A stretch of DNA of 64,000 bases from Synechococcus sp. RedBA-s (GTDB lineage: Bacteria > Cyanobacteriota > Cyanobacteriia > PCC-6307 > Cyanobiaceae), in contig NZ_JAGQBF010000010.1 of NCBI RefSeq assembly GCF_024345495.1, positions 1-64,000 of the forward strand, written 5' to 3'. A program made the translations under genes and the position numbers. The notes beneath the pieces were generated by a model. It was given only the letters and a program-made list of their open reading frames with translations. It was not told the DNA's origin and ran no database searches. Positions 1 through 64,000 of this stretch are shown here, in pieces; within the stretch, counting starts at the first letter, position 1, and each line of letters starts with the position of its first letter.

Positions 1-10
1 GGCTGGGGCA

Positions 11-2335
11 TCAGGGGTTGGGGAAGTGGGGATAGACATGGCTTCGGAACAGCTGCTCCAGTTTGTGGCGCTGTGCCTCGTCGTCGATCTTCTGGAGTCT
101 GGCTCCGTAGTCGTCCTGAACAGGTACGTTGTAGGTGGATTCGGCGCCCGCTTCCAGGCTGGGGATCCAGGTGGAGTGGATCGTGAGCCCGATGGCGAGC
201 CCGGGGTGGCTCAGCTTGCACAGCGGGCCTGCAGCCAGCCGGGCGGCATCGAACAACCAGAACGCGCTGCGGTTGGGGTCGTCGCTGTCGTTCACGATGC
301 AGATCAGATAGCCGTTGCGCTGATCCCCCTCACCGCCGCGGCGTGGCACGAACTGGGCGGAGGTGCCGAAACAGCCCGGCGGAAAGACGTAGTGATCATC
401 GACGCGCATGCTCTTCGTGTCGAGATGGCAGAGGGTGCATGGCCGGCTTTCGGCGGCGATGCGCTCCACCTCCTGCCGCGGCAGGGTCCGCTTGGTGTAG
501 CGGGGACCTCCGTAGAGCTCTTCCGTGTACTGGGGTAACAGCTCACCGCGGGCCCCCCAGCAGTTCCAGAAGATGGAGCCGAGCCGGGGGATCGGGGTGA
601 CCCCGTCGGGTATTCCGTAGGCGTAGATGGCCACCATCCAGGTGAGATCGATGTGCTCGAACTGCTCGGAGCGCATAATCTTGCCGCTGAGGGAGTCCAC
701 CTCGTAGCGGCCGAACAGGTTGATGTCGCTGCCGCTGGTGGCCATGCCCACGGTGGAGGGCTTGAGGGGACTGTAGGGAAAGTCGTCGTAGCTGCGGGTC
801 CATTCGGCGGGATCCCAGCCTGTGTTGTGACCCATGTGCAGGGTGATACGGCCGTCGTTCTCCTCGTGATCAGCCAGGAAATGTGCGGTGCTGAATGGAA
901 TCACCAGACGGGTGGCCACCACCTGATCCCGCTCCCGCGTCAGCTGGTCGCGGTCGATGAGGTAGATCACGGCCTCATCGGATTGTTTGAAATCCAGCAG
1001 GCGTCGGATCAGGGCATCGAGGCTGGGAAAATCCGGTGTAGGGGCTGTGAGCAGCTGTTCGGCCCCCAGTTTGAACACCGTATCCATCAGGATCAGATGG
1101 TTGGAGGTAATGGCCATCTGGTGCATGCTCTGGAAGATGCGCGGCTTCACCAGCTCTTCACCATCGCGCACCAGCATGTTCCAGCAGTGCAGTTCAGAAG
1201 ACCCATCCCAGGCCAGGATGTGAACGAAGTCCTGCATTTCGCTGGCGCTGTTCAGCAGCATCTCCGCGACCGTCACCAAGCGCTTCCATTCGAGCAGGTG
1301 ATCCTGGGTGGTGCGGGTGCCTTCCGGCAGCTTCTCTTTGGTGAGCTGCAGCAGTTCATCCACCACATCCCGCTGCAGATGGGGGCGTTGCACGCCGCTG
1401 TTGCGCTGCGGCACCAGCCTGTCGATCCGCGGCCAGAACCAGCCCGCCATCGTCATCACCAGCTTGAGCAGCCAGCCCAGCAGCTTCTGAACGATGTCGA
1501 TGTCCACTAGCAGCAGCAGCCCGAGAGGTCCGCTCAACCAGCCGAGCAGTCGCTTCATGGTGGCGATCAGTTCCCTCACCTCCTGCTCCACCTCGGCGTC
1601 GCTCTGGGTGAAGGGTGCCCCCGCATCCCCACTCAGGATCGGATGCATGGCGGTGCCGATCGATTTGCCGTAGTTGAGGGTGTACAGCTGGGCCCGCTGG
1701 CTGACCGGATCGGGGGTGTGATCGAAGACCGGGTGTGCCGTGGTGGTGACGATCGGGAAGGGAAGGGGCAGGGGAATCTGTTCCTGCCATTCGTGGTTGA
1801 AACCGATGGGCGTTTTGATTTCCAGGCTGACTGGATCGATCTCATAGGGCCGACCCGCATCCCAGGTGATCAGCATCCGGATGCCCTCCTCCGGGGTGAA
1901 GCGCACCGGGATCAGGGCGGTGTTGATCTCATTGCGAAATCCCAGCTGGAATGACAGCCGCGCCATGCCGTGGTTGCGGTAGCGCATGTCACCGTAGGCG
2001 GGATCCGTCTCGCAAGCCAGATCGGTGTAATAGCAGGGGGTGTGGGGAATACGGCTGGTGAGCCGCGCCGTTTCCGCGCTGAAATCGATGCGATAGATCA
2101 GGGGATCACCGTTGAACAGCGGGGTGCCGTCCTGGTTGGGCTGGATCAGGTCGGACTCCGGCAGGATGCGGTTGTTGAGGGAACCGCCGGGACCGATGAA
2201 GAAGGCGTGGCCGTGCAGATCAGGGGGCAGATCACCCTCGGTGACGGTCAGGGGCTCGTCCTGGATGGGGGTTCTGCTGAGCAGGGTCACGGAACCCGGG
2301 AAGGCCACCGGCAGCGGCGGACGAACAGGATCCAT
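11..2335 (-). CDS. Carotenoid oxygenase (RPE65/CCD) family protein, long form
   Basis: A 774-aa protein of the carotenoid cleavage oxygenase/RPE65 family, non-haem iron enzymes that split conjugated double bonds of carotenoids or related compounds. The N-terminus has the family's opening pattern (DLPPDLHGHAFFIGPGG, about residues 36-51). Candidate iron-ligand histidines are H201, H372 or H383, H405 (MHQMA) and one near the C-terminus (TIHSTW). At 774 aa it is much longer than the usual 450-550 aa. The excess includes a strongly hydrophobic stretch at about 262-302 that could insert into or lie on a membrane. The substrate cannot be read from sequence. It is a complete gene with its stop at the window edge; the upstream neighbour is an unrelated radical SAM gene on the same strand. 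Confidence 0.85.
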   Translation of the reverse strand: MDPVRPPLPVAFPGSVTLLSRTPIQDEPLTVTEGDLPPDLHGHAFFIGPGGSLNNRILPESDLIQPNQDGTPLFNGDPLIYRIDFSAETARLTSRIPHTPCYYTDLACETDPAYGDMRYRNHGMARLSFQLGFRNEINTALIPVRFTPEEGIRMLITWDAGRPYEIDPVSLEIKTPIGFNHEWQEQIPLPLPFPIVTTTAHPVFDHTPDPVSQRAQLYTLNYGKSIGTAMHPILSGDAGAPFTQSDAEVEQEVRELIATMKRLLGWLSGPLGLLLLVDIDIVQKLLGWLLKLVMTMAGWFWPRIDRLVPQRNSGVQRPHLQRDVVDELLQLTKEKLPEGTRTTQDHLLEWKRLVTVAEMLLNSASEMQDFVHILAWDGSSELHCWNMLVRDGEELVKPRIFQSMHQMAITSNHLILMDTVFKLGAEQLLTAPTPDFPSLDALIRRLLDFKQSDEAVIYLIDRDQLTRERDQVVATRLVIPFSTAHFLADHEENDGRITLHMGHNTGWDPAEWTRSYDDFPYSPLKPSTVGMATSGSDINLFGRYEVDSLSGKIMRSEQFEHIDLTWMVAIYAYGIPDGVTPIPRLGSIFWNCWGARGELLPQYTEELYGGPRYTKRTLPRQEVERIAAESRPCTLCHLDTKSMRVDDHYVFPPGCFGTSAQFVPRRGGEGDQRNGYLICIVNDSDDPNRSAFWLFDAARLAAGPLCKLSHPGLAIGLTIHSTWIPSLEAGAESTYNVPVQDDYGARLQKIDDEAQRHKLEQLFRSHVYPHFPNP

Positions 2336-2564
2336 GCACCATCATCCTGAAAGGCTATCCAGCTGACTCTTCAGCAGGGGAGCGCTGAGCTGGGTTCGCC
2401 ATGAACCTGAAGGCCGATCCTGTTGCCGGACTTATCACCACCTCCCCCAGCCCGCAGGATTGTCAGCACCAGCTCCGGTCCTCCGCATCGTGAGGGATGG
2501 TGGAGTGCCGCTGTTCGCCGAGGCTGAATGGGCCGCCGAGCTCGAGCCCGAGGCCCAAATCGGA

Positions 2565-4181
2565 CTACAGGGCTTCCTGTCGCGCCACTTCGGCGTTCTG
2601 GCTGCCTGAGCTGGCCTGCGCCGCTGGGGCCGCGGCAGGCTGTAGGGCCTGGCTCTGGCGATAGGCGGCCAGTTGATTCTCGATCTGGAGGCGCACAATC
2701 TCCCGGTATTCCATGAAGTGCTCGTTGTGGGCACAGACGGCGAGGTACTGCTCGGTCACCCTGGGGTTGGAGATGAGAATGTCGATCAGGTGATGCCAGA
2801 AGGCCCAACGGGTGGAGCGCTTGATTCCCTGACGCCAGCAGACGATCAACAGTGCCCGGATCACCATTGGATCGGGAAGTTTGAAGGCGCTCTTCACCCT
2901 GGCGGGGCCGAGCTTGAGGAAGTAGCGATGCACGCGGTTGAGGTAGTTGTGCGGTTCGTAGAGCTTGCAAAACGATTCCACATACTCCTGGGCGATGTCT
3001 TCCACTGGCCGGGTGGGCACAAAGTTCATCAGGGTGGTCTGGTTGATGTTTCCCACCTTGTCGATCAGGCGGCCTTCTTTTTCGAGCCTGTGCCAGAGGG
3101 CGGTATGGGGCAGGGCCTGAAGCATGGCGAAGGTGGTGGTGGGAATCCCCGCAGCTTCTGAGAATTCAACGATGCGCTGGCCGGCCCCGATCTTCTCGCC
3201 ATCGAAGCCGATGATGAAGCCGGCGATCACCCTCAGGCCGGAGCGGGTCACCTTGTCGACCGAGTCGAGCAGCGGTGAGCGCATGTTCTGGAACTTCATG
3301 GTGGCCGCCAGGCTGTCGGCATCCGGGGTTTCGATGCCCATGAAGACGGCGGCAAAGTTGCAGGCCAGCATCTGATCGATCAGCTCCTGATCATCAGCGA
3401 GATCGAGCGAGGCCTCGGTATCGAAGCGGAAGGGATAGCCATGCTCCCTCTGCCATTGCTCCAGGGCGGTGAGCATCAACTTGACGTTGCGCTTGTTGCC
3501 GATAAAGTTGTCATCCACCATGAACACGCCGCCGCGCCAGCCGAGCCTGTAGAGGCTGTTGAGCTCGCCCACCAGTTGATCGGGTGTCTTGGTGCGGGGC
3601 TTGCGGCCATAGAGCACGATGATGTCGCAGAATTCGCACTGGAACGGGCAGCCGCGCGAGAACTGCACGCTCATCGAGTCGTAGGCCTTGAGCTCGAGCA
3701 GGTCGTAGCGGGGGATGGGTGTGGAGGTCACATCCGGCTTGACGCCATCGGAGCTGAAGCGTCCTCCCGTCTCGCCCCTCTCCCAGGCCTCCACGAACAT
3801 CGGCAGGGTGATCTCCCCTTCATCGAGGATCAGGTAGTCGGCCCCGGCGGCCACGAGCTCCTCGGGGGTGGAGGAGGGATAGGGACCACCGACGGCCACT
3901 GGCTTGCCGTAATGACGGGCCAGATTGATCTGGCGAATGATGTCGTCTTTCTGAACGATCATCGCTGACATGATCACTAGATCAGCCCACTTCCACTCGT
4001 CTTCGCTGACTGGCCTGATGTTGACATCAGCCAGCTTGAAGGTCCATTCCTGGGGCAGGATGGCGGCCACTGTGATCAGGCCCAGCGGCGGTAGAAGCAC
4101 CTTCCGGCCCACCAGTTCAAGGATCTTTTCGTAGCTCCAGAATGTCTTGGGAAATTCAGGATAAACGAGTAGAATATTCAT
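2565..4181 (-). CDS. B12-binding domain radical SAM protein (DUF4070 type)
   Basis: A 538-aa radical SAM enzyme. Residues 1-170 resemble a cobalamin-binding Rossmann domain (opening MNILLVYPEF; GGPYPSSTPEE near 98). The radical SAM core follows, with the CxxxCxxC cluster motif at C178, C182 and C185 that binds the 4Fe-4S cluster. The C-terminal third (HNYLNRVHRYF region) fits the DUF4070 domain. Members of this class include hopanoid C-2 methylase HpnP and many uncharacterised methylases. Substrate assignment is not possible here because no hopanoid genes lie nearby. The gene stands alone, preceded by about 490 bp without an intact gene. The ATG follows a purine-rich stretch. Confidence 0.85.
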   Translation of the reverse strand: MNILLVYPEFPKTFWSYEKILELVGRKVLLPPLGLITVAAILPQEWTFKLADVNIRPVSEDEWKWADLVIMSAMIVQKDDIIRQINLARHYGKPVAVGGPYPSSTPEELVAAGADYLILDEGEITLPMFVEAWERGETGGRFSSDGVKPDVTSTPIPRYDLLELKAYDSMSVQFSRGCPFQCEFCDIIVLYGRKPRTKTPDQLVGELNSLYRLGWRGGVFMVDDNFIGNKRNVKLMLTALEQWQREHGYPFRFDTEASLDLADDQELIDQMLACNFAAVFMGIETPDADSLAATMKFQNMRSPLLDSVDKVTRSGLRVIAGFIIGFDGEKIGAGQRIVEFSEAAGIPTTTFAMLQALPHTALWHRLEKEGRLIDKVGNINQTTLMNFVPTRPVEDIAQEYVESFCKLYEPHNYLNRVHRYFLKLGPARVKSAFKLPDPMVIRALLIVCWRQGIKRSTRWAFWHHLIDILISNPRVTEQYLAVCAHNEHFMEYREIVRLQIENQLAAYRQSQALQPAAAPAAQASSGSQNAEVARQEAL

Positions 4182-4674
4182 CAGTTCGTACCCTTTTTCA
4201 GTCTTCAGGTGTTGACCGAGGATGGCCCCGTAGGAGGATCATCGCACGGCTGGCCTCATTTCTTGTTTTGCTTCAGCATTGATCACTCCAGCGTGGGCTC
4301 ATTGGGAGCGCTTCGGAAGGAGGAATCCAGCCTCTGAATGAATCGCAAAGCACTCAATTGCACCAGCTTGATGCAACCGAATGTCAGCGCTTTCTGCTCT
4401 GCGGCAAAGGACAGACAGGCCGTTACATCCTTATGGGTGAGCGGGGGGAAGTGCTGCCACAGGCGGCGTGGTGGATGGTGCGCTGGCCGGTGGCGGTGGC
4501 AGCGGTAGCGGGTGGGAGGGTCGATGAGGGCTTCGCTCTTGCGCAGGGTGATGAGCCGCAGGTCGGTGAGGGTGGGCGCCGCGCTCGTCAGGTACGGCGA
4601 AGGCGGCCGGCTCGCCAGGATGATGACCCCAGCGTCAGGGCCATGCCCAGGCAGCTCCAAACCACGAGAGACCA
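4182..4674. other. Intergenic stretch holding a probable DUF3427 fragment
   Basis: About 490 bp without an intact gene. On the minus strand, positions 4503-4568 translate to LITLRKSEALIDPPTRYR. This matches the conserved block ITLKKSERLFSPTTRY in the DUF3427 helicase at 7638-9959 at 11 of 17 aligned positions. It is probably a fossil of a second DUF3427 protein; no start or downstream continuation is convincing. The part near 4300-4400 is AT-richer and shows nothing recognisable. Confidence 0.4.
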
Positions 4675-4722
4675 GTGCCGACAACAGTGACGACACCAGT
4701 GACGACACCAGTGCCGACAACC
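4675..4722 (+). repeat. 12-bp tandem repeat, four units
   Basis: Four imperfect 12-bp units (GTGCCGACAACA, GTGACGACACCA twice, GTGCCGACAACC) lie at the annotated 5' end of selO. Because each is a multiple of three and starts with GTG, slippage would add or remove VTTP-type units and possible start codons without breaking frame. Confidence 0.8.
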
Positions 4723-6384
4723 ACGTTCGCGGAGTTTGCCCAACGGGCCGACTATTCGCTGATGGATTCACTGCATGCGGATCCCCAGGCCACCGGCGAT
4801 GGCCACGATCACCGGCCCCGCCAGGTGTTCTCCGGTCATTACGTGCCGGTGACACCCACAGCGATTCCAGAGCCGGAGGTCGTGGCGCACAGCAGAACCC
4901 TCTTCAATGAGCTGGGCCTGAGCGATGCGCTGGCCCATGACGACCAGTTCCGCCGTCTGTTCTCAGGCGACATCACGGTGGCCCAGGAGCCGATGCGACC
5001 GGTTGGCTGGGCGACCGGTTATGCCCTCTCGATCTACGGCAGCGAATACATCCAGCAGTGCCCGTTCGGCACCGGCAACGGCTACGGCGATGGCCGGGCC
5101 ATTTCCGTGTTCGAAGGCGTCTTCAACGGCAAGCGCTGGGAGATGCAACTCAAAGGCGGCGGCCCGACGCCCTACTGCCGGGGTGCCGATGGACGCGCCG
5201 TGCTGCGCTCCAGCGTGCGCGAGTTTCTGGCGCAGGAGTTCATGCACGCCCTGGGGGTTCCCACCTCACGGTCTTTGACGCTGGTTGTGTCCAGGTCTGA
5301 AACCGTGCGCCGGCCCTGGTACTCCCCGAATTCCAGCTCGTTCGATCCCGACATCCTGGTGGACAACCCTGCGGCAATCACCACACGGGTGGCTCCATCG
5401 TTTCTGCGGGTGGGCCAGCTTGAGCTGTTTGCCCGTCGCGCCCGCAGCGGTGCTCATCCCGATGCGCTGAACGAGCTGCGGATGATCGTGGCGCACCTGA
5501 TCGAGCGGAACTACCGGGAGGAGATTGATCCGGGTCTGGAGTTCAGCGATCAGGTGGTGAAGCTGGCGGGATTGTTTCGCGATCGGCTCACTTCACTGGT
5601 GGCCCACTGGATGCGCGTTGGCTACTGCCAGGGCAATTTCAACAGCGACAACTGCGCGGCCGGTGGCTACACCCTCGACTACGGCCCCTTCGGATTCTGC
5701 GAACTGTTCGATCCCCAGTTTCAGCCCTGGACCGGCGGCGGTGAGCATTTCTCCTTCTTCAACCAACCGGTGGCGGCTGAAGCCAACTACCAGATGTTCT
5801 GGTCCGCCCTGCGGCCGCTGCTCGAGGGAGACACGCAGGCCCTGGCACGACTGGATCAGATCCGCGAGGGCTTCGCAGGCGCGATGCAGCAGGAGATCGA
5901 GGCGATGTGGGCCAGCAAGCTCGGCCTGATCAGCTACGACGCCGCGCTGGTGAACGAGCTACTTGAGCTGATGGTGGCCTCCAAGGTCGACTACACGATC
6001 TTCTTCCGCAGGCTGTCAGCTATCCCTGAGCAACTCTCTGCCCTGAAGGAGAGCTTCTACCTGCCCAGCTCCGAGCAGCTCGATGGGCAATGGACGCAAT
6101 GGCTGCAACGCTGGCGGCATCAGGTGACGATTAGCGGCGACCTGAGCGCGACATCGGCAGCGATGAAGCGCGTGAATCCCGCGGTCACCTGGCGCGAATG
6201 GCTGATCGCCCCGGCTTACGAACAGGCGGCGCAGGGTGACTACAGCCTGGTCAGGGAACTGCAGGAGGTGTTCAGCCACCCCTATGCCGCGCTGCCTGCG
6301 GAGCTGGAGGCAACCTACGACCGTCTGAAGCCCAGGGAGTTTTTCAACGCTGGAGGGGTGTCCCACTACAGCTGTTCGTCCTGA
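4675..6384 (+). CDS. selO: Protein adenylyltransferase SelO (YdiU/UPF0061 family)
   Basis: A 569-aa pseudokinase-fold SelO protein, a family that transfers AMP from ATP to Ser, Thr or Tyr of proteins. Visible motifs are [11 protein letters not shown] (ATP-contacting Lys, about residue 160), GNFNSDN (about 320) and DYGPFGF (about 335), matching the inverted kinase active site. The reading frame opens at a GTG (4675) inside a 12-bp tandem repeat coding for [15 protein letters not shown]. The true start could instead be the ATG of MDSLHADP near 4762. It ends 7 bp before a convergent TA module. The family is linked to redox stress; nothing local supports a specific target. Confidence 0.9.
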
Positions 6385-6391
6385 AGGGCGC

Positions 6392-6733
6392 TCAGGGCAG
6401 CACCCGCTCGGCCAGCTGCTGCAAGCGACGATCCATGCTGATCAAGGTGGTGGCTTCCCGCCGGACCAGCGCCTCGGACTGCAGGTGGCGATCGGGTTCT
6501 ACCCGATCCACCAGATCGCGGGCATCGGCCAGCAATTGGTGAGGATTGAGATCAGCCAACTTCCTGGCTCGGTGAAGTTTCCAGAGGGTGTTGGCCACCT
6601 CGCTGAGCATCAGCTCCGGGAGCATCACCAGCGCCGCCTCGCGGATTTGCTCCGTCACGCCAGCAGCGGCGGGATCCCCAAGGATCAGCCGCACGGCCGC
6701 CGAGGCATCGAGCACACAGGCGAGAGCCATCAT
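6392..6733 (-). CDS. VapC-like PIN toxin with internal deletion
   Basis: A 113-aa PIN-domain protein of VapC type. The N-terminal half is intact: VLDASAAVRLILG carries the first catalytic Asp, and LMLSEVANTLWK carries the conserved Glu. After the segment ending in HLQSEAL the sequence jumps straight to REATTLISMDRRL. This omits about 20 residues that normally carry the AYDALYLALA helix and its acidic residue; compare the intact PIN protein at 28419-28802. The toxin is therefore probably inactive. Its start ATG overlaps the stop of the upstream antitoxin remnant (ATGA), the usual vapBC arrangement. Confidence 0.75.
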   Translation of the reverse strand: MMALACVLDASAAVRLILGDPAAAGVTEQIREAALVMLPELMLSEVANTLWKLHRARKLADLNPHQLLADARDLVDRVEPDRHLQSEALVRREATTLISMDRRLQQLAERVLP

Positions 6734-6976
6734 CGCTCGCGGTCGGCGCGGATCAACCCTTCCGGCGTCTGATCCCCGGCCAGGGCAGTGGCCAGGGGCC
6801 CGCGCCGCGCGAGGCGATTGAGCACCAGGCGGCGACGCTCGCGCGCATCATCGCCGGCGATGGCCTCGAGATCCACCAGCTCCTGCTGGCTGATGCTGCC
6901 GCTTGTTCGCCTGGGCGCGGTGCTGCAGCAACCGGTGCAGCGGCTCGGGCAGGTCGCGGATCTGCAGGGATGGCAA
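6730..6976 (-). pseudogene. VapB antitoxin remnant, one-base frameshift
   Basis: Reading leftwards from a TTG at 6976, the first frame gives LPSLQIRDLPEPLHRLLQHR, an Arc/CopG-like N-terminus typical of VapB. After AQANKR the frame must shift by one base near 6900 to continue as SISQQELVDLEAIAGDDA. It then runs to a TGA at 6730-6732 that overlaps the vapC start. The span is 247 nt, not a multiple of three, consistent with a single inserted base. With the deletion in the toxin, both halves of this TA pair look dead. Confidence 0.7.
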
Positions 6977-7183
6977 GGAACAGCTAGGCAGCCACGCGGC
7001 GGGATCTCCCGCTCCAGCCCTCAGCGAATCGCCACTCTGAGACCAATCAGTCGTGTTCCTCTGGCTCTGTCAGTGGAACAGTGAGGGGCCGAGGGCCAAG
7101 CTGCGGGTGATGAACTGAAGGGCGATCACGGTGGGGCTGTATCTGCCATGTACGCGCAGGTTCAGGCTCCGCGATGAAAAGCG

Positions 7184-7428
7184 TCAGAGGACATCGATGA
7201 ACGTTTCCACGTCGATGCCTGCCTGGCGAAGCGCACTCCCAAGGGTTCCCACCACCAGATCCCTCCGATGCAAGGGCACCACACAGGTGACGCTGGTGTC
7301 GCCACCCTCAGAGTTGGCCGACTGTCTTCGCAGCACCACATGGCTGCCTTTCTGGCGCACGATCTCGAAACCGAGCGCTGCAATGCGGCAATGACGGCTG
7401 ATGCCGGCAGCCGAGGCAACTTAGGCAA
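7184..7428 (-). pseudogene. HicA-like toxin remnant, one-base frameshift
   Basis: From a TTG at 7428 the frame reads MPKLPRLPASAVIAALQR, a HicA/YcfA N-terminus. One base is missing near 7371-7380; in the next frame the protein continues LGFEIVRQKGSHVVLRR and later CVVPLHRRDLVVGTLG, ending at a TGA (7184-7186). The restored protein keeps the GSH active-site histidine of HicA mRNA interferases. It overlaps the end of the DUF433 gene upstream, suggesting an original DUF433-HicA operon. The unusual TTG start and the frameshift argue that it is inactive. Confidence 0.7.
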
Positions 7429-7628
7429 CGTTCGCGATCTGCCGCGTAGGCGAGGCAGGCCAGCACGTCGTCGTGGCTGAGCTGCGGGAAGTCTTCCAGC
7501 AATTCCGCTTCACTCATGCCGCTGGCCAGAGAACCGAGCACATCTCCCACGGTGAGGCGAGTGCCACGAACGCACGGCTTGCCGAAGCGGACCGCCGGGT
7601 TGATCGTGATCCTTGCCTGGATGTCCAT
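7308..7628 (-). CDS. DUF433 antitoxin-like protein with out-of-frame tail
   Basis: A 106-aa ORF whose first 66 or so residues are a DUF433 domain (RITINPAVRFGKPCVRGTRLTV, then SEAELLEDFPQLSHDDVLACL), a small winged-helix-type domain used as an antitoxin. DUF433 proteins normally end just after the AYAADRE segment. Here the frame runs on for about 40 residues of nonsense through the decayed hicA before a stop at 7308. DUF433 is usually paired with a DUF5615 PIN-like toxin, as at 23965-24443. Pairing with HicA is less usual. Confidence 0.65.
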   Translation of the reverse strand: MDIQARITINPAVRFGKPCVRGTRLTVGDVLGSLASGMSEAELLEDFPQLSHDDVLACLAYAADRERCLSCLGCRHQPSLPHCSARFRDRAPERQPCGAAKTVGQL

Positions 7629-7637
7629 GGATCAACG

Positions 7638-9959
7638 CTAAACCGCCAACGCCAACTCCGGAATGAACGCCGCCGGTATCGCTCTGTGCAGCCGCCAGCG
7701 GATCGCCATCGGCCGCTCGCCCTGGTGGCTCACGTAATCGGCAAAACCCAGGCACAGGAACGGCAGCGTCACCCCGCCACGCCTGTTCTCCTCCCGAACA
7801 AACAGCATCACCTGGCTGCCGCGCTCGGCGTGGTGGATGTAACGCTGCCCGGTGGATGAGGATTGGCGGGTGAGGCTCTGGCTCTCCCAGTGAAATTCAC
7901 GGGGGGAGATGGCGTAGTCGTTGTAGCGGGTGGTGGGGGAGAACAACCGCTCACTCTTCTTGAGGGTGATGAAGAACACGTCGCAACGGGTGGCCTCATC
8001 GAAGACCACACCCTCGCGGCCGGGGAAGGGGCGGGAATCGTTCAACAAGCCAAAGGCCGCGAACACTTCGGCGCGGGAGTAGCGGCCGTGCAAGCGCAGG
8101 GGCACGGGCGGGGCTGACGCATCGGTGCCCAGGAACGGCCAGACGAGCGGCGCCACCAGGTGGTCGGTGCGCTCCAGCAGCAGCTCGAACAGCTCCACCA
8201 GCTCGGCGCGGAGGTCGGCGGCGGCCCAGAGCCGGAGGAGGGCCTCGGCCAGGGGCAGGTGGTGCTGGCCGCTGCCCCAGAGCTGGGCCATCAGCATGCG
8301 CCAGAGGCGCTCGGTGGCGGGATCGAAGCCGGCGGGATCGGGGGGCGCAGGCCGTTGCAGCACCTCGGCGTAGACGCGCAGCCGACCGGGGTCATCAAGG
8401 TGGAGCAGGCCGCCGGCGATTCCCCGCCCCAGGCGCTTCTCATCGTCTGTGGGCTCGGTGATGGGCTGGCCCGAAAGCTCCCCTGAGGCCGCCCCCGGCG
8501 CCAACCACCCCAGCTCCCGCTGCAGCAACGCCCAGGAGCCCGCCACCTTGTAGAACTCCCCCACCTCCATCCCAAGCCCCTCCAGCAACCCGACCAGCGA
8601 ACAGCGCCGGAGGCGGCGGGCTTCGGCGAGCAGCTGGGGCCGCCGCGTAGGCAGCGACTCGCGAAGGTTGGCCAGCACCCGCTCGCTCGACATCCGATCG
8701 AGCTGCAGGCTGCAGCCGCCCGGCAGGAAGGGAAACCCCTCCTTGATCTGCTGTTCCAGCTGGTCGCGCGTGCCGCCGAGCAGCGAGCGGTAGCGCAGAT
8801 CAAAGCGGAAGCTCCGGTGGGCCTGGCCGATGAAATCGAGCACCGTGAGGCAGCTCTTGCCCCGGCAGAGGCGCAGACCACGGCCGAGCTGCTGCAGGAA
8901 CACGATCGCGCTCTCAGTGGGCCGCAGGAACCGCACCGTGTCGATCTCGGGGATGTCGAGGCCTTCGTTGAACAGATCCACCGCGAACAGGATCTGCAGC
9001 TCGCCGGAGCGCAGGCGGCTGATCTGCTCGGCGCGCTGCTCCCGGGGGCTGGACGCATCCAGGGCGGCGGCGCGCAGGCCGGCCGCCACGAACTTGCGGG
9101 CCATCCAATGGGCGTGCTCCACGCTCACGCAGAAGCCCAGGGCCCGCATCGCCGCCAGGTTGGTGACCTTGTCTGCCAGTTCGCGCAGAATCAGGCGCAG
9201 GCGGGCGTCGTCGGCGGTGTAGAGGTTGGAGAGGGCTTCGCTGGCGTAGCCGTTACGGCGCCACTCGATCTGCGACAGGTCGGTGCCGTCGTGGAGGCCG
9301 AAGTAGTGGAACGGGCACAACAGACCCTGCTCCAAGGCGCTCCAGAGGCGCAGCTCGGCGGAAATGCGGCCATCGAACCAATGGAGGATGTCCTCGCCGC
9401 CGGTGCGTTCGGGGGTGGCGGTGAGGCCCAGCAGCAGGACGGGCGCCAGGTGGCGCAGCCAGCGCTCGTAGCTGGCGGAGGCGGCGTGGTGGAACTCATC
9501 GACGATCACCACGTCGAACGTGTCCGGCGCCAGGTCCGCCGGATCCAGCCCAGCGAGCGACTGCACGGAGGCGAACACATGGCGCCACTGGCTGGGGCGC
9601 TGGCCATCCACCAGCAGCTCGCCAAAGGAGCCATCCCTCAGCACCTGGCGGAAGGTGGCGAGGCTCTGCTGCAGGATCTCGCGCCGGTGGGCCACGAACA
9701 GCAGGCTCGGGTGACCCGGACCGCCCTGGCGGGCGTAATCGAGGACGGCGACCACGGTTTTGCCCGTGCCGTTGGCGGCCACCACCAAGTTGCGCCAGCG
9801 GCCATGGAGGCTGCGCTCGGCCAACAGCTTGTCGAGGATCTCCTGCTGGTAGGGGTGGGGGCGGAACTGCTGTTGAAAGGGCTGTCTTGATTTGGCTGCA
9901 GAAGCCAGAGGCCTTGCTACGGAAGTCCCGATCACCCTTCCCCCAGCCGACCCAGCCAT
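7638..9959 (-). CDS. DUF3427 superfamily II helicase, lacking an N-terminal nuclease domain
   Basis: A 773-aa DEAD/DEAH-type helicase. Walker A AANGTGKTVV is near residue 63, the DEFH box (VIVDEFHHAAS) near 153 and TATPERT follows. The C-terminal helicase domain carries QLGRGLRLCRGKSC. The last third is a DUF3427 domain with the block ITLKKSERLFSPTTRY. Related proteins usually carry a PLD-type nuclease domain before the helicase. Here the first 28 residues are low-complexity and coding homology begins at about residue 29 (QQFRPHPYQQEIL), so the nuclease is absent. The family is associated with defence islands and nucleic-acid processing. It lies 9 bp upstream of a DUF433 TA unit on the same strand. 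Confidence 0.8.
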   Translation of the reverse strand: MAGSAGGRVIGTSVARPLASAAKSRQPFQQQFRPHPYQQEILDKLLAERSLHGRWRNLVVAANGTGKTVVAVLDYARQGGPGHPSLLFVAHRREILQQSLATFRQVLRDGSFGELLVDGQRPSQWRHVFASVQSLAGLDPADLAPDTFDVVIVDEFHHAASASYERWLRHLAPVLLLGLTATPERTGGEDILHWFDGRISAELRLWSALEQGLLCPFHYFGLHDGTDLSQIEWRRNGYASEALSNLYTADDARLRLILRELADKVTNLAAMRALGFCVSVEHAHWMARKFVAAGLRAAALDASSPREQRAEQISRLRSGELQILFAVDLFNEGLDIPEIDTVRFLRPTESAIVFLQQLGRGLRLCRGKSCLTVLDFIGQAHRSFRFDLRYRSLLGGTRDQLEQQIKEGFPFLPGGCSLQLDRMSSERVLANLRESLPTRRPQLLAEARRLRRCSLVGLLEGLGMEVGEFYKVAGSWALLQRELGWLAPGAASGELSGQPITEPTDDEKRLGRGIAGGLLHLDDPGRLRVYAEVLQRPAPPDPAGFDPATERLWRMLMAQLWGSGQHHLPLAEALLRLWAAADLRAELVELFELLLERTDHLVAPLVWPFLGTDASAPPVPLRLHGRYSRAEVFAAFGLLNDSRPFPGREGVVFDEATRCDVFFITLKKSERLFSPTTRYNDYAISPREFHWESQSLTRQSSSTGQRYIHHAERGSQVMLFVREENRRGGVTLPFLCLGFADYVSHQGERPMAIRWRLHRAIPAAFIPELALAV

Positions 9960-10004
9960 AACCGCCCACCATCGGCAATCCTGGAGTCAGCCATTCGAAT
10001 CCCG

Positions 10005-10463
10005 ATGCCGCTCCGCTCGGCCAGGGAATTCCCGATCACGCCAGATCCAGGGGCTTTGGAGGGCACCTATCAGGACTGCCGGGCGGCCCTGGTGTCGGCC
10101 AACCGCTCCCGGGGCGTGCTCAAGGCCCAAAGCGACCGGCGGGGGGTGGTGATCACCGAGCTGCAGCGGGAGCTGGTGGAGCTGGAGATGGATCTGGCCG
10201 ATGAGGCCCGGGCCAAGGCTCGGCTCCATGCCCTCAACGCCAAGCTCGGCACCGTGATCCGCGAACTGGAGGAAACCGGCGATGCGATGGTGGGCCTGAT
10301 CGATGAGAGCGAGCGCCAAAGCGGCTTCTGGCTGGTGGAGATGTTCCGCCGGTTGGTTCAGCAGGCCACGCGCTGGCGCCAGGTGAAGGCCAAGGCCGTT
10401 GCGCTGGCGGCTGAAGCGGCCGAGGCGAGCACTCCCGCGAGCCAGCTCGGCGGAAAGCCATGA
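10005..10463 (+). CDS. Conserved hypothetical coiled-coil protein
   Basis: A 152-aa protein with no recognisable catalytic motif. Residues 30-110 are rich in Glu, Arg, Leu and Ala with heptad spacing (ITELQRELVELEMDLADEARAKARL), predicting a long coiled coil. The C-terminus is Ala/Glu-rich. It overlaps the next gene by 4 bp (ATGA), so the two are likely translated together. Proteins of this style are common in picocyanobacteria, but I do not recognise a function. A minus-strand ORF overlaps it and is judged a shadow. Confidence 0.55.
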   Translation: MPLRSAREFPITPDPGALEGTYQDCRAALVSANRSRGVLKAQSDRRGVVITELQRELVELEMDLADEARAKARLHALNAKLGTVIRELEETGDAMVGLIDESERQSGFWLVEMFRRLVQQATRWRQVKAKAVALAAEAAEASTPASQLGGKP

Positions 10464-10840
10464 GCGCGGGTCCATCGATCGCTGATTTGCTGGAGCAGAC
10501 CAACCGGGAACTGGTGGGCACCGATGCCCGGGTGTACCGCCGGGTGGCGAACCATCTGCAGCGCTCCGGTGCGGCGCTCCAGGACCTCCAGGATCCCCAG
10601 CCTGCGGGAACCCAAGGCCCGAAAGCACTGCTGGGCAAGGGGAGTTTCCTGCAGCAGCCCGCGGCCAGCCTCAAGCGGCTATGCAAAGCGCATGGCATCA
10701 AGGGGTACTCCAAGTTGCAAAAAGCCGCTCTGGCCCAACTGCTGGAACGCCATGGAGTGACCCCACCGCCGCCGCCATTGGAGAGTTTCACTAAGCAGGA
10801 GTTGATTGCGCTGGTGCGTCAGTTGCTGGGGGAGGGTTAG
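10460..10840 (+). CDS. Conserved hypothetical protein with SAP/Rho-N-like helices
   Basis: A 126-aa protein in the same operon as the preceding coiled-coil gene (4-bp overlap). The C-terminal half contains two short helix-extended-helix units, SLKRLCKAHGIKGYSKLQKAAL and SFTKQELIALVRQLLGEG, separated by a run of five prolines. They resemble the SAP or Rho-N fold that binds nucleic acid; this is inference from pattern only. The gene ends at a HIP1 octamer (10841) just before the type I restriction operon. Confidence 0.55.
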   Translation: MSAGPSIADLLEQTNRELVGTDARVYRRVANHLQRSGAALQDLQDPQPAGTQGPKALLGKGSFLQQPAASLKRLCKAHGIKGYSKLQKAALAQLLERHGVTPPPPPLESFTKQELIALVRQLLGEG

Positions 10841-10926
10841 GCGATCGCCCCGCACGTGCCTGAATACCCCCAAAACTGCCCCACCCCAGGCAGACTCCCT
10901 CCAGCGACGCCTGACCTGATCCCTCG

Positions 10927-12735
10927 ATGCTCGATCAGGACCAGCTCAACGACTTCCTCGAAGCCCTGGAAGAGGTCGGCAGCCCCGTCAAAAACCCAGT
11001 CCTGCGGGAAGCTCTTGGCTGGGATGAGCCCCTCTACGAGGAGGTGAAGGCGGAACTAGTGGCCAAGGGGATCGTGACGCGGGGTAGGGGCCGCAGCGAT
11101 TCGGTCTCGCTGGTAGGCGCCGACCCGGAGGAGCAGCAGGTCGCACCAGCCAAAGCCCCCCGGAGGGGCAAAGCCGCCGGCAACAGCACCGCCAGCCTCG
11201 GCTTCGAGGCCAAGCTCTGGCTCACGGCCGACAAGCTGCGCAACAACATGGACGCGGCCGAGTACAAGCACGTGGTGCTCGGCCTGATCTTCCTCAAGTA
11301 CATCTCGGACAGCTTCGAAGAGCACCGCGTCAAGCTGGTGGCAGGCGTTGGCGACTATGAAGGCGCCAACCCGGAAGACCCCGACGAATACAAGGCCGAG
11401 AACGTGTTCTGGGTGCCGGCCGAGGCCCGCTGGAGCCACCTGCAGGCCAATGCCAAGCAGCCAACGATCGGCAAGCTGGTGGACGACGCCATGGTGGCGA
11501 TCGAGCGCGACAACCCACGCCTCAAGGGCGTGCTGCCGAAGGACTATGCGCGTCCCGGCCTCGACAAGCAGCGCCTGGGGGAGCTGATCGATGTGATCGC
11601 CACGATCGAACTCACCGCCGCCAGCGAGGGCGAGCAGACCCATCGCTCGGTGGATCTGCTGGGCCGGGTGTACGAATATTTCCTCACCCGTTTTGCCTCA
11701 GCCGAGGGCAAGAACGGCGGCCAGTTCTACACGCCGAGCTGTGTGGTGCGCTGCCTGGTGGAGATGCTGGAGCCCTACAAGGGCCGCATCTATGACCCCT
11801 GCTGCGGCTCCGGTGGCATGTTCGTGCAGAGCGAGAAGTTCGTGGAAAACCACGGCGGCAAGCTGGGTGACATTGCCATCTACGGCCAGGAGAGCAATGC
11901 CACCACCCGCCGCCTGGCGGTGATGAACCTCGCCATCCGCGGCATCGAGGCCGACTTCGGCCCCGAGCACGCCGACAGCTTCCGCCGCGACCTGCATCCG
12001 GATCTGCGGGCCGACTACGTGCTCGCCAACCCGCCCTTCAACGACTCCGACTGGTTCCGCAAGGACGACGACGTGCGCTGGCAGTACGGCGTGCCGCCCA
12101 GGGGCAATGCCAACTTCGCCTGGGTGCAGCACTTCCTCCACCACCTGGCGCCGCAGGGCATGGCCGGCTTCGTGCTCGCCAACGGCAGCATGAGCTCCAA
12201 CCAGAGCGGCGAAGGCGAAATCCGCCGCGCCCTGATCGAGGCGGATCTGGTGGACTGCATGGTGGCCCTGCCCGGCCAGCTCTTCTACAGCACGCAGATC
12301 CCGGTGTGCCTCTGGTTCCTGGCGAAGAGCAAGACTGCCGACGGCCAACGGGGCTTCCTCGATCGGCGTGGGCACACGTTGTTCATCGATGCCCGCAAGC
12401 TCGGCACCCTGGTCGATCGGGTGCACCGGGAACTGCTGGAGTCCGACCTGGCGAAGATCAGCGGCACCTATCAACGCTGGCGGGGAGTCAACGGCGCGGG
12501 CAGCTACAAAGATGTGCCGGGGTTCTGCAAATCCGCCACAACCGCCGAGATTGCTGCCCATGGCCACGTACTCACTCCGGGGCGGTACGTGGGCGCGGAG
12601 GAGGTGGAAGACGACGGCGAGCCGTTCGAGGAGAAGATGCCGCGGCTGGTGGCAGAGCTGCAGGCCCAGTTCGCCGAGTCCGCGAAACTGGAGCAGGCCA
12701 TCAAAGCAAACCTGAGGGGGCTGGGTTATGACTGA
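10927..12735 (+). CDS. hsdM: Type I restriction-modification methylase subunit HsdM
   Basis: A 602-aa N6-adenine methyltransferase, first gene of the type I operon. An N-terminal winged-helix-like segment (about 1-60) and a basic linker precede the HsdM helical domain ([32 protein letters not shown]). SAM-binding motif [10 protein letters not shown] is near residue 290 and catalytic NPPFNDSDW near 367. With HsdS it methylates the host recognition site; with HsdR it restricts unmethylated DNA. It overlaps hsdS by 8 bp, implying coupled translation. GC content is high, like the host. Confidence 0.95.
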
Positions 12736-13981
12736 CGTCTATCCAGTTTGCCGTTTGGGTGCAGTTGCATCGGTTCAAGGCGGGTTCGCTTTCAAAAGCG
12801 GCGACTTCACCGAAACAGGCGTGCCCGTCCTGAAAATCAAAAACGTCCGACTGCGTGAAGTGGACACGACTGAGCCCGCCTACGTTGACCAGTCGGTGGC
12901 GAAGGACACAGCACGCTACTTCTGCAAGACTGGAGACCTTCTCATCTCGATGACGGGGTCTGGACCACAGGCGCCAAACTCGGTGGTTGGCCGAGTCGCC
13001 CGCTTTACAGGACCGAGCGACAGATACCTAATCAACCAACGGGTCGGACGCTTCGTGAACAAAGCGCCGGACAAACTCGATCAGCGTTATCTCTTCTACG
13101 TTCTCGCACAGGACGAGACCCTTTGGAAACTCGTGTCCGTTGCCACTGGCAGCGCCAATCAGGCAAACATCAGCGGTTCACAAATCGAAAGCCTTGAAGT
13201 CCCGCTCCCACCCCTTACCGAGCAAAAAGCCATCGCGGTGGTGCTTGGGGCCCTGGACGACAAGATCGAGTTGAACCGGCGGATGAACGCGACGCTGGAG
13301 GCGATGGCGCGGGCTCTGTTCCATAGCTGGTTCGTGGATTTCGATCCTGTGCGCGCCAAACTCGACGCCCGCCAGCCTGTCGGCCTCGACAAAACCACAG
13401 CTGACCTCTTCCCCAGCTCCTTCCAAGACTCGCCAGTCGGCCACATTCCAAAGGGTTGGGAAGTTCGACCTCTCTCGGAAGCTTTCGACATCAAGGATGG
13501 TGCGACCTTCCGAAAGGAAGACCGAGTTGAGACCGGAAACATCATCGCCTTTGGTGCGAATGGGCCGGTCGGATTCAGCACGCGAGCCAACGTGATTGAA
13601 CCATGTATCGGGCTTGGGAAGATCGGGAGTTGCGGTTCTCTGCACCGTAGCTGGAAACCCTGCTGGGTTACCAACAATGCTTTCATCGTCAAGCCACATC
13701 CCAGTGGTTCGCTCGAATTCGTGTGGCGCACACTCTGCACGATTGACTTCAGCCAATTCATCGGTGGGTCTGCAAACCCCTACATGCCGTTAAAGAACTT
13801 CGGCCACACGCCGGTCGTGATGCCACCCGTGCCATTGCTCAACGCCTACCAAGAGCGGGCCGGCAGCCTCGCCGGAAAGATAGTCGCGAACGATGAGCAA
13901 TCTCGCACCCTCTCCACCCTGCGCGACACGCTGCTTCCGAAGCTGCTGAGTGGGGAGTTGAGCGTCACCGAAACATATTGA
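12728..13981 (+). CDS. hsdS: Type I restriction specificity subunit HsdS
   Basis: A 417-aa specificity subunit with the two-half layout: target-recognition domain 1 (about 5-155), a central conserved region ([27 protein letters not shown]), target-recognition domain 2 (about 230-370) and a C-terminal conserved region ([20 protein letters not shown]). It reads the bipartite DNA site for both methylation and cleavage. Base composition falls below that of hsdM, as is usual for exchanged recognition domains. It overlaps hsdM by 8 bp and the next small gene by 4 bp. Confidence 0.95.
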
Positions 13982-14238
13982 CCCACATGCCAGAAGAAGT
14001 CGAACAACTATCTGCACCTGAGGGCGAAACAAGTTCAGGGCCAAAGGACTTGCGCGCAGAGCTGGAGGCTGACTTGAAAACAGAGTTCTCCGCCAATCTT
14101 TCGGCGGTGGGGACACTTCCGAAAGTCGTTTGTGACTCCCTGGTGGCGTTGCTTGACTCCAGCGCCCCAGCTTCGGTTGAGGTCCTTGAGTCACTGGCCT
14201 TGGAAGACCCTACTCAACCGGAGATGTCCAATGAGTGA
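13978..14238 (+). CDS. Small acidic protein in the type I operon (unknown)
   Basis: An 86-aa acidic protein ([32 protein letters not shown], ending [11 protein letters not shown]). It overlaps hsdS by 4 bp (ATGA) and the ATPase gene downstream by 8 bp (ATGAGTGA). The tight overlaps on both sides argue that it is a real translated component and not a shadow. It has no recognised domain. Its position directly before the ATPase suggests a partner or regulator of that protein. The start could be the second Met (MPEEVE). Confidence 0.6.
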   Translation: MTHMPEEVEQLSAPEGETSSGPKDLRAELEADLKTEFSANLSAVGTLPKVVCDSLVALLDSSAPASVEVLESLALEDPTQPEMSNE

Positions 14239-16594
14239 GATGATTCGGTCTATTCGGTTTGAGCATTTTCGCGGTCTGCCTGACAGCGATATTAGGCTCA
14301 AGGGGAAGAGCCTTGTTCTGCTTGGCTCGAACGGGAAAGGCAAGAGCGCGGTTGTCGACGGTATCGAGTTTCTGTTTTCCGGGCAGGTAGGCCGGTTTGT
14401 TGGGTCGGGGACTGGCAGTATCGACCACGCCGATGCGATTCAGCACGTAAAGAAGCTTGGAGTTCCCAAGGTCACACTGTCTCTCAGTCCATCGAACGGC
14501 TCCATTAGCAGGAGCCTCGACTCTGAAACACTCTCAACTACCGACCGTCCAGCAGTGAAGGACTACCTCGAGAAGCATCCTGGAGTTGATGCCTTCATTC
14601 TCCGACGCTCGAAGATTCTAGATTTCATCTCTGACCAAGATGCGAACCGATACCGGAAGTTCATTCAACTGTTAGGTGTTTCGCATGTCGACACGTTGCA
14701 ACGGACATTTGTCGAAGCAGAAAGCCTGGCCAAAGATGCCGCGCAGCGGGCACGCAGCATGTATCTGATGAAACTTGCGGTGTTCCGAGATCCTGTCGCC
14801 AAGTTCGATCCTCAGAATCTCGCTCAGATTCTTGCTCGTGTTTCAGCCACTGTCGCGGCGCTCGGCTTGGAGAAGATGACTCAATGGTCAGATGCGGAAA
14901 ACCGACTGGCACTTCTAAAGGCGATGCGCCCGGAAGCCAACAAGGAGAAGATTGACGCCCTGACCAGAGCACTCGTCAGCTTGGAGAACCCGCTCCCCCC
15001 AGACATTGGAATCGAAATCGCAACAGCTAACTCGCTGTGCCAAAAACTGGCTACCTTGGGCACGTCATCAGATGATGCACCGCGAAGCCTCATTATCGCT
15101 GAGGCGGTTGACTATCTATGCAAGCATCCAACGGAAGCGAACTGCCCAGTTTGTGAGAAGGACTTTGAGCAGCCCCTCGCAGACGTTCTCGTTCGCCTTA
15201 AACAGCGCGGTGACGCATTGCGAGAACTGAGAGAGGCCATGTCCAACCGCAAAGCAGCTGTCAGTCGCGTACAACGGTATGGGAATATTGTCGCGGCTCA
15301 GATTGCGAAAGACCTTGAGCATTCAGCGCTGCTTGAGCCGGCGACCATAAAAACGTTGCGTGCTGCACGGGCTTCAACTCTTTGTTGGCTACGTTCCGTA
15401 AAACGGGCGGAAGCTAGTGCCCCTAGCTCGGACATCACGGCACCGCAGCGCCTCTCCTCTTTGGCAGCTGCACGCAGTGCATGCGCGTCGGTCCTAAAGG
15501 CGCAAAGGGAAGCACTGGTTCCGCCCGAGTCGTCAAAACTTGAGGCTGCTATCGCATTGGTTGAAAGGGGAATTGCTGCACACGCTGAAATCGCCTCTGC
15601 CGAGGGGGCAATCGGCGGTGCGAATGAGTTGGCACGGAGGGCTACCGTGGCAAGGAATGCCTTTTTCAAGGCGCGCGAAAGCGCAATCCAGAAGGTTTTC
15701 GATGCGATTGCCGAAACCGTCCTCGATTACTACCAGCGCCTCCATGACTTCGATCACGTCATTGAGCGCTCCGAGTGCACTGCGATTGAGCTAAAGCCGA
15801 CGTCGAGGGCCGCCGCTGGAGGTTTGCGGCTGGCGATTCAATTTCTTGGATTGGCTGATTCCAAGGACCCACGGGCGTTTCTTAGTGAGGGCCACCTGGA
15901 CTCTCTTGGTCTCTGTCTCTTCCTTGCGTCAGTTCGGATCTTCAATCCTCCAGGCTCACTTCTCGTGCTCGATGACGTTCTGACCAGCATTGACCGGGAG
16001 CACCGCCGTCGTGTCGGTGAGCTACTCTTCCAAGATTTTGCGGATTACCAAATCGTGCTCACCACGCATGATGAGCATTGGCACGACTTGCTGAATTCTT
16101 CGGCGCGGGCGTGGGGCATTCAAGGACAGTGGGCTTTCGTCAGAGTTGCGGGCTGGAGCGTAGATTCAGGACCCTCGCTGTCTGAGGTCAATGATTCGTG
16201 GGAGTTTGTCGACGCCCATCTGACTGAAGCAGACTATCGCGAGTTAGGTGGTCCATTCCGGCTCATCCTTGAAGACTTTCTGAAGCGAACGGCCGCAAAG
16301 CTCGAATTGAAGGTGAAGTTTAAGATTGACGGGAAATACACGGCGGGTGATTTCGTGAACTCTGGAATTCAAGACGCGATTCGTGACTCGTTAATCAAGT
16401 TGGCTCCGACTGAGGACACGGCGATTAGGACCGATGTTGGCCGTGTATTTGGTCAGGGAGACTTGGTCAACTTCCTCAGTCACGACAACCCTGGTCGGCT
16501 TGAAGTGACTATTGATCAGGCAAAGGACTTTGTTCGAGGCGTGCGCGATCTGACTAAAAGGTGTGAGACACGCAAAATAATCAAAGGCCGGTAA
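14231..16594 (+). CDS. SMC/ABC-type ATPase embedded in the type I restriction operon
   Basis: A 787-aa ATPase of the RecF/SMC/Rad50 class. The N-terminus ([16 protein letters not shown]) leads to Walker [16 protein letters not shown] near residues 32-46. A helical middle carries a single CPVCEKDF motif near 300, like half of a zinc hook. ABC signature [11 protein letters not shown] is near 550 and Walker [14 protein letters not shown] near 577. About 180 residues of unrecognised C-terminal domain follow. I chose ATG 14231 because it overlaps the upstream stop; the frame is open 33 codons earlier but that part reads as noise. GC is clearly lower than in hsdM and hsdR. Such ATPases linked to hsd genes include RloC-like anticodon nucleases, but I cannot identify the RloC nuclease motif. 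Confidence 0.75.
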
Positions 16595-16596
16595 TT

Positions 16597-19713
<3,117 letters not shown>

Positions 19714-19768
19714 GCAGACACGGCGCTGATACGCCGGTGGCACTGGCAGGAGCAGCCGCTCCAGCTCC

Positions 19769-20140
19769 TTGGCCACCCGCGCCGTCTACTCCTTCACCGG
19801 TTTCCCCGGGGCTCCATCGCTTCATTTCTACCTCCATCACGTCGGCTACCCCACCGGCGCCGCCTGGCGCTTTGCGGAGGCCCTGCGTGAGAACCCTGAA
19901 TCCGCCACCTTCCTCGCTGCCTTCCTGAGCTCCCAGCCCAGGGCGGAGCCAATCCAGTGCCCCGATCAGGCGGCCGATGCCGAGTACCGCTACCGGGTGC
20001 AGCTCGTCCCAGGCCCCGAACCCCTCCTACAGGTGCAGTGCTGGCGGCGGATCCCTGGAGGCGCCAGCTGGCATCCCCGCTGCGGGCCCATGCCGTTGGC
20101 GGTGTTCATTCAGCGCTTCCTGCCCGGTGATCCGCTTTGA
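19769..20140 (+). CDS. Hypothetical protein, picocyanobacterial type
   Basis: A 123-aa protein starting at a TTG (MATRAVYSFTGFPG) preceded by a GGCAGGAG-like ribosome binding site. It is rich in aromatic residues (SLHFYLHHVGYPTGAAWRF), with CWRRIPGGASWHPRCG near the C-terminus. I do not recognise a family function. Its last codons overlap the start of the downstream BrnT gene by 14 bp, so the two may be co-translated. Confidence 0.55.
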   Translation: MATRAVYSFTGFPGAPSLHFYLHHVGYPTGAAWRFAEALRENPESATFLAAFLSSQPRAEPIQCPDQAADAEYRYRVQLVPGPEPLLQVQCWRRIPGGASWHPRCGPMPLAVFIQRFLPGDPL

Positions 20141-20396
20141 CCCGGCCAAGCGCCAGTGGACGCTGGAGCAGCGGGGCCTGGATTTTCTCGATGCTGAGAG
20201 CGTCTTCGCCGGCCCAACGATCGAGGTCTCCGATCGAAGGCGAGACTATGATGAAGTCAGAATCATCTGCATTGGATGGCTTCGGGGCCGCGCAGTGATC
20301 GTGGTCTACACGGAGCGCAACGGCATCAGGCACATCATCTCCATGCGAAAGGCCAATGAGCGAGAACAACGTCGTTTTTTCCCCGACCTCTACTGA
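20127..20396 (+). CDS. brnT: BrnT family toxin (first copy)
   Basis: An 89-aa RelE-fold ribonuclease toxin of the BrnT family. The N-terminus (VIRFDPAKRQWTLEQRGLDFLDAESVF) and the closing ISMRKANEREQRRFF are both family hallmarks. I take GTG 20127 as the start, because the open frame upstream belongs to the preceding gene read out of frame. The start of its partner antitoxin (20356) lies inside this gene, the normal brnTA layout. The toxin frame is complete, while the antitoxin lacks its DNA-binding part. Confidence 0.8.
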   Translation: MIRFDPAKRQWTLEQRGLDFLDAESVFAGPTIEVSDRRRDYDEVRIICIGWLRGRAVIVVYTERNGIRHIISMRKANEREQRRFFPDLY

Positions 20397-20562
20397 AGGC
20401 GAGATCCACTCTGATCTTCAGCGCGTGGATGCCCATATCATCCAACCTGAGGAATATGAAGAGATCCCCGAAATCACTGAGGAAGATCTCACTCACGCCG
20501 TGATCAAGCGCCCTGGCCAGCCGGATCAGCCTTTTGTGGCCAAACCAACCCAAGCAACTTGA
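20356..20562 (+). CDS. brnA: BrnA antitoxin, truncated before the ribbon-helix-helix
   Basis: A 68-aa BrnA-type antitoxin. The toxin-binding part DAHIIQPEEYEEIPEITEEDL is intact. Full-length BrnA proteins continue into a ribbon-helix-helix DNA-binding domain after a PKQA(T) segment. Here translation stops just after KPTQAT and no RHH coding sequence follows on any frame before the next gene. Toxin neutralisation may survive, but autoregulation by DNA binding should be lost. Confidence 0.7.
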   Translation: MSENNVVFSPTSTEGEIHSDLQRVDAHIIQPEEYEEIPEITEEDLTHAVIKRPGQPDQPFVAKPTQAT

Positions 20563-20573
20563 CCCCATAGGCC

Positions 20574-21515
20574 TCAGGGCCTCAGGGCTTCTCGGTGGGC
20601 ACTCAAGAACGCCTCCTGCTCGCGGCTGAACGGCCGGATCAGATTCGCTCCTTCGATGCCCCAGCAGCGCAAGGCCTCCCCTGCCGCCTCGTGCTGCCAG
20701 ATCAGCTGCCCACCGGTATCGAAGCTGATCCAATGGCGATCAAACAGCTTGTCCACATGGGGGGAGAGCAGCAGGCCATTCGATCCGCTCAGCCGCTCGC
20801 TGTTGTCGCAGGATCGCCAGGGTTTGATGTGGCTGGCCACCAGGAACTCCTGCCGCGCCAAGCCCGTGACCCGGCAGGCCGGCTCAAGCTCCGTCACCCG
20901 ATGGCGAAACAACCCCTGCCCCAGCCGCGCCTTGGTGAGCGCATCGCGCTCGGTGCTGCTGGGTACCTCCCGCAGCCGCTGCATGTCATCGAGCAGGGCC
21001 GCGGTGTAGGCGCCCTCTTCCGCCAGCACCACCAGGTGCACCCGCACCGCTGCATCGGCATGGTCTTCGATCAGCTTCAGCAGCAACAACCCCAGGGTTT
21101 CGCTGAGCCCTGCCAGGTACACCCCCTGGTTGCCCCGGCCTGTGCTGGTGCTGATCGGGCTGTGGCGTTCCGGCAGCAGGGGCTGCAGCAGCTCAAAGAA
21201 CGTCTGCGGCACCAGGGCCTGGCGCAGCGGCTGCCAGTTCACCCGCACCAGCCAACCCTCCTGGCTCCAGTTCTCCCCTGTGGAGCCAAACTCAGGTGGC
21301 TTCTGCGCCGTGACCGCCGCCGTTTCCACCAGTCCGATCTGGCTGATGCACTTGTTCGCATAGCTGAACACCACATCCCCACGCTGGCAGCGGCTGAGGT
21401 TGTCGTAGGTCGGATTGCGACGCTCCCCCTTGCTGGTCTTGGGAGACCAGATGTAGCCACCGTCCGTTTCCTGCCGGTAGGTCTGCTTGTGGTTCACCCA
21501 CCAGTAGGCGTGCAC
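20574..21515 (-). CDS. EVE-like domain / HNH endonuclease (probable modification-dependent restriction enzyme)
   Basis: A 313-aa two-domain protein. The N-terminal half (HAYWWVNHKQTYRQE, GGYIWSPK, RCQRGDVVFSYANK) resembles the EVE/PUA-like modified-base-binding domain found in EVE-HNH nucleases such as VcaM4I. The C-terminal half has an HNH nuclease core with ACRVTG, FLVASHIKPW and NGLLLSPHVDKLFD. The family cuts DNA carrying modified cytosine. I take GTG 21515 as the start, since the upstream open frame overlaps the HIT gene and reads as noise. It is a second, different restriction activity beside the type I system and converges with brnA. Confidence 0.75.
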   Translation of the reverse strand: MHAYWWVNHKQTYRQETDGGYIWSPKTSKGERRNPTYDNLSRCQRGDVVFSYANKCISQIGLVETAAVTAQKPPEFGSTGENWSQEGWLVRVNWQPLRQALVPQTFFELLQPLLPERHSPISTSTGRGNQGVYLAGLSETLGLLLLKLIEDHADAAVRVHLVVLAEEGAYTAALLDDMQRLREVPSSTERDALTKARLGQGLFRHRVTELEPACRVTGLARQEFLVASHIKPWRSCDNSERLSGSNGLLLSPHVDKLFDRHWISFDTGGQLIWQHEAAGEALRCWGIEGANLIRPFSREQEAFLSAHREALRP

Positions 21516-21565
21516 GGATCCGGCCAGTACTTGTGTCTTTGTAGCCGAGGTAAGGCTGGCTGTCT

Positions 21566-21967
21566 TCAGTAGGCCTGTCTCGACGGGATCACCCCTCGCA
21601 CCCCACCCCGAGGCTGCTCGCAGTCCCCCGCTCGCCGGGGGATCAGATGCCAGTGCGCATGAAACACCGTCTGCCCCGCAGCCTCCCCTGAGTTCAGCCC
21701 CACATTCCAGCCGCTGATCGTGGCGTCCTTGGCACGCAGCTGATCCCGCCGCAGCTTCAGCAGCTCCACCACGGCGTTCCACTCCGGCTGGTGCAGCTCC
21801 AGCCCGTTGGCCCCATGACGACGCGGGATCACCAGGCTGTGCCCCTCGCTCACGAGAAAGGCGTCGGCGATGCAGAGCGCCAGCTCGTTCTCCAGCAGCA
21901 CCCGGCCGCTGCCCTCCAGCGCGCAGAACACACAGCCCGCTTCGCGGTGGCCGTAGCTGGCCTGCAC
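21566..21967 (-). CDS. HIT family hydrolase (C-terminal half of an HNH-HIT locus)
   Basis: A 133-aa histidine-triad protein; the family hydrolyses or transfers nucleotide phosphates. It has the N-terminal pair GCVFC, the central GHSLVIPRRH and the catalytic triad QTVFHAHWHLIPRR. The GTG start (QASYGHREAG) is preceded in the same frame by TDFRG, which looks like a linker instead of noncoding DNA. The upstream HNH ORF ends in a different frame. This suggests that HNH and HIT were one fused protein, or a translationally coupled pair, separated by a small indel in the linker. Confidence 0.8.
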   Translation of the reverse strand: MQASYGHREAGCVFCALEGSGRVLLENELALCIADAFLVSEGHSLVIPRRHGANGLELHQPEWNAVVELLKLRRDQLRAKDATISGWNVGLNSGEAAGQTVFHAHWHLIPRRAGDCEQPRGGVRGVIPSRQAY

Positions 21968-22485
21968 GCCGCGGAAGTCGGTGCGCCCTCTTGCGTAGGC
22001 AAACAGCCGTCGCGCTTGCCGGCGTTGCAGCGGAAGCAGAGGGCCTGCAGGTTGCTGATGGCGTCAGAACCGCCATGGTTCCTGGGCACGATGTGGTCCA
22101 CCTCCAGGGCCCGTTGGTGCTCGTGGGCGCCGCAGCACTCGCAGCGGCCCCGGGCGCGGGTGAGCACCCGGTACTTCACCGAGCCGCTGATCGGGGTGCG
22201 GTGGCGGCTGCGGTGGGCAAACACCTCTTCGCCGCGCTGCTCGCGGAAGGCATCGAGGCGCTGGCGGCAGAGCTCCAGCAGCGCGTCGCGCTCGCCATCG
22301 CTCAACTCGTTGCCGTCGATCAGGCTGTCGTGGCCATCGCCATAGGTGGTGGTGCCGTTGAAGGTGAACCCGGCCCACCATGCGCTTCCCAGGATCCGCC
22401 GGGCCACGTCCTGCGCCGGGGCGGGGCTGCGGCGCCCCAGCAGCTCCATGAGCATGAGGGGTTGGTCGATGGGCCTCATGCGCAT
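21850..22485 (-). CDS. HNH endonuclease half of an HNH-HIT locus (frame-disrupted)
   Basis: From ATG 22485 the frame reads MRMRPIDQPLMLMELLG, then ELSDGERDALLELCRQRLDAFREQRG, and the HNH core RCECCGAHE, ALEVDHIVPRNHGG, ALCFRCNAGKRD. After KRD the frame is nonsense to its stop at 21850, while the HIT domain continues one frame away. Homology also extends upstream of the ATG (FLRLRQTIAERM, about 22486-22525) without a start codon, so the N-terminus is also damaged. It is probably a decaying nuclease. Related pieces occur near 25130-25370 and 26764-26832. Confidence 0.6.
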   Translation of the reverse strand: MRMRPIDQPLMLMELLGRRSPAPAQDVARRILGSAWWAGFTFNGTTTYGDGHDSLIDGNELSDGERDALLELCRQRLDAFREQRGEEVFAHRSRHRTPISGSVKYRVLTRARGRCECCGAHEHQRALEVDHIVPRNHGGSDAISNLQALCFRCNAGKRDGCLPTQEGAPTSAACRPATATAKRAVCSARWRAAAGCCWRTSWRSASPTPFS

Positions 22486-22721
22486 GCGCTCGGCGATGGT
22501 CTGCCGCAGGCGAAGGAAGGCAGCACAGGGGCTGCAGCCAACCTGGTTCCAGGTGTGGCTGTGCCGCCCCAGTCTCCGACCCGTGCTCTCGTCCGTGGCG
22601 TGGAAAAGGGCCCGTCGTTGTGAGGGTGGACGGCAGGCAGACGGGAGAGAACCGGGATCCAACAACCTGTCCCGAGGACGGGGGCTTTCTGATTCGGAGA
22701 TGCCCCAGAGCGCCGAAAAGG

Positions 22722-22729
22722 TATAGAAT
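22722..22729 (+). promoter_or_regulatory. Possible -10 element of the second brnTA operon
   Basis: TATAGAAT lies about 10 bp before the ATG of brnT at 22739 in an otherwise GC-rich stretch. If used, the transcript would be nearly leaderless. No clear -35 is visible. Confidence 0.35.
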
Positions 22730-22738
22730 AAGCGCCCT

Positions 22739-23002
22739 ATGGAGTTCGCGTTCGATCCGGTCAAGAGTGATTCCAACCTTGCCAAGCACGGCATTGACTT
22801 CCTTGCTGCCCAGCAGCTCTGGAACGATTCGGAGCTCCTGGAGGTTCCGGCCCGCACCACCGGAGAGCCAAGATTTCTAGTGATCGGCAGGATCGGCCTC
22901 AAGCACTGGTCGGCCGTGATCACCTATCGCGACCGGTGCATCCGATTGATTTCCGTTCGGCGGTCCAGACCCGAAGAGGTGGAGCTCTATGAACAGTTCT
23001 GA
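22739..23002 (+). CDS. brnT: BrnT family toxin (second copy)
   Basis: An 87-aa BrnT toxin with the family start EFAFDPVKSDSNLAKHGIDF and the closing RLISVRRSRPEEVELYE. It is complete, with a plausible promoter immediately upstream. Its 3' end overlaps the antitoxin gene by 14 bp, as in other brnTA operons. It differs strongly from the copy at 20127, so the two are unlikely to be a recent duplication. Confidence 0.85.
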   Translation: MEFAFDPVKSDSNLAKHGIDFLAAQQLWNDSELLEVPARTTGEPRFLVIGRIGLKHWSAVITYRDRCIRLISVRRSRPEEVELYEQF

Positions 23003-23219
23003 TTTCGATCAACGTTTCGATGACGGCGAGTCCGTGATCGAGGCCCTTGACCTTGGCGGTGCCCGCCGCATTCGACTGGAGCAGAAACGCGTCAATGTCG
23101 ACATCCCCGTGTGGATGATCGACCAGCTCGATCGTGAGGCCAGCCGTCTCGGTGTCACCCGTCAGTCGATCATCAAGGTGTGGCTGGCGGAGCGGCTGGA
23201 GCAGCGGACGTCTGCTTAA
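22989..23219 (+). CDS. brnA: BrnA/CopG-like antitoxin (second copy)
   Basis: A 76-aa antitoxin paired with the BrnT toxin. The N-terminal half is acidic. The C-terminal half is a ribbon-helix-helix DNA-binding domain (KRVNVDIPVWMIDQLDREASRLGVTRQSIIKVWLAERLEQ). This is one of the few complete TA pairs in the island. The RHH predicts autorepression of the operon. Confidence 0.85.
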   Translation: MNSSDFDQRFDDGESVIEALDLGGARRIRLEQKRVNVDIPVWMIDQLDREASRLGVTRQSIIKVWLAERLEQRTSA

Positions 23220-23427
23220 GCGCAGTGCTGTGACTTCTATCCAGAAGGATGAGGCCGCTGAGGGGTTGGCGGCCATAGGGTGTCGGTGGCGGCTGCCGGG
23301 CGACCGGGCCAGGTTTGGGTTTGGGCGGCCCGTCTGGCCACTGCCCCTGCTGTGATCCCTTCTGGCGTGGGGGTGCTGCGGCTGCAGCCCACCCACCACT
23401 GTCAGACTGGTGCCACTGGAGGGCGCT

Positions 23428-23634
23428 ATGCAGGAAATCCTTTTCGTGGTCGAGGAGGCGGAGGATGGTTCCTTCCGGGCCAGCGCAGCTGCCGCGGCGA
23501 TCCACACCGAGGCCGACACGCTTGAGGACCTCCACAGGGAGATTCGCGACGCCGTCATCTGCCACTTCGATCCCGGCCAGGCGCCACCCCTGATCCGCCT
23601 CCATCACGTAAGGCAGGAACTGCTGGCCCTGTGA
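23428..23634 (+). CDS. hicB: HicB-type antitoxin (first copy)
   Basis: A 68-aa partial-RNase-H-fold antitoxin: MQEILFVVEEAEDGSFRASAAA, then HTEADTLEDLHREIRDAVICHF. I take ATG 23428 as the start in preference to GTG 23410 because the family begins right before the LFVVEE strand. Its stop overlaps the hicA start by 4 bp (GTGA). A second, decayed copy of the same gene lies at 27432-27570. Confidence 0.8.
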   Translation: MQEILFVVEEAEDGSFRASAAAAAIHTEADTLEDLHREIRDAVICHFDPGQAPPLIRLHHVRQELLAL

Positions 23635-23879
23635 GGATTCCGCGGGACGTCAACGGCCAGTTCCTGGCCGAACGCCTGCGGCGCCATGGCTACGTTCTGA
23701 CCCGTCAAACAGGCAGTCACATGCGGCTGAGCCGAAGCTCTGACGGCCAGCAGCAGCACCTCACCATTCCTGCCCACAAGCCCCTGAGGACCAGCACCTT
23801 GTTGCGGCAGATCCTCAAGGACGTGGCCAGCCAGTTGGGCTGCTCGATTGAAGAGGTGATCGCCAGCCTTGATTTTTGA
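23631..23879 (+). CDS. hicA: HicA-type mRNA interferase toxin (first copy)
   Basis: An 82-aa HicA toxin of dsRBD-like fold. It shows LAERLRRHGYVLTRQTGSHMRLS, with the active-site His in GSH, then HLTIPAHKPLRTSTLLRQILKDV. The GTG start overlaps the HicB stop. Length and motifs are normal, so this pair appears functional. Confidence 0.85.
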   Translation: MRIPRDVNGQFLAERLRRHGYVLTRQTGSHMRLSRSSDGQQQHLTIPAHKPLRTSTLLRQILKDVASQLGCSIEEVIASLDF

Positions 23880-23964
23880 GGGCCGGGTCCGAATGCCAGC
23901 GCCAAAACCAGCTCACGGTCGTGATCTGCCGTCCCCCTTAGGCTGGGGAAGCCAGGACACCGTC

Positions 23965-24198
23965 ATGACCGACCAGCTTGGGCGCATCACCCTCAACCCT
24001 GAGATCTGCCATGGAAAGCCAACCATCCGTGGCTTGCGTTATCCCGTGGAGATGGTGCTCGAACTGTTGTCAGCTGGGATGAGTGCGGCTGACATTCTTG
24101 CCGATTATCCAGATCTCGAGGCTGAAGACATCACGGCAGTGCTTGAGTACGCAACCCAGCTTTCCCGAATTCAGCGGGTTGATCTCCTCTCTGCATGA
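23965..24198 (+). CDS. DUF433 antitoxin
   Basis: A 77-aa DUF433 protein (RITLNPEICHGKPTIRGLRYPVEMVLELLSAGMS, then ILADYPDLEAEDITAVLEYA). ATG 23965 is the chosen start, because upstream codons in the same frame are not conserved in the family. Its last four bases overlap the start of the DUF5615 gene, the typical two-gene TA arrangement in cyanobacteria. Confidence 0.85.
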   Translation: MTDQLGRITLNPEICHGKPTIRGLRYPVEMVLELLSAGMSAADILADYPDLEAEDITAVLEYATQLSRIQRVDLLSA

Positions 24199-24443
24199 GG
24201 ATTCTGCTGGATGCCCAGCTGCCTCGATCTCTCGTTCGGCCGCTGGAACAATTGGGTTGCGACGTCCTGCACACCCTTGATCTGCCTGATGGAAATCGCA
24301 CCGCCGACAGCATGATTTCCTCCATTGCCGACAGCGATGGGAGAGTTGTCTTCAGTAAGGATGCTGATTTCGTCCGCAGTCATCTCTTGCGCGGCACTCC
24401 CGCCAAGCTTCTGAGTCGGAAGGCATTGGTTGTGAGGCATTGA
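24195..24443 (+). CDS. DUF5615 PIN-like toxin, C-terminally truncated
   Basis: An 82-aa PIN-like protein. The N-terminal part is typical: MRILLDAQLPRSLVRPLEQLG with the first Asp, HTLDLPDGNRTAD, and GRVVFSKDADFV. The family normally continues after the LLRGTPAKLL segment for about 30 more residues. Here the sequence turns into SRKALVVRH and stops, where unrelated minus-strand sequence begins. The toxin may be inactive. Confidence 0.75.
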   Translation: MRILLDAQLPRSLVRPLEQLGCDVLHTLDLPDGNRTADSMISSIADSDGRVVFSKDADFVRSHLLRGTPAKLLSRKALVVRH

Positions 24444-24656
24444 ACGTCAGTGAACTCGGCGCCGATGAACCGCTTGACCACTTGGCTCATGCGCTTCCGC
24501 TCGTCGACGTAGTGCCGCAGGCGCTCGTAGGTGGCGGAGGGGGGCGGGGCCCCAGCTGGCTTGGGTGAGACGGGGGTGGTACTGGTGGGGGAGAAGCCCT
24601 GCCGCGATGCCATGCCCTCCGTCACCCCCTCGGACAGACCTGGCGGGTTGCCTACG

Positions 24657-24896
24657 ATGAACCACCTGAAGCCAGCAGAGGCTGTGCGTACGTTCTCTGC
24701 CGTCATTGAGCGCTGCGCGGACACCGGCCTGCTTGTGGGCTACGTCCCTGGCTTCGCCGGCGCTCACAGCCAGGGGGAGACCCTTGATGAGCTGCAGGCC
24801 AACCTCCAGGAGGTGATCGCCATGCTTCTGGAGGACGGCGAGCCGGCCCTGGAAAGCGACTTCGTGGGCCTGCAGCAGATCGTGGTGCCGGCCTGA
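24657..24896 (+). CDS. hicB: HicB-type antitoxin (second copy)
   Basis: A 79-aa HicB antitoxin: FSAVIERCADTGLLVGYVPGFAGAHSQGETLDELQANLQEVIAMLLEDGEP. ATG 24657 is preferred; the open frame extends 42 codons upstream but without family similarity. The hicA partner starts 2 bp after its stop. Confidence 0.85.
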   Translation: MNHLKPAEAVRTFSAVIERCADTGLLVGYVPGFAGAHSQGETLDELQANLQEVIAMLLEDGEPALESDFVGLQQIVVPA

Positions 24897-24898
24897 AC

Positions 24899-25123
24899 GT
24901 GGGCTCCACCCCCGTCCTCAAGTCCTCTGAGGTGGCGGACATCCTTCGAAAGCTGGGCTTCGATGTGGTTCGTCAACGCGGCTTCCATCTGCAGTTTCTT
25001 GATCCTCGAGGACGCTGCACCACAGTTCCAGTCCACAAGGGACGTGATCTTTCTCCCCCGCTGCTTCGTCAGATCGCCAAGGACATTGGCATGACCCTGG
25101 AGGAGTTCCTCAGCCACCGCTGA
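24899..25123 (+). CDS. hicA: HicA-type mRNA interferase toxin (second copy)
   Basis: A 74-aa HicA toxin starting at GTG. It shows SSEVADILRKLGFDVVRQRGFHLQF, then TTVPVHKGRDLSPPLLRQIAKDIGMTLEEFL. The usual GSH motif is GFH here: the active-site His is kept but the preceding Ser is replaced by Phe, which could alter activity. Spacing to hicB is tight. Confidence 0.85.
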   Translation: MGSTPVLKSSEVADILRKLGFDVVRQRGFHLQFLDPRGRCTTVPVHKGRDLSPPLLRQIAKDIGMTLEEFLSHR

Positions 25124-25375
25124 GCACCGAATCGGTAGCGAGGCGCTGGCGGCACTGCTGCAGCAGCTCGTCGCGTAGTGGCTCCGCCACGCTGGCCTTC
25201 GGCCAGGTACCGCCGTCGTTCAGCTCGCCGTTGCCGGGCAGCCTCTTGCCAGGCAACACCGTGGCCGAGCAGTTCCATGAGCATCAAGGGCTGGTAGATG
25301 TGGCTTTTGCGCATGCGTTCGGCGAGGTACTCGCGCAGGCGCTCGTACGCTGCAGCCGGGTATTCCCTACCAGAC
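25124..25375 (-). pseudogene. HNH-HIT locus fragment (N-terminal part)
   Basis: Minus-strand translation gives AAYERLREYLAERMRKSHIYQPLMLMELLGHG. A one-frame change then leads to ELNDGGTWPKASVAEPL and LLQQCRQRLATD. This matches the N-terminal portion of the HNH protein at 21850-22525 (FLRLRQTIAERM, DQPLMLMELLG, ELCRQRL) with an internal deletion. The HNH core and HIT domain are missing. Confidence 0.6.
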
Positions 25376-25565
25376 CCTGATCAGCAGTGACCTTCACAAA
25401 TACGTGAGTGGCAGGCTGCTGGATCGAGCCTGAGCATGTGGAGCTTGAGGGTTGCGGGCGGGTCCAGAAGGCTGCCGCCAAGCCGGCTCCGGGCGTGGGT
25501 GGGTCGCCCCAGTCCTCTCCATCCACTGCCGCTGGGGCCATAGCCTCGGCAGCTCTGGGTGGGCC

Positions 25566-26585
25566 TCACTCCAGGTCGTTGATCAGCACGATGCGGTAGC
25601 GGGCTTTGCCGGCACGGAGGTGATCGAGGGCTTCATTCACCTTCGACAGGGGGAAGAACTCCGTGGTGGGCGATATGCCATGGCGGCAGCTGAAGTGCAG
25701 CATTTTGTCGGTGGTGGACGGGCTGCCGAGGGGCGACCCGGAGAGGCTTTTCTGCCCGAGAATCAGCGGGAAAGCGGCCAAGGCAATCGGCTCGGGAACG
25801 GCCCCCACGGTGTGCAGCCGGCCCTTGGGTTTGAGGGCGGCGATGTAGGTGTTCCAGTCGAGGTTGGCGTTGGTGGTGTTGAGGATGAAGTCGAAGCTGC
25901 TGGCCGCCCCGGCCAATTCTTCGGCGTTGCGGGAGTTCAAGGTGCGATGGGCGCCGAGTTGGAGCGCTTCCTCCCGCTTCGAGTCGCTGGTGGTGAAGGC
26001 GGTGACGTCGCATCCCCAGGCCCTTAGAAACTTCAGGGCCATGTGACCGAGGCCGCCGATGCCGATGACCGCCACGCTGTCGGTGGGTTGGATGCCCAAT
26101 TCCACAATCGGGTTGAACACGGTGATCCCACCGCAGAGCAGGGGGCCAGCTTTTTTGTCGTCGAGGCCTTCCGGCAGGGGGGCCACCCAGGTCCAGTCGG
26201 CCCGCACCCGCGTGGCGAAGCCACCGTGTCGACCAACAATGGTGGCTTCGGCCTTGAGGCAGAGGTTCTGGTTGCCGGAGAGGCATTGGTCGCAGGCACC
26301 GCAACTGCCTGAAAACCAGCCCAGCCCCACCCGGTCGCCGATGCTCAGCCGCTTCGTGTGCTCCCCGAGGGCAACCACCCGCCCGATCACTTCGTGGCCG
26401 GGAACAAACGGATAGGTGGTCGTACTCCACTCGTTGTCGAGCATGGAGAGATCGCTATGGCAGATGCCGCAGCTCTCAACGGCGATCTCCACCTCTTCGC
26501 TGCCGAGCGGGCCGGGGGTGTAGGTAAAGGGTTGGAGCGGTTGCCCGGCGCCGTGGGCGGCGAGGGCCTGGATCGGTGCGGTCAT
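25566..26585 (-). CDS. Zinc-dependent alcohol dehydrogenase / aldehyde reductase (CAD/AdhC-like)
   Basis: A 339-aa medium-chain dehydrogenase. Catalytic zinc ligands are in SCGICHSDLSM (Cys38 region) and VPGHEVIG. The structural zinc lobe is GSCGACDQCLSGNQNLC. The Rossmann motif is AVIGIGGLGHMALKF. The pattern fits the NADPH-preferring aldehyde reductase group (YahK/CAD-like), which reduces aldehydes to alcohols. The gene is complete, standing between TA fragments and apparently unrelated to them. Confidence 0.85.
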   Translation of the reverse strand: MTAPIQALAAHGAGQPLQPFTYTPGPLGSEEVEIAVESCGICHSDLSMLDNEWSTTTYPFVPGHEVIGRVVALGEHTKRLSIGDRVGLGWFSGSCGACDQCLSGNQNLCLKAEATIVGRHGGFATRVRADWTWVAPLPEGLDDKKAGPLLCGGITVFNPIVELGIQPTDSVAVIGIGGLGHMALKFLRAWGCDVTAFTTSDSKREEALQLGAHRTLNSRNAEELAGAASSFDFILNTTNANLDWNTYIAALKPKGRLHTVGAVPEPIALAAFPLILGQKSLSGSPLGSPSTTDKMLHFSCRHGISPTTEFFPLSKVNEALDHLRAGKARYRIVLINDLE

Positions 26586-26763
26586 GGAATCTGCGGGCTT
26601 GGGATGGATCTGGTGATCTCAACGAATGGCTGGCCGTTCCCATGGATGGGCCGGCTCCGATGCCTGCAGGAGGTTGACCTTGCCGATCGGATGGCCCTAT
26701 CGATCCTAGGCAAAGCGGTTCAGCCCATGACCGCACCGCCATGACTCCCGTGCCGGTGCCCGC

Positions 26764-26832
26764 CCCCAAATCCGAGGCTGCTCGCAATCGCCCTCACGCC
26801 TCGGAATCGAGTGCCAATGGGCAGGAAACACT
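26764..26832 (-). pseudogene. HIT-domain fragment
   Basis: Minus-strand translation reads VFPAHWHSIPRREGDCEQPRIW. This matches the C-terminal HIT block at 21600-21670 (VFHAHWHLIPRRAGDCEQPRGG) with the first triad His changed to Pro. No rest of the gene is seen. Confidence 0.6.
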
Positions 26833-27003
26833 GACTCCTCCGAATGCTCGTCTGAGTGGAGCCCCGTCTCCTCGGGATCCAACCGGAGTGTGAGGGGGAT
26901 CAGCCTGGGGTGGTTGGTCCTTCCCAGATCTCTTGAGCCAGACAACTTCGGCGCAGCTCCTGCCAATGGGTCGATGCCGTTCGCTCGCTGCTTAGGTCAT
27001 CGA

Positions 27004-27387
27004 GTGAGTCCCCACCGCGCCGTCCAAGGCTGGGTACTCGATCGCGGCGATGTGATCTGGATCGACCACAACCCCCAGGCTGGCCGCGAAATGTGGGATC
27101 ACCACCCTTTTGCGGTGCTGTCCACCGCTGCCTTCCAGTCCACCGTGGGCCTGATGGTGGGCTGGGCGATGACCTCAGCTCCCTACAACCGTGGTTCCAC
27201 CCTGGCCGTGGATCTGGGCCCCATCCCCGATCGGCCGGGTGCCCACAGCTATGTGCTCTGCCAGCAACTCAAATCCTTCGACTGGCGCGCCAGGGGCGCA
27301 CGCCCACATCCGATCGGGCGACTGAACGAGTCGCAACTGGAAGAGGTGATGGCAATTGTGGGGCAGATCCTTGGCTTGGTGGACTGA
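27004..27387 (+). CDS. MazF/PemK-like toxin, apparently without antitoxin
   Basis: A 127-aa MazF-fold protein: VLDRGDVIWIDHNPQAGREMWDHHPFAVLS, then VGWAMTSAPYNRG and YVLCQQLKSFDWRARGA, ending in a helix ESQLEEVMAIVGQIL. GTG 27004 is the likely start. MazE-type antitoxin genes normally overlap this start. Here the frame ending at the overlapping TGA is closed by a TAG only three codons upstream, and no antitoxin is visible in the preceding 200 bp. It is an orphan toxin or a silenced relic. Confidence 0.75.
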   Translation: MSPHRAVQGWVLDRGDVIWIDHNPQAGREMWDHHPFAVLSTAAFQSTVGLMVGWAMTSAPYNRGSTLAVDLGPIPDRPGAHSYVLCQQLKSFDWRARGARPHPIGRLNESQLEEVMAIVGQILGLVD

Positions 27388-27431
27388 GCCAGCGTTCGCC
27401 CAGACAGGGGCAGCATCCTGCCCACCACGGC

Positions 27432-27570
27432 TTCGTGGTCGAGGAAGCAGAGGATGGCTCCTACCGGGCCAGCGCAGCTGCCGCCGCGATCCACACCGAG
27501 GCCGACACCCTTGAGGAGCTCCACCGGGAGATCACAGGCGCTGTCGTCTGCCACTTCGATCCCGGGCAGC
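27432..27570 (+). pseudogene. HicB antitoxin fragment, near-copy of the gene at 23428
   Basis: Translation gives FVVEEAEDGSYRASAAAAAI, HTEADTLEELHREI and VVCHFDPGQ, closely matching HicB at 23428-23634 in both protein and DNA. The start codon and first strand are missing, and the frame changes at 27571 into a fragment of an unrelated gene. Confidence 0.7.
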
Positions 27571-27700
27571 CTGGTGGAACTGATGGCGCTCAACGAGCAG
27601 GTGGAACGGGAGGTGTTCGCCCTGGCCCCCAGCAACCGCCGCGTCGCCGACGCCACGCTGGGGATGCTGCTGGCCGACTGGCCCGCCGCCCCTGCTGCAG
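27571..27700 (+). pseudogene. DUF2236 (MpaB-like) gene fragment
   Basis: Translation gives LVELMALNEQVEREVFALAP, SNRRVADATLGMLL and ADWPA. This matches LAALMAFNHSFELEAFRSAPSNRRIAESTLAMLLDDWPA in the DUF2236-CoaE fusion protein at 55685-57151. It follows the HicB fragment directly. Confidence 0.65.
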
Positions 27701-27863
27701 CACCTCAACCAGCCCAGTCGTTCAGGCCTGCCTGCCGATGACGGTGCTGACGCCACCGGATCCGCAGCGGCTCCTGACTGATCATCCCCGCACAGGCCCT
27801 CGGCAAGCGGCGCCCGATCAGCCGCCTGAGACAATCCACAACCGCCGACCCAGAGGGACAGTC

Positions 27864-28388
27864 ATGGCCGTTCTCGGCAGAGTGGCGATCCTGCAGGCGA
27901 TCCAGGAGGGCTGGATCGCGATCACGCCCTTCGATCCCGAGCGGGTGGGGCCCGCCTCCGTCGACCTCACCCTCGCCCCCACCGTTCGCGTGTTCCGCAA
28001 GGTGCACCAGGTGATCAACGTTCAGGAGAACACCGACTACCGGGAGCTCACCGAGAAGGTCCGGGTGCCCGAGGGCGATCACATCCTGATCATGCCCGGT
28101 GAGACCGTTCTGGGCATCACCCGCGAGCGCCTGCGCCTCGGGCCTGGTCTGTGCGGCTGGCTGGAGGGTCGCAGCCGTTTCGCGCGCCTGGGTCTGATGG
28201 TGCACATCAGCGCCCCGTTCATGGGGCCGGGGATCGACAGCCAGCAGGTGCTGGAGATGAGCAACTTCGGCCCCGCTGCCCTGGCGGTGCATCCCGGCAC
28301 CGCGATCTGCCAGTTCGTGTTCCAGAAGCTGGAGGGCAGCGAGAGCTACGCCGGCCGCTTCGCCGGCCAGACGGAAGACTCCTTCTGA
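27864..28388 (+). CDS. dcd: dCTP deaminase (dUTPase fold)
   Basis: A 174-aa trimeric dUTPase-fold protein that deaminates dCTP to dUTP for dTMP synthesis. It shows GPASVDLTLAPTVRVFR, the PGETVLG strand, EGRSRFARLGLMVHISAPFMGPGID, the catalytic-Glu segment VLEMSNFGP and a flexible C-terminal tail ending AGRFAGQTEDSF. ATG 27864 is the start; the longer open frame upstream runs through TA fossils. It is a housekeeping gene lying inside the TA-rich region. Confidence 0.85.
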   Translation: MAVLGRVAILQAIQEGWIAITPFDPERVGPASVDLTLAPTVRVFRKVHQVINVQENTDYRELTEKVRVPEGDHILIMPGETVLGITRERLRLGPGLCGWLEGRSRFARLGLMVHISAPFMGPGIDSQQVLEMSNFGPAALAVHPGTAICQFVFQKLEGSESYAGRFAGQTEDSF

Positions 28389-28418
28389 GCATTCCCAGCA
28401 CCCGCAAGGGCTGATCGC

Positions 28419-28802
28419 TCAGGAGGTCATCACCTCCACAGGACAGCGCAGGCCAGGTGCCCGGGCAGCACGGCTGTCGCCGGTGAGGAGTGTGGCTCCC
28501 AGCTCTTCGGCCAGGGCCACGTAGAGGGCGTCGTAGGCCGTGAGGTTGGCGCGCAGCTCCCAGGCCCGTGGCCAGAGGTGGCGGCTGACATGACGGCGCA
28601 GGCCAAGCCGTTGGGCCGTGGTCAGGGCCTGCAGCGCGTGCTGTTCAGGAAGCTGATCGGCCAGCACCAGCCGGCGCAGCACCGAGAGCAGCTCGGCATC
28701 GATCAGATCAGGCGCCTGGAGGTTGGCTTCGGCCAGCCTGGCCCTGGCTGCGCCCTGGATCAATAGCGCATCCACCAGCACCGAGGCATCCACCACCACC
28801 AT
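28419..28802 (-). CDS. VapC-type PIN toxin
   Basis: A 127-aa PIN-domain ribonuclease toxin. All acidic positions are visible: VVVDASVLVDALL, DLIDAELLSVLRR, ANLTAYDALYVALAEELGATLLTGDSRAA. It overlaps the antitoxin stop by one base at 28802. It looks intact and serves as an internal reference for the deleted PIN protein at 6392. Confidence 0.85.
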   Translation of the reverse strand: MVVVDASVLVDALLIQGAARARLAEANLQAPDLIDAELLSVLRRLVLADQLPEQHALQALTTAQRLGLRRHVSRHLWPRAWELRANLTAYDALYVALAEELGATLLTGDSRAARAPGLRCPVEVMTS

Positions 28803-29026
28803 CAGCGTTCTGCCCGGATCTGCCGCAGTGCCTCCAGAGTCGTGCCGTGGTCGATCGGAGCCGATGGCAAGGCATTGAGGAGGTCTGCGTTGTCGGCCCG
28901 GCGAGCGGTTTCGCTGAGTTCGCGCAGGGCGAAGGTGCTCAGAGGCAGCCCAGCGCGGTTGGCCAATGTTTCGAGTCGCTCGGCCACGTCGTCGGGAACG
29001 TGGCGGATGTAGAGGGTGCGCGTCAT
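28802..29026 (-). CDS. VapB-type antitoxin
   Basis: A 74-aa CopG/Arc-like antitoxin. MTRTLYIRHVPDDVAERLETLANRAGLPLSTFALRELSE is the DNA-binding part and a short C-terminal toxin-binding tail follows. ATG 29026 is chosen over the much longer open frame because the family starts exactly at this TRTLYIR strand. It is the partner of the PIN toxin downstream. Confidence 0.85.
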   Translation of the reverse strand: MTRTLYIRHVPDDVAERLETLANRAGLPLSTFALRELSETARRADNADLLNALPSAPIDHGTTLEALRQIRAER

Positions 29027-29129
29027 CCCTGCAGGCTGCTTGCTCGCTGCTAGCAGCCTAGCGGCTGATGGTTCGCTGCCTGCTGTTCGATCAACGTCTC
29101 GGCTCTGTCGCATCAGGCTGTGCGATCCA

Positions 29130-29359
29130 GGCAGAGGTCTTCGGGTTCGTTCGTCGTCGTAGCAGGAGCCGCAGGCTTCTCCGCAGGAGTGCAGACGCAC
29201 ATCGGCAGCAGGGATCAGCTGGCGAATGACGGCAACCATTTCTATGGCCAGCAGATCTTCCTGGAAGATCTGCTGGGTCGTCATGTGGAACTGGTGACCG
29301 AGAAGGCGTTGCGGGAGGAGTTTCGGCACCGAGTCGAGGCCGATGCCATCATCATCTGA
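29130..29359 (+). pseudogene. MntA-type nucleotidyltransferase antitoxin remnant
   Basis: The last third is clear: FLEDLLGRHVELVTEKALREEFRHRVEADAI, the conserved C-terminus of MNT-domain antitoxins. The catalytic GSF and DVD region upstream is scrambled by at least one frameshift, since GSFV appears but no Asp pair follows. A HEPN remnant follows, so this was an MntA/HepT TA pair. Confidence 0.6.
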
Positions 29360-29389
29360 AGTGATGGCCGAATGAGTCTGGCACCTGTA

Positions 29390-29645
29390 TTTGAAAGACA
29401 TGCGGGTCTTTGCAGAGAGAGCGATTCTCTACAGCGATGGATTGACCCGAGCTCGGTTTGAAGCCAGCCAACTGGTTCAAGCCGCCATTCTGCGCAACAT
29501 CGAACTGACCGGAGAAGCAGCAGCTCGTGTGTCACAGATGCGTTTCGACTGGCGAATCCAGAGATTGCGTGGAGAGAGTTTGTTGCCATGCGCAATCAAT
29601 CAATCAATCAATTCATGGCTATCTTGGCATTGATCTTGACATTGT
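29390..29645 (+). pseudogene. HepT-type HEPN toxin remnant with CAAT repeat in the active site
   Basis: Three successive frames rebuild a HEPN protein: VFAERAILYSDGLTRARFEA and LRNIELTGEAAAR, then VTDAFRLANPEIAWREFVAMRN, then SIHGYLGIDLDIV. Breaks lie near 29527 and inside a run of CAAT units at 29593-29612, exactly at the catalytic R-x4-H motif (RNxxIH). After DIV the sequence passes without a stop into a different gene fragment. Confidence 0.65.
29593..29612 (+). repeat. (CAAT)5 microsatellite
   Basis: Five perfect tandem CAAT units sit within the HEPN remnant. Three or six units would bring the preceding AMRN frame into register with IHGYLGIDL. Confidence 0.9.
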
Positions 29646-30030
29646 CCGCGCCTTCGCGCTGGACTCCAAGGGCATCGTCTGGGTGGCCAACAACATGGAC
29701 GGCAATGACGTTGTGTGGATCGGCAACATGTGGGGCCGCTCCGCAGCGCTGCTGGCCGGCGACAACACCAAGGGACATCCCCCCGGCACCAAGGCCGGTG
29801 ATGTGATCCACATCTTCCAGAGCGGCAACATCCAGATGGTTGCCGGCGTGTCGATCGACCCCGCCGGTAACGCCTGGGTTGCCAACAACTGGAATAGTCT
29901 TGAGGCGGCATCCTCCCCTAATCCATCCCGCCCCACCTCGACGTGGGGCGGCGGCTATGGCTTTACCGCTATTTATGGTGTGGCCGCTCCGGTGAAGCCG
30001 CCACGCATCGGCAAGGTGCAGCCTTATTGA
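29646..30030 (+). pseudogene. C-terminal fragment of an NHL/streptogramin-lyase-like repeat protein
   Basis: Translation reads AFALDSKGIVWVANNMDGND, then GDVIHIFQSGNIQMVAGVSIDPAGNAWVANNWN, ending PPRIGKVQPY. The repeated D-x-x-G-xx-WVANN pattern is that of beta-propeller NHL or Vgb-type proteins. Only about 1.5 blades are present and there is no independent start, so this is a truncated gene fused to the HEPN remnant. Confidence 0.6.
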
Positions 30031-30062
30031 ACCGGCAATCGCGCTGACATTCGCCCGTGAAA

Positions 30063-30092
30063 CGCGGGCCGTTCCCCAGGAGGCGGCCCGCG
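30063..30092 (+). terminator. Perfect 9-bp hairpin downstream of the propeller fragment
   Basis: CGCGGGCCG (30063-30071) pairs with CGGCCCGCG (30084-30092) across a 12-nt loop, 33 bp after the fragment's stop. No T-run follows, so termination is plausible but unproven. Confidence 0.5.
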
Positions 30093-30129
30093 ACTTACGA
30101 GCGAGGAGATGAAGTGAACGTTAATCGCC

Positions 30130-30187
30130 AGCTAACAATCGGTTGCAGCGGTCGGCACTTCGTCGCCGCTGAAACGGAGCGTTGGCT
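30130..30187 (+). other. attC-like integron recombination site
   Basis: A 58-bp imperfect palindrome. It opens with AGCTAAC (R''-like, near RYYYAAC) and closes with GTTGGCT (R'-like, near GTTRRRY). Inside, CGGTTGCAGCGG (30140-30151) pairs with CCGCTGAAACGG (30167-30178), leaving unpaired spacers between outer and inner boxes and a short apical loop around ACTTCG. This is the architecture of attC sites. No integrase gene is in the window. Confidence 0.5.
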
Positions 30188-30384
30188 GGCTTCAGGTGTT
30201 CTGTTTGGAAAGTGCTTCTAGGCTAACTGCCGTGCCCAGTAGGATTTTCGTGGTAAGCTTACTTCCCCCATCAGCAAGAGTCGTTGCAATGTTTATCGTG
30301 ATTTAAGCATCTACGGCTTTATGCCCTCTTTCTCAACGGGCTGTTGAGACATCTAGATCCAATTCCAAAGACATTTCATTTATC
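30188..30384. other. AT-richer leader between attC-like site and sulfatase
   Basis: About 200 bp of markedly lower GC than the host. No ORF is recognised. It may hold the sulfatase promoter, but no convincing -35/-10 pair could be fixed. Confidence 0.35.
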
Positions 30385-31947
30385 ATGGCAAAACCAAAAC
30401 CAACACAAAAACAACCAAACATTCTCTTCATCATGGGAGATGATGTTGGAATGTGGAACATTGGAGCATACCATCGTGGCCTTATGGCCGGGAGGACTCC
30501 AAACATTGACAAAGTAGCCTTAGAAGGAGCTATTTTCACTGATTATTATGCAGAAGCAAGCTGCACAGCAGGCAGGTCTTCATTCATTACAGGAGAATTG
30601 CCTATCCGTACAGGTCTTACTACAGTCGGTCAAGCAGGAGCTAGTGTTGGCATGCCAGCACAGGCGCCCACGATTGCAACAGCTTTGAAGGAATTGGGTT
30701 ACGCAACAGGGCAATTCGGCAAGAATCATCTTGGAGATAAAAACGAATTCTTGCCTACTTTGCATGGGTTTGACGAATACTTTGGGTATCTTTATCATCT
30801 CGATGCAATGGAAGATCCGTTCCATCCGAATTATCCACCTGAATTAAAAGACACAATTGGTCCGAGGAATGTTTTGCATACCTGGGCAACTGATAAAGAT
30901 GATCCTACAGTCGATCCGAGATGGGGAAAAGTCGGCAAGCAGAAGATAGAAGACAAGGGACAACTGCCTCCCCATCCTATTGATGGCATCGAATTGAATA
31001 TGGAAACAGTTGATGATGTAATTCTTGAGCATACCAACAATTTCATCGATAAATCTGTCAAAGCAGGTAAGCCATTTTTTGCATGGCTTAACCCAACAGG
31101 CATGCATGTCTTCACTCATCTTCCTAAAAAATATAGTGATCTGATGACACCTGAGAATGGATGGTGTTTGCAGGAAGCGGGAATGGCACGGTTTGACGAT
31201 GTAATCGGAGGCGTGCTGAACAAGCTTGATGAATTGGGTGTGGCAGACAATACCATCGTTGTTGTTACTACAGACAATGGAACACAAACGTTCTCTTGGC
31301 CAGACGGAGGAACCACCCCATTTAAAGGTTCCAAGGGAATGGGAACCGAGGGAGGGTTCAGATCACCTTGTATCCTCAAATGGCCGGGTAAAGTTCAACC
31401 CAACCAGGTGATCAACGGTGTGATATCAGGCATGGACTGGTTCCCCACATTTGTTACAGCAGCAGGACATCCAAATATCGCGGAAGAACTCAAGGCAGGA
31501 AAGTCACTGAATGGAAAAGAGTATAAGGTTCATTTGGATGGTTATGACCAAACTGACATGTTAACCAAAGGAGGTGATTCTGCACGAAATGAATTTTGGT
31601 ACTTCACTGAAACCGAACTTGCGGCCGCAAGAATCAAAGACTTTAAATATACATTCATATCCCAGCCAGATGGTTGGTTCGGCCCTAAAGTTAAATTAGA
31701 CTGGCCCGGCCTCGTCAATTTGCGACTCGATCCGTTTGAAAAAATGAGCCTGGGAGATTCCTTGTATGCAGGGAACTGGTGGGCATTTGAGTTCTGGAGA
31801 TATGTTTTTATTCAACAGGAAGTTGAAAAGCTGGCCAAAACTGCTTTGGAGTTTCCTCCTATGCAGCCTGCGGCTACGTTTAATCTTGATGCTGTGAAGC
31901 AACAGGTGCAAAAAGCGATGGCAAGCCGGGGAAGCACTGGTAATTAG
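30385..31947 (+). CDS. Arylsulfatase, low-GC, probably acquired
   Basis: A 520-aa type I sulfatase that hydrolyses sulfate esters. The N-terminal metal site is ILFIMGDDVGMWN. The formylglycine motif ASCTAGRSSFITG (Cys near residue 58) is of the CxAxR kind, unlike the CSPTR of the other two sulfatases here. FGKNHLGD and VVVTTDNGTQ supply further metal and sulfate contacts. There is no signal peptide, so it is predicted cytoplasmic. Base composition is near 45% GC against well over 60% around it, strong evidence of transfer. It lies about 200 bp after an attC-like site. Confidence 0.85.
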   Translation: MAKPKPTQKQPNILFIMGDDVGMWNIGAYHRGLMAGRTPNIDKVALEGAIFTDYYAEASCTAGRSSFITGELPIRTGLTTVGQAGASVGMPAQAPTIATALKELGYATGQFGKNHLGDKNEFLPTLHGFDEYFGYLYHLDAMEDPFHPNYPPELKDTIGPRNVLHTWATDKDDPTVDPRWGKVGKQKIEDKGQLPPHPIDGIELNMETVDDVILEHTNNFIDKSVKAGKPFFAWLNPTGMHVFTHLPKKYSDLMTPENGWCLQEAGMARFDDVIGGVLNKLDELGVADNTIVVVTTDNGTQTFSWPDGGTTPFKGSKGMGTEGGFRSPCILKWPGKVQPNQVINGVISGMDWFPTFVTAAGHPNIAEELKAGKSLNGKEYKVHLDGYDQTDMLTKGGDSARNEFWYFTETELAAARIKDFKYTFISQPDGWFGPKVKLDWPGLVNLRLDPFEKMSLGDSLYAGNWWAFEFWRYVFIQQEVEKLAKTALEFPPMQPAATFNLDAVKQQVQKAMASRGSTGN

Positions 31948-31984
31948 CGAATATAGGCAAAAAGATTTATTCTTTGAACGAAGC

Positions 31985-32016
31985 AGGAGTGGCCCATTCC
32001 CTATGGTGCCACTCCT
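31985..32016 (+). terminator. Hairpin downstream of the low-GC sulfatase
   Basis: AGGAGTGGC (31985-31993) pairs with GCCACTCCT (32008-32016) around a 14-nt loop, 37 bp after the stop. It lacks a clear T-run. Confidence 0.45.
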
Positions 32017-32097
32017 CAGCCTAAGGCTATATCTGTGACGGGTCACCGTGATCTGTAAAACATGCCTCTATCGGCTGGCTGAGTCCATCGTCCTAGT

Positions 32098-32230
32098 CGA
32101 TTGGGCGAATCACCATTCGCCCATTGTTCCAGCTGATCTTGCTACCTTTCTTGACCCACGTGTCTAGGAATCGCCAGCCTGCCCGATGTTGGTAGACCTC
32201 AGCTAGGGGTCGATGGCCTTCAGCTGGGCA
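32098..32230 (-). other. Short minus-strand coding-like fragment
   Basis: Minus translation ends EVYQHRAGWRFLDTWVKKGS followed by KISWNNGRMVIRPID and a stop. It looks like the C-terminus of a real protein but has no start, and it overlaps the end of the DUF1400 hydrolase in another frame. Family unknown. Confidence 0.35.
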
Positions 32231-33843
32231 GGAGGGAGTTCACGTTTGAGCAGAAACTGAAGGGGTTGACCCACTCGGAACAGAGCATCCTGCGAGGGCA
32301 GAAGCGCGCCCATCGTTCCTTGTCCCAGCAGTTTCTGGTCAAAAAAGGCCAACGACAGGGCCTTGAGATCACTCTGAGCCTGTTGCTGATCAGGGCCAAT
32401 CAAGCCAATCAGCCAGACAGGAAGCTTGCCGGTAGCAGCAAGGAAAGACAGGTGGGTGGCATTGTCGAAGACGGCCAGCAGACTGTCGTTGTTGCTCAAG
32501 CTGCTGTAGGGGATGAGCTGCTGGGAAATGGGCGGAGCAAAGATATCTTTGGTTCCTGAGACAATCATCACGGGGGCCTTCATGGCCTGCATCGAAGCCT
32601 TTGTGAAGGTGGGGGTGCTGACGGGGTTCACAGCAATCACTACTTTGATGCGTGGATCGGAGAAATCCGAACGTTTCACCACATTCCCTGGAGCCTGGCA
32701 CTGCCAAAGGATGGCAGGATTGATTTCCACCTCAGCAGGATCGTTGATCACTGCGCAGGAACGTTCCAGATGCGCCCAGTCGAGGCGGGCACCACCAAGC
32801 GCCAGCACGGTATAACCACCGAGTGACTGGCCAAGCGCTCCGACGCGGCTCGTATCGATCTGCTTGGGCCATCGACTGGCGACCTGATCGATCAGAAGGC
32901 TGACATCCAGAGGCTGGTTGAACCAGGCATTCGGAGGCGGGATCGCGGCCAGACCCTGGATCGTGGCGCTCACTCGGTTGGCACTGGTGTCAGGGAAGTT
33001 GAGAGCGGCCACCCCGTAGCCGCGGGACGCCAGGTGCTCGCCCAGGTAAAGCAGGGCGTTGAAGTCGGTGTTCAGGCCTGGGGCCAGCACGATCAGGGGC
33101 GCAGGTGGAGCCGAGGCTGATCCGGCCGGAGGGTTGGCGCTGCTGGGAACCAGGGCAATGGCCTTGATGGTGTTTCCGGCTGGCCCCTGGAAGCTGAAGC
33201 CCTCACGACTGAAAGAACTGTTGCCTGGTTGTGCAAGTTGGTCCAGAGCCGTGCTGGGAATCTGGCTCTTCGGCCCCTGGGCTACCAGGCGGGGGAAGAT
33301 GTCTCCTTCCAGTTCAAACTGATCACTGAGCCGACGGGCCAGGTTCATCACCTTCGGCACGCCGATGATCAGATTCTCCAGCGGATACTGTTGCAACACA
33401 TCGATCAGCCTCAGGCCATCACTTCGATTGGCGCCGAGAATCAGGGCCCCCGAAAGGGCGGGCACAACTTCGTTCTTGGGACCATCAACGAGCTTGGCGA
33501 ACTGGCGCACCAGCACTCCCCCCATGGCCGTCTGCAAAAAGTCCGACACCTCCAGGCTGGTGACCGGAAAGGCACGACCCAAGCCGAAACGCAAGGCCAG
33601 ACGATCCTCCTTGCTGAGGGGATCGAGGATGAACGCCACGTTCTCGCTGACCTTGCCGGTGCTCACAAAGCTGGCCAGATCGGCAACAGGCACCGAGCGT
33701 TGCAGCTCACCGATGCGGAACACCACTCTTTCCGCAGCTTGCAAGGGTGGCGTCGCCAACTGAACCAGCAGGCCGGCGAGAATGGATGTCACCCACCTGA
33801 AGCCTTTGATCCTTTGCTGATCTTGCATGGTGAGGGCAGGCAT
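32203..33843 (-). CDS. Alpha/beta hydrolase with N-terminal DUF1400 domain
   Basis: A 546-aa secreted hydrolase of a type typical for cyanobacteria. A signal-like segment (residues 15-36) precedes the DUF1400 domain (VVFRIGELQRSVPVADLASFVSTG). The alpha/beta-hydrolase core has the nucleophile elbow GALGQSLGGY, an acid in VSGTKDIFAPP and a catalytic His near DNATHLSFL. Substrate is unknown; dienelactone-hydrolase or lipase-like esters are possible. It abuts marC directly, so the two may be co-transcribed. Confidence 0.8.
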   Translation of the reverse strand: MPALTMQDQQRIKGFRWVTSILAGLLVQLATPPLQAAERVVFRIGELQRSVPVADLASFVSTGKVSENVAFILDPLSKEDRLALRFGLGRAFPVTSLEVSDFLQTAMGGVLVRQFAKLVDGPKNEVVPALSGALILGANRSDGLRLIDVLQQYPLENLIIGVPKVMNLARRLSDQFELEGDIFPRLVAQGPKSQIPSTALDQLAQPGNSSFSREGFSFQGPAGNTIKAIALVPSSANPPAGSASAPPAPLIVLAPGLNTDFNALLYLGEHLASRGYGVAALNFPDTSANRVSATIQGLAAIPPPNAWFNQPLDVSLLIDQVASRWPKQIDTSRVGALGQSLGGYTVLALGGARLDWAHLERSCAVINDPAEVEINPAILWQCQAPGNVVKRSDFSDPRIKVVIAVNPVSTPTFTKASMQAMKAPVMIVSGTKDIFAPPISQQLIPYSSLSNNDSLLAVFDNATHLSFLAATGKLPVWLIGLIGPDQQQAQSDLKALSLAFFDQKLLGQGTMGALLPSQDALFRVGQPLQFLLKRELPPAQLKAIDP

Positions 33844-34509
33844 CTAGGGCGTTGTCATGAACATGGAAGACGAACTCTTCAGGCCATTGAGCACCATCTG
33901 TGAGGCGATCGCCGCGACGAGCAGGCCCATGATCTGGGTGGAGATCTGAGTTCCCGATGGGCCCATGAGTCTGCCGAGGACCGGGGAATACCAGAACACC
34001 AGGGCCATCATTGTGGCCATGGCCACACTGGCTATCGAGAGCGCCACCAGTCCCTGCACGCCCGCTTGATTGGAATGGGCCGCCACCAGCAAGGCCGTGA
34101 TCACTCCAGGCCCTGCTGAAATCGGGATGGCCAATGGCACCACCGCCGGCGATGCCTTTTCGCGACCCACCTCGATGTTGTTCTGGTTGGACTCCTCCTT
34201 CGGAGAAGCGCCAGATTTACTGTTCAACATGCCAAGACCGATGCCGAACAGGATGACACCGCCGGCGATCGAAAATGCCCCGATGCTGATGCCGATGCCG
34301 CCGAGAATGGCCTTGCCCAGCCAGAGAGAGGTGAGCATGATGACCCCAATCGCCACGGCCGCCTGAATGCCGATGCTCTTCTGCTCCGCCCGGCTGCGGC
34401 CCTGGGTGAGGGCCAGGAACAGGGCGAAATCAGCCAGTGGATTCAGTAACGCCACCATGGAGGTGACGAAGTGGACCATCAAGTGGTGGGGAATGACAGG
34501 AGCGGACAT
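33844..34509 (-). CDS. MarC family integral membrane protein
   Basis: A 221-aa protein with about six hydrophobic segments and the MarC opening LNPLADFALFLALTQGRS, plus AIPISAGPGVITALLVAAH. MarC-family transport function is not established. It lies one base upstream of the DUF1400 hydrolase start on the same strand. Confidence 0.85.
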   Translation of the reverse strand: MSAPVIPHHLMVHFVTSMVALLNPLADFALFLALTQGRSRAEQKSIGIQAAVAIGVIMLTSLWLGKAILGGIGISIGAFSIAGGVILFGIGLGMLNSKSGASPKEESNQNNIEVGREKASPAVVPLAIPISAGPGVITALLVAAHSNQAGVQGLVALSIASVAMATMMALVFWYSPVLGRLMGPSGTQISTQIMGLLVAAIASQMVLNGLKSSSSMFMTTP

Positions 34510-34554
34510 GTGAGGAGGTCGGCTTAATAAACCCTATGGAGTTAGTCAGTCTGC

Positions 34555-34932
34555 TTAGTCTTTGTTCTCGGCTATTGACAGCCGTGCAAACACTATTGAA
34601 AGGATCAGATGAAGCACGAACACAGGCCAGAGCAGGACTCCAGTCCAAAGGCCGCCAAGGCCAATGGTCAAGAGATAAAGTGTCACCGCTGCATTGTAGA
34701 TCAACCAACCGATCAGCGGTTTGCCAAGCCAGCAGGTGATCCCAAATGAAGTCAAGACAATGCCAGCGAAGCGGACGACGATGGTGTCATCGCCGGAAAG
34801 AACTCCTCCAAACAACAGCTGGAAGACCAAGGAAGGGGCCAGCAAAAAGGCCAGCCCGGTGAACGTCTCACCAGCACTCACGGCGGCAAGCCATCGCTGT
34901 GCCTTTTGGCTCAGCACCACTTTGTCATTCAT
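34555..34932 (-). CDS. Small membrane protein of unknown function
   Basis: A 125-aa protein with four predicted membrane helices (around AGETFTGLAFLLAPSLVF, IVVRFAGIVLTSFGITCWLG, LIYNAAVTLYLLTIGLG and LLWPVFVLHLILSIVFA). It has no recognised catalytic motif. It lies between marC and the large sulfatase, all on the minus strand. Confidence 0.65.
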   Translation of the reverse strand: MNDKVVLSQKAQRWLAAVSAGETFTGLAFLLAPSLVFQLLFGGVLSGDDTIVVRFAGIVLTSFGITCWLGKPLIGWLIYNAAVTLYLLTIGLGGLWTGVLLWPVFVLHLILSIVFARLSIAENKD

Positions 34933-34973
34933 GTCTCTGACCGGGACGAAGAACGTGTGTCATGGTTTGGGCC

Positions 34974-37739
34974 TCAGGCCTTATCGGGAGCATCTGGCTC
35001 CAGTTTGAACGTCAGTTTGTTGATGGTTCCGTTGAACTTGAAGGGAACCTCGTAGCGATTTTCCAGCAGCGCCACACCCGTGCGCGTGTCCTCGCCGATG
35101 TCAAAGGTTTCGTCCTCCGGGAAGGTGATCGGTGTGCTGTTTTCCATGGATTTCTTCGCCACTTCCTTGCCATCCACGGAGAGAACACCCGACCCGCCCT
35201 TGCCCAGGCCTGGTTCAGCAGGCTTGAAGCTGAAGCTGATGGTGTGCTTGCCGGCGGACAAGGTAGGACCCTCCCAGGTCGTTCGCTTGAGATTGAGCAG
35301 GTTGTAGAGGAAGACGGGCCTGGAAGCACCAAGATTCAACACCAACGTGGCCACGACGGCAAGGGCCCACAACGCTCCCAGCAGCAGCAATCCATAGCCA
35401 ATCCTGAGCTTATTGCCTTTCCAGGCTTGGCGATTGCCAATCCAGATCAGCACAAGACCGGCGATGAGCAGCGCCAGGCCCATGGCCTTGAACCAGCCGT
35501 TTTCAAACCAATAGTTGAAGTTTCTGCTCAGGAACAGCCCATAGCCACCGAAGCGTCCGCCTTGGGTGACAATCATGCCCTCGCCGCCACCCTTGGGAAT
35601 CTCGATGTCCGCTGTGATGGTGTACGACTTGTTGAGAATGCTCGGTGCTGCGCTGCCTGGCACGTTGGCCAACGGACCGGAGTAGCTGAACTCCGTGCGC
35701 CCTGCCGTGAGGCTCGGCTTCGGTGAATTCCAACGGGAAAGGGAGGTGTTATCGAGCGGCAGCACGTTGTACTTTGCCGCCTCCAGGTAGAAGAGGTTCT
35801 GCAACTGCGTCAGCTTCTCTGGCATTTTTGCCGCCAGATCGTTGTTCTCGGTGGGATCCTCCATGACGTTGTAGAGCTCCCACTTGTAGCCGGTGATCAC
35901 ATCCGGCGGTTCCTTCGAGCTCAGCTCCCACGGCAGCGTCGCCGGAGTGGTCGCCGCAACCCAGCCGTCGTGATAGATGGCACGGTTACCCAGCATCTCG
36001 AAGTACTGCGTCGTGTGCCGGGTCGGAGCCGTGGCATTCCCCTTGCTCCAGGTGTAGGCCATGCTCGTGCCTTCGATGGGCTTTTGCTCGATCCCATTGA
36101 TGGTTTGCGGTGCCGGAATGCCTGCCGCCTCCAGAATAGTTGGCACGATGTCGATGACATGGTGGAACTGGCGGCGGATCCCCCCTGGGTCGTCGATGTG
36201 ACCCGGCCAGGAGATGGTCAGCCCCTGGGCCGTGCCGCCGAAGTGCGAAGCCACCTGCTTCATCCACTTGAACGGCGTGTCCATCGCCCAGGCCCAGGGT
36301 GCCGCAAAGTGCGGGAAGGTGCGGTCCGATCCCCAGAACGGAAACCAGAGGAACTGGTCTTTGACGGGCACTTGAACGCCATTGAAGGTGGTGAACTCAT
36401 TGGGCGTGCCGTTGAGCATGCCTTCGGCGCTGGCACCGTTATCGCCACTCATGTAGATGATCAGGGTGTTGTCGATCTCACCAAGATCTTCGACGGCCTG
36501 GATCACGCGACCGATCTCATGATCGGTGTAGGCCTGATAGGCCCCATAGACATCCGCCTGCCGGATGAAGAGTTTTTTCTGCGGGCCACTGAGGGAGTCC
36601 CAGCGGGGCAGCTTCGCACCTCCATAGATCGCCTGTCCATCGGGCCAGGGGGTGAGTTGGGCGTTCTCGGGCATGATGCCGAGTTTTTTCTGATTGGCGA
36701 AGATGGTCTCCCGCAGTTTTTCCCAGCCCTCGTCGAAGAGGTGCTGCTCGCTGATCTTGTCGACCCATTCCTGGGTGGGATGGTGGGGGGCGTGCACTCC
36801 GCCCGGCACGTAATACACCAGGAAGGGCTTTTCGGGAGCCAGTTCCTTGAGCTGCCTCATGTGCTGGATCGCCTCATCCGCCATGGCGGTGGTGAGATTC
36901 CAGCCAGGATTGTTCTGGAACGGGAAGATGGGTGTGGTGTTTCTGAAGAGATTTGGCTGCCACTGACTGGCGTCGCCGCCGACGAAGCCATAAAAATGTT
37001 CGAAGCCCATCCCCGTGGGCCACTGGTCGAAGGGGCCGGCCTGACTGTTCTCGAAGAAGGGCGTGTTGTGGTCCTTGCCGAACCAGGCGGTCGAGTAGCC
37101 GTTGTCCCTCAGGATCGTGCCGATGGTTCCCTTCTCAATCGGGATGATCGAGTCATAACCGGGGAACCCAGTGGCGATTTCACCCACCACTCCGAAACCT
37201 GCAGAGTGATGGTTGCGTCCGGTGATCAGGGCCGCCCGTGTCGGCGAGCAGAGCGATGTGGAGTGAAAATTGGTGTAGCGCAACCCGCTCTTGGCGATGC
37301 GATCCAGGGCTGGGGTCGGGATCACCCCTCCGAAGGTGCTTGGCGAGCCATAGCCGTCGTCGTCGGACATGATCAGCAGCACGTTCGGCGCTTTCTTCGG
37401 CGGCACCACGCGCGGCGGCCACCAAGACTTCGATTCGGTGGCTCGTTGCTTGATCACCCCGCCGAACTTCGGATCCGGAGGTGGCAGTTGTCGGCCGCTG
37501 ATGGTGGTGGTGGCATTGGCGGAACCCAACACCCCCGTCACCTCGATGCCCCCCCCATCGGCCTTCGGATCGGATGGCGCCGGTTGCTGTTCACCACGAC
37601 TGGTGGCGGCGGCGAAAGCGGGGGCAACCAAGGCCCCTGGGACGACGACCAGAAGGATGGCCAGGGCGGCGGCGACAACAGCCTTATGCCAACCCGTCCG
37701 TAGCCTGCGGACCAGGAACATCCCAGGTTCTGGGTTCAT
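34974..37739 (-). CDS. Exported arylsulfatase with two-helix membrane insertion
   Basis: A 921-aa sulfatase. A signal or anchor segment lies at about 17-45. The catalytic domain has NVLLIMSDDDGYG, the formylglycine motif SLCSPTRAALITGR (Cys near 165), WFGKDHNTP and YMSGDNGAS. The C-terminal beta-sandwich module begins after about residue 680. Between GGRFGGYGLFLSRN and RPVFLYNLLNLKR it carries about 65 extra residues with two hydrophobic segments (ALLIAGLVLIWIG and GLLLLGALWALAVVATLVL). The paralog at 43340 is continuous at this point. The enzyme may thus be anchored by its C-terminal domain. Confidence 0.9.
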   Translation of the reverse strand: MNPEPGMFLVRRLRTGWHKAVVAAALAILLVVVPGALVAPAFAAATSRGEQQPAPSDPKADGGGIEVTGVLGSANATTTISGRQLPPPDPKFGGVIKQRATESKSWWPPRVVPPKKAPNVLLIMSDDDGYGSPSTFGGVIPTPALDRIAKSGLRYTNFHSTSLCSPTRAALITGRNHHSAGFGVVGEIATGFPGYDSIIPIEKGTIGTILRDNGYSTAWFGKDHNTPFFENSQAGPFDQWPTGMGFEHFYGFVGGDASQWQPNLFRNTTPIFPFQNNPGWNLTTAMADEAIQHMRQLKELAPEKPFLVYYVPGGVHAPHHPTQEWVDKISEQHLFDEGWEKLRETIFANQKKLGIMPENAQLTPWPDGQAIYGGAKLPRWDSLSGPQKKLFIRQADVYGAYQAYTDHEIGRVIQAVEDLGEIDNTLIIYMSGDNGASAEGMLNGTPNEFTTFNGVQVPVKDQFLWFPFWGSDRTFPHFAAPWAWAMDTPFKWMKQVASHFGGTAQGLTISWPGHIDDPGGIRRQFHHVIDIVPTILEAAGIPAPQTINGIEQKPIEGTSMAYTWSKGNATAPTRHTTQYFEMLGNRAIYHDGWVAATTPATLPWELSSKEPPDVITGYKWELYNVMEDPTENNDLAAKMPEKLTQLQNLFYLEAAKYNVLPLDNTSLSRWNSPKPSLTAGRTEFSYSGPLANVPGSAAPSILNKSYTITADIEIPKGGGEGMIVTQGGRFGGYGLFLSRNFNYWFENGWFKAMGLALLIAGLVLIWIGNRQAWKGNKLRIGYGLLLLGALWALAVVATLVLNLGASRPVFLYNLLNLKRTTWEGPTLSAGKHTISFSFKPAEPGLGKGGSGVLSVDGKEVAKKSMENSTPITFPEDETFDIGEDTRTGVALLENRYEVPFKFNGTINKLTFKLEPDAPDKA

Positions 37740-37965
37740 CGATCAGGCGCGGAGGGCTCTTCCCTTTGACCCTATGGCCTGTACCACCCGCCGCCGAGAG
37801 AAGGTCAGCGTTACCGACTGTTTTTGTTACCTCAATCAGATATAACTCTGAATTGATTCCTGAATGAGTCGGTAATTACTTCCATGATCTGGGGCCAAAA
37901 GACAAAAACCACTATCATCGTTAGATGGGGCAACTCGCTCATCCGGAGGTGGCGCTGAACTTGGA
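37740..37965. other. Intergenic, upstream of the large sulfatase
   Basis: About 225 bp, AT-richer near 37840-37925, probably containing the sulfatase promoter on the minus strand. No gene recognised. Confidence 0.35.
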
Positions 37966-38243
37966 TCATGGTGCTTGGGCCTCGTTTATGGCTCCCACGC
38001 CTCGCTGGGGGAAGGAGAGATCGAGCACCAGGCAGCCTTCGTCGCTGCGGAAGGGGCCTTGCCCCCAAAGGCGGCGGTGTCGGCACCGCTCAGGAAGCGG
38101 GTGAGGCGGGTGATCTCCCCCGTGGCCGGATCTTCGCTGAGAATCAGCTCCTGCACCTGCGCCTCCAGGCCCTCCAGCCAGCGCCAGCGGTCCGACTGAT
38201 CCTTCGCCAGCGGATTCCAGTAGGGGGTGGTGGATTTGCTCAT
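37966..38243 (-). pseudogene. Cupin (ChrR-like) gene remnant
   Basis: From ATG 38243: MSKSTTPYWNPLAKDQSDRW, then EITRLTRFLSGADTAAFGGK, a ChrR-like cupin N-terminus. The sequence then jumps, in another frame, to GPFRSDEGCLVLDLSFPQR, the usual cupin C-terminus. About 40 residues with the metal-binding His/Glu motifs (between GGK and GPFRSDE) are missing. It is dead by deletion and frameshift. Confidence 0.65.
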
Positions 38244-38627
38244 GGGGGGCGATGGCAGGGGCGGCGATGAGGTGCGCGTCGATCAATGGCGCCACCTGGT
38301 CGTCGAGATGCATGCCGAGATCATGGTCGGCGCCGGGAGCCGGCAGGTGAGATCGGTGGTATCGGTGGCGAGCCAGTCGGGCAGGTAGGGATGGGTGGTC
38401 AGGTCGCAGCGCCGATCCAGCTGGGCCAGCACCAGGACCAGCAGATCTTCGAACCCGTTCACCCCGGGTTCTTCCGGCTTGTCATCGAACCCCGGCCAGC
38501 CCAGATGGACTTTCTCAGACTCGTAGTGAAGCCGCTTGGCAACCGGCTTCCAGAAGTGAATGTTCCCCGAGGCGCCGGGCAGAAACAGCAGGCGCTGGGG
38601 ATGAGTCGCTCCTTGACCCTCATTCAC
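38240..38627 (-). pseudogene. Alpha/beta hydrolase gene remnant
   Basis: From ATG 38627: QRLLFLPGASGNIHFWKPVAKRL, VHLGWPGFDDKPEEPGVNGF and LVLAQLDRRCDL are the N-terminal third of an alpha/beta hydrolase. The nucleophile-elbow region is missing. The C-terminal helix reappears in another frame (HDLGMHLDDQVAPLIDAHL). It overlaps the start of the cupin remnant, so a two-gene operon has decayed together. Confidence 0.65.
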
Positions 38628-38674
38628 GGACCGCCCTCATGGCTCTGGAAGCTTGAGCCGCGCAGCCGCACTTA

Positions 38675-40222
38675 CTAACTTGTACGCACGACCGGCGGCG
38701 GGCTCCAGGTGCCATTCAGGATCGAGGGCGAATTCTGATTGGGGAGGTACATGCGCAGACACAGGACGAAGGGCCCCGCAGGCGCCGGTTGCCAGTTGGA
38801 CACATTTTCGGTTCCCGGCGACGTATTCTGGAAATAAAGTGTCAACGACCCGTCCGGATTGTAGGTCACCTTGTCGCGGGGCACATTGATATTCAGGCGG
38901 TTCAGCGCGTTCGGATAGAACCAGTAGCCCTGGTCGTCCACATACATGGTGATCGACCAGAAGGCATCCACCGGCGGCAGGCCGCCCTTGGGGAAGGTGA
39001 TGCTGTACGAGTTCGTGCCGTTGAGCGCTTCCCCCTTACCGTCCACCATGGCCAACGGATACACCGAAACCGTCGGCAATTGCCCGGGCCAGCCGAAGGC
39101 CGCGATGGCGCCGCGTTGGAGGTAGTCGGTTCCATAGACCGCCCAGTCGCTCTTCTTCACTGCCACTTTCCAGCCGTTGACCAATTGACCCATGGTCTTG
39201 AACCGCTTGCCCATCATTTCCAGAGCGACATCGGGAACATCCTTGATCGCAGACTGGATGTCGGGACTGAGTTTCGTGGGGTCGAAGGGCTTGCCGGGAA
39301 CGATACCGAGCTTCGCCATCTGCGCGAGAATCGGCGCATCCTCAGGCGCCGGCGGGGCCACTTCGGCCATCAGCTTCGTCACCTTATTGAAAAACTCAGT
39401 GGTGCCGAATCCCTTGATCACCTCAATCGGCTTGTCGGTCATGGAGAACCCGGGATTAGGGTTCACCGGCGGCGCCTTGTAAGTAAAAGGCTTGCCCCAG
39501 GAGGACAGCGGCGTGACCTTGTATTGCGCCTGGATGGCGTTGACGATCTTGTAGTCTTCCTCGGTGCCGTTAGCGAATGTGCGGCCCAAGACCACAAACT
39601 GGCGTGTCGGCACCGGGATGTGTATCAGCCCGGCGGGCACCTTGCCCTTCCAGCCGGGTCCCGTGAACAGGAAGTTCTTGGCGTCGCCCCCCGCGGTGGC
39701 CACATCCGGCGAGCCGATGACCGTGACCCATAGGTCGGCCAGCTCGAAGGTCCAGAACCGCTTTCCGGTGGCAGGCTTGCTGACGACCTGCGGCTCCATC
39801 AGGTCCAGCCAGGCTACGGAGTACAGCGTATCCACGTTGGTGGCCGAAACGCCGCGATAGGTGGCCGGTGGATACTTCGGGACGTTGAAGAAGGCGTTCA
39901 TCGGCGCGCGCAATTCCTCCACGCTGGGGACATTGCTCATCTGGACGCGCGTGACCTCAGCGGTGATCAGCGAATAACCGTAGATATAGGCGTTGAGCGC
40001 GATCTTCTTCGCCTCGTCGATGCCCAGTGCGGCCAGGGGCTTGTTCTGTGGATTGCCCGCAAGGGCATCGCGTGTGGCCAAGGCGAAGGCCCCAAGCGTC
40101 CCAGCCCCTGCCAGGTTCAGAAAATGACGGCGGGGCAAGCTGTATCCGTTGAACAGCCTTCTTCCCATCGAGGCTTTCTTGTCTGGATCAGGTTGCACGG
40201 CAAGCTCCGTTTGATCTGGCAA
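38675..40222 (-). CDS. DUF1254/DUF1214 protein with Tat signal
   Basis: A 515-aa exported protein. The N-terminus has a twin-arginine signal (SLPRRHFLNLAGAGTLGAFAL) and a likely cleavage after ALAG. DUF1254 (NVDTLYSVAWLDL, FWTFELADLWVTVIG) is followed by C-terminal DUF1214 (GTNSYSITFPKGGLPPVDAFWSITMYVDDQGYWFYPNALNR). The biochemical role of this family is not established. Its position among sulfatases may mean work on the same extracellular substrates, but that is inference. Confidence 0.85.
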   Translation of the reverse strand: MPDQTELAVQPDPDKKASMGRRLFNGYSLPRRHFLNLAGAGTLGAFALATRDALAGNPQNKPLAALGIDEAKKIALNAYIYGYSLITAEVTRVQMSNVPSVEELRAPMNAFFNVPKYPPATYRGVSATNVDTLYSVAWLDLMEPQVVSKPATGKRFWTFELADLWVTVIGSPDVATAGGDAKNFLFTGPGWKGKVPAGLIHIPVPTRQFVVLGRTFANGTEEDYKIVNAIQAQYKVTPLSSWGKPFTYKAPPVNPNPGFSMTDKPIEVIKGFGTTEFFNKVTKLMAEVAPPAPEDAPILAQMAKLGIVPGKPFDPTKLSPDIQSAIKDVPDVALEMMGKRFKTMGQLVNGWKVAVKKSDWAVYGTDYLQRGAIAAFGWPGQLPTVSVYPLAMVDGKGEALNGTNSYSITFPKGGLPPVDAFWSITMYVDDQGYWFYPNALNRLNINVPRDKVTYNPDGSLTLYFQNTSPGTENVSNWQPAPAGPFVLCLRMYLPNQNSPSILNGTWSPPPVVRTS

Positions 40223-40301
40223 TGAGCCTACGATCTATGACGGCTATTCATGACGTCTGCAAAGTTTGGGAATGCAGATGGGCGGGCGATGAGCCTCCCC
40301 C

Positions 40302-40372
40302 TTACTCACTCGCCGCCTTGCCGTCGTAGACGAAATCGAATTCAGGCCTGTGCTTGCCAGGAGCGCGCCCTA
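40302..40372 (-). pseudogene. Arylsulfatase C-terminal fragment
   Basis: Minus translation reads APGKHRPEFDFVYDGKAASE and a stop. It matches SPGKHKVEFNFVYDGKGAG and the terminal AVSE of the sulfatase at 43340-45904, with the roughly 90 residues between them removed. The rest of this third large sulfatase is absent. Confidence 0.7.
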
Positions 40373-40838
40373 CTCAAGAGTCCCCTCACATGGCTCCTCG
40401 GTCTCAGACAGCCGCTTGAGCCGGGCAGGGAAAGGCCTTTCTGGAACTGGATGCCATTGCGCGTCACGCACCAACTGGTCGTTCTGTACCTAACCAGGCG
40501 GCCTGACCCGGCTGCGCGGAGCGAGCTGGGTCGTCAAGTTGGTTGTTGAATAGACGAAAAGAACACCCGGTGGGAGGCCTTCACCTTGCTGCCAAGCGTG
40601 CGAGCCTTGATCGAAGGCAAGCCGACGCCATTCAGATTCATGCGCTTTGGCCTTGTCCTCGCCCCCCCTGGGCTCCTGTCTCCTTTCACGGTGGCGGCTC
40701 AAGCCTTGGCCGATGGCCCCAAGGAGGGGAACCCGCCTTGGCTACCACTGCGAAACAGGTCGCTGGCCCAGCCCCCAACCCGTGGAGTGGGTTGCGGGTC
40801 ACGCCACGGCTGTCAGGTCCGTTGCAGCGACAGCGTCC
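40373..40838. other. Gene-poor stretch
   Basis: About 465 bp between the sulfatase fragment and the lipoprotein gene. The lipoprotein frame is open upstream to 40647, but without a signal-peptide pattern. I see no recognisable gene, RNA or repeat. Confidence 0.35.
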
Positions 40839-42101
40839 ATGGCTGCTGAACGTTCTGAGCTCCGCTGGAGACCAGTGAAGGGTCTGAGGCTGCTGGCGGC
40901 CCTGGCGCTGCTGCTGACCTGCGGTGGTTGCGCTGGCGGCATCGGCTTCGTTCCCGACACGCTGTACATCTCGATCGAAACCAGCACCGCCGCCGGCAGC
41001 GCCCCTGAACTGGGTGGCCACCGCAGGGTCAGCCAGCGTCTGATCGATAAGTTCCGCTCCCTGAATCCCGGCGTGGATGTGCATGTCAGCAACTACCCCG
41101 CCGATGGGCTTGTGGCGGCCACCCGTTACCGCAACAGCCGTGGTCTGGGCCCGGATCTGATCGTGAGCCGCGTGATCACCGCCCAGCAGTTGCATCAGCA
41201 GGGGCTGAGCAGCGCCGTGACCCTGAAGCGAGACACGCTCGACCGTCTCCATCCACGCTTCCTCAAGAGTTTTCGGGAAGGCTCCAAGGAGTTCGCGGTG
41301 CCGTTCCTGGCCCAGCCCCAGGTGGCCTGTTACGACCGCCGCCGCCTCAGGGAACCGCCCCGCACCATCGACGAGCTGCTGGCCCTCAGTGCAAAGGGCC
41401 TGCGGGTGGGTCTCCCCCTCACCATCAGCGAACTGTTCTGGACCACCACGGCCCAGGGGGCCAGCGATGTCGTTGGTCAGTTGCTGGAAGGGCCAGCCAA
41501 CGGGCAGGCCGCCACCTTTTCGGCTGCGGATCACCAGGCGCTCGATCGCTGGATCCGCTGGCTTCACGACGCAAGCCTGCAGCAGAACGTGTCCTTCTCC
41601 GACGATCCCTTGGATCTGATCCAGCAGCTGCAGCGGGGCCAGCGTGACTGGATCAGCTGCAACAGCGTCTGGATCGACGGCCTGAGGCAACGCATGGGCC
41701 CCAACCTGGGGGTGTCGGTGTTGCCGGGTGGGACGGATGTCCCGACCACCCCGATCAGCCGTTTGCTGGTCTGGAGCTTCGGGCGCCATTCCAGTGCACG
41801 GCAACGGCTTCTGGCCGAGCGGTTCGTGGCGTTCACGCTCAACGAGGTGACGCAGAAGCAGCTGATGGACTCGGTGCCAGGCAACTTGCCGGTGAATCCC
41901 AATGTGCTGATCCCCACCCGCAGCTCGGCACTGATGGCGTCGCTCGCCTTCAGCCTCGACCATTCCCGCCTGCTTGATTTCCCCGATCCCGAAGGGGCTA
42001 TCGCCCGCAGCCGGTGGCTCGAATCGGTGCTGGAGAAGGTGGTGCTGGGTGAGTTGCCGCCAGCCCCGGCACTCGCCCAGCTGCTGGCCCGAACCCCATG
42101 A
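40839..42101 (+). CDS. Extracellular solute-binding-like lipoprotein
   Basis: A 420-aa protein starting at ATG 40839. A hydrophobic signal with a lipobox (LLLTCGGCAGG) sits at about 17-35. The body resembles family-1-type solute-binding proteins (RLIDKFRSLNPGVDVHVSNY; AVPFLAQPQVACYDRRRL; RLLAERFVAFTLNEVTQKQLM), which bind sugars or similar solutes in the periplasm. No ABC permease or ATPase genes follow. Instead it overlaps an MscS-type channel gene by 4 bp, suggesting a sensor or channel partnership. Confidence 0.75.
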   Translation: MAAERSELRWRPVKGLRLLAALALLLTCGGCAGGIGFVPDTLYISIETSTAAGSAPELGGHRRVSQRLIDKFRSLNPGVDVHVSNYPADGLVAATRYRNSRGLGPDLIVSRVITAQQLHQQGLSSAVTLKRDTLDRLHPRFLKSFREGSKEFAVPFLAQPQVACYDRRRLREPPRTIDELLALSAKGLRVGLPLTISELFWTTTAQGASDVVGQLLEGPANGQAATFSAADHQALDRWIRWLHDASLQQNVSFSDDPLDLIQQLQRGQRDWISCNSVWIDGLRQRMGPNLGVSVLPGGTDVPTTPISRLLVWSFGRHSSARQRLLAERFVAFTLNEVTQKQLMDSVPGNLPVNPNVLIPTRSSALMASLAFSLDHSRLLDFPDPEGAIARSRWLESVLEKVVLGELPPAPALAQLLARTP

Positions 42102-43318
42102 ATCAACTTCTCTACGAGATCGTCGGCTGGCTGGGCTTCCTCACCCGCCCGGTGGTGCTGCTGCAGTGCCTCAGCGCAGCCGCCATTGCCCTGGGCTATG
42201 CCCTGTGGATGCGGCCCCGGCTCAAGAACCGACGGTATCGCGACTCGGTGCTCGCGGCTGTGGGCCTTTGGTTCCTGCTCCGCCTCAATGGGCTCGTGAT
42301 CGAGTGGCTGGGCTATCCGAACGGCCTGGCGACCTATTTCTCCCAGGCGTGGGCGGTGTGGGTGGTGCTGACCGTGGTTCGGCTGTTGCTGCTGACTCGC
42401 TTTCCCGCCAAGGAGATCCAGCGGCTGTACAGCCGGATCGTGCAGCCCCTGTTCCTGCTGGTGCTGTCGGGCTCACTGGTCAACCAGCTGGCCTCCCTGC
42501 GTGATGTGGCCGAGATTCCCCTGTTTCCCCTCTTCGGTCCCCCGCTCACCAGCGGCAACCTGTTCCTGTTGCTCATCATTCCTTACTTTCTGATTGCATT
42601 CTCAGCCATTCCATTGGTGTGGTTTGGGCATCTGGTGCAGCGGATGTTTCACTTCTCCGATGGCAGCCGCGACGCCGCCACCCTGGTGCTGCGCTATCTG
42701 GTGGTCGCCGTCGGGGTGCTCTGGCTGTTCCACCGGGTGGGCCTGAACACCAGCGCCATTGCGGCGATCGCAGGTGGGCTGTCGGTGGGCATCGGCTTCG
42801 GCACCAAGGAAGTGTTCTCGAACTTCATCAGTGGCCTGTGGCTGTTGTTCGAGGGATCGGTGCGGCCGGGATCGGTGCTGTTCATCGATGGCGATCCCTG
42901 CGAGGTGCGCAGCCTTGGCCTGCGGGCGGCGGTGCTGTGGCGCAACCGCGATAACGCCGAACTGGTGATTCCCAACCAGACCTTCTTCACGGCCACCACC
43001 ACCACCTACACCGGCAGCGACCGGCTGCGCCGCAGCGAGGTGCAGATCGGCGCCGCCTACCGCCACGACCCGGCGGAAGTGATCGCCCTGCTGGAGGAGG
43101 TGGCCCGCGCCACCGAAGGGGTGCTGGGCGATCCCGCCCCGCGGGCGTTCTTGGTGGGGTATGGCGATTCCTCGATCAACTATTCACTGCGCTACTGGAT
43201 TGACGACCCGCTCGGCAACCTCGCCATCCAGAGCGCCGTGAGTCAGGCGGTGTGGCACGCCTTTGCCACCAAGGGGATCGAGATTCCCTTCCCGCAGCGG
43301 GTGGTGCATCAGATCTGA
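42098..43318 (+). CDS. MscS-family mechanosensitive ion channel
   Basis: A 406-aa membrane protein with about six N-terminal helices and the MscS core: pore helix AIAAIAGGLSVGIGFGTKEVFSNFISGLWLL, then the beta domain (GSVLFIDGDPCEVRSLGLRAAVLW, ELVIPNQTFFTATTTTYT) and a C-terminal alpha/beta domain ending IEIPFPQRVVHQI. It relieves turgor on osmotic downshift or acts as a regulated channel. The 4-bp overlap with the solute-binding lipoprotein upstream implies co-expression. It converges on the sulfatase at 43340 with a 21-bp gap. Confidence 0.9.
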   Translation: MNQLLYEIVGWLGFLTRPVVLLQCLSAAAIALGYALWMRPRLKNRRYRDSVLAAVGLWFLLRLNGLVIEWLGYPNGLATYFSQAWAVWVVLTVVRLLLLTRFPAKEIQRLYSRIVQPLFLLVLSGSLVNQLASLRDVAEIPLFPLFGPPLTSGNLFLLLIIPYFLIAFSAIPLVWFGHLVQRMFHFSDGSRDAATLVLRYLVVAVGVLWLFHRVGLNTSAIAAIAGGLSVGIGFGTKEVFSNFISGLWLLFEGSVRPGSVLFIDGDPCEVRSLGLRAAVLWRNRDNAELVIPNQTFFTATTTTYTGSDRLRRSEVQIGAAYRHDPAEVIALLEEVARATEGVLGDPAPRAFLVGYGDSSINYSLRYWIDDPLGNLAIQSAVSQAVWHAFATKGIEIPFPQRVVHQI

Positions 43319-43339
43319 AGCTGAGCCGCTCGGTGACCC

Positions 43340-45904
43340 TTACTCACTGACAGCCTTGGTACGCATCGCCGCCTCCAGACTCTTGATGTCCGCCGGGGAC
43401 AACTGGGGCCGATCAAGCTTGAGTGTGAGCTTGTTGAGCGTGCCGGTGAACTGGAACGGCGGCTGGTAATCGGCGTCGTTGACACCTGTGAGGGTGTCGG
43501 AGCCGATATCGAAGCTCTCGTCCCACTGCAGGATCATCGGCAGGGTTTTGGCCATGGTCTTGGTGGCGACCACCTTGCCGTCCACCTTGAGGGTGCCGGT
43601 ACCGGGGCCGCCGACGCCGCTGAAGTTGTTGAAGGCCAGGGTGCCCGCCCCCTTGCCGTCGTAGACGAAATTGAACTCAACCTTGTGCTTGCCGGGGGAG
43701 AGGGGCTCGGTTCCCTCCCACTTGAGGCGCTCCAGGTCCACCATGTTCCAGAGCCACACCGGCTTGCCGTTCTTCAGATAGAAGCCGTAGCCGCCGAAGC
43801 GGCCGCCCGAGGTGAGCAGCATGCCCTCGGCGCCGCCCGACGGCACCTCGATGTCGGCGCTGACGGTGTAGGAGGTGTTAAGCAGCAGGGGCGAATCGCC
43901 CTGGGGCAGCCCCACCATCGGACGGGTGTACACGAACGTGTTGCGGCCGGCGGCGATGTTCGGCCGGGGCGCCACGATCCTGGCCGCCACTGAGGCATCG
44001 AGGGGGAACACCTGATACTTCTTCGCTTCAGCGATGAAGGCCGCCTTCATCGCTTTCACCTTCTGGGGGTTCTGGGCCGCCAGGTCGGTGGTCTGGCTGA
44101 AATCGTTGTTGAGGTTGTAGAGCTCCAGGGTCTGGTTGTTGAGCGGATCCGGATTGGCCTGCCCGAAGGCTTCCCAGGGGGCCCGGTTCACCTTGGTGCT
44201 GAGGAACCAGCCCTCGTTGTAGAGCCCCCACTGGCCCATCATTTCGAAGTACTGGATCTTGTGACGCGAGGGCACCTTGGCATTCTTCGAGTCGAAGGTG
44301 TAAGCAAAGCTGGTGCCCTCGATCGGTTTCTGGGTGATGCCATCCACCACCTCGGGCGCCTTCAGACCGGCCGCCTCGAGGATCGTCGGCACCACGTCGA
44401 TCACGTGCACGAACTGCTCGCGCAGGGCGCCCTTGTCCTTGATGCGTGCCGGCCACGACACCACCATGTTCTGGTTGACGCCGCCCAGCTTGGAGGCGTT
44501 CTGCTTGAACCAGGAGAACGGGGTGTCGAAGGCCCAGCTCCAACCCGCCGACATGTGGTTGTAGGTGCGATCGGTGCCCCAGACGTCGTAGAACTTCAGC
44601 TGCACCTCGACGGGCAGATTGTTGAGGCCGTTGAAGAAGGCCACTTCGTTGGGGGTGCCCATGGGCCCGCCTTCGGCGCTGGTGCCGTTGTCGCCGTTGA
44701 TGTAGACGATCAGCGTGTTGTCGAGCTTGCCGAGATCGTCGAACTGCTGGATCACCCGGCCGATTTCATAGTCGCTGTAGGCGGCATAGGCGGCGAACAC
44801 CTCCACCTGGCGGATGAACAGTTTCTGGGCATCAGGCGTAAGTTTGTCCCAGGGGGTGATCACATCGGCGGGCCAGGGTTCGAGCTTGGCGTCTTTGGGG
44901 ATCACGCCGAGTTTCTTCTGATTCGCGAAAATTCGCTCCCTCAGTTTCTCGTAGCCATCATCAAACAGATGCATGGCATGAATTTTGTCCACCCACTCCT
45001 TGGTGGGATGGTGGGGCGCATGGGTGGCGCCGGGGGCGTACTTGATGAACAGCGGCTTGGCTGGATTGGTCTGGTGCATCCGCGTCATGTAGTCGATGGC
45101 GTCATCGGCCATGGCGGTGACCAGGTTCCAGCTGCCGGGAGCCTTGCCCTCGAAGGGATAGATCTGGGTGGTGTTGCGGAACAGGTTGGGCTGCCACTGG
45201 TTGGCATCACCGCCCACGAAGCCATAGAAATACTCGAAGCCCATGCCAACGGGCCACTGATCGAACGGCCCGCTCTGGCTGGCCTGGAAGGCCGGCACGT
45301 TGTGATCCTTGCCGAACCAGGCGGTGGAATAACCGTTGTCCTGGAGCAGGCGGCCGATGGTGGCCTTGTCGCGCTCGATGATGCTGTTGTAGCCAGGGAA
45401 GCCTGTCGACTGCTCCGAGATCACCCCGAAGCCGGCGGAGTGGTGGTTGCGGCCGGTGATCAGGGCGGCGCGGGTGGGGGAGCACAGTGCCGTGGAGAAC
45501 ATGCGGTTGTAGCGCAGCCCCGCCTTGGCGACCCGGTCCATCGCTGGTGTGGGGATCACGCCGCCGAAGGTGCTGGGCACCCCGAAACCCGCGTCGTCGG
45601 TGATGATCAGCAGCACGTTGGGCGCGCTCTGGGGGGGCGCGATCCGCGGCGCCCACCAGGGCTTCGACTGCAGGGCCCCGTCCTTGATCACACCGCCGAA
45701 GGGGGGCGCCGGGGCTGGCAGCTGGTTGCCGGGGAGCGTGGTGGTGGCGTTGGGGGCTCCCAGCGTGCCGCTGATCTTCTGGGCCAGGGCGGGCGCGAGC
45801 AGCGGGCCGCCGATCACCAGCGCCACCGCCATCAGAACGGCGGTTGAAGCCCGCCACCAGCGGCGGCGGAACCGCAGCGAAATCGAACGAAGGCTCGGCA
45901 GCAT
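43340..45904 (-). CDS. Exported arylsulfatase
   Basis: An 854-aa sulfatase with a signal peptide (TAVLMAVALVIGGPLLAPALAQ). The catalytic domain has NVLLIITDDAGFG, the formylglycine motif ALCSPTRAALITGR (Cys near 140), WFGKDHNVP and YINGDNGTS. The C-terminal beta-sandwich module is continuous (GGRFGGYGFYLKNGKPVWLWNM). It is a paralog of the sulfatase at 34974 but lacks that protein's membrane insertion. Exported sulfatases of this size release sulfate from algal or other polysaccharides or from aryl sulfates; the substrate is unknown. Confidence 0.92.
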   Translation of the reverse strand: MLPSLRSISLRFRRRWWRASTAVLMAVALVIGGPLLAPALAQKISGTLGAPNATTTLPGNQLPAPAPPFGGVIKDGALQSKPWWAPRIAPPQSAPNVLLIITDDAGFGVPSTFGGVIPTPAMDRVAKAGLRYNRMFSTALCSPTRAALITGRNHHSAGFGVISEQSTGFPGYNSIIERDKATIGRLLQDNGYSTAWFGKDHNVPAFQASQSGPFDQWPVGMGFEYFYGFVGGDANQWQPNLFRNTTQIYPFEGKAPGSWNLVTAMADDAIDYMTRMHQTNPAKPLFIKYAPGATHAPHHPTKEWVDKIHAMHLFDDGYEKLRERIFANQKKLGVIPKDAKLEPWPADVITPWDKLTPDAQKLFIRQVEVFAAYAAYSDYEIGRVIQQFDDLGKLDNTLIVYINGDNGTSAEGGPMGTPNEVAFFNGLNNLPVEVQLKFYDVWGTDRTYNHMSAGWSWAFDTPFSWFKQNASKLGGVNQNMVVSWPARIKDKGALREQFVHVIDVVPTILEAAGLKAPEVVDGITQKPIEGTSFAYTFDSKNAKVPSRHKIQYFEMMGQWGLYNEGWFLSTKVNRAPWEAFGQANPDPLNNQTLELYNLNNDFSQTTDLAAQNPQKVKAMKAAFIAEAKKYQVFPLDASVAARIVAPRPNIAAGRNTFVYTRPMVGLPQGDSPLLLNTSYTVSADIEVPSGGAEGMLLTSGGRFGGYGFYLKNGKPVWLWNMVDLERLKWEGTEPLSPGKHKVEFNFVYDGKGAGTLAFNNFSGVGGPGTGTLKVDGKVVATKTMAKTLPMILQWDESFDIGSDTLTGVNDADYQPPFQFTGTLNKLTLKLDRPQLSPADIKSLEAAMRTKAVSE

Positions 45905-45967
45905 GTGCTCAGGTGGGGCTTCGTTCAGACCCCGGGCAGGTGAAGCAACACTGTGAACGAGTCACGA

Positions 45968-45997
45968 GTGCTCGTCAGTCAAGAGCCTGACGAGCAC
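45968..45997 (-). terminator. Strong 11-bp hairpin
   Basis: GTGCTCGTCAG (45968-45978) pairs perfectly with CTGACGAGCAC (45987-45997) around an 8-nt loop. It lies 70 bp beyond the stop of the small secreted-protein gene at 46068 and before the sulfatase start, so it probably ends that upstream transcript. Confidence 0.6.
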
Positions 45998-46067
45998 GGC
46001 CATCTAGAAACAATGCGTCACGAGCTGCGATGGGGAGGATCGCGCCCAGGATCCGACCAATAGAACC

Positions 46068-46460
46068 CTAATCGTATTGATATTTGTAAGGCTTGTTGCC
46101 GTAGTAATGCTTCTTTCCCTTGTACTTGCGGTACGCAGGCACATAGGAGCGTTCATACCAGTTGTTGTCCACAAAATAGACAGGCCGGTTGCATAATTCG
46201 TAGCTTGAGCAATGGCGCGACCAGTTTCTGGCCTGCCCAGGCGGCACATTCACATACACGGGTTGAGCGCCATAAGAGTAGGCCGGCGAGCGCTCGATGA
46301 TTACAGGCTGCTGGTACAACACCACCGGACGTGGGTAGTAGTCGCTCATCTCAACCCTTCCGTAATAGCCGGGCTGGCCGAAATTGAGTGAGAAATTGAC
46401 CTGGGAGACAGCAGGAGCGATGAACAAGGCTGGCCAGACGGCGAGCCATCGAGTGTTCAT
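46068..46460 (-). CDS. Small secreted Tyr-rich protein
   Basis: A 130-aa protein with a signal peptide (LAVWPALFIAPAVSQ) and a mature part rich in Tyr, Pro and Val (YYPRPVVLYQQPVIIERSP, VYVNVPPGQARNW). It has a Cys pair around CSSYELCNRPVYFV and a basic Lys/Tyr tail. It resembles small periplasmic YXWGXW- or virulence-associated-type cell-envelope proteins of unknown role. It is single-gene, with a hairpin downstream. Confidence 0.6.
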   Translation of the reverse strand: MNTRWLAVWPALFIAPAVSQVNFSLNFGQPGYYGRVEMSDYYPRPVVLYQQPVIIERSPAYSYGAQPVYVNVPPGQARNWSRHCSSYELCNRPVYFVDNNWYERSYVPAYRKYKGKKHYYGNKPYKYQYD

Positions 46461-46593
46461 GTCATTTCTCCTGAATCAGGGCCTGAATTGGCCGTGCCGC
46501 CTAGGACGCTGACCGATTGGAGTGTACGAACGTCCCGGGGCGCGGTCTCCGTCACCAGCGCCCCAAGCGATGACCAGATGTGTTCAGGAGCCC

Positions 46594-47577
46594 CTAGGAA
46601 AGAGGTGCCACCAGGCGGAACCCGATGTGGGAGGTGCCGGTGTCGGGGCTCTGGGCCTCCCGTGCAGCAGGTCGGTAGCGGCTGCAGTAGGTGGGGGAGC
46701 ACAGGAATGAGCCGCCCTTGATCACGTGCTTGGCCACACCAGGATCGCGAGGATCGTTGCTGGAGGCTTCACTGGCGATGGCAGGGTCAGACCGTTGGGC
46801 CAGCCCCTCGTGGCCCGGGAGGTACCAGTCCGCCGTCCACTCCCAGACATTCCCGGTCATGTCAAGCAGTCCGTAGCCATTGGGAGGGAAGGAGCCCACT
46901 GGGGCGGTGCCGACAAAGCCGTCTTCGCCGTCATTGCGGCGGGGGAACTCCCCCTGCCAGGTGTTGGCCAGGCCTGGCTTCCAGGTGTTCCCCCAGCTGA
47001 ACACCTGATCCTTGAGACCCCCCCGGGCGGCGAACTCCCACTGGGCCTCGCTGGGCAGGGCCGCCCCGGCCCAGGCGGCGAAGGCCTCGGCGTCCTCGAA
47101 CGCCACCTGCACCACGGGATGCTCCTCCAGGCCAGCGATGGAGCTGGCAGGTCCCTGCGGATGACGCCAGTCAGCCCCTGGAACCCAGTTCCACCAGCTG
47201 AGTTCCTCGATCGGGCCATCCCCGGCCACGGGCCTGAACACCAGCGAACCGGGCGCGCGCTCACTGGCTTTCAGCTGCGGGAACTGCTCAACCGACAGGG
47301 GGCGCTCCGCCACCGTGCGATAGCCCGTGGCGGCCACAAAGGTGGCGAACTGCCGGTTCGTCACCTCATGGGCGGCGAGGCAGAAGGGGGAGAGGCGAAT
47401 GCCACCTGTGGCGCGTTCCTCGTCCAGCTGGCCGGCGGCGCCGATGCGGAAGCGGCCCGCGGGGATCGCCACCATGTCTACCGGACACGCCTGGGGCGCA
47501 GCAAGGGCTGGGCCCGGCTGAACCCACAGCAGGAGGAGCACCAGCAGAGCCAGCCAGATCGGAGCTGGTCGAGGCAT
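46594..47577 (-). CDS. Formylglycine-generating enzyme (sulfatase-modifying factor), exported
   Basis: A 327-aa FGE-type protein that oxidises the active-site Cys of sulfatases to formylglycine. MVAIPAGRFRIGAAG opens the domain. AHEVTNRQFATFVAATGYRTVAE, PVVQVAFEDAEAFAAWAG, LPSEAQWEFAARGG and GNVWEWTADWY are all canonical. The catalytic copper-binding Cys pair is present in GGSFLCSPTYCSRYRPAAR near residue 296, so it is a true FGE and not a plain C-type-lectin-fold protein. ATG 47577 gives a clear signal peptide (APIWLALLVLLLLWVQPGPALAA). It likely serves the exported CSPTR sulfatases nearby. Confidence 0.9.
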   Translation of the reverse strand: MPRPAPIWLALLVLLLLWVQPGPALAAPQACPVDMVAIPAGRFRIGAAGQLDEERATGGIRLSPFCLAAHEVTNRQFATFVAATGYRTVAERPLSVEQFPQLKASERAPGSLVFRPVAGDGPIEELSWWNWVPGADWRHPQGPASSIAGLEEHPVVQVAFEDAEAFAAWAGAALPSEAQWEFAARGGLKDQVFSWGNTWKPGLANTWQGEFPRRNDGEDGFVGTAPVGSFPPNGYGLLDMTGNVWEWTADWYLPGHEGLAQRSDPAIASEASSNDPRDPGVAKHVIKGGSFLCSPTYCSRYRPAAREAQSPDTGTSHIGFRLVAPLS

Positions 47578-47766
47578 CGCGCTGGGATTGCAGCAGGAGG
47601 AGTTGAAGTTAGTGGCGAATCCCGTTGATGTGCCTTCGAGAAAGGCACTATCCGCAGAACAGCAACATGGAGCTACAGCCACTCATTGTCTTGGTCCCCA
47701 TGACCAGGGCCTTCCCAAGGGGAAAAATTGGTACGGTCGATCCTCATACGTTGACGGAGCTGTTCG

Positions 47767-48819
47767 GTGCCCCCCTTGTTCTCGCGCCGCCCTAAGCATC
47801 AATTCAAGGCGGCTGGAGCGGGTCTCCTGCTTGGCGCCACCGGCTGGGTGCTGACGGCTCCCGCCGTGCGGGCGGCCGAACCAGCCCTGGAGGCGTCAAC
47901 CCCCTTGGGGCCGATCCTGACGGAGACGGCCCAGGCCGAAGCGGTTGAGCCCGGCAGCGCCCCAGGGCCCCAGCCCGAGCCGTCCCCCTGGGCCGCCACC
48001 GTGGAGCTCTACGGCTTCTTGCCGCTGCGCACCACCGGGAGCACCACCGTCAAAGGCTTCACCGCCGACCTGGATCTGGACCTTGTCCAGGTGCTCAGAC
48101 CCCTGACGGGAGCGGGCTACATCCGGGGCAGCGTCGAGTACGGCCGTCTCGGTCTCCTCACCGACATCAGCTACATCTCCACCAAAGGGGAAGAGGGAAA
48201 GCTCCAGGACATCAAGACCCGTTCCATCGAAGGCCCTCGGGGCAAGCGCAGCCTCACCCTCACTCCCGACGGCCAGCGCAACGTCGACGCCAATATTGGG
48301 AACATTCAGGGCATCTACGACCTGGCCCTGCGTTATCGCTTCGGCGACCGCGAATCGGCCGTGGCCCGCGCCGGTAGTTTCACCGTCATTCCCTATGCCG
48401 GGGTGCGGTTCGTCAACATGCAGTACGACCTGGGGGTGGATGTCCAGGGATCCGAGCGGACCTTGACCTTCAAAGGGCCGCGCTTGGAGAAGTCGCGGAC
48501 ACTGCAGGGATTGAATCTCCAAAGGCAACAATCCTTCGGCGGCACCGTGACCCAGCCCCTGCTGGGAACCCAGGCGATGGTGTTTCTCTCCCCCCGCATG
48601 AGGCTCTTCGCCCGCGCCGACGTGGGCTTCGGCGTGAGCAATGCCGATGACTACTCCTGGAACACCCAGGTGGGCCTGGGCTATGCGATCGGTAACTCCA
48701 CCCAGCTCAACCTCTCCTGGCGCTATTTGCACCTGGAAGCAAGCAATGGTCAGACCCCCGAAAACGCCTACAACATCAATCAGAATGGGGTTGAAGTGGG
48801 GGTGAAGTTCTTCTTCTGA
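47767..48819 (+). CDS. Outer-membrane beta-barrel protein
   Basis: A 350-aa protein with a signal peptide (GAGLLLGATGWVLTAPAVRAA), a Pro/Glu linker, then alternating amphipathic strands (AATVELYGFLPLRTTGS, GSVEYGRLGLLTDISYIS, VIPYAGVRFVNMQYDLGV, NTQVGLGYAIGNSTQLNLSWRYLHLEA). It ends in the C-terminal aromatic signature VGVKFFF recognised by the barrel-assembly machinery. The ligand is unknown. It diverges from the FGE gene with about 190 bp between them. Confidence 0.8.
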   Translation: MPPLFSRRPKHQFKAAGAGLLLGATGWVLTAPAVRAAEPALEASTPLGPILTETAQAEAVEPGSAPGPQPEPSPWAATVELYGFLPLRTTGSTTVKGFTADLDLDLVQVLRPLTGAGYIRGSVEYGRLGLLTDISYISTKGEEGKLQDIKTRSIEGPRGKRSLTLTPDGQRNVDANIGNIQGIYDLALRYRFGDRESAVARAGSFTVIPYAGVRFVNMQYDLGVDVQGSERTLTFKGPRLEKSRTLQGLNLQRQQSFGGTVTQPLLGTQAMVFLSPRMRLFARADVGFGVSNADDYSWNTQVGLGYAIGNSTQLNLSWRYLHLEASNGQTPENAYNINQNGVEVGVKFFF

Positions 48820-49246
48820 GCGCCAGGGGGTCCGCCAGGCCCCAGGCTTGGCCTCAGCCGGAATCAGGAGGCGGCCAGTTGGTGACCGTGGAGAGGGGGC
48901 TCTCCTCTCAAGTGGCTCGGGTCTTGTCTTGAGTCGCTCAGCACAGGCTCACGAAGGATTGTGTTGAGCCCGCGGCTCGGGCAGATACGTCCATCCCCGA
49001 CAGCGTCCGGCAGAACCAAGTCCTCCATCCGTAGATCCTGCTACAGCGATCTAGCCGCCCTGGGGCCCAGAGCCAGATTCAGCTGGTGCCAAACCGTTGA
49101 TGGCCAAGCAGCAGGGCCTGCTGGAGACGTGGCCGAAGCTCCTGCGCCTACGGGTCAAAACTGCCGAGCTCAGCATTGACGACAAGTGGATGTCACCTGA
49201 GGATGCCGAGAAGAGATAACCTCCTGACTGGCATCAAGACTCGACC
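48820..49246. other. Intergenic, with a doubtful 39-codon ORF
   Basis: About 430 bp. An ORF at 49100-49219 (MAKQQGLLETWPKLLRLRV, ending SPEDAEKR) has natural-looking amino-acid use and could be a tiny gene or the tail of a lost one. It has no clear ribosome binding site. Nothing else is recognised. Confidence 0.3.
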
Positions 49247-50980
49247 ATGGATCAGATGCAGGCCCTCTTCGCCAGCGTGTCGAACGACGGCACCACCGAC
49301 GCTGCAAGGGTTCATGCCCGCTTGAGCGAAAGCGGCATCTCTTCCGACGATTTCCGTCTACAAACCACGATCAACCGGCTGGCAGAGCTGGGTGATCGTT
49401 CCATTGATCTGGAAACCTTTGGCGCCCTGGTGGGACCCGAGCTGATGATGGTCAAACGGGCCCTGATGCGCCAGCTCATCATCCCAGACTGGGTTGATTT
49501 CTGCTGTGATATTCAGACGATCTATAACAATATCGCTGGTGACCACAGTGGCGCGAATGCCGATTACATCCCGATTTTGCGGGATGCGGATCCCGAGAAA
49601 TGGGGCGTGGCGATCTGCACGGTAGATGGCCAGCGCATGGCGATCGGCGATGTCGAGATTTACCACTCGATACAGTCCGTCTCCAAACCTCTCACCTATG
49701 CCTATGCGCTCGCCCGTGAAGGAGCGGAGTACACCCATCAGTTCGTTGGGGCCGAGCCCTCGGGGCGGCCGTTCAATGCACTTGATCTGATGCCAGACAT
49801 GCGCCCCTTCAATCCCTGTGTGAACGCCGGTGCAATCATGACCGCGGGGATCGTCGCGTCCGGGTGGCCAGACAAGAGTGCCCGGGACATCACCCAGGAG
49901 ATCATGAACCTGTGGTCAGATCTCTGCGGAGGGCTGGGCTCGGTCCACTTCAGTGAGGAGACGATGCTATCCGAGCGGGAAACAGCACACAACAACTTTG
50001 CGATCGCCTATCTGCTGCAGGGGCGGAAGGGCTTGCCGCGGGATGTCGACCTCCACAAGATGCTTGACCTCTATCTCTCCTGTTGCAGCATCGAGATGAC
50101 AGCCAAGATGCTGTCAGTGGCTGCCGCGACTCTGGCCAATGGTGGAGTGTGCCCCATTACAGGGAAAGAGGTCCTTTCCACCGATGTCGTCAAGAAAACC
50201 CTATCGGTGATGCAGGCGGCCGGGATGTACGACAACGCCGGTGTGTTCACCCTGGAGGTTGGCCTGCCTGCCAAATCCGGTGTTGCCGGCGCGGTGATGG
50301 TGGTGGTTCCCAACCTCATGGGCTTCGCGACATTTTCACCTCGACTTGACCCCTATGGCAATTCGGTGCGCGGCGTCGCGTTCTGCCGTCAGCTCGTTGA
50401 TCGCTTCACCTTTCATGTCTACGATAATCTCTCAGGAGGACACACTGGGTGCAAACGCGACCCCAGAGCCTCCCAGCACCAGCGCAAGCAACGCGACCTC
50501 TCCGATCTGAGCTGGGCGGTCTCCCACGGTGATCGCTATGCGACCAAAGTGCGCGATCTCATGCTGGCCTGCATGATCGACATCACCCTGGCGGATGGGG
50601 ACATCGAAGCATCCGAACTGGCGACTATGGCCGACACCTGTGCCGAGATCATGGGCGAGCGTCCTGACCCAGAAGATCTGCGGGCCACCGCCGCGGCGCG
50701 CCAGCACAGAAGCGAGGCCCTCGGCACGCAGGGCAAGACTCCTTTTGAAGAACTGGTCGCCCAACTGGGCGAAGAACGCTCCCAGCTGGATGACAACGGC
50801 CGCGAGATCATTCTCGAAGCTGCCTTCCGCGTGGCCTGTGCCGATGGCATGATCGAAGCTGAGGAAGACCTCAAATTGCGCGCGCTCGCCGAGGCGCTTG
50901 GAATCAGCACCGGGGTGCTGGAGCTGGAAATCGGCAGGTTTCAGCGCCAGGTTGCCAGCAGCCGGATGGCGGGCTCCTGA
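49247..50980 (+). CDS. Glutaminase fused to a C-terminal TerB-like domain
   Basis: A 577-aa protein. Residues 1-85 resemble the EF-hand-like N-terminal domain of eukaryotic-type glutaminases. Residues 95-400 are a serine-dependent glutaminase (Gln to Glu plus ammonia) with EIYHSIQSVSKPLTYAYAL (SxxK near 145-148), PFNPCVNAGAIM, ETAHNNFAIAYLL and GLPAKSGVAGAVM. Residues 435-570 form a helical TerB-like domain (LACMIDITLADGDIEASELATM, AFRVACADGMIEAEEDLKLRALAEALG) associated with tellurite-resistance and metal-linked signalling proteins. The gene stands alone. Confidence 0.88.
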   Translation: MDQMQALFASVSNDGTTDAARVHARLSESGISSDDFRLQTTINRLAELGDRSIDLETFGALVGPELMMVKRALMRQLIIPDWVDFCCDIQTIYNNIAGDHSGANADYIPILRDADPEKWGVAICTVDGQRMAIGDVEIYHSIQSVSKPLTYAYALAREGAEYTHQFVGAEPSGRPFNALDLMPDMRPFNPCVNAGAIMTAGIVASGWPDKSARDITQEIMNLWSDLCGGLGSVHFSEETMLSERETAHNNFAIAYLLQGRKGLPRDVDLHKMLDLYLSCCSIEMTAKMLSVAAATLANGGVCPITGKEVLSTDVVKKTLSVMQAAGMYDNAGVFTLEVGLPAKSGVAGAVMVVVPNLMGFATFSPRLDPYGNSVRGVAFCRQLVDRFTFHVYDNLSGGHTGCKRDPRASQHQRKQRDLSDLSWAVSHGDRYATKVRDLMLACMIDITLADGDIEASELATMADTCAEIMGERPDPEDLRATAAARQHRSEALGTQGKTPFEELVAQLGEERSQLDDNGREIILEAAFRVACADGMIEAEEDLKLRALAEALGISTGVLELEIGRFQRQVASSRMAGS

Positions 50981-51129
50981 AAGCAACGATTCCAGTTTCG
51001 TGTTCTCCCAATGACCGCAACTCAGTCACCTCGTACAGCAAATTGAGAAGGCGCTGGAACAGGGCCTAACCGACAGCAGGGTCTTTGGTCCCTCACCGAC
51101 GCGACAAGTCACTGAGTCTCTGATGCCCA

Positions 51130-51646
51130 AGGCCTACGGCTCTCTGCCAATCCCTGTGTAACGGCCCCTGCACGAACGTGTGTCGAGACAGTTCAAGGAG
51201 GAAACACCACCTGCGTGGAGGTACCTACGGCTGCTGGTGCCCTCCTGATTCTCGACTATGGGAGCGGAGCGAGGGAGCTCGGTAACACACTGATGGAAGC
51301 GAAATCCACCGCCCCACGTGGCCACATCCTGATCAGCCACCGGCACTGAGATCCTATTCAGGGAATGCTGTTCTTCGCTCCTCTGTAGGCATCAAACGGT
51401 GAGTGGGACGTGTATGGACCCAGGCCTGGGGCGCTCTCCATGCAGGAAGCTCTGACGCAGCAGAGATCACCCCCTTTCTTCCCAATCAGCCTTGACACCC
51501 TCACTTCAACGAGACGATTTCACGACCTCGTCGAAGGGGTAAACCTGATCGGTGACGTCAAGGTATCGACGCAGTTTCTGAACCATCCAGGAGCAACCCT
51601 TGGCTCTCGGATGGAGGCAGACGATAGGGTTGATGTCTACATTTGA
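51130..51646 (+). pseudogene. MBL-fold metallohydrolase remnant
   Basis: One frame reads QGGNTTCVEVPTAAGALLILDYGSG, PRGHILISHRH, stop, DPIQGMLFFAPL, stop, ASNGEWDVYGPRPGALS, FHDLVEGVNLIGDVKVSTQF and LNHPGATLGSRMEADD. It is a metallo-beta-lactamase-fold hydrolase whose HxHxDH motif has become HRH-stop-D. Two in-frame stops and the missing C-terminus show it is dead, but decay is recent enough to leave the frame readable. Confidence 0.7.
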
Positions 51647-51786
51647 GCCCCAGAGCTCCAGAGCCCCAGGGCAGAGGGGATTTCACCTCGTCTCAGGATT
51701 TCAGCCAGGAGGATCGTCGCCACCCACTGACACCCACTGATCCAGCATCCAGACCAGATGGGTTGGCAAACGGGAACGGCCGGCGC

Positions 51787-53460
51787 TCAGCCACCCGTTC
51801 CCGGCAACTTCTCCAGGCGTGCATCGCGGTGCAGCCGTCCCTGCAGCTTGAGCCAGCTCAGCGACACCGGAGCAGCCAGCACCAGGGGGATCGCCACCAG
51901 GGCTGGACGGCTGCTCGCCGCCAACACCGCAGCAGCCAGGGCCAGGGCGCCGAGCATGATCGTCTGACTGGTGGTCTGTTGCGCCAGGGCCAGACGCCGC
52001 AACAGTCGGTCGGTTTCCCCCGCCCGGATTTGCACCTGCAGGTCGCCCTGCTCGATGCGCACCAGGCTGTCCTCCAGCCGGCGCGGCAGCCCTAGGGCGC
52101 GGCTGCCCACTTCAGCGGCCTGGCGGCTCAGTTCACCGAGGAAATCGTTGGGGCCGTTCCCGCTCGCGGTCATCAGGGGGAGGAGGTAGGGACGGGCAAT
52201 CGCCATCAGGCTAAAGCCGGGGTCGAGGCTGCGGCCCACCCCCTCGAAAGTGGAGAGGGCCCGCATCACGAAGATCAGCTCGGCCGGCAGGCGAAACGGC
52301 TGGCCATAGACCAGGTCGTAGAGGTCGCCGGAGAGCTTCTCGATCACGTTGGTGGAGAAGGGGGGGGTGAGCGCCTCGGTGAGCATCACCCGCACCAGGC
52401 GTCGCACTGGGCCGGGATCCACGTCCTTGGCGATCACCCCGGCTCCCTGCAGCTCGTCCACCAATCCGGCGGCATCACGGGCCGCCGCGGCCCGCACCAT
52501 CCGCCCCAGCCGGCTACGCAGCCGCGGTGAGAGCTGGCCCATCATCCCGAAGTCGTAGTAGATGAGAGCGCCATCGGCGGCCACCGCCAGGTTGCCGGGG
52601 TGGGGGTCGGCGTGGAAGAAGCCGAAGCGCACCAGCTGCTGCAGATAACTGGCAGCCCCCTTCTCCGCCACCGCCGCCGGGTCGATGCCCGCCGCCACCA
52701 GGGCGTCGCGATCGGTGATCTTGATGCCGGGCAAAAAATCAAGGCAGAGCACACGGCGGGTGCTGAGTTCCCAGATCACCGACGGGATGCGGATGCCGGC
52801 ATCGTCGAGAAACTGCTGACGGAAGCGGGCCGCATGTTCGGCCTCCAGACGAAAATCCAGTTCCCGCAGCAGCACCCGGCGGCATTCCTGGGCGATCGAC
52901 ACCCAGTCGCGGCCTTCTCCCCAGCGCGGATGGCGCTGCATCACCGCCGCCACCTGCTGCATCACCTCCAGATCGAGGCGGAACAACCGCTCCAGCCCGG
53001 GCCGCTGGATCTTGAAGACCACCTGACGGCCACTGCGCAGGCTGGCCCGGTGCACCTGGGCGAGGCTGGCGGAGCCCAGGGGCCGCTCCTCGAGATCGAC
53101 GATCTCAGCGCAGCGCCCACCCAGTTCCTCCTCGAGCAGCGCCTGCACCACCGCGAAGGGGAAGGAGGGCACCTGATCCTGCAGGCGGGAGAGCTCCTCG
53201 ACATAGCCGGCCGGCAGCACGTCGGGGCGGGCGGAGAGTAATTGGCCCAGCTTGATGAAGGCCGAGCCCAGGCCCAGCAGCTCCTGGGTGAGCCAATGGG
53301 CCCGCCGCTGCTGCCGGGCCTCCCGCCGCTCCTGGGTGGGGCCGCCGGGATAGGTCCAGTTCTTGCCATCCCACCAGAGACCGCCCAGCAGGCGTAGCAC
53401 GGTCCACCAGATGCGCAGGGAGCGGGCGAAGCCCCGCCAGCGTTGGCGCCAGGCGCCCAT
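51787..53460 (-). CDS. AarF/ABC1/UbiB atypical kinase
   Basis: A 557-aa ABC1/UbiB-family protein. It has the hallmark KxGQ motif AFIKLGQLLSARPDVLPAGYVEELSRLQDQVP near residue 70, then GSASLAQVHRA (Ala-rich nucleotide loop), VVFKIQRPG, FFHADPHPGNLAVAADGALIYYDFGMMGQL (catalytic loop and DFG), and two C-terminal membrane helices (IMLGALALAAAVLAAS, LVAIPLVLAAPVSL). The family supports isoprenoid-quinone biosynthesis or lipid handling; in cyanobacteria several paralogs exist. The start ATG overlaps the upstream gene's stop (ATGA). Confidence 0.92.
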   Translation of the reverse strand: MGAWRQRWRGFARSLRIWWTVLRLLGGLWWDGKNWTYPGGPTQERREARQQRRAHWLTQELLGLGSAFIKLGQLLSARPDVLPAGYVEELSRLQDQVPSFPFAVVQALLEEELGGRCAEIVDLEERPLGSASLAQVHRASLRSGRQVVFKIQRPGLERLFRLDLEVMQQVAAVMQRHPRWGEGRDWVSIAQECRRVLLRELDFRLEAEHAARFRQQFLDDAGIRIPSVIWELSTRRVLCLDFLPGIKITDRDALVAAGIDPAAVAEKGAASYLQQLVRFGFFHADPHPGNLAVAADGALIYYDFGMMGQLSPRLRSRLGRMVRAAAARDAAGLVDELQGAGVIAKDVDPGPVRRLVRVMLTEALTPPFSTNVIEKLSGDLYDLVYGQPFRLPAELIFVMRALSTFEGVGRSLDPGFSLMAIARPYLLPLMTASGNGPNDFLGELSRQAAEVGSRALGLPRRLEDSLVRIEQGDLQVQIRAGETDRLLRRLALAQQTTSQTIMLGALALAAAVLAASSRPALVAIPLVLAAPVSLSWLKLQGRLHRDARLEKLPGTGG

Positions 53461-53801
53461 CAGGCCTGGTCCTCAAGTTGGCGGGAGATCGACGCCACCC
53501 GGGCGCGCAGATCATCGATCTGATCCTGGGGAGCGGCTGCGGCCCAGGCCGTGGCACTGGCCGCAGCAGTGCCTCTGCTGGCGGCCGGGCCGCCTGCCGT
53601 GACCTCGGTTTCGAGCCGCTGGGCCTCCTGCTCCACTTCACTCCAGAACAGCTCCAACTCGCGCCTGAGCCGCTCGGGCGCCTCCTGGGCCAGCACGGCC
53701 AGGCTGGCCGCCGAATCAGCGAAGCCGCTGCCGAGGCGGGCCCCCAGCCGATTCAACGCAGCCTGCAGCAGGGATTGGGGGGCGTGCATCGAAAGGACCA
53801 T
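53460..53801 (-). CDS. Small hypothetical helical protein upstream of the UbiB kinase
   Basis: A 113-aa protein, helical and Ala/Glu-rich (LRRELELFWSEVEQEAQRLETEV; DQIDDLRARVASISRQLEDQA), with a likely coiled coil at the C-terminus. It overlaps the UbiB-kinase start, so the two are probably co-translated. The second Met (MHAPQ, 53789) is an alternative start. Function unknown. Confidence 0.6.
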   Translation of the reverse strand: MVLSMHAPQSLLQAALNRLGARLGSGFADSAASLAVLAQEAPERLRRELELFWSEVEQEAQRLETEVTAGGPAASRGTAAASATAWAAAAPQDQIDDLRARVASISRQLEDQA

Positions 53802-53825
53802 CCGCTCTGGCCAAACTGTGGCAGA

Positions 53826-54353
53826 TCAGGGCTGGCGCTCGGGAGCCGGCGGCGGTGGCGCTTCGAGTGTGGGCGGCTCAGGTTCAGGGATGGGTTCGGA
53901 GCGCGGAGCTTCCTCTGCAGCGCCGGACGCACCGCCGGACTCCGCTGAAGAGCCGCTGGTGGAGTCTCCAGCCTGGCTGCCGCTGGTCTCCTGCTGTTGC
54001 CTGGTCCTTTCGGCCGCCTCGCGCTTGGCCTTCGCCGCTGTCTCGTTCTGCTGGCGTTCCGCCTCGATCAGCTCCAGATCAGCGCGCAGCTCCTGGCGGT
54101 CGGCGCCGTAGCGCAGGCGCAGGCTCTCCAGCGAAGTGCCGGGAAACGGTTTGACATCAAACGTCTGATCCAGCTTGACCGGCCCGCCGGCCTGCAACGC
54201 CAGCAGGCGATCGGTGAGGGCGTAGCCCGAGCCGAAGGCCAGGCCCGCCACCAGGGGCAGCAGCCAGCGGGGCCAGCGCTTTGGGGGTTGGGGAGCCGCC
54301 GCCGCCTGAGGGCTGGATCGGCGGGATCGACGCCGGGCTCCGGCCTCGGACAT
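53826..54353 (-). CDS. Single-pass membrane protein with charged coil and Pro/Glu tail
   Basis: A 175-aa protein from ATG 54353. It has a basic, Ser/Pro-rich N-terminus, one membrane helix (WLLPLVAGLAFGSGYALTDRLLAL, about 35-58), a charged helical region (LRADLELIEAERQQNETAAKAKREAAERTRQQQ) and a low-complexity Ser/Gly then Pro/Glu tail. The topology suggests a membrane-anchored protein facing the periplasm. Function unknown. Confidence 0.6.
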   Translation of the reverse strand: MSEAGARRRSRRSSPQAAAAPQPPKRWPRWLLPLVAGLAFGSGYALTDRLLALQAGGPVKLDQTFDVKPFPGTSLESLRLRYGADRQELRADLELIEAERQQNETAAKAKREAAERTRQQQETSGSQAGDSTSGSSAESGGASGAAEEAPRSEPIPEPEPPTLEAPPPPAPERQP

Positions 54354-54402
54354 GGGGGGCTGGTGGTGGAAGAGATCCCATCCTGCCCGCAGCCGCAAGC
54401 GT

Positions 54403-55665
54403 TCAGGTGGTGTAGTCAGCGTTGATGCGCACGTATTGATCCGAGAGATCGCAGCCCCAGGCCAGGCCCTCACCAGGGCCGTCGCCCACCACCAGGCGGA
54501 TGGCCACGGTGTCGCCCAGGAGTGGATCTGGGTTGAGATAGGCACCGGCGGCCCGCTCGGCCATGTAGCGCGAGGCGGCCGGGCGATCGAAGACCAGGGG
54601 CTGGCCCGCCGCCATCAGCTGGTGCTCCCCCAGCCAGAGGGCCACCGCTTCGGGGTCAAAGGGCACACCGGCGCGGCCCGCTGCGGCCACGATCCGGCCC
54701 CAGTTGGGGTCGCGACCGTGGATGGCGCACTTCACCAGCGAGGAGCCGCAGATGGTACGGGCCATCGCCCGAGCGCCGGCGTCATCCGGGGCGCCCTCCA
54801 CCTGCACCTCGATCAGGCAGGTGGCCCCCTCGCCATCGCGGGCGATCGCCCTGGCCAGGTGCTGCGACACCGCCGTAAGGCCGGCCTCCAGCTCCTCGAA
54901 GTGCTCGAGGTTCAGGGGTTCCCCGGCTGTAAAGGCCAGGTACGTGTCGTTGGTGCTGGTGTCGCCGTCCACCGTGATCGCATTGAAGGAGCGATCCACC
55001 GCCCGCTGCACCATCGCCTGCCAGAGCTCGGCCGGCACACCGGCATCGCAGCTGAGATAGCCCAGCATCGTGGCCATGTTCGGGTGAATCATCCCGGAGC
55101 CCTTGGCCATGCCGCCGAGGCGCACGCGGCGGCCACCCAGGTCAGCCTCAAGACCGATCTGCTTGTCGATCAGATCGGTGGTGAGGATGGCGGTGGCGGC
55201 ATCGGCACCCCCCTCGGGGCTGAGGGCCGCCACCAGGGGATCAAGGCCCGCCAGCAGGATGTCCATCGGGATCGGTACGCCGATCACTCCGGTGGAGCAG
55301 ATCAGCACCTCCTCGGGCGCTAGGCCGAGGAGGTCGGCGGTGGACTGGGTGGCGCGCAGGCTGTCGATCAGGCCCCGGTCACCGGTGCAGGCATTGGCCT
55401 GACCGGAGTTGGTGAGCACCGCCCGGGCCCGGCCGCCGCTGGCCGCGAGGCGCTCGGCGCAGAGATCCACGCAGGCGGCCCGTACGCGGTTGGTGGTGAA
55501 GCTGCCCGCGCAGACCGCGCCTGCCGGCGCCAGCAGCAGCGAGAGATCAGGGTTGCCGGAGGCCTTGAGGCCGGCGGTGATCCCGGCGGCCAGGAAACCA
55601 GCGGGAGCGGTGAGGCCGCCGGGGATCGGGTGCCAGGGAAGGGACACAGCGGCAGGATGACTCAC
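54403..55665 (-). CDS. argJ: Bifunctional ornithine acetyltransferase / N-acetylglutamate synthase ArgJ
   Basis: A 420-aa enzyme of the cyclic arginine pathway that recycles the acetyl group from N-acetylornithine to glutamate. It is autoproteolysed into alpha and beta chains at the Ala-Thr bond in GSGMIHPNMATMLGYL (Thr near 194). Other landmarks are GVTAPAGF-like PGGLTAPAGFLAAGI at the N-terminus, TNSGQANACTG, NAITVDGDTSTNDT and GRDPNWGRI. GTG 55665 is the chosen start, since the longer frame overlaps the divergent coaE fusion gene. It is divergent from that gene with about 20 bp between starts. Confidence 0.93.
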   Translation of the reverse strand: MSHPAAVSLPWHPIPGGLTAPAGFLAAGITAGLKASGNPDLSLLLAPAGAVCAGSFTTNRVRAACVDLCAERLAASGGRARAVLTNSGQANACTGDRGLIDSLRATQSTADLLGLAPEEVLICSTGVIGVPIPMDILLAGLDPLVAALSPEGGADAATAILTTDLIDKQIGLEADLGGRRVRLGGMAKGSGMIHPNMATMLGYLSCDAGVPAELWQAMVQRAVDRSFNAITVDGDTSTNDTYLAFTAGEPLNLEHFEELEAGLTAVSQHLARAIARDGEGATCLIEVQVEGAPDDAGARAMARTICGSSLVKCAIHGRDPNWGRIVAAAGRAGVPFDPEAVALWLGEHQLMAAGQPLVFDRPAASRYMAERAAGAYLNPDPLLGDTVAIRLVVGDGPGEGLAWGCDLSDQYVRINADYTT

Positions 55666-55684
55666 ACCATCCTGCCGAGCCGTC

Positions 55685-57139
<1,455 letters not shown>

Positions 57140-57151
<12 letters not shown>

Positions 57152-57628
57152 GGCCCGCTCCGCCAACGCCGAGGCCCAGTCTTCGAAAGCCCTCAGGTCG
57201 GCCTCCAGCCTGCTCCAGACCTCAGGAAGCGCCTTGATCAAGGCGGTGATGGGTTCAGGGCTCAGCTCATCGGCGTAGAGGTTGCGCACCAGATGCCGGA
57301 AACGCAGATACTCCTGCAGCGACATTTGGGTGCTTTCGCGAAGCACCGCCGGACGGTGATCGGTGGCCATCGCCATCCGCTCCAGCAGCCGACGATGCCA
57401 GCTGTCCCCCTGGCGTGGCGTGCCGCCATTGAGTGTCCGGCTCACCAGCAGCAACGCCCGCTCGATGCCGGTGTAGAAGCTGTGCAGCCGCAACGCTGCC
57501 GCCTCCACGGGGTCAGGGCCTTCCCCAAGTCGAGACAGGCTGCGAACCAGAGTCGCTACCAGGTTTTCCATCCGCTGACGCTCGCGGCGCAGGTCGTCGC
57601 GGAGCTCGCGCAGATCTTCAGGCTGCAT
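57140..57628 (-). CDS. HepT-like HEPN ribonuclease toxin
   Basis: A 162-aa HEPN-domain protein from ATG 57628. It shows ALRLHSFYTGIERALLLVSRTLNGG, WHRRLLERMA and the HepT-like active-site segment YLRFRHLVRNLYADEL. The start overlaps the 3' end of the nucleotidyltransferase gene, as expected for a MNT-HEPN TA pair in which MNT AMPylates the HEPN toxin. It appears intact, unlike the MntA/HepT remnant at 29.1-29.6 kb. It converges with the coaE fusion, overlapping its end by 12 bp. Confidence 0.75.
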
Positions 57629-58028
57629 CGCCGCCGTTGCAACCCGATTCAAGGGGACCGTGGACGCTCCGATCGCCTGCCGTCAGGGCCCTGCCGTGGC
57701 GCAGCAGCCGCTGGGCGAGCTCAGGAGAAAGGTCTTCCAGCCGCTTGAGATCGACCGGCAGCGGACCAGCCGCCTCGGCCAGAGCGAGGGCCTTCAGCAA
57801 CTGATCAGCGGGCAGACCCTGCACGAGCAGATCGAGATCGGAATGCTCCTTGAACCCAGAGCCCAGCAAGGACCCATGCACCCAGAGCCGGCTGAGCTGG
57901 GGCCAATGCTCATACAACGCCTGCGCGGAGCACTCAGCCTGGCTGAGGCCTGCCTGGCGCAGCTGCTCCAGCGCCTGCTGATCGGCCGCGAAGCGCTGCA
58001 GCCAGTAGGTCTCGGCATGGAGCGTCAT
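57618..58028 (-). CDS. MNT-type nucleotidyltransferase antitoxin
   Basis: A 136-aa minimal nucleotidyltransferase with the active-site pattern WVHGSLLGSGFKEHSDLDLLVQG (GS ... DxD). It is the predicted antitoxin of the overlapping HEPN toxin. It sits directly downstream of gatB on the same strand, with about 15 bp between. Confidence 0.8.
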   Translation of the reverse strand: MTLHAETYWLQRFAADQQALEQLRQAGLSQAECSAQALYEHWPQLSRLWVHGSLLGSGFKEHSDLDLLVQGLPADQLLKALALAEAAGPLPVDLKRLEDLSPELAQRLLRHGRALTAGDRSVHGPLESGCNGGDAA

Positions 58029-58043
58029 GGGACAAGTCTGCCT

Positions 58044-59525
58044 TCAGCCCTTGAGCTTCGCCACCAGGATCGAGTTGGCCAGCTTGGGATCGGCGCGGCC
58101 GTCGGTCTGCTTCATCAGCTGGCCCACGAAGAAGCCCTGCAGCTTGGTCTTGCCACCCCGGAACGCCTCCACTTCGGCTGGATGGGCGGCCAGCAACGCC
58201 TCCACCACCGCGCTGATCGCGGCGGGGTCACTGATCATGCCCAGGCCGCGCTCAGCCACGATCGCCTTGGGAGAACCGCCTGTCTCCAGCAGTTCGGGCA
58301 GGATCTCCTTGGCGATCTTGCCGCTGATCGTGCCGTCATCGATCAGACCCACCAGCTCCGAGAGCTCCTCGGGTTTCAGGGGCAGCTCGGTGATCGAGAG
58401 CTTGCCCGAATTGAGATAGGCGGCGATGTCGCCCGTCACCCAGTTGGCCACTCCTTTGGGGTCACCGCCAGCGGCCACGGCGGCTTCGAAGTATTCGGCC
58501 ATCGCACGCTCATCGGTGAGCACCCGGGCGTCGTAGATCGAGAGACCTAGCTGGTCGGCGTAACGGTGGCGCTTGGCCGCCGGCAGCTCGGGCAGTTCGG
58601 CGCGCCAACCCTCACGCCGCTCGGAGGTCACCTCGATCGGGCCCAGATCGGGCTCGGGAAAGTAGCGGTAGTCGCTGCTCCCTTCCTTGCTGCGCATGCT
58701 CTTGGTGTGCTGCTTGCTTTCATCCCAGAGGCGTGTTTCCTGCCGGATCAGCTCACCGGCCTCGATCGCTTTGATCTGGCGGGCGATCTCATGGTCACAG
58801 GCCTTCTGGATCGCCGAGAAGGAGTTCATATTCTTGATCTCCACCTTCACGCCGAATGGTTCATTCGGCCCGCGCCGCACCGAGATGTTCACATCGCAGC
58901 GCAGCGATCCCTCCTGCATGTTGCCGTCGCTCACGCCCAGATAGCGCATGATCCGGCGGATCTCCGAGGCGTACTCCGCCGCCTCCCGACCCGTGCGCAG
59001 ATCGGGCTTGCTCACGATTTCAGCCAGGGCCACCCCGGCGCGGTTGTAATCCACCAACGAATGGGTGCTGCCGGCGAGGCGATCACTACCAGCATGAACG
59101 AGCTTGCCCGCGTCTTCTTCCATATGCAGCCGTTCGATGCCGATCGTCTTGAGGTAGGTGTCCTTGCCCTTCTCGGCCACCTCCACTTCAATCCAACCGT
59201 TCTCAGCGATCGGCTGGTCGAATTGGGAGATCTGGTAGTTCTTGGGGAGATCGGGATAGAAGTACTGCTTGCGGTCAAACTTGCTGTGCTCCGCCACCTG
59301 CAGGTTGAGGGCGAGTGCCGCCTTCACCGCATACTCCAGCACCTTTTCATTCAGCACCGGCAGGGTGCCGGGCAGCCCCAGCACCACCGGATCGATGTGG
59401 GTGTTGGGGTCGTCGCCGTAGTTGGTGGAGGCGGCCGTGAAGATCTTGCTGGCGGTGCCCAGCTGCACATGGGTTTCCAGGCCGATCACGGCCTCCCAGC
59501 ACCCCTCTGCCATCGCCGCACCCAT
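58044..59525 (-). CDS. gatB: Aspartyl/glutamyl-tRNA(Asn/Gln) amidotransferase subunit B
   Basis: A 493-aa GatB, the subunit of GatCAB that activates misacylated Glu-tRNA(Gln) or Asp-tRNA(Asn) for amidation. It shows WEAVIGLETHVQLGTASKIFTAAS, LGLPGTLPVLN, FDRKQYFYPDLPKNYQISQFDQPI, SDGNMQEGSLRCDVNISVR, YRYFPEPDLGPIEV and the C-terminal YqeY-like tail (KGVANWVTGDIAAYLN, FFVGQLMKQTDGRADPKLAN). ATG 59525 is chosen; 59513 is an alternative. The extra open frame to 60512 is the shadow of thiO. Confidence 0.95.
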   Translation of the reverse strand: MGAAMAEGCWEAVIGLETHVQLGTASKIFTAASTNYGDDPNTHIDPVVLGLPGTLPVLNEKVLEYAVKAALALNLQVAEHSKFDRKQYFYPDLPKNYQISQFDQPIAENGWIEVEVAEKGKDTYLKTIGIERLHMEEDAGKLVHAGSDRLAGSTHSLVDYNRAGVALAEIVSKPDLRTGREAAEYASEIRRIMRYLGVSDGNMQEGSLRCDVNISVRRGPNEPFGVKVEIKNMNSFSAIQKACDHEIARQIKAIEAGELIRQETRLWDESKQHTKSMRSKEGSSDYRYFPEPDLGPIEVTSERREGWRAELPELPAAKRHRYADQLGLSIYDARVLTDERAMAEYFEAAVAAGGDPKGVANWVTGDIAAYLNSGKLSITELPLKPEELSELVGLIDDGTISGKIAKEILPELLETGGSPKAIVAERGLGMISDPAAISAVVEALLAAHPAEVEAFRGGKTKLQGFFVGQLMKQTDGRADPKLANSILVAKLKG

Positions 59526-59633
59526 CCCTGTCTCCTGGCTTGAGCTGATCCTATGCAGCGGGCCCGTGCGGAGGGCAGCAGCTGCTGGGGCAGGACCGTC
59601 GCCACGCCTGTGGCGCTTGGATACCTTGAGGCC

Positions 59634-60779
59634 ATGGCATCCCGTGGCATGGATGGAGTCGTGGTGGTCCTGGGGGGCGGCCTGATCGGGCTGACCATCG
59701 CCCACCAGCTGGCCCGCCGCGGCCGGAGCGTGCACGTGCTCAGCCGCAGCCGCAGCGAAGCAGCCGGATTCGTGGCGGCTGGCATGCTCGCCCCCCACGC
59801 CGAGGGGCTGGCGGGCCCCCTGCTGGAGCTGGGCCAGCGCAGCCTGGAGCGCATTCCCGCCTGGGTGGCGGAAATCGAGGCCGACAGCGGCCTTGCCTCC
59901 GGCCTCAGGCCCTGCGGCATCGTGGTGCCCTTCAGCAGCGCAGCTGAACGCGACGCCTACCCCACCGCTCACTTCGGAGAGCCCCTGGATCGCCCAGCCC
60001 TGGAGCGGCAGGTGCCAGGACTGGGGCCCAGCTGGCGCGCCGGCCTGCTGTTCAGCCAGGACGGCCAGATCGATAACCGCCGCCGGCTGATGCGCGCCCT
60101 GGAGCGGGCCTGCGTGGCTCTGGGGGTGGTCTTCGAGGAGGGCAGCGAAGTGAGTGAGCTGCTGGTGCAGGGCGGGCGACTGGAGGGGGTGCGGCGGCGG
60201 CGGATCGAGGGCAGCGAAGCGGTGCTGACCTGCGGTGAAGCCGTGCTGACCTGCGGCGCCTGGAGCGCCCAGCTGCTGCCCCAGCTGCCGGTGCGACCGA
60301 TCAAAGGACAGATGCTCTCGCTGCAGGGGCCGCGCCAGGCCCTGCGGCGGGTGCTGTTCGGCCCCGGCACCTACCTGGTGCCCCGCGACGACGGGCTGCT
60401 GGTGGTGGGGGCCACCAGCGAGCCGGAGGCGGGCTTCAGCGCCGGACTGACGCCCCAGGGGCAGCGGCAGCTGCAGGATGGTCTGGCGGCGCTGCTGCCG
60501 GAAGCTGCCCACTGGCCGCCGATGGAGCGCTGGTGGGGCTTCCGGCCCGGCACGCCCGACGAAGCGCCCCTGCTGGGCCCATCACCGATCGAGGGGCTGA
60601 CCCTGGCCACCGGGCACTACCGCAATGGCGTGCTGCTGGCGGCGGTCACGGCCGATCTGCTGCTGCAGGAGCCGCTGAAGCCTGAGCTGGAGAGGCTGCT
60701 GGCCGCCTTCCGCTGGGACCGCTTCGGGGCTCCTCAGTCCGACCCCTTCAGCTCGCCGTCAGTGACTGCCAGGGTGTAG
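59634..60779 (+). CDS. thiO: Glycine oxidase ThiO-like FAD-dependent oxidase
   Basis: A 381-aa FAD-dependent amino-acid oxidase. It shows the dinucleotide fold VVVLGGGLIGLTIAHQLARRG, AGFVAAGMLAP, RPIKGQMLSLQGP and the C-terminal FAD contact LATGHYRNGVLLA. ThiO makes iminoglycine for thiazole synthesis in thiamine biosynthesis. ATG 59634 or 59649 is the start. A tandem duplication of EAVLTCG sits at 60216-60257. Divergent from gatB. The 3' end overlaps the convergent cyclase gene by 46 bp. Confidence 0.88.
   Translation: MASRGMDGVVVVLGGGLIGLTIAHQLARRGRSVHVLSRSRSEAAGFVAAGMLAPHAEGLAGPLLELGQRSLERIPAWVAEIEADSGLASGLRPCGIVVPFSSAAERDAYPTAHFGEPLDRPALERQVPGLGPSWRAGLLFSQDGQIDNRRRLMRALERACVALGVVFEEGSEVSELLVQGGRLEGVRRRRIEGSEAVLTCGEAVLTCGAWSAQLLPQLPVRPIKGQMLSLQGPRQALRRVLFGPGTYLVPRDDGLLVVGATSEPEAGFSAGLTPQGQRQLQDGLAALLPEAAHWPPMERWWGFRPGTPDEAPLLGPSPIEGLTLATGHYRNGVLLAAVTADLLLQEPLKPELERLLAAFRWDRFGAPQSDPFSSPSVTARV
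60216..60257 (+). repeat. 21-bp tandem duplication inside thiO
   Basis: Two adjacent 21-bp units, each coding EAVLTCG, differ at two bases. The frame is kept and seven residues are added next to the FAD-domain strand TCGAWSAQLL. Confidence 0.85.
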
Positions 60780-62623
60780 ATCGGAACCGCCCCCATGCCC
60801 TTCACCGGCCGCTCACCCAGGGCGCGCGTGGCGACGGTGGCGGCGGTCAGCTCCGCCGTGGTGGCATCGAACAGCACGGGCTGGGCCTCGCTGCGGGTGA
60901 GCCCCTCCAGCCGGCTGGCCAGGTTCACCTTGTCGCCGATCACGGTGAAATCGAGCCGCTCGGGGCTGCCGATCTGACCCACGATCACCTCACCACTGGC
61001 CAGGCCGATGCCGCTGTCGAACGGTTCAAGCCCCTCCTTGGCCCAGCTGGCATTGAGCTCGCGCAGGGCCTGGCGCATGGCCAGGGCGCATCGCAATGCC
61101 GCCTCGGCCTCCTGCTGGGCTCCGCGCCCCAGCGGTGATCCGAACACCGCCATCACGGCGTCGCCGATGAACTTGTCGACCGTGCCGCCGTGGGCGGTGA
61201 TCACCGCCACCATCGCGCCGAGATAGCGGTTCAGCTGGCTCACGTGCCGCTCGATCTGGCCCTCGGCGCTGCGGCGCTGGGTGAGCTGGGTGAAGCCCTT
61301 GATGTCTGAGAAGAGCACCGTGACCGGCAGCAGCCGGCCGCGCAGCATGCCTTCAGCGGCCCGCGGATCGGCCAGGATCTCCGCCACCAGGCTGGGGGCC
61401 ACGTAGCGCTCGAAGGTGCGCCGCAGCCGGCGCCGCTCCCGCTCCTCCCGCAGGTAGCCGTCGCCGCCGTAGAGCAGCCCCATCAGGACCAGACCGGCGC
61501 TGGGCGCCAGCAGCGGCAGCCAGAGGCCGGCCTGGCTCAGCACCAGCAGACCCGCCCCCAGCTGCAGAACCAGGGCCACCGCCACCAGAGTCAGCCGCCA
61601 GGCCAGGGCAGAGCGCCTGAGCGCCAGGCCCCCCACCAGCAGCAGCGGCGCCATCGCCAGCAGGGCCCGCAGCGGCGGATCGGCCGGCCAGGGGGCCAGG
61701 CCATCTCCCTGCAGGGAATTGGCGGTGGCGGTGGCCAGGGTCTCGAGGCCGGAGAGCGGACCGAAGGGGGAGGGGTTGCCGCTCTCCCCCTGGGACACCA
61801 CAGGACCCACCAGCACGATTGCCCCGCGCACAGAGGCGCGCCGGGGGTGACGCTGCCAGCGCTCCGGGTCCAGCACCTCCCAGGCCGGCAGGCGCAGGAA
61901 GCTGCCCTCCGGTCCATAACCATGGAGGGCGCGGCGGGGATCGTCCTGGCGGCTGCGGCGCCCCGCCAGACGCAGGGCGGTGGACGAGAGGGAGGGAAAG
62001 GGCTCCACCTGGTTGGCGGGCAGCAGGCCGCGGCCGTAGGCCTCAGGGTGAAGGGCGCTCTGGCCCGGACTTGGCGGGATGGTGTTGGTCAGGCCGAGCT
62101 GGTCGGGGCCACCGATCGCCGCTACGAACCGATCGGGGCGCACCAGGGTGAGGCCGCTGCCTGTGGCGGCGTCCTGCGGTTCGAGCATCTCGGCGGCCAG
62201 GGCGATATGGCCCTTCTGGCGCTGCAGAAAGCGCTCAAAAGCGGCATCGTCACCGGGGCCGAGGCTGCTGGGACCGGCGAAGATCACATTGATCGCCACG
62301 GCGCTCGCCCCCGCCTCCCGCAACCGTGACGCCAACAACCCATAGGCGGCCCGAGGCCAGGGCAGGGTGCCGATCCCCTGGGCCCAGGGCGGGATCTGCC
62401 CACGGTTCTGGCTGACGAACCAGCCGCCCTGCTGCAGCGTGGCGTCGTCGATGGCGACCAGCACTACCGCCGCCGGCGTGGGCCGAGGCCCGCGCAGCTG
62501 CAGGAGCTGCTGCTCCAGGCCCCGCTCCCAGGGGCGCCACGGTCCCGGCGGCCAGCCGCCCAGGGCCCCGGCCAGCAGCGCCAGCAGCAGGGAGCCAACG
62601 GCCGGTGCTCCGAGCCGCCGCAT
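60734..62623 (-). CDS. CHASE2-domain class III adenylate cyclase
   Basis: A 629-aa receptor cyclase. An N-terminal membrane helix precedes an extracytoplasmic CHASE2 sensor domain (about 30-320; VVLVAIDDATLQQGG, LPWPRAAYGLLASRL, GAIVLVGPVV), three membrane helices (about 325-395) and a cytoplasmic cyclase (about 425-620). Metal-binding Asp residues are in LFSDIKGFT and GDAVMAVFG. Base-recognition Lys is in DKFIGD and Thr in LDFTVIGDKVNLASRLE, a Lys/Thr pair of class IIIb type making cAMP. It lies beside a FecR-domain gene and a second cyclase, all on the minus strand. Confidence 0.92.
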   Translation of the reverse strand: MRRLGAPAVGSLLLALLAGALGGWPPGPWRPWERGLEQQLLQLRGPRPTPAAVVLVAIDDATLQQGGWFVSQNRGQIPPWAQGIGTLPWPRAAYGLLASRLREAGASAVAINVIFAGPSSLGPGDDAAFERFLQRQKGHIALAAEMLEPQDAATGSGLTLVRPDRFVAAIGGPDQLGLTNTIPPSPGQSALHPEAYGRGLLPANQVEPFPSLSSTALRLAGRRSRQDDPRRALHGYGPEGSFLRLPAWEVLDPERWQRHPRRASVRGAIVLVGPVVSQGESGNPSPFGPLSGLETLATATANSLQGDGLAPWPADPPLRALLAMAPLLLVGGLALRRSALAWRLTLVAVALVLQLGAGLLVLSQAGLWLPLLAPSAGLVLMGLLYGGDGYLREERERRRLRRTFERYVAPSLVAEILADPRAAEGMLRGRLLPVTVLFSDIKGFTQLTQRRSAEGQIERHVSQLNRYLGAMVAVITAHGGTVDKFIGDAVMAVFGSPLGRGAQQEAEAALRCALAMRQALRELNASWAKEGLEPFDSGIGLASGEVIVGQIGSPERLDFTVIGDKVNLASRLEGLTRSEAQPVLFDATTAELTAATVATRALGERPVKGMGAVPIYTLAVTDGELKGSD

Positions 62624-62648
62624 CAGCCGTAATCAGATGAGATCAGCA

Positions 62649-63437
62649 TCAGAAGAACCGTGGCAGGCCAAACGTGGGGATCGACGGTCGGGAGGGGGCC
62701 GGCAGCGAGGGGATCGAAACGCCGGGAACGGACGAACGGATGTAGCTCTCCAGGGAGCCGAAGGCCGGCAGAGGCGTGCTGAAGTCGCGGAACAGCTCGC
62801 CGCGCAGGATGCTGTCGTAGTCGCCGCTGGTGAGCTTGAGCAGAGCGATCACCACACCGGCCGGGGACAGCCTCAGCCGCTCGCCGGCCTGAACGGTGGT
62901 GGGCGGCTCGCCACTGGGCACCCCATCGCGCAGGGGCTCCACCTCCACCGACCCTTCCAGCACCGAGAGGTCACTGGCGCCGTCGTCGCCCACCTCCAGC
63001 ACATAGTTGGTGCCGCGCACGCTCAGCCGGCTGGAGGCGGTGCAGCCGCTCTGCTTGCCGGAGACGAGCACCTGGCCCTTGCTGAGCAGGAAGCAGGAGC
63101 TGCCCAGCCGGATCTGGGAGAAGCGGTTGAGCCGGCCGGCCGCACCGGAATCGAAGCTGAGCTGACCGCGGCTGTTGCGGGTGCTGATCTCCTGGGGGGC
63201 ACTGGCCTTCTGCTTCACCCTGGCCTGACGGGTGTCGATGTAGAGCTCGTTGCCATCGAGGATTTCACTGACCACCGCCGATTCGCCAGCCAGGGCCGGC
63301 AGGGGAGCCGCCAGGGCCTGGGCCATCACCAGGGCAACGGTCAGAGCCTGAAGCGCCAGGGCAGGGACATCAGCAGCCCGGCTGGCGCTGTGGCGGACTG
63401 ATGGCTTGGGCATCACAAAAGGCGGCTGGTGGGACAT
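62649..63437 (-). CDS. FecR-domain periplasmic protein
   Basis: A 262-aa exported protein. The signal segment ALQALTVALVMAQALAAPLPALAGE precedes a FecR-type beta domain (RVKQKASAPQEISTRNSRGQLSF, QIRLGSSCFLLSKGQVLVSG, VRGTNYVLEVGDDGASDLSVLEGSVEVEPL, VQAGERLRLSPAG) and a Pro/Ser-rich tail. In cyanobacteria such proteins often adjoin CHASE2 cyclases and may present a ligand to the sensor. It starts about 80 bp after the upstream cyclase stop. Confidence 0.8.
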   Translation of the reverse strand: MSHQPPFVMPKPSVRHSASRAADVPALALQALTVALVMAQALAAPLPALAGESAVVSEILDGNELYIDTRQARVKQKASAPQEISTRNSRGQLSFDSGAAGRLNRFSQIRLGSSCFLLSKGQVLVSGKQSGCTASSRLSVRGTNYVLEVGDDGASDLSVLEGSVEVEPLRDGVPSGEPPTTVQAGERLRLSPAGVVIALLKLTSGDYDSILRGELFRDFSTPLPAFGSLESYIRSSVPGVSIPSLPAPSRPSIPTFGLPRFF

Positions 63438-63517
63438 CAGGGAACAACAGCATCAGGGGCTGGAGCAGGGCTGGAGCTGGTTCTTGCTCTGCGTCGAAGT
63501 CTGAGATCAGGGGTTGT

Positions 63518-64000
63518 TCATTCTGGACCCTTTTTCGGGTGGCTCATCAACCCCCGCAGCCCGAACACCATCAGGGGCTCGGGCCAGCCCCGCAGCGGAT
63601 GGGGACCCAGCGGCTCCACCTCCAGTTCCCCGGGCAGCAGGTCGAGGAGGTCAGCGCTGATCAGGATCGGATGGTCGGGGTAAGAGCGGGTCAGGCGCTC
63701 CAGGCGGCTGGCCACGTTGACGCTGGCGCCCACCACCGTGAACTCCAGCCGCTGGGAGGCCCCGAGGTTGCCGGCGATCACCTCCCCCACATGTAGGCCG
63801 ATGCCATGGCGCAACGGCGCCCGTCCCGCCGCCACAAGCTCAACGTTGAGCCGCTCCAGTCCCCGCTGCATCTCCAGGGCCGCCCGGACCGCCGCACGGG
63901 CCTCCTCGCGCTCGCCGCGGCTGCGGGGCACACCGAACTCCGCCATGACCGCGTCGCCGATGAACTTGTCGAGCAGTCCCTGTTCCGCCAGCACCGCCGA
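63518..64000 (-). CDS. Second class III adenylate cyclase (partial, runs off the window)
   Basis: C-terminal 160 or so residues of another cyclase. It shows LLDKFIGDAVMAEFG (base-binding Lys and metal Asp), RHGIGLHVGEVIAGNLG, LEFTVVGASVNVASRLERLT (Thr and the Asn/Arg transition-state pair) and a C-terminal tail LRGWPEPLMVFGLRGL. The N-terminus lies beyond position 64000. The Asp usually found after TVVG is Ala here. Confidence 0.85.
   Translation of the reverse strand, partial: SAVLAEQGLLDKFIGDAVMAEFGVPRSRGEREEARAAVRAALEMQRGLERLNVELVAAGRAPLRHGIGLHVGEVIAGNLGASQRLEFTVVGASVNVASRLERLTRSYPDHPILISADLLDLLPGELEVEPLGPHPLRGWPEPLMVFGLRGLMSHPKKGPE

Follow-up and report, generated by a model that had tools for sequence, protein, structure and literature searches.

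The window analysed here, a stretch of 64,000 nucleotides from contig C2 in the draft assembly of Synechococcus sp. RedBA-s, carries at 30130-30187 a palindrome that, by its sequence and structure, is very probably a genuine attC site of an integron (probability about 0.93). The site most likely belongs to the truncated NHL/propeller-like gene upstream of it, with which it would form a decayed cassette. What goes beyond routine in this attC is its setting, namely the scattered lone attCs of such genomes and the pair of attCs that occupies the two junctions of a chromosomal inversion.

Sequence and fold of the attC site

The preliminary description of this DNA had reported a 58-bp palindrome with AGCTAAC/GTTGGCT boxes, spacers and bulges in an attC layout, and an imperfect palindrome of this length and build is indeed read from the sequence (Table 1). 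The R'' box faces R' and the L'' arm faces L', each pair being complementary, with an extrahelical base (the extra G at 30145), unpaired spacers (AA and AGC) and one additional G x A mismatch in L. The outer stem is longer by three pairs (GCC/GGC) and the tip is short. According to a passage of one source, sequence conservation among attC sites is limited to the AAC and GTT triplets of R'' and R' (PMC3607928); the site has AAC at 30134-30136 and GTT at 30181-30183. Each of the two boxes shows one departure from RYYYAAC/GTTRRRY, and the two departures pair with each other.

Integron integrases use the bottom strand of attC sites, and an attC closes the cassette that lies upstream of it. The bottom strand is likewise the expected recombinogenic strand here, and the integrase cut is presumably placed between G30181 and T30182, as in known attC sites. 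When the bottom strand was folded with DNA parameters, a check that had been proposed, the expected hairpin resulted (z -2.67; 2 of 200 shuffled sequences folded as well). As RNA, the top strand also forms a hairpin (z -6.56; none of 200 shuffles as good).

Table 1. Features of the attC locus and of the two inversion junctions. Coordinates are those of the window unless a contig is named.
Feature	Position	Strand	Basis
Truncated NHL/propeller-like gene, 3' end, probable cassette gene	29695..30030	+	38-44% identity to C-termini of homologues in G012 and own contig C30
attC site, 58 bp (attC1)	30130..30187	+ (cassette orientation)	covariance models R1 and R2; bottom-strand fold
R'' box AGCTAAC	30130..30136	+	sequence; aligns to AAC of covariance model R1
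L'' arm TCGGTT-G-CAGCGG, extrahelical G at 30145	30139..30151	+	sequence; R1 and R2 alignments
L' arm CCGCTG-AAACGG, one G x A mismatch against L''	30166..30177	+	sequence; R1 and R2 alignments
R' box GTTGGCT	30181..30187	+	sequence
Sulfatase-family gene, foreign by composition	30385..31947	+	Pfam Sulfatase, 6e-47
Inversion junction J1: vapBC-like genes, gene fragment, attC, sulfatase	28391..32199 (C2)	.	colinearity map
Inversion junction J2, holding the second attC	C61 91371-97775		colinearity map
attC2	C61:91396-91482	-	lies in J2

Membership in the attC class

Two covariance models, both custom-made and distinct from that of IntegronFinder, were applied. The first, R1, derives from 51 sites, none of them the window site or a site in a cyanobacterial-titled record (48 from non-cyanobacterial bacteria, one from an 'uncultured bacterium' and two from viral contigs). 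Its input was 124 pattern matches, reduced to 71 by dropping 8 that were cyanobacterial or from the window, 38 for length, 4 without AAC, 2 whose boxes were poor and 1 duplicate; a further 20 were left out because their R'' start was doubtful or they belonged to another L class. The second, R2, was built from 26 hand-picked sites, mostly of about 87 bp (25 from the same genus and one from the same family), and omits at least three known sites (L040:8555-8614, L239:1898-1997 and L058:7956-8059).

Both models find the site, R1 at 59 bits (E 1.6e-13, filters off) and R2 at 44 bits (E 1.5e-10), the E-values being rough on account of a short calibration. A covariance-model search was the test proposed earlier, with the lack of a match named as evidence against an attC, and the outcome favours the attC. 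Over the 64-kb window R1 lists only one other match, the same palindrome on the opposite strand (15.6 bits), and no second convincing attC was found there by R1 or R2, the next best R2 match having 11.3 bits (E 0.63). Similarly, an unfiltered R2 search of 84,000 of the 86,375 bases of contig C2 yielded no other convincing attC (best 13.7 bits, E 0.04). The R1 score is lower for the window site than for the related sites in the same-genus genomes G004 (81.7 bits) and G005 (72.2 bits).

Pattern scans agree with the models. A rule-based attC finder gave 19 matches in 503,748 bases comprising the window and related loci, of which two, both in locus L051, look like chance; its sole match in the window is the site itself, and one Markov-shuffled control of the same sequences gave none. 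The box pattern occurs in 5 of 300 family genomes, the present one included, with zero in the reversed-pattern control columns. For example, G004 has a near-identical 60-bp attC some 2 kb away from an intact intI gene, and in G005 another attC matching the pattern is about 10 kb from intI. When one genome per species is considered, the pattern recurs in at least 116 stretches from Proteobacteria, Acidobacteria, Chloroflexi, Planctomycetes and others. The site resembles the 60-bp attC class TAACAACCGGTTGCAGCGG...CCGCTGAACCGGAGCGTT of bacterial integrons and cassettes in its box order, extrahelical G and L''/L' core; it differs in L-arm substitutions, in a shorter tip (hence 58 bp) and in its boxes, AGCTAAC and GTTGGCT as against GCCTAAC and GTTAGGC. 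A very short attC-like type, TTGCAGCGGACAAGCCGCTGAATGCGGCGTT, is common to many marine Gammaproteobacteria (L074, L080, L082, L086, L088 and others).

A chance resemblance to an attC, in an ordinary transcription terminator or some other RNA hairpin, is very improbable: the top-strand RNA fold is strong and the hairpin lies about 100 nt past a stop codon, but the boxes match attC-class sites from many phyla at the E-value given by R1, Rfam has no match at E <=1 in 25000-37000, and the shuffled control argues against chance. An intrinsic terminator, the alternative that had been set against the attC at the outset, was rejected since the GC-rich stem is followed by no T-run and a terminator scan omits the hairpin.

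The gene that the attC would close

The neighbours of the site are as they had been described, a truncated gene fragment on one side and a compositionally foreign sulfatase on the other. The fragment is an open reading frame at 29527-30030, whose homology to a gene on contig C30 of the same genome starts at approximately 29695, and its stop codon lies 99 nt before R'' in the same orientation as the attC. Longer homologues exist in genome G012 and on C30. The one on C30 (467-2668, 733 aa) is a full-length NHL paralogue that stands directly between attCs at 351-434 and 2721-2807, with gaps of only 32 and 52 nt. Hence, genes of the NHL family are truly carried as cassettes in this genome, and the window attC is found 3' of a same-orientation gene whose paralogue lies in a cassette. 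The fragment and its C30 sister share just 39-42% identity over the C-terminal ~115 residues, so the fragment represents a different cassette and not a copy of the one on C30. With the upstream gene truncated, the window attC has no complete cassette beside it. On these sequence comparisons the attC most likely belongs to the truncated gene, as the end of a decayed cassette.

The full-length homologue in G012 (locus L247) has no R2 match nearby, and the NHL gene gave no match among solved structures at E <=0.001. A search of plasmids with the upstream fragment and with the DNA of 30000-30400 found no match. A 31-residue peptide just before the attC was considered as the remnant of another cassette gene and set aside, there being no match to it in plasmids. 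Upstream of the truncated gene, a 29-base near-perfect palindrome occupies 29248-29276 (97% match to its own reverse complement), and a CAAT tetranucleotide repeat lies near 29593-29613.

The sulfatase and the toxin-antitoxin genes

The sulfatase (520 aa) shares 66% identity with an arylsulfatase of a Bradyrhizobium plasmid and at most 49% with any match elsewhere in 101 family genomes, and its GC content is 0.45 as against 0.63 for the window. Change points in GC content fall at 30190 (range 30106-30253) and at 31982; the foreign block therefore starts at the R' end of the attC or close to it. A stable hairpin (approximately 31985-32017, fold z -3.2) without T-run or R boxes marks the right border of this low-GC block. 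The preliminary description had suggested that the sulfatase and the toxin-antitoxin (TA) modules are integron cargo. This suggestion is not supported, as no second attC was found in the window, neither beside the sulfatase nor near the TA genes (R1 and R2), and the orientation of the attC assigns it to the upstream gene fragment and not to the sulfatase. The TA island was accordingly rejected as cassette cargo. A decayed attC after the sulfatase was rejected as well, since 3' of the gene the models yield only noise at E <=5, and the sulfatase is not called a cassette for want of an attC behind it.

It is unlikely that the sulfatase represents the next cassette, inserted at the R' crossover of the window attC and later deprived of its own attC. 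In favour of this reading, no more than 10 nt lie between the crossover and the GC change point, the low-GC block stops shortly before the hairpin, the gene is foreign, and another sulfatase of this genome lies within an 8-kb stretch between two attCs on contig C56. Against this, the 3' end has no attC, the hairpin that follows lacks R boxes, the start codon is 197 nt from R', and the C56 stretch, with its several genes, does not form a simple cassette. On C56 (76386-86450, locus L233 6386-16450), attCs lie at 76386, 78118 and 86361 and a half attC at 77572 near a HicB-like frame; the genes of the 8-kb stretch, named by eye except for the sulfatase, are DUF1254-like, formylglycine-generating-enzyme-like, sulfatase and phosphatase-like. 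Some pieces of the TA-rich part of the window, between 22000 and 27600, are about 80-600 bases long (e.g., 22254-22531, 23244-23394, 25233-25355 and 27432-27565) and recur often in same-genus genomes, both around TA genes and next to dcd.

Integron integrase and attCs in the genome and its relatives

The genome encodes a full-length integron integrase on contig C45 (80089-81024; profile TIGR02249, 461.9 bits against a cut-off of 265). Besides it there are broken intI fragments (C19:136-654, C50:8837-9118, C59:34025-34234 and others on C6 and C10), so that six matches in all lie on contigs other than that of the window attC; a profile search found no intI match on C2, and hence no intI adjacent to an attC array at the window site. 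R2 gives 29 attC matches in the genome (E <=0.01), with groups of attCs beside the full-length intI on C45 and on C50, C59 and C30; five control genomes in which no intI is known gave none (four had no intI match in the search of the same genus and controls, and the fifth, G122, is outside the family-wide intI matches). The absence of an integrase and of other attCs from the genome, which had been named as a sign against the attC, is thus contradicted by both searches.

The integrase family profile matches all 14 control genomes at E <=0.001, for which reason only counts at the curated cut-off or at E 1e-40 are used. At the cut-off, intI is present in all nine same-genus genomes (the match in G003 being partial) and in 43 of 201 family genomes, or 49 of 201 at E 1e-40. 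R1 attCs were found in 34 of 201 family genomes, 31 of them among the 49 with intI (Fisher p ~2e-20, assuming that the same 201 genomes were drawn for both counts); the other three (G067, G089 and G136) have no intI at E 1e-40. R1 is an imperfect marker, since 18 intI-positive genomes have no R1 match; under stricter filters it missed G006 and G008, in which R2 gives 6 and 10 attCs among the matches listed. These counts contradict, for this group, the earlier statement that integrons are not a usual feature of picocyanobacteria.

The presence of integrons in Synechococcus was already known before this analysis. Cyanobacteria are listed as an integron-bearing phylum for which an attC model was built, in the relevant passages of three papers (PMC8618304, PMC2426708, PMC8352920), and Synechococcus sp. 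intI appears in trees or figures of two others (PMC3108266, PMC3607928). A literature search by title found no paper on the integrons of picocyanobacteria. With its resident intI and attC arrays the genome resembles those with chromosomal integrons in Cyanobacteria and Synechococcus, whereas the window attC stands outside the arrays, on a contig where no intI was found.

Proposed origin of the lone attC

The window attC is most likely the surviving 3' end of an integron cassette whose lipoprotein-like NHL/propeller gene has lost its 5' part. By analogy with known sites, IntI would bind its bottom strand, folded as a hairpin with extrahelical bases, and would cut it at the R' box. Its arrival at a spot without an adjacent integrase might be due to an off-target cassette insertion, or the site might be what is left of an array after rearrangement. 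The sulfatase on its right is probably DNA acquired separately, which abuts the R' end. Cassette insertion into genomes through attG sites is described by Loot et al. (2024), as cited in sections of PMC12901181 and PMC12444791.

In IntegronFinder terms the site is like a CALIN or single attC without integrase, no intI being nearby, with the difference that a single attC puts it below the default CALIN threshold of two; no convincing second attC was found in the window or in C2 64001-84000. The IntegronFinder authors note in a passage of their paper that a single attC may be a true positive that is not reported by default (PMC9024848). Nine single-contig genomes of the family contain at least 83 attCs in 48 clusters, 26 of which are single and have no intI within 12 kb among the matches listed. 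The clustering limits of 6 kb and 12 kb are our own choice, and the count of 26 may be too high where weak neighbouring attCs or weak intI fragments are absent from those matches. Lone attCs look usual in these genomes.

An inversion with an attC in both junctions

A mapping of 175 kb of contig C8 of the same-genus genome G005 onto the present draft assembly indicates an inversion of approximately 127 kb. The piece at 737.8-864.8 kb of G005 C8 maps in reverse onto contig C61 and then C2, some pieces being out of order (e.g., 765.9-766.8 and 855.7-856.3 kb), and from 867.5 kb onward it maps to C61 from 97775 onward; the flanks thus lie on C2 and C61 as an inversion predicts. In the relatives, dcd (window 27680-28390) is followed by the segment that lies on C61 in this genome. 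This old order on the dcd side is found in G003, G004, G005, G006 and G007, while in G001 the parts are on different contigs and G002 and G008 have no dcd match; on the other side the old order is seen in G005 and G007 only.

The attC described above (attC1) and the second one (attC2) are inverted with respect to each other, and their R' ends face the inverted segment. The change in composition at J1 coincides with R' of attC1, and at J2 the sequence stops being homologous to G007 some 25 nt from R' of attC2. R2 found no attC at the corresponding loci in G005 and G007 (both sides) or in G004 (dcd side). The chance of both junctions holding an attC is ~4e-4 by a rough, post hoc hand estimate that spreads ~11 attC loci evenly over 2.7 Mb and ignores hot spots. 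Exact inverted repeats between the two junctions do not exceed 13 nt, and the best inexact one is 26 nt at 81% (E 1); homologous recombination through a long inverted repeat was rejected for this reason.

An inversion made by the resident integrase through attC1 and attC2 as an inverted pair is possible and, in our judgement, quite unlikely. The G005 map, the attC in each junction together with its absence by R2 from the relatives' loci, the changes in composition and homology next to the R' ends and the lack of a longer repeat all point towards it. On the other hand, the pairing of R'' with R' inside each attC as it now stands is better than that of the combinations an exchange would imply, the outer stem of the window attC having three further pairs, and a reciprocal attC exchange is disfavoured by this pairing. 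A published test, as summarised in part of the source, found no clear rise in recombination with inverted attC pairs and read eight rare inversions as illegitimate (PMC4792948). Moreover, as both loci vary, breakpoints and cassettes may share hot spots, and the ancestral order is seen in only part of the genus and the present order comes from a draft assembly. The wider view, in which the integron acts on the whole chromosome by placing cassettes at two distant loci whose attCs then form an inverted pair and recombine to flip the ~127 kb, is distinctly improbable.

Significance

Integrons are a regular part of one picocyanobacterial group, and the lone attCs that appear scattered in its genomes make off-target cassette insertion testable in natural genomes. 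A literature search by title found nothing on attCs at the ends of natural chromosomal inversions. If the inversion was indeed made by the integrase, it would be a natural case of the rare outcome of recombination between inverted attCs, for which the laboratory test showed no clear integrase effect. With the attC pair in the junctions, the question of whether chromosomes are rearranged by integrases beyond their arrays can be asked of a concrete case.
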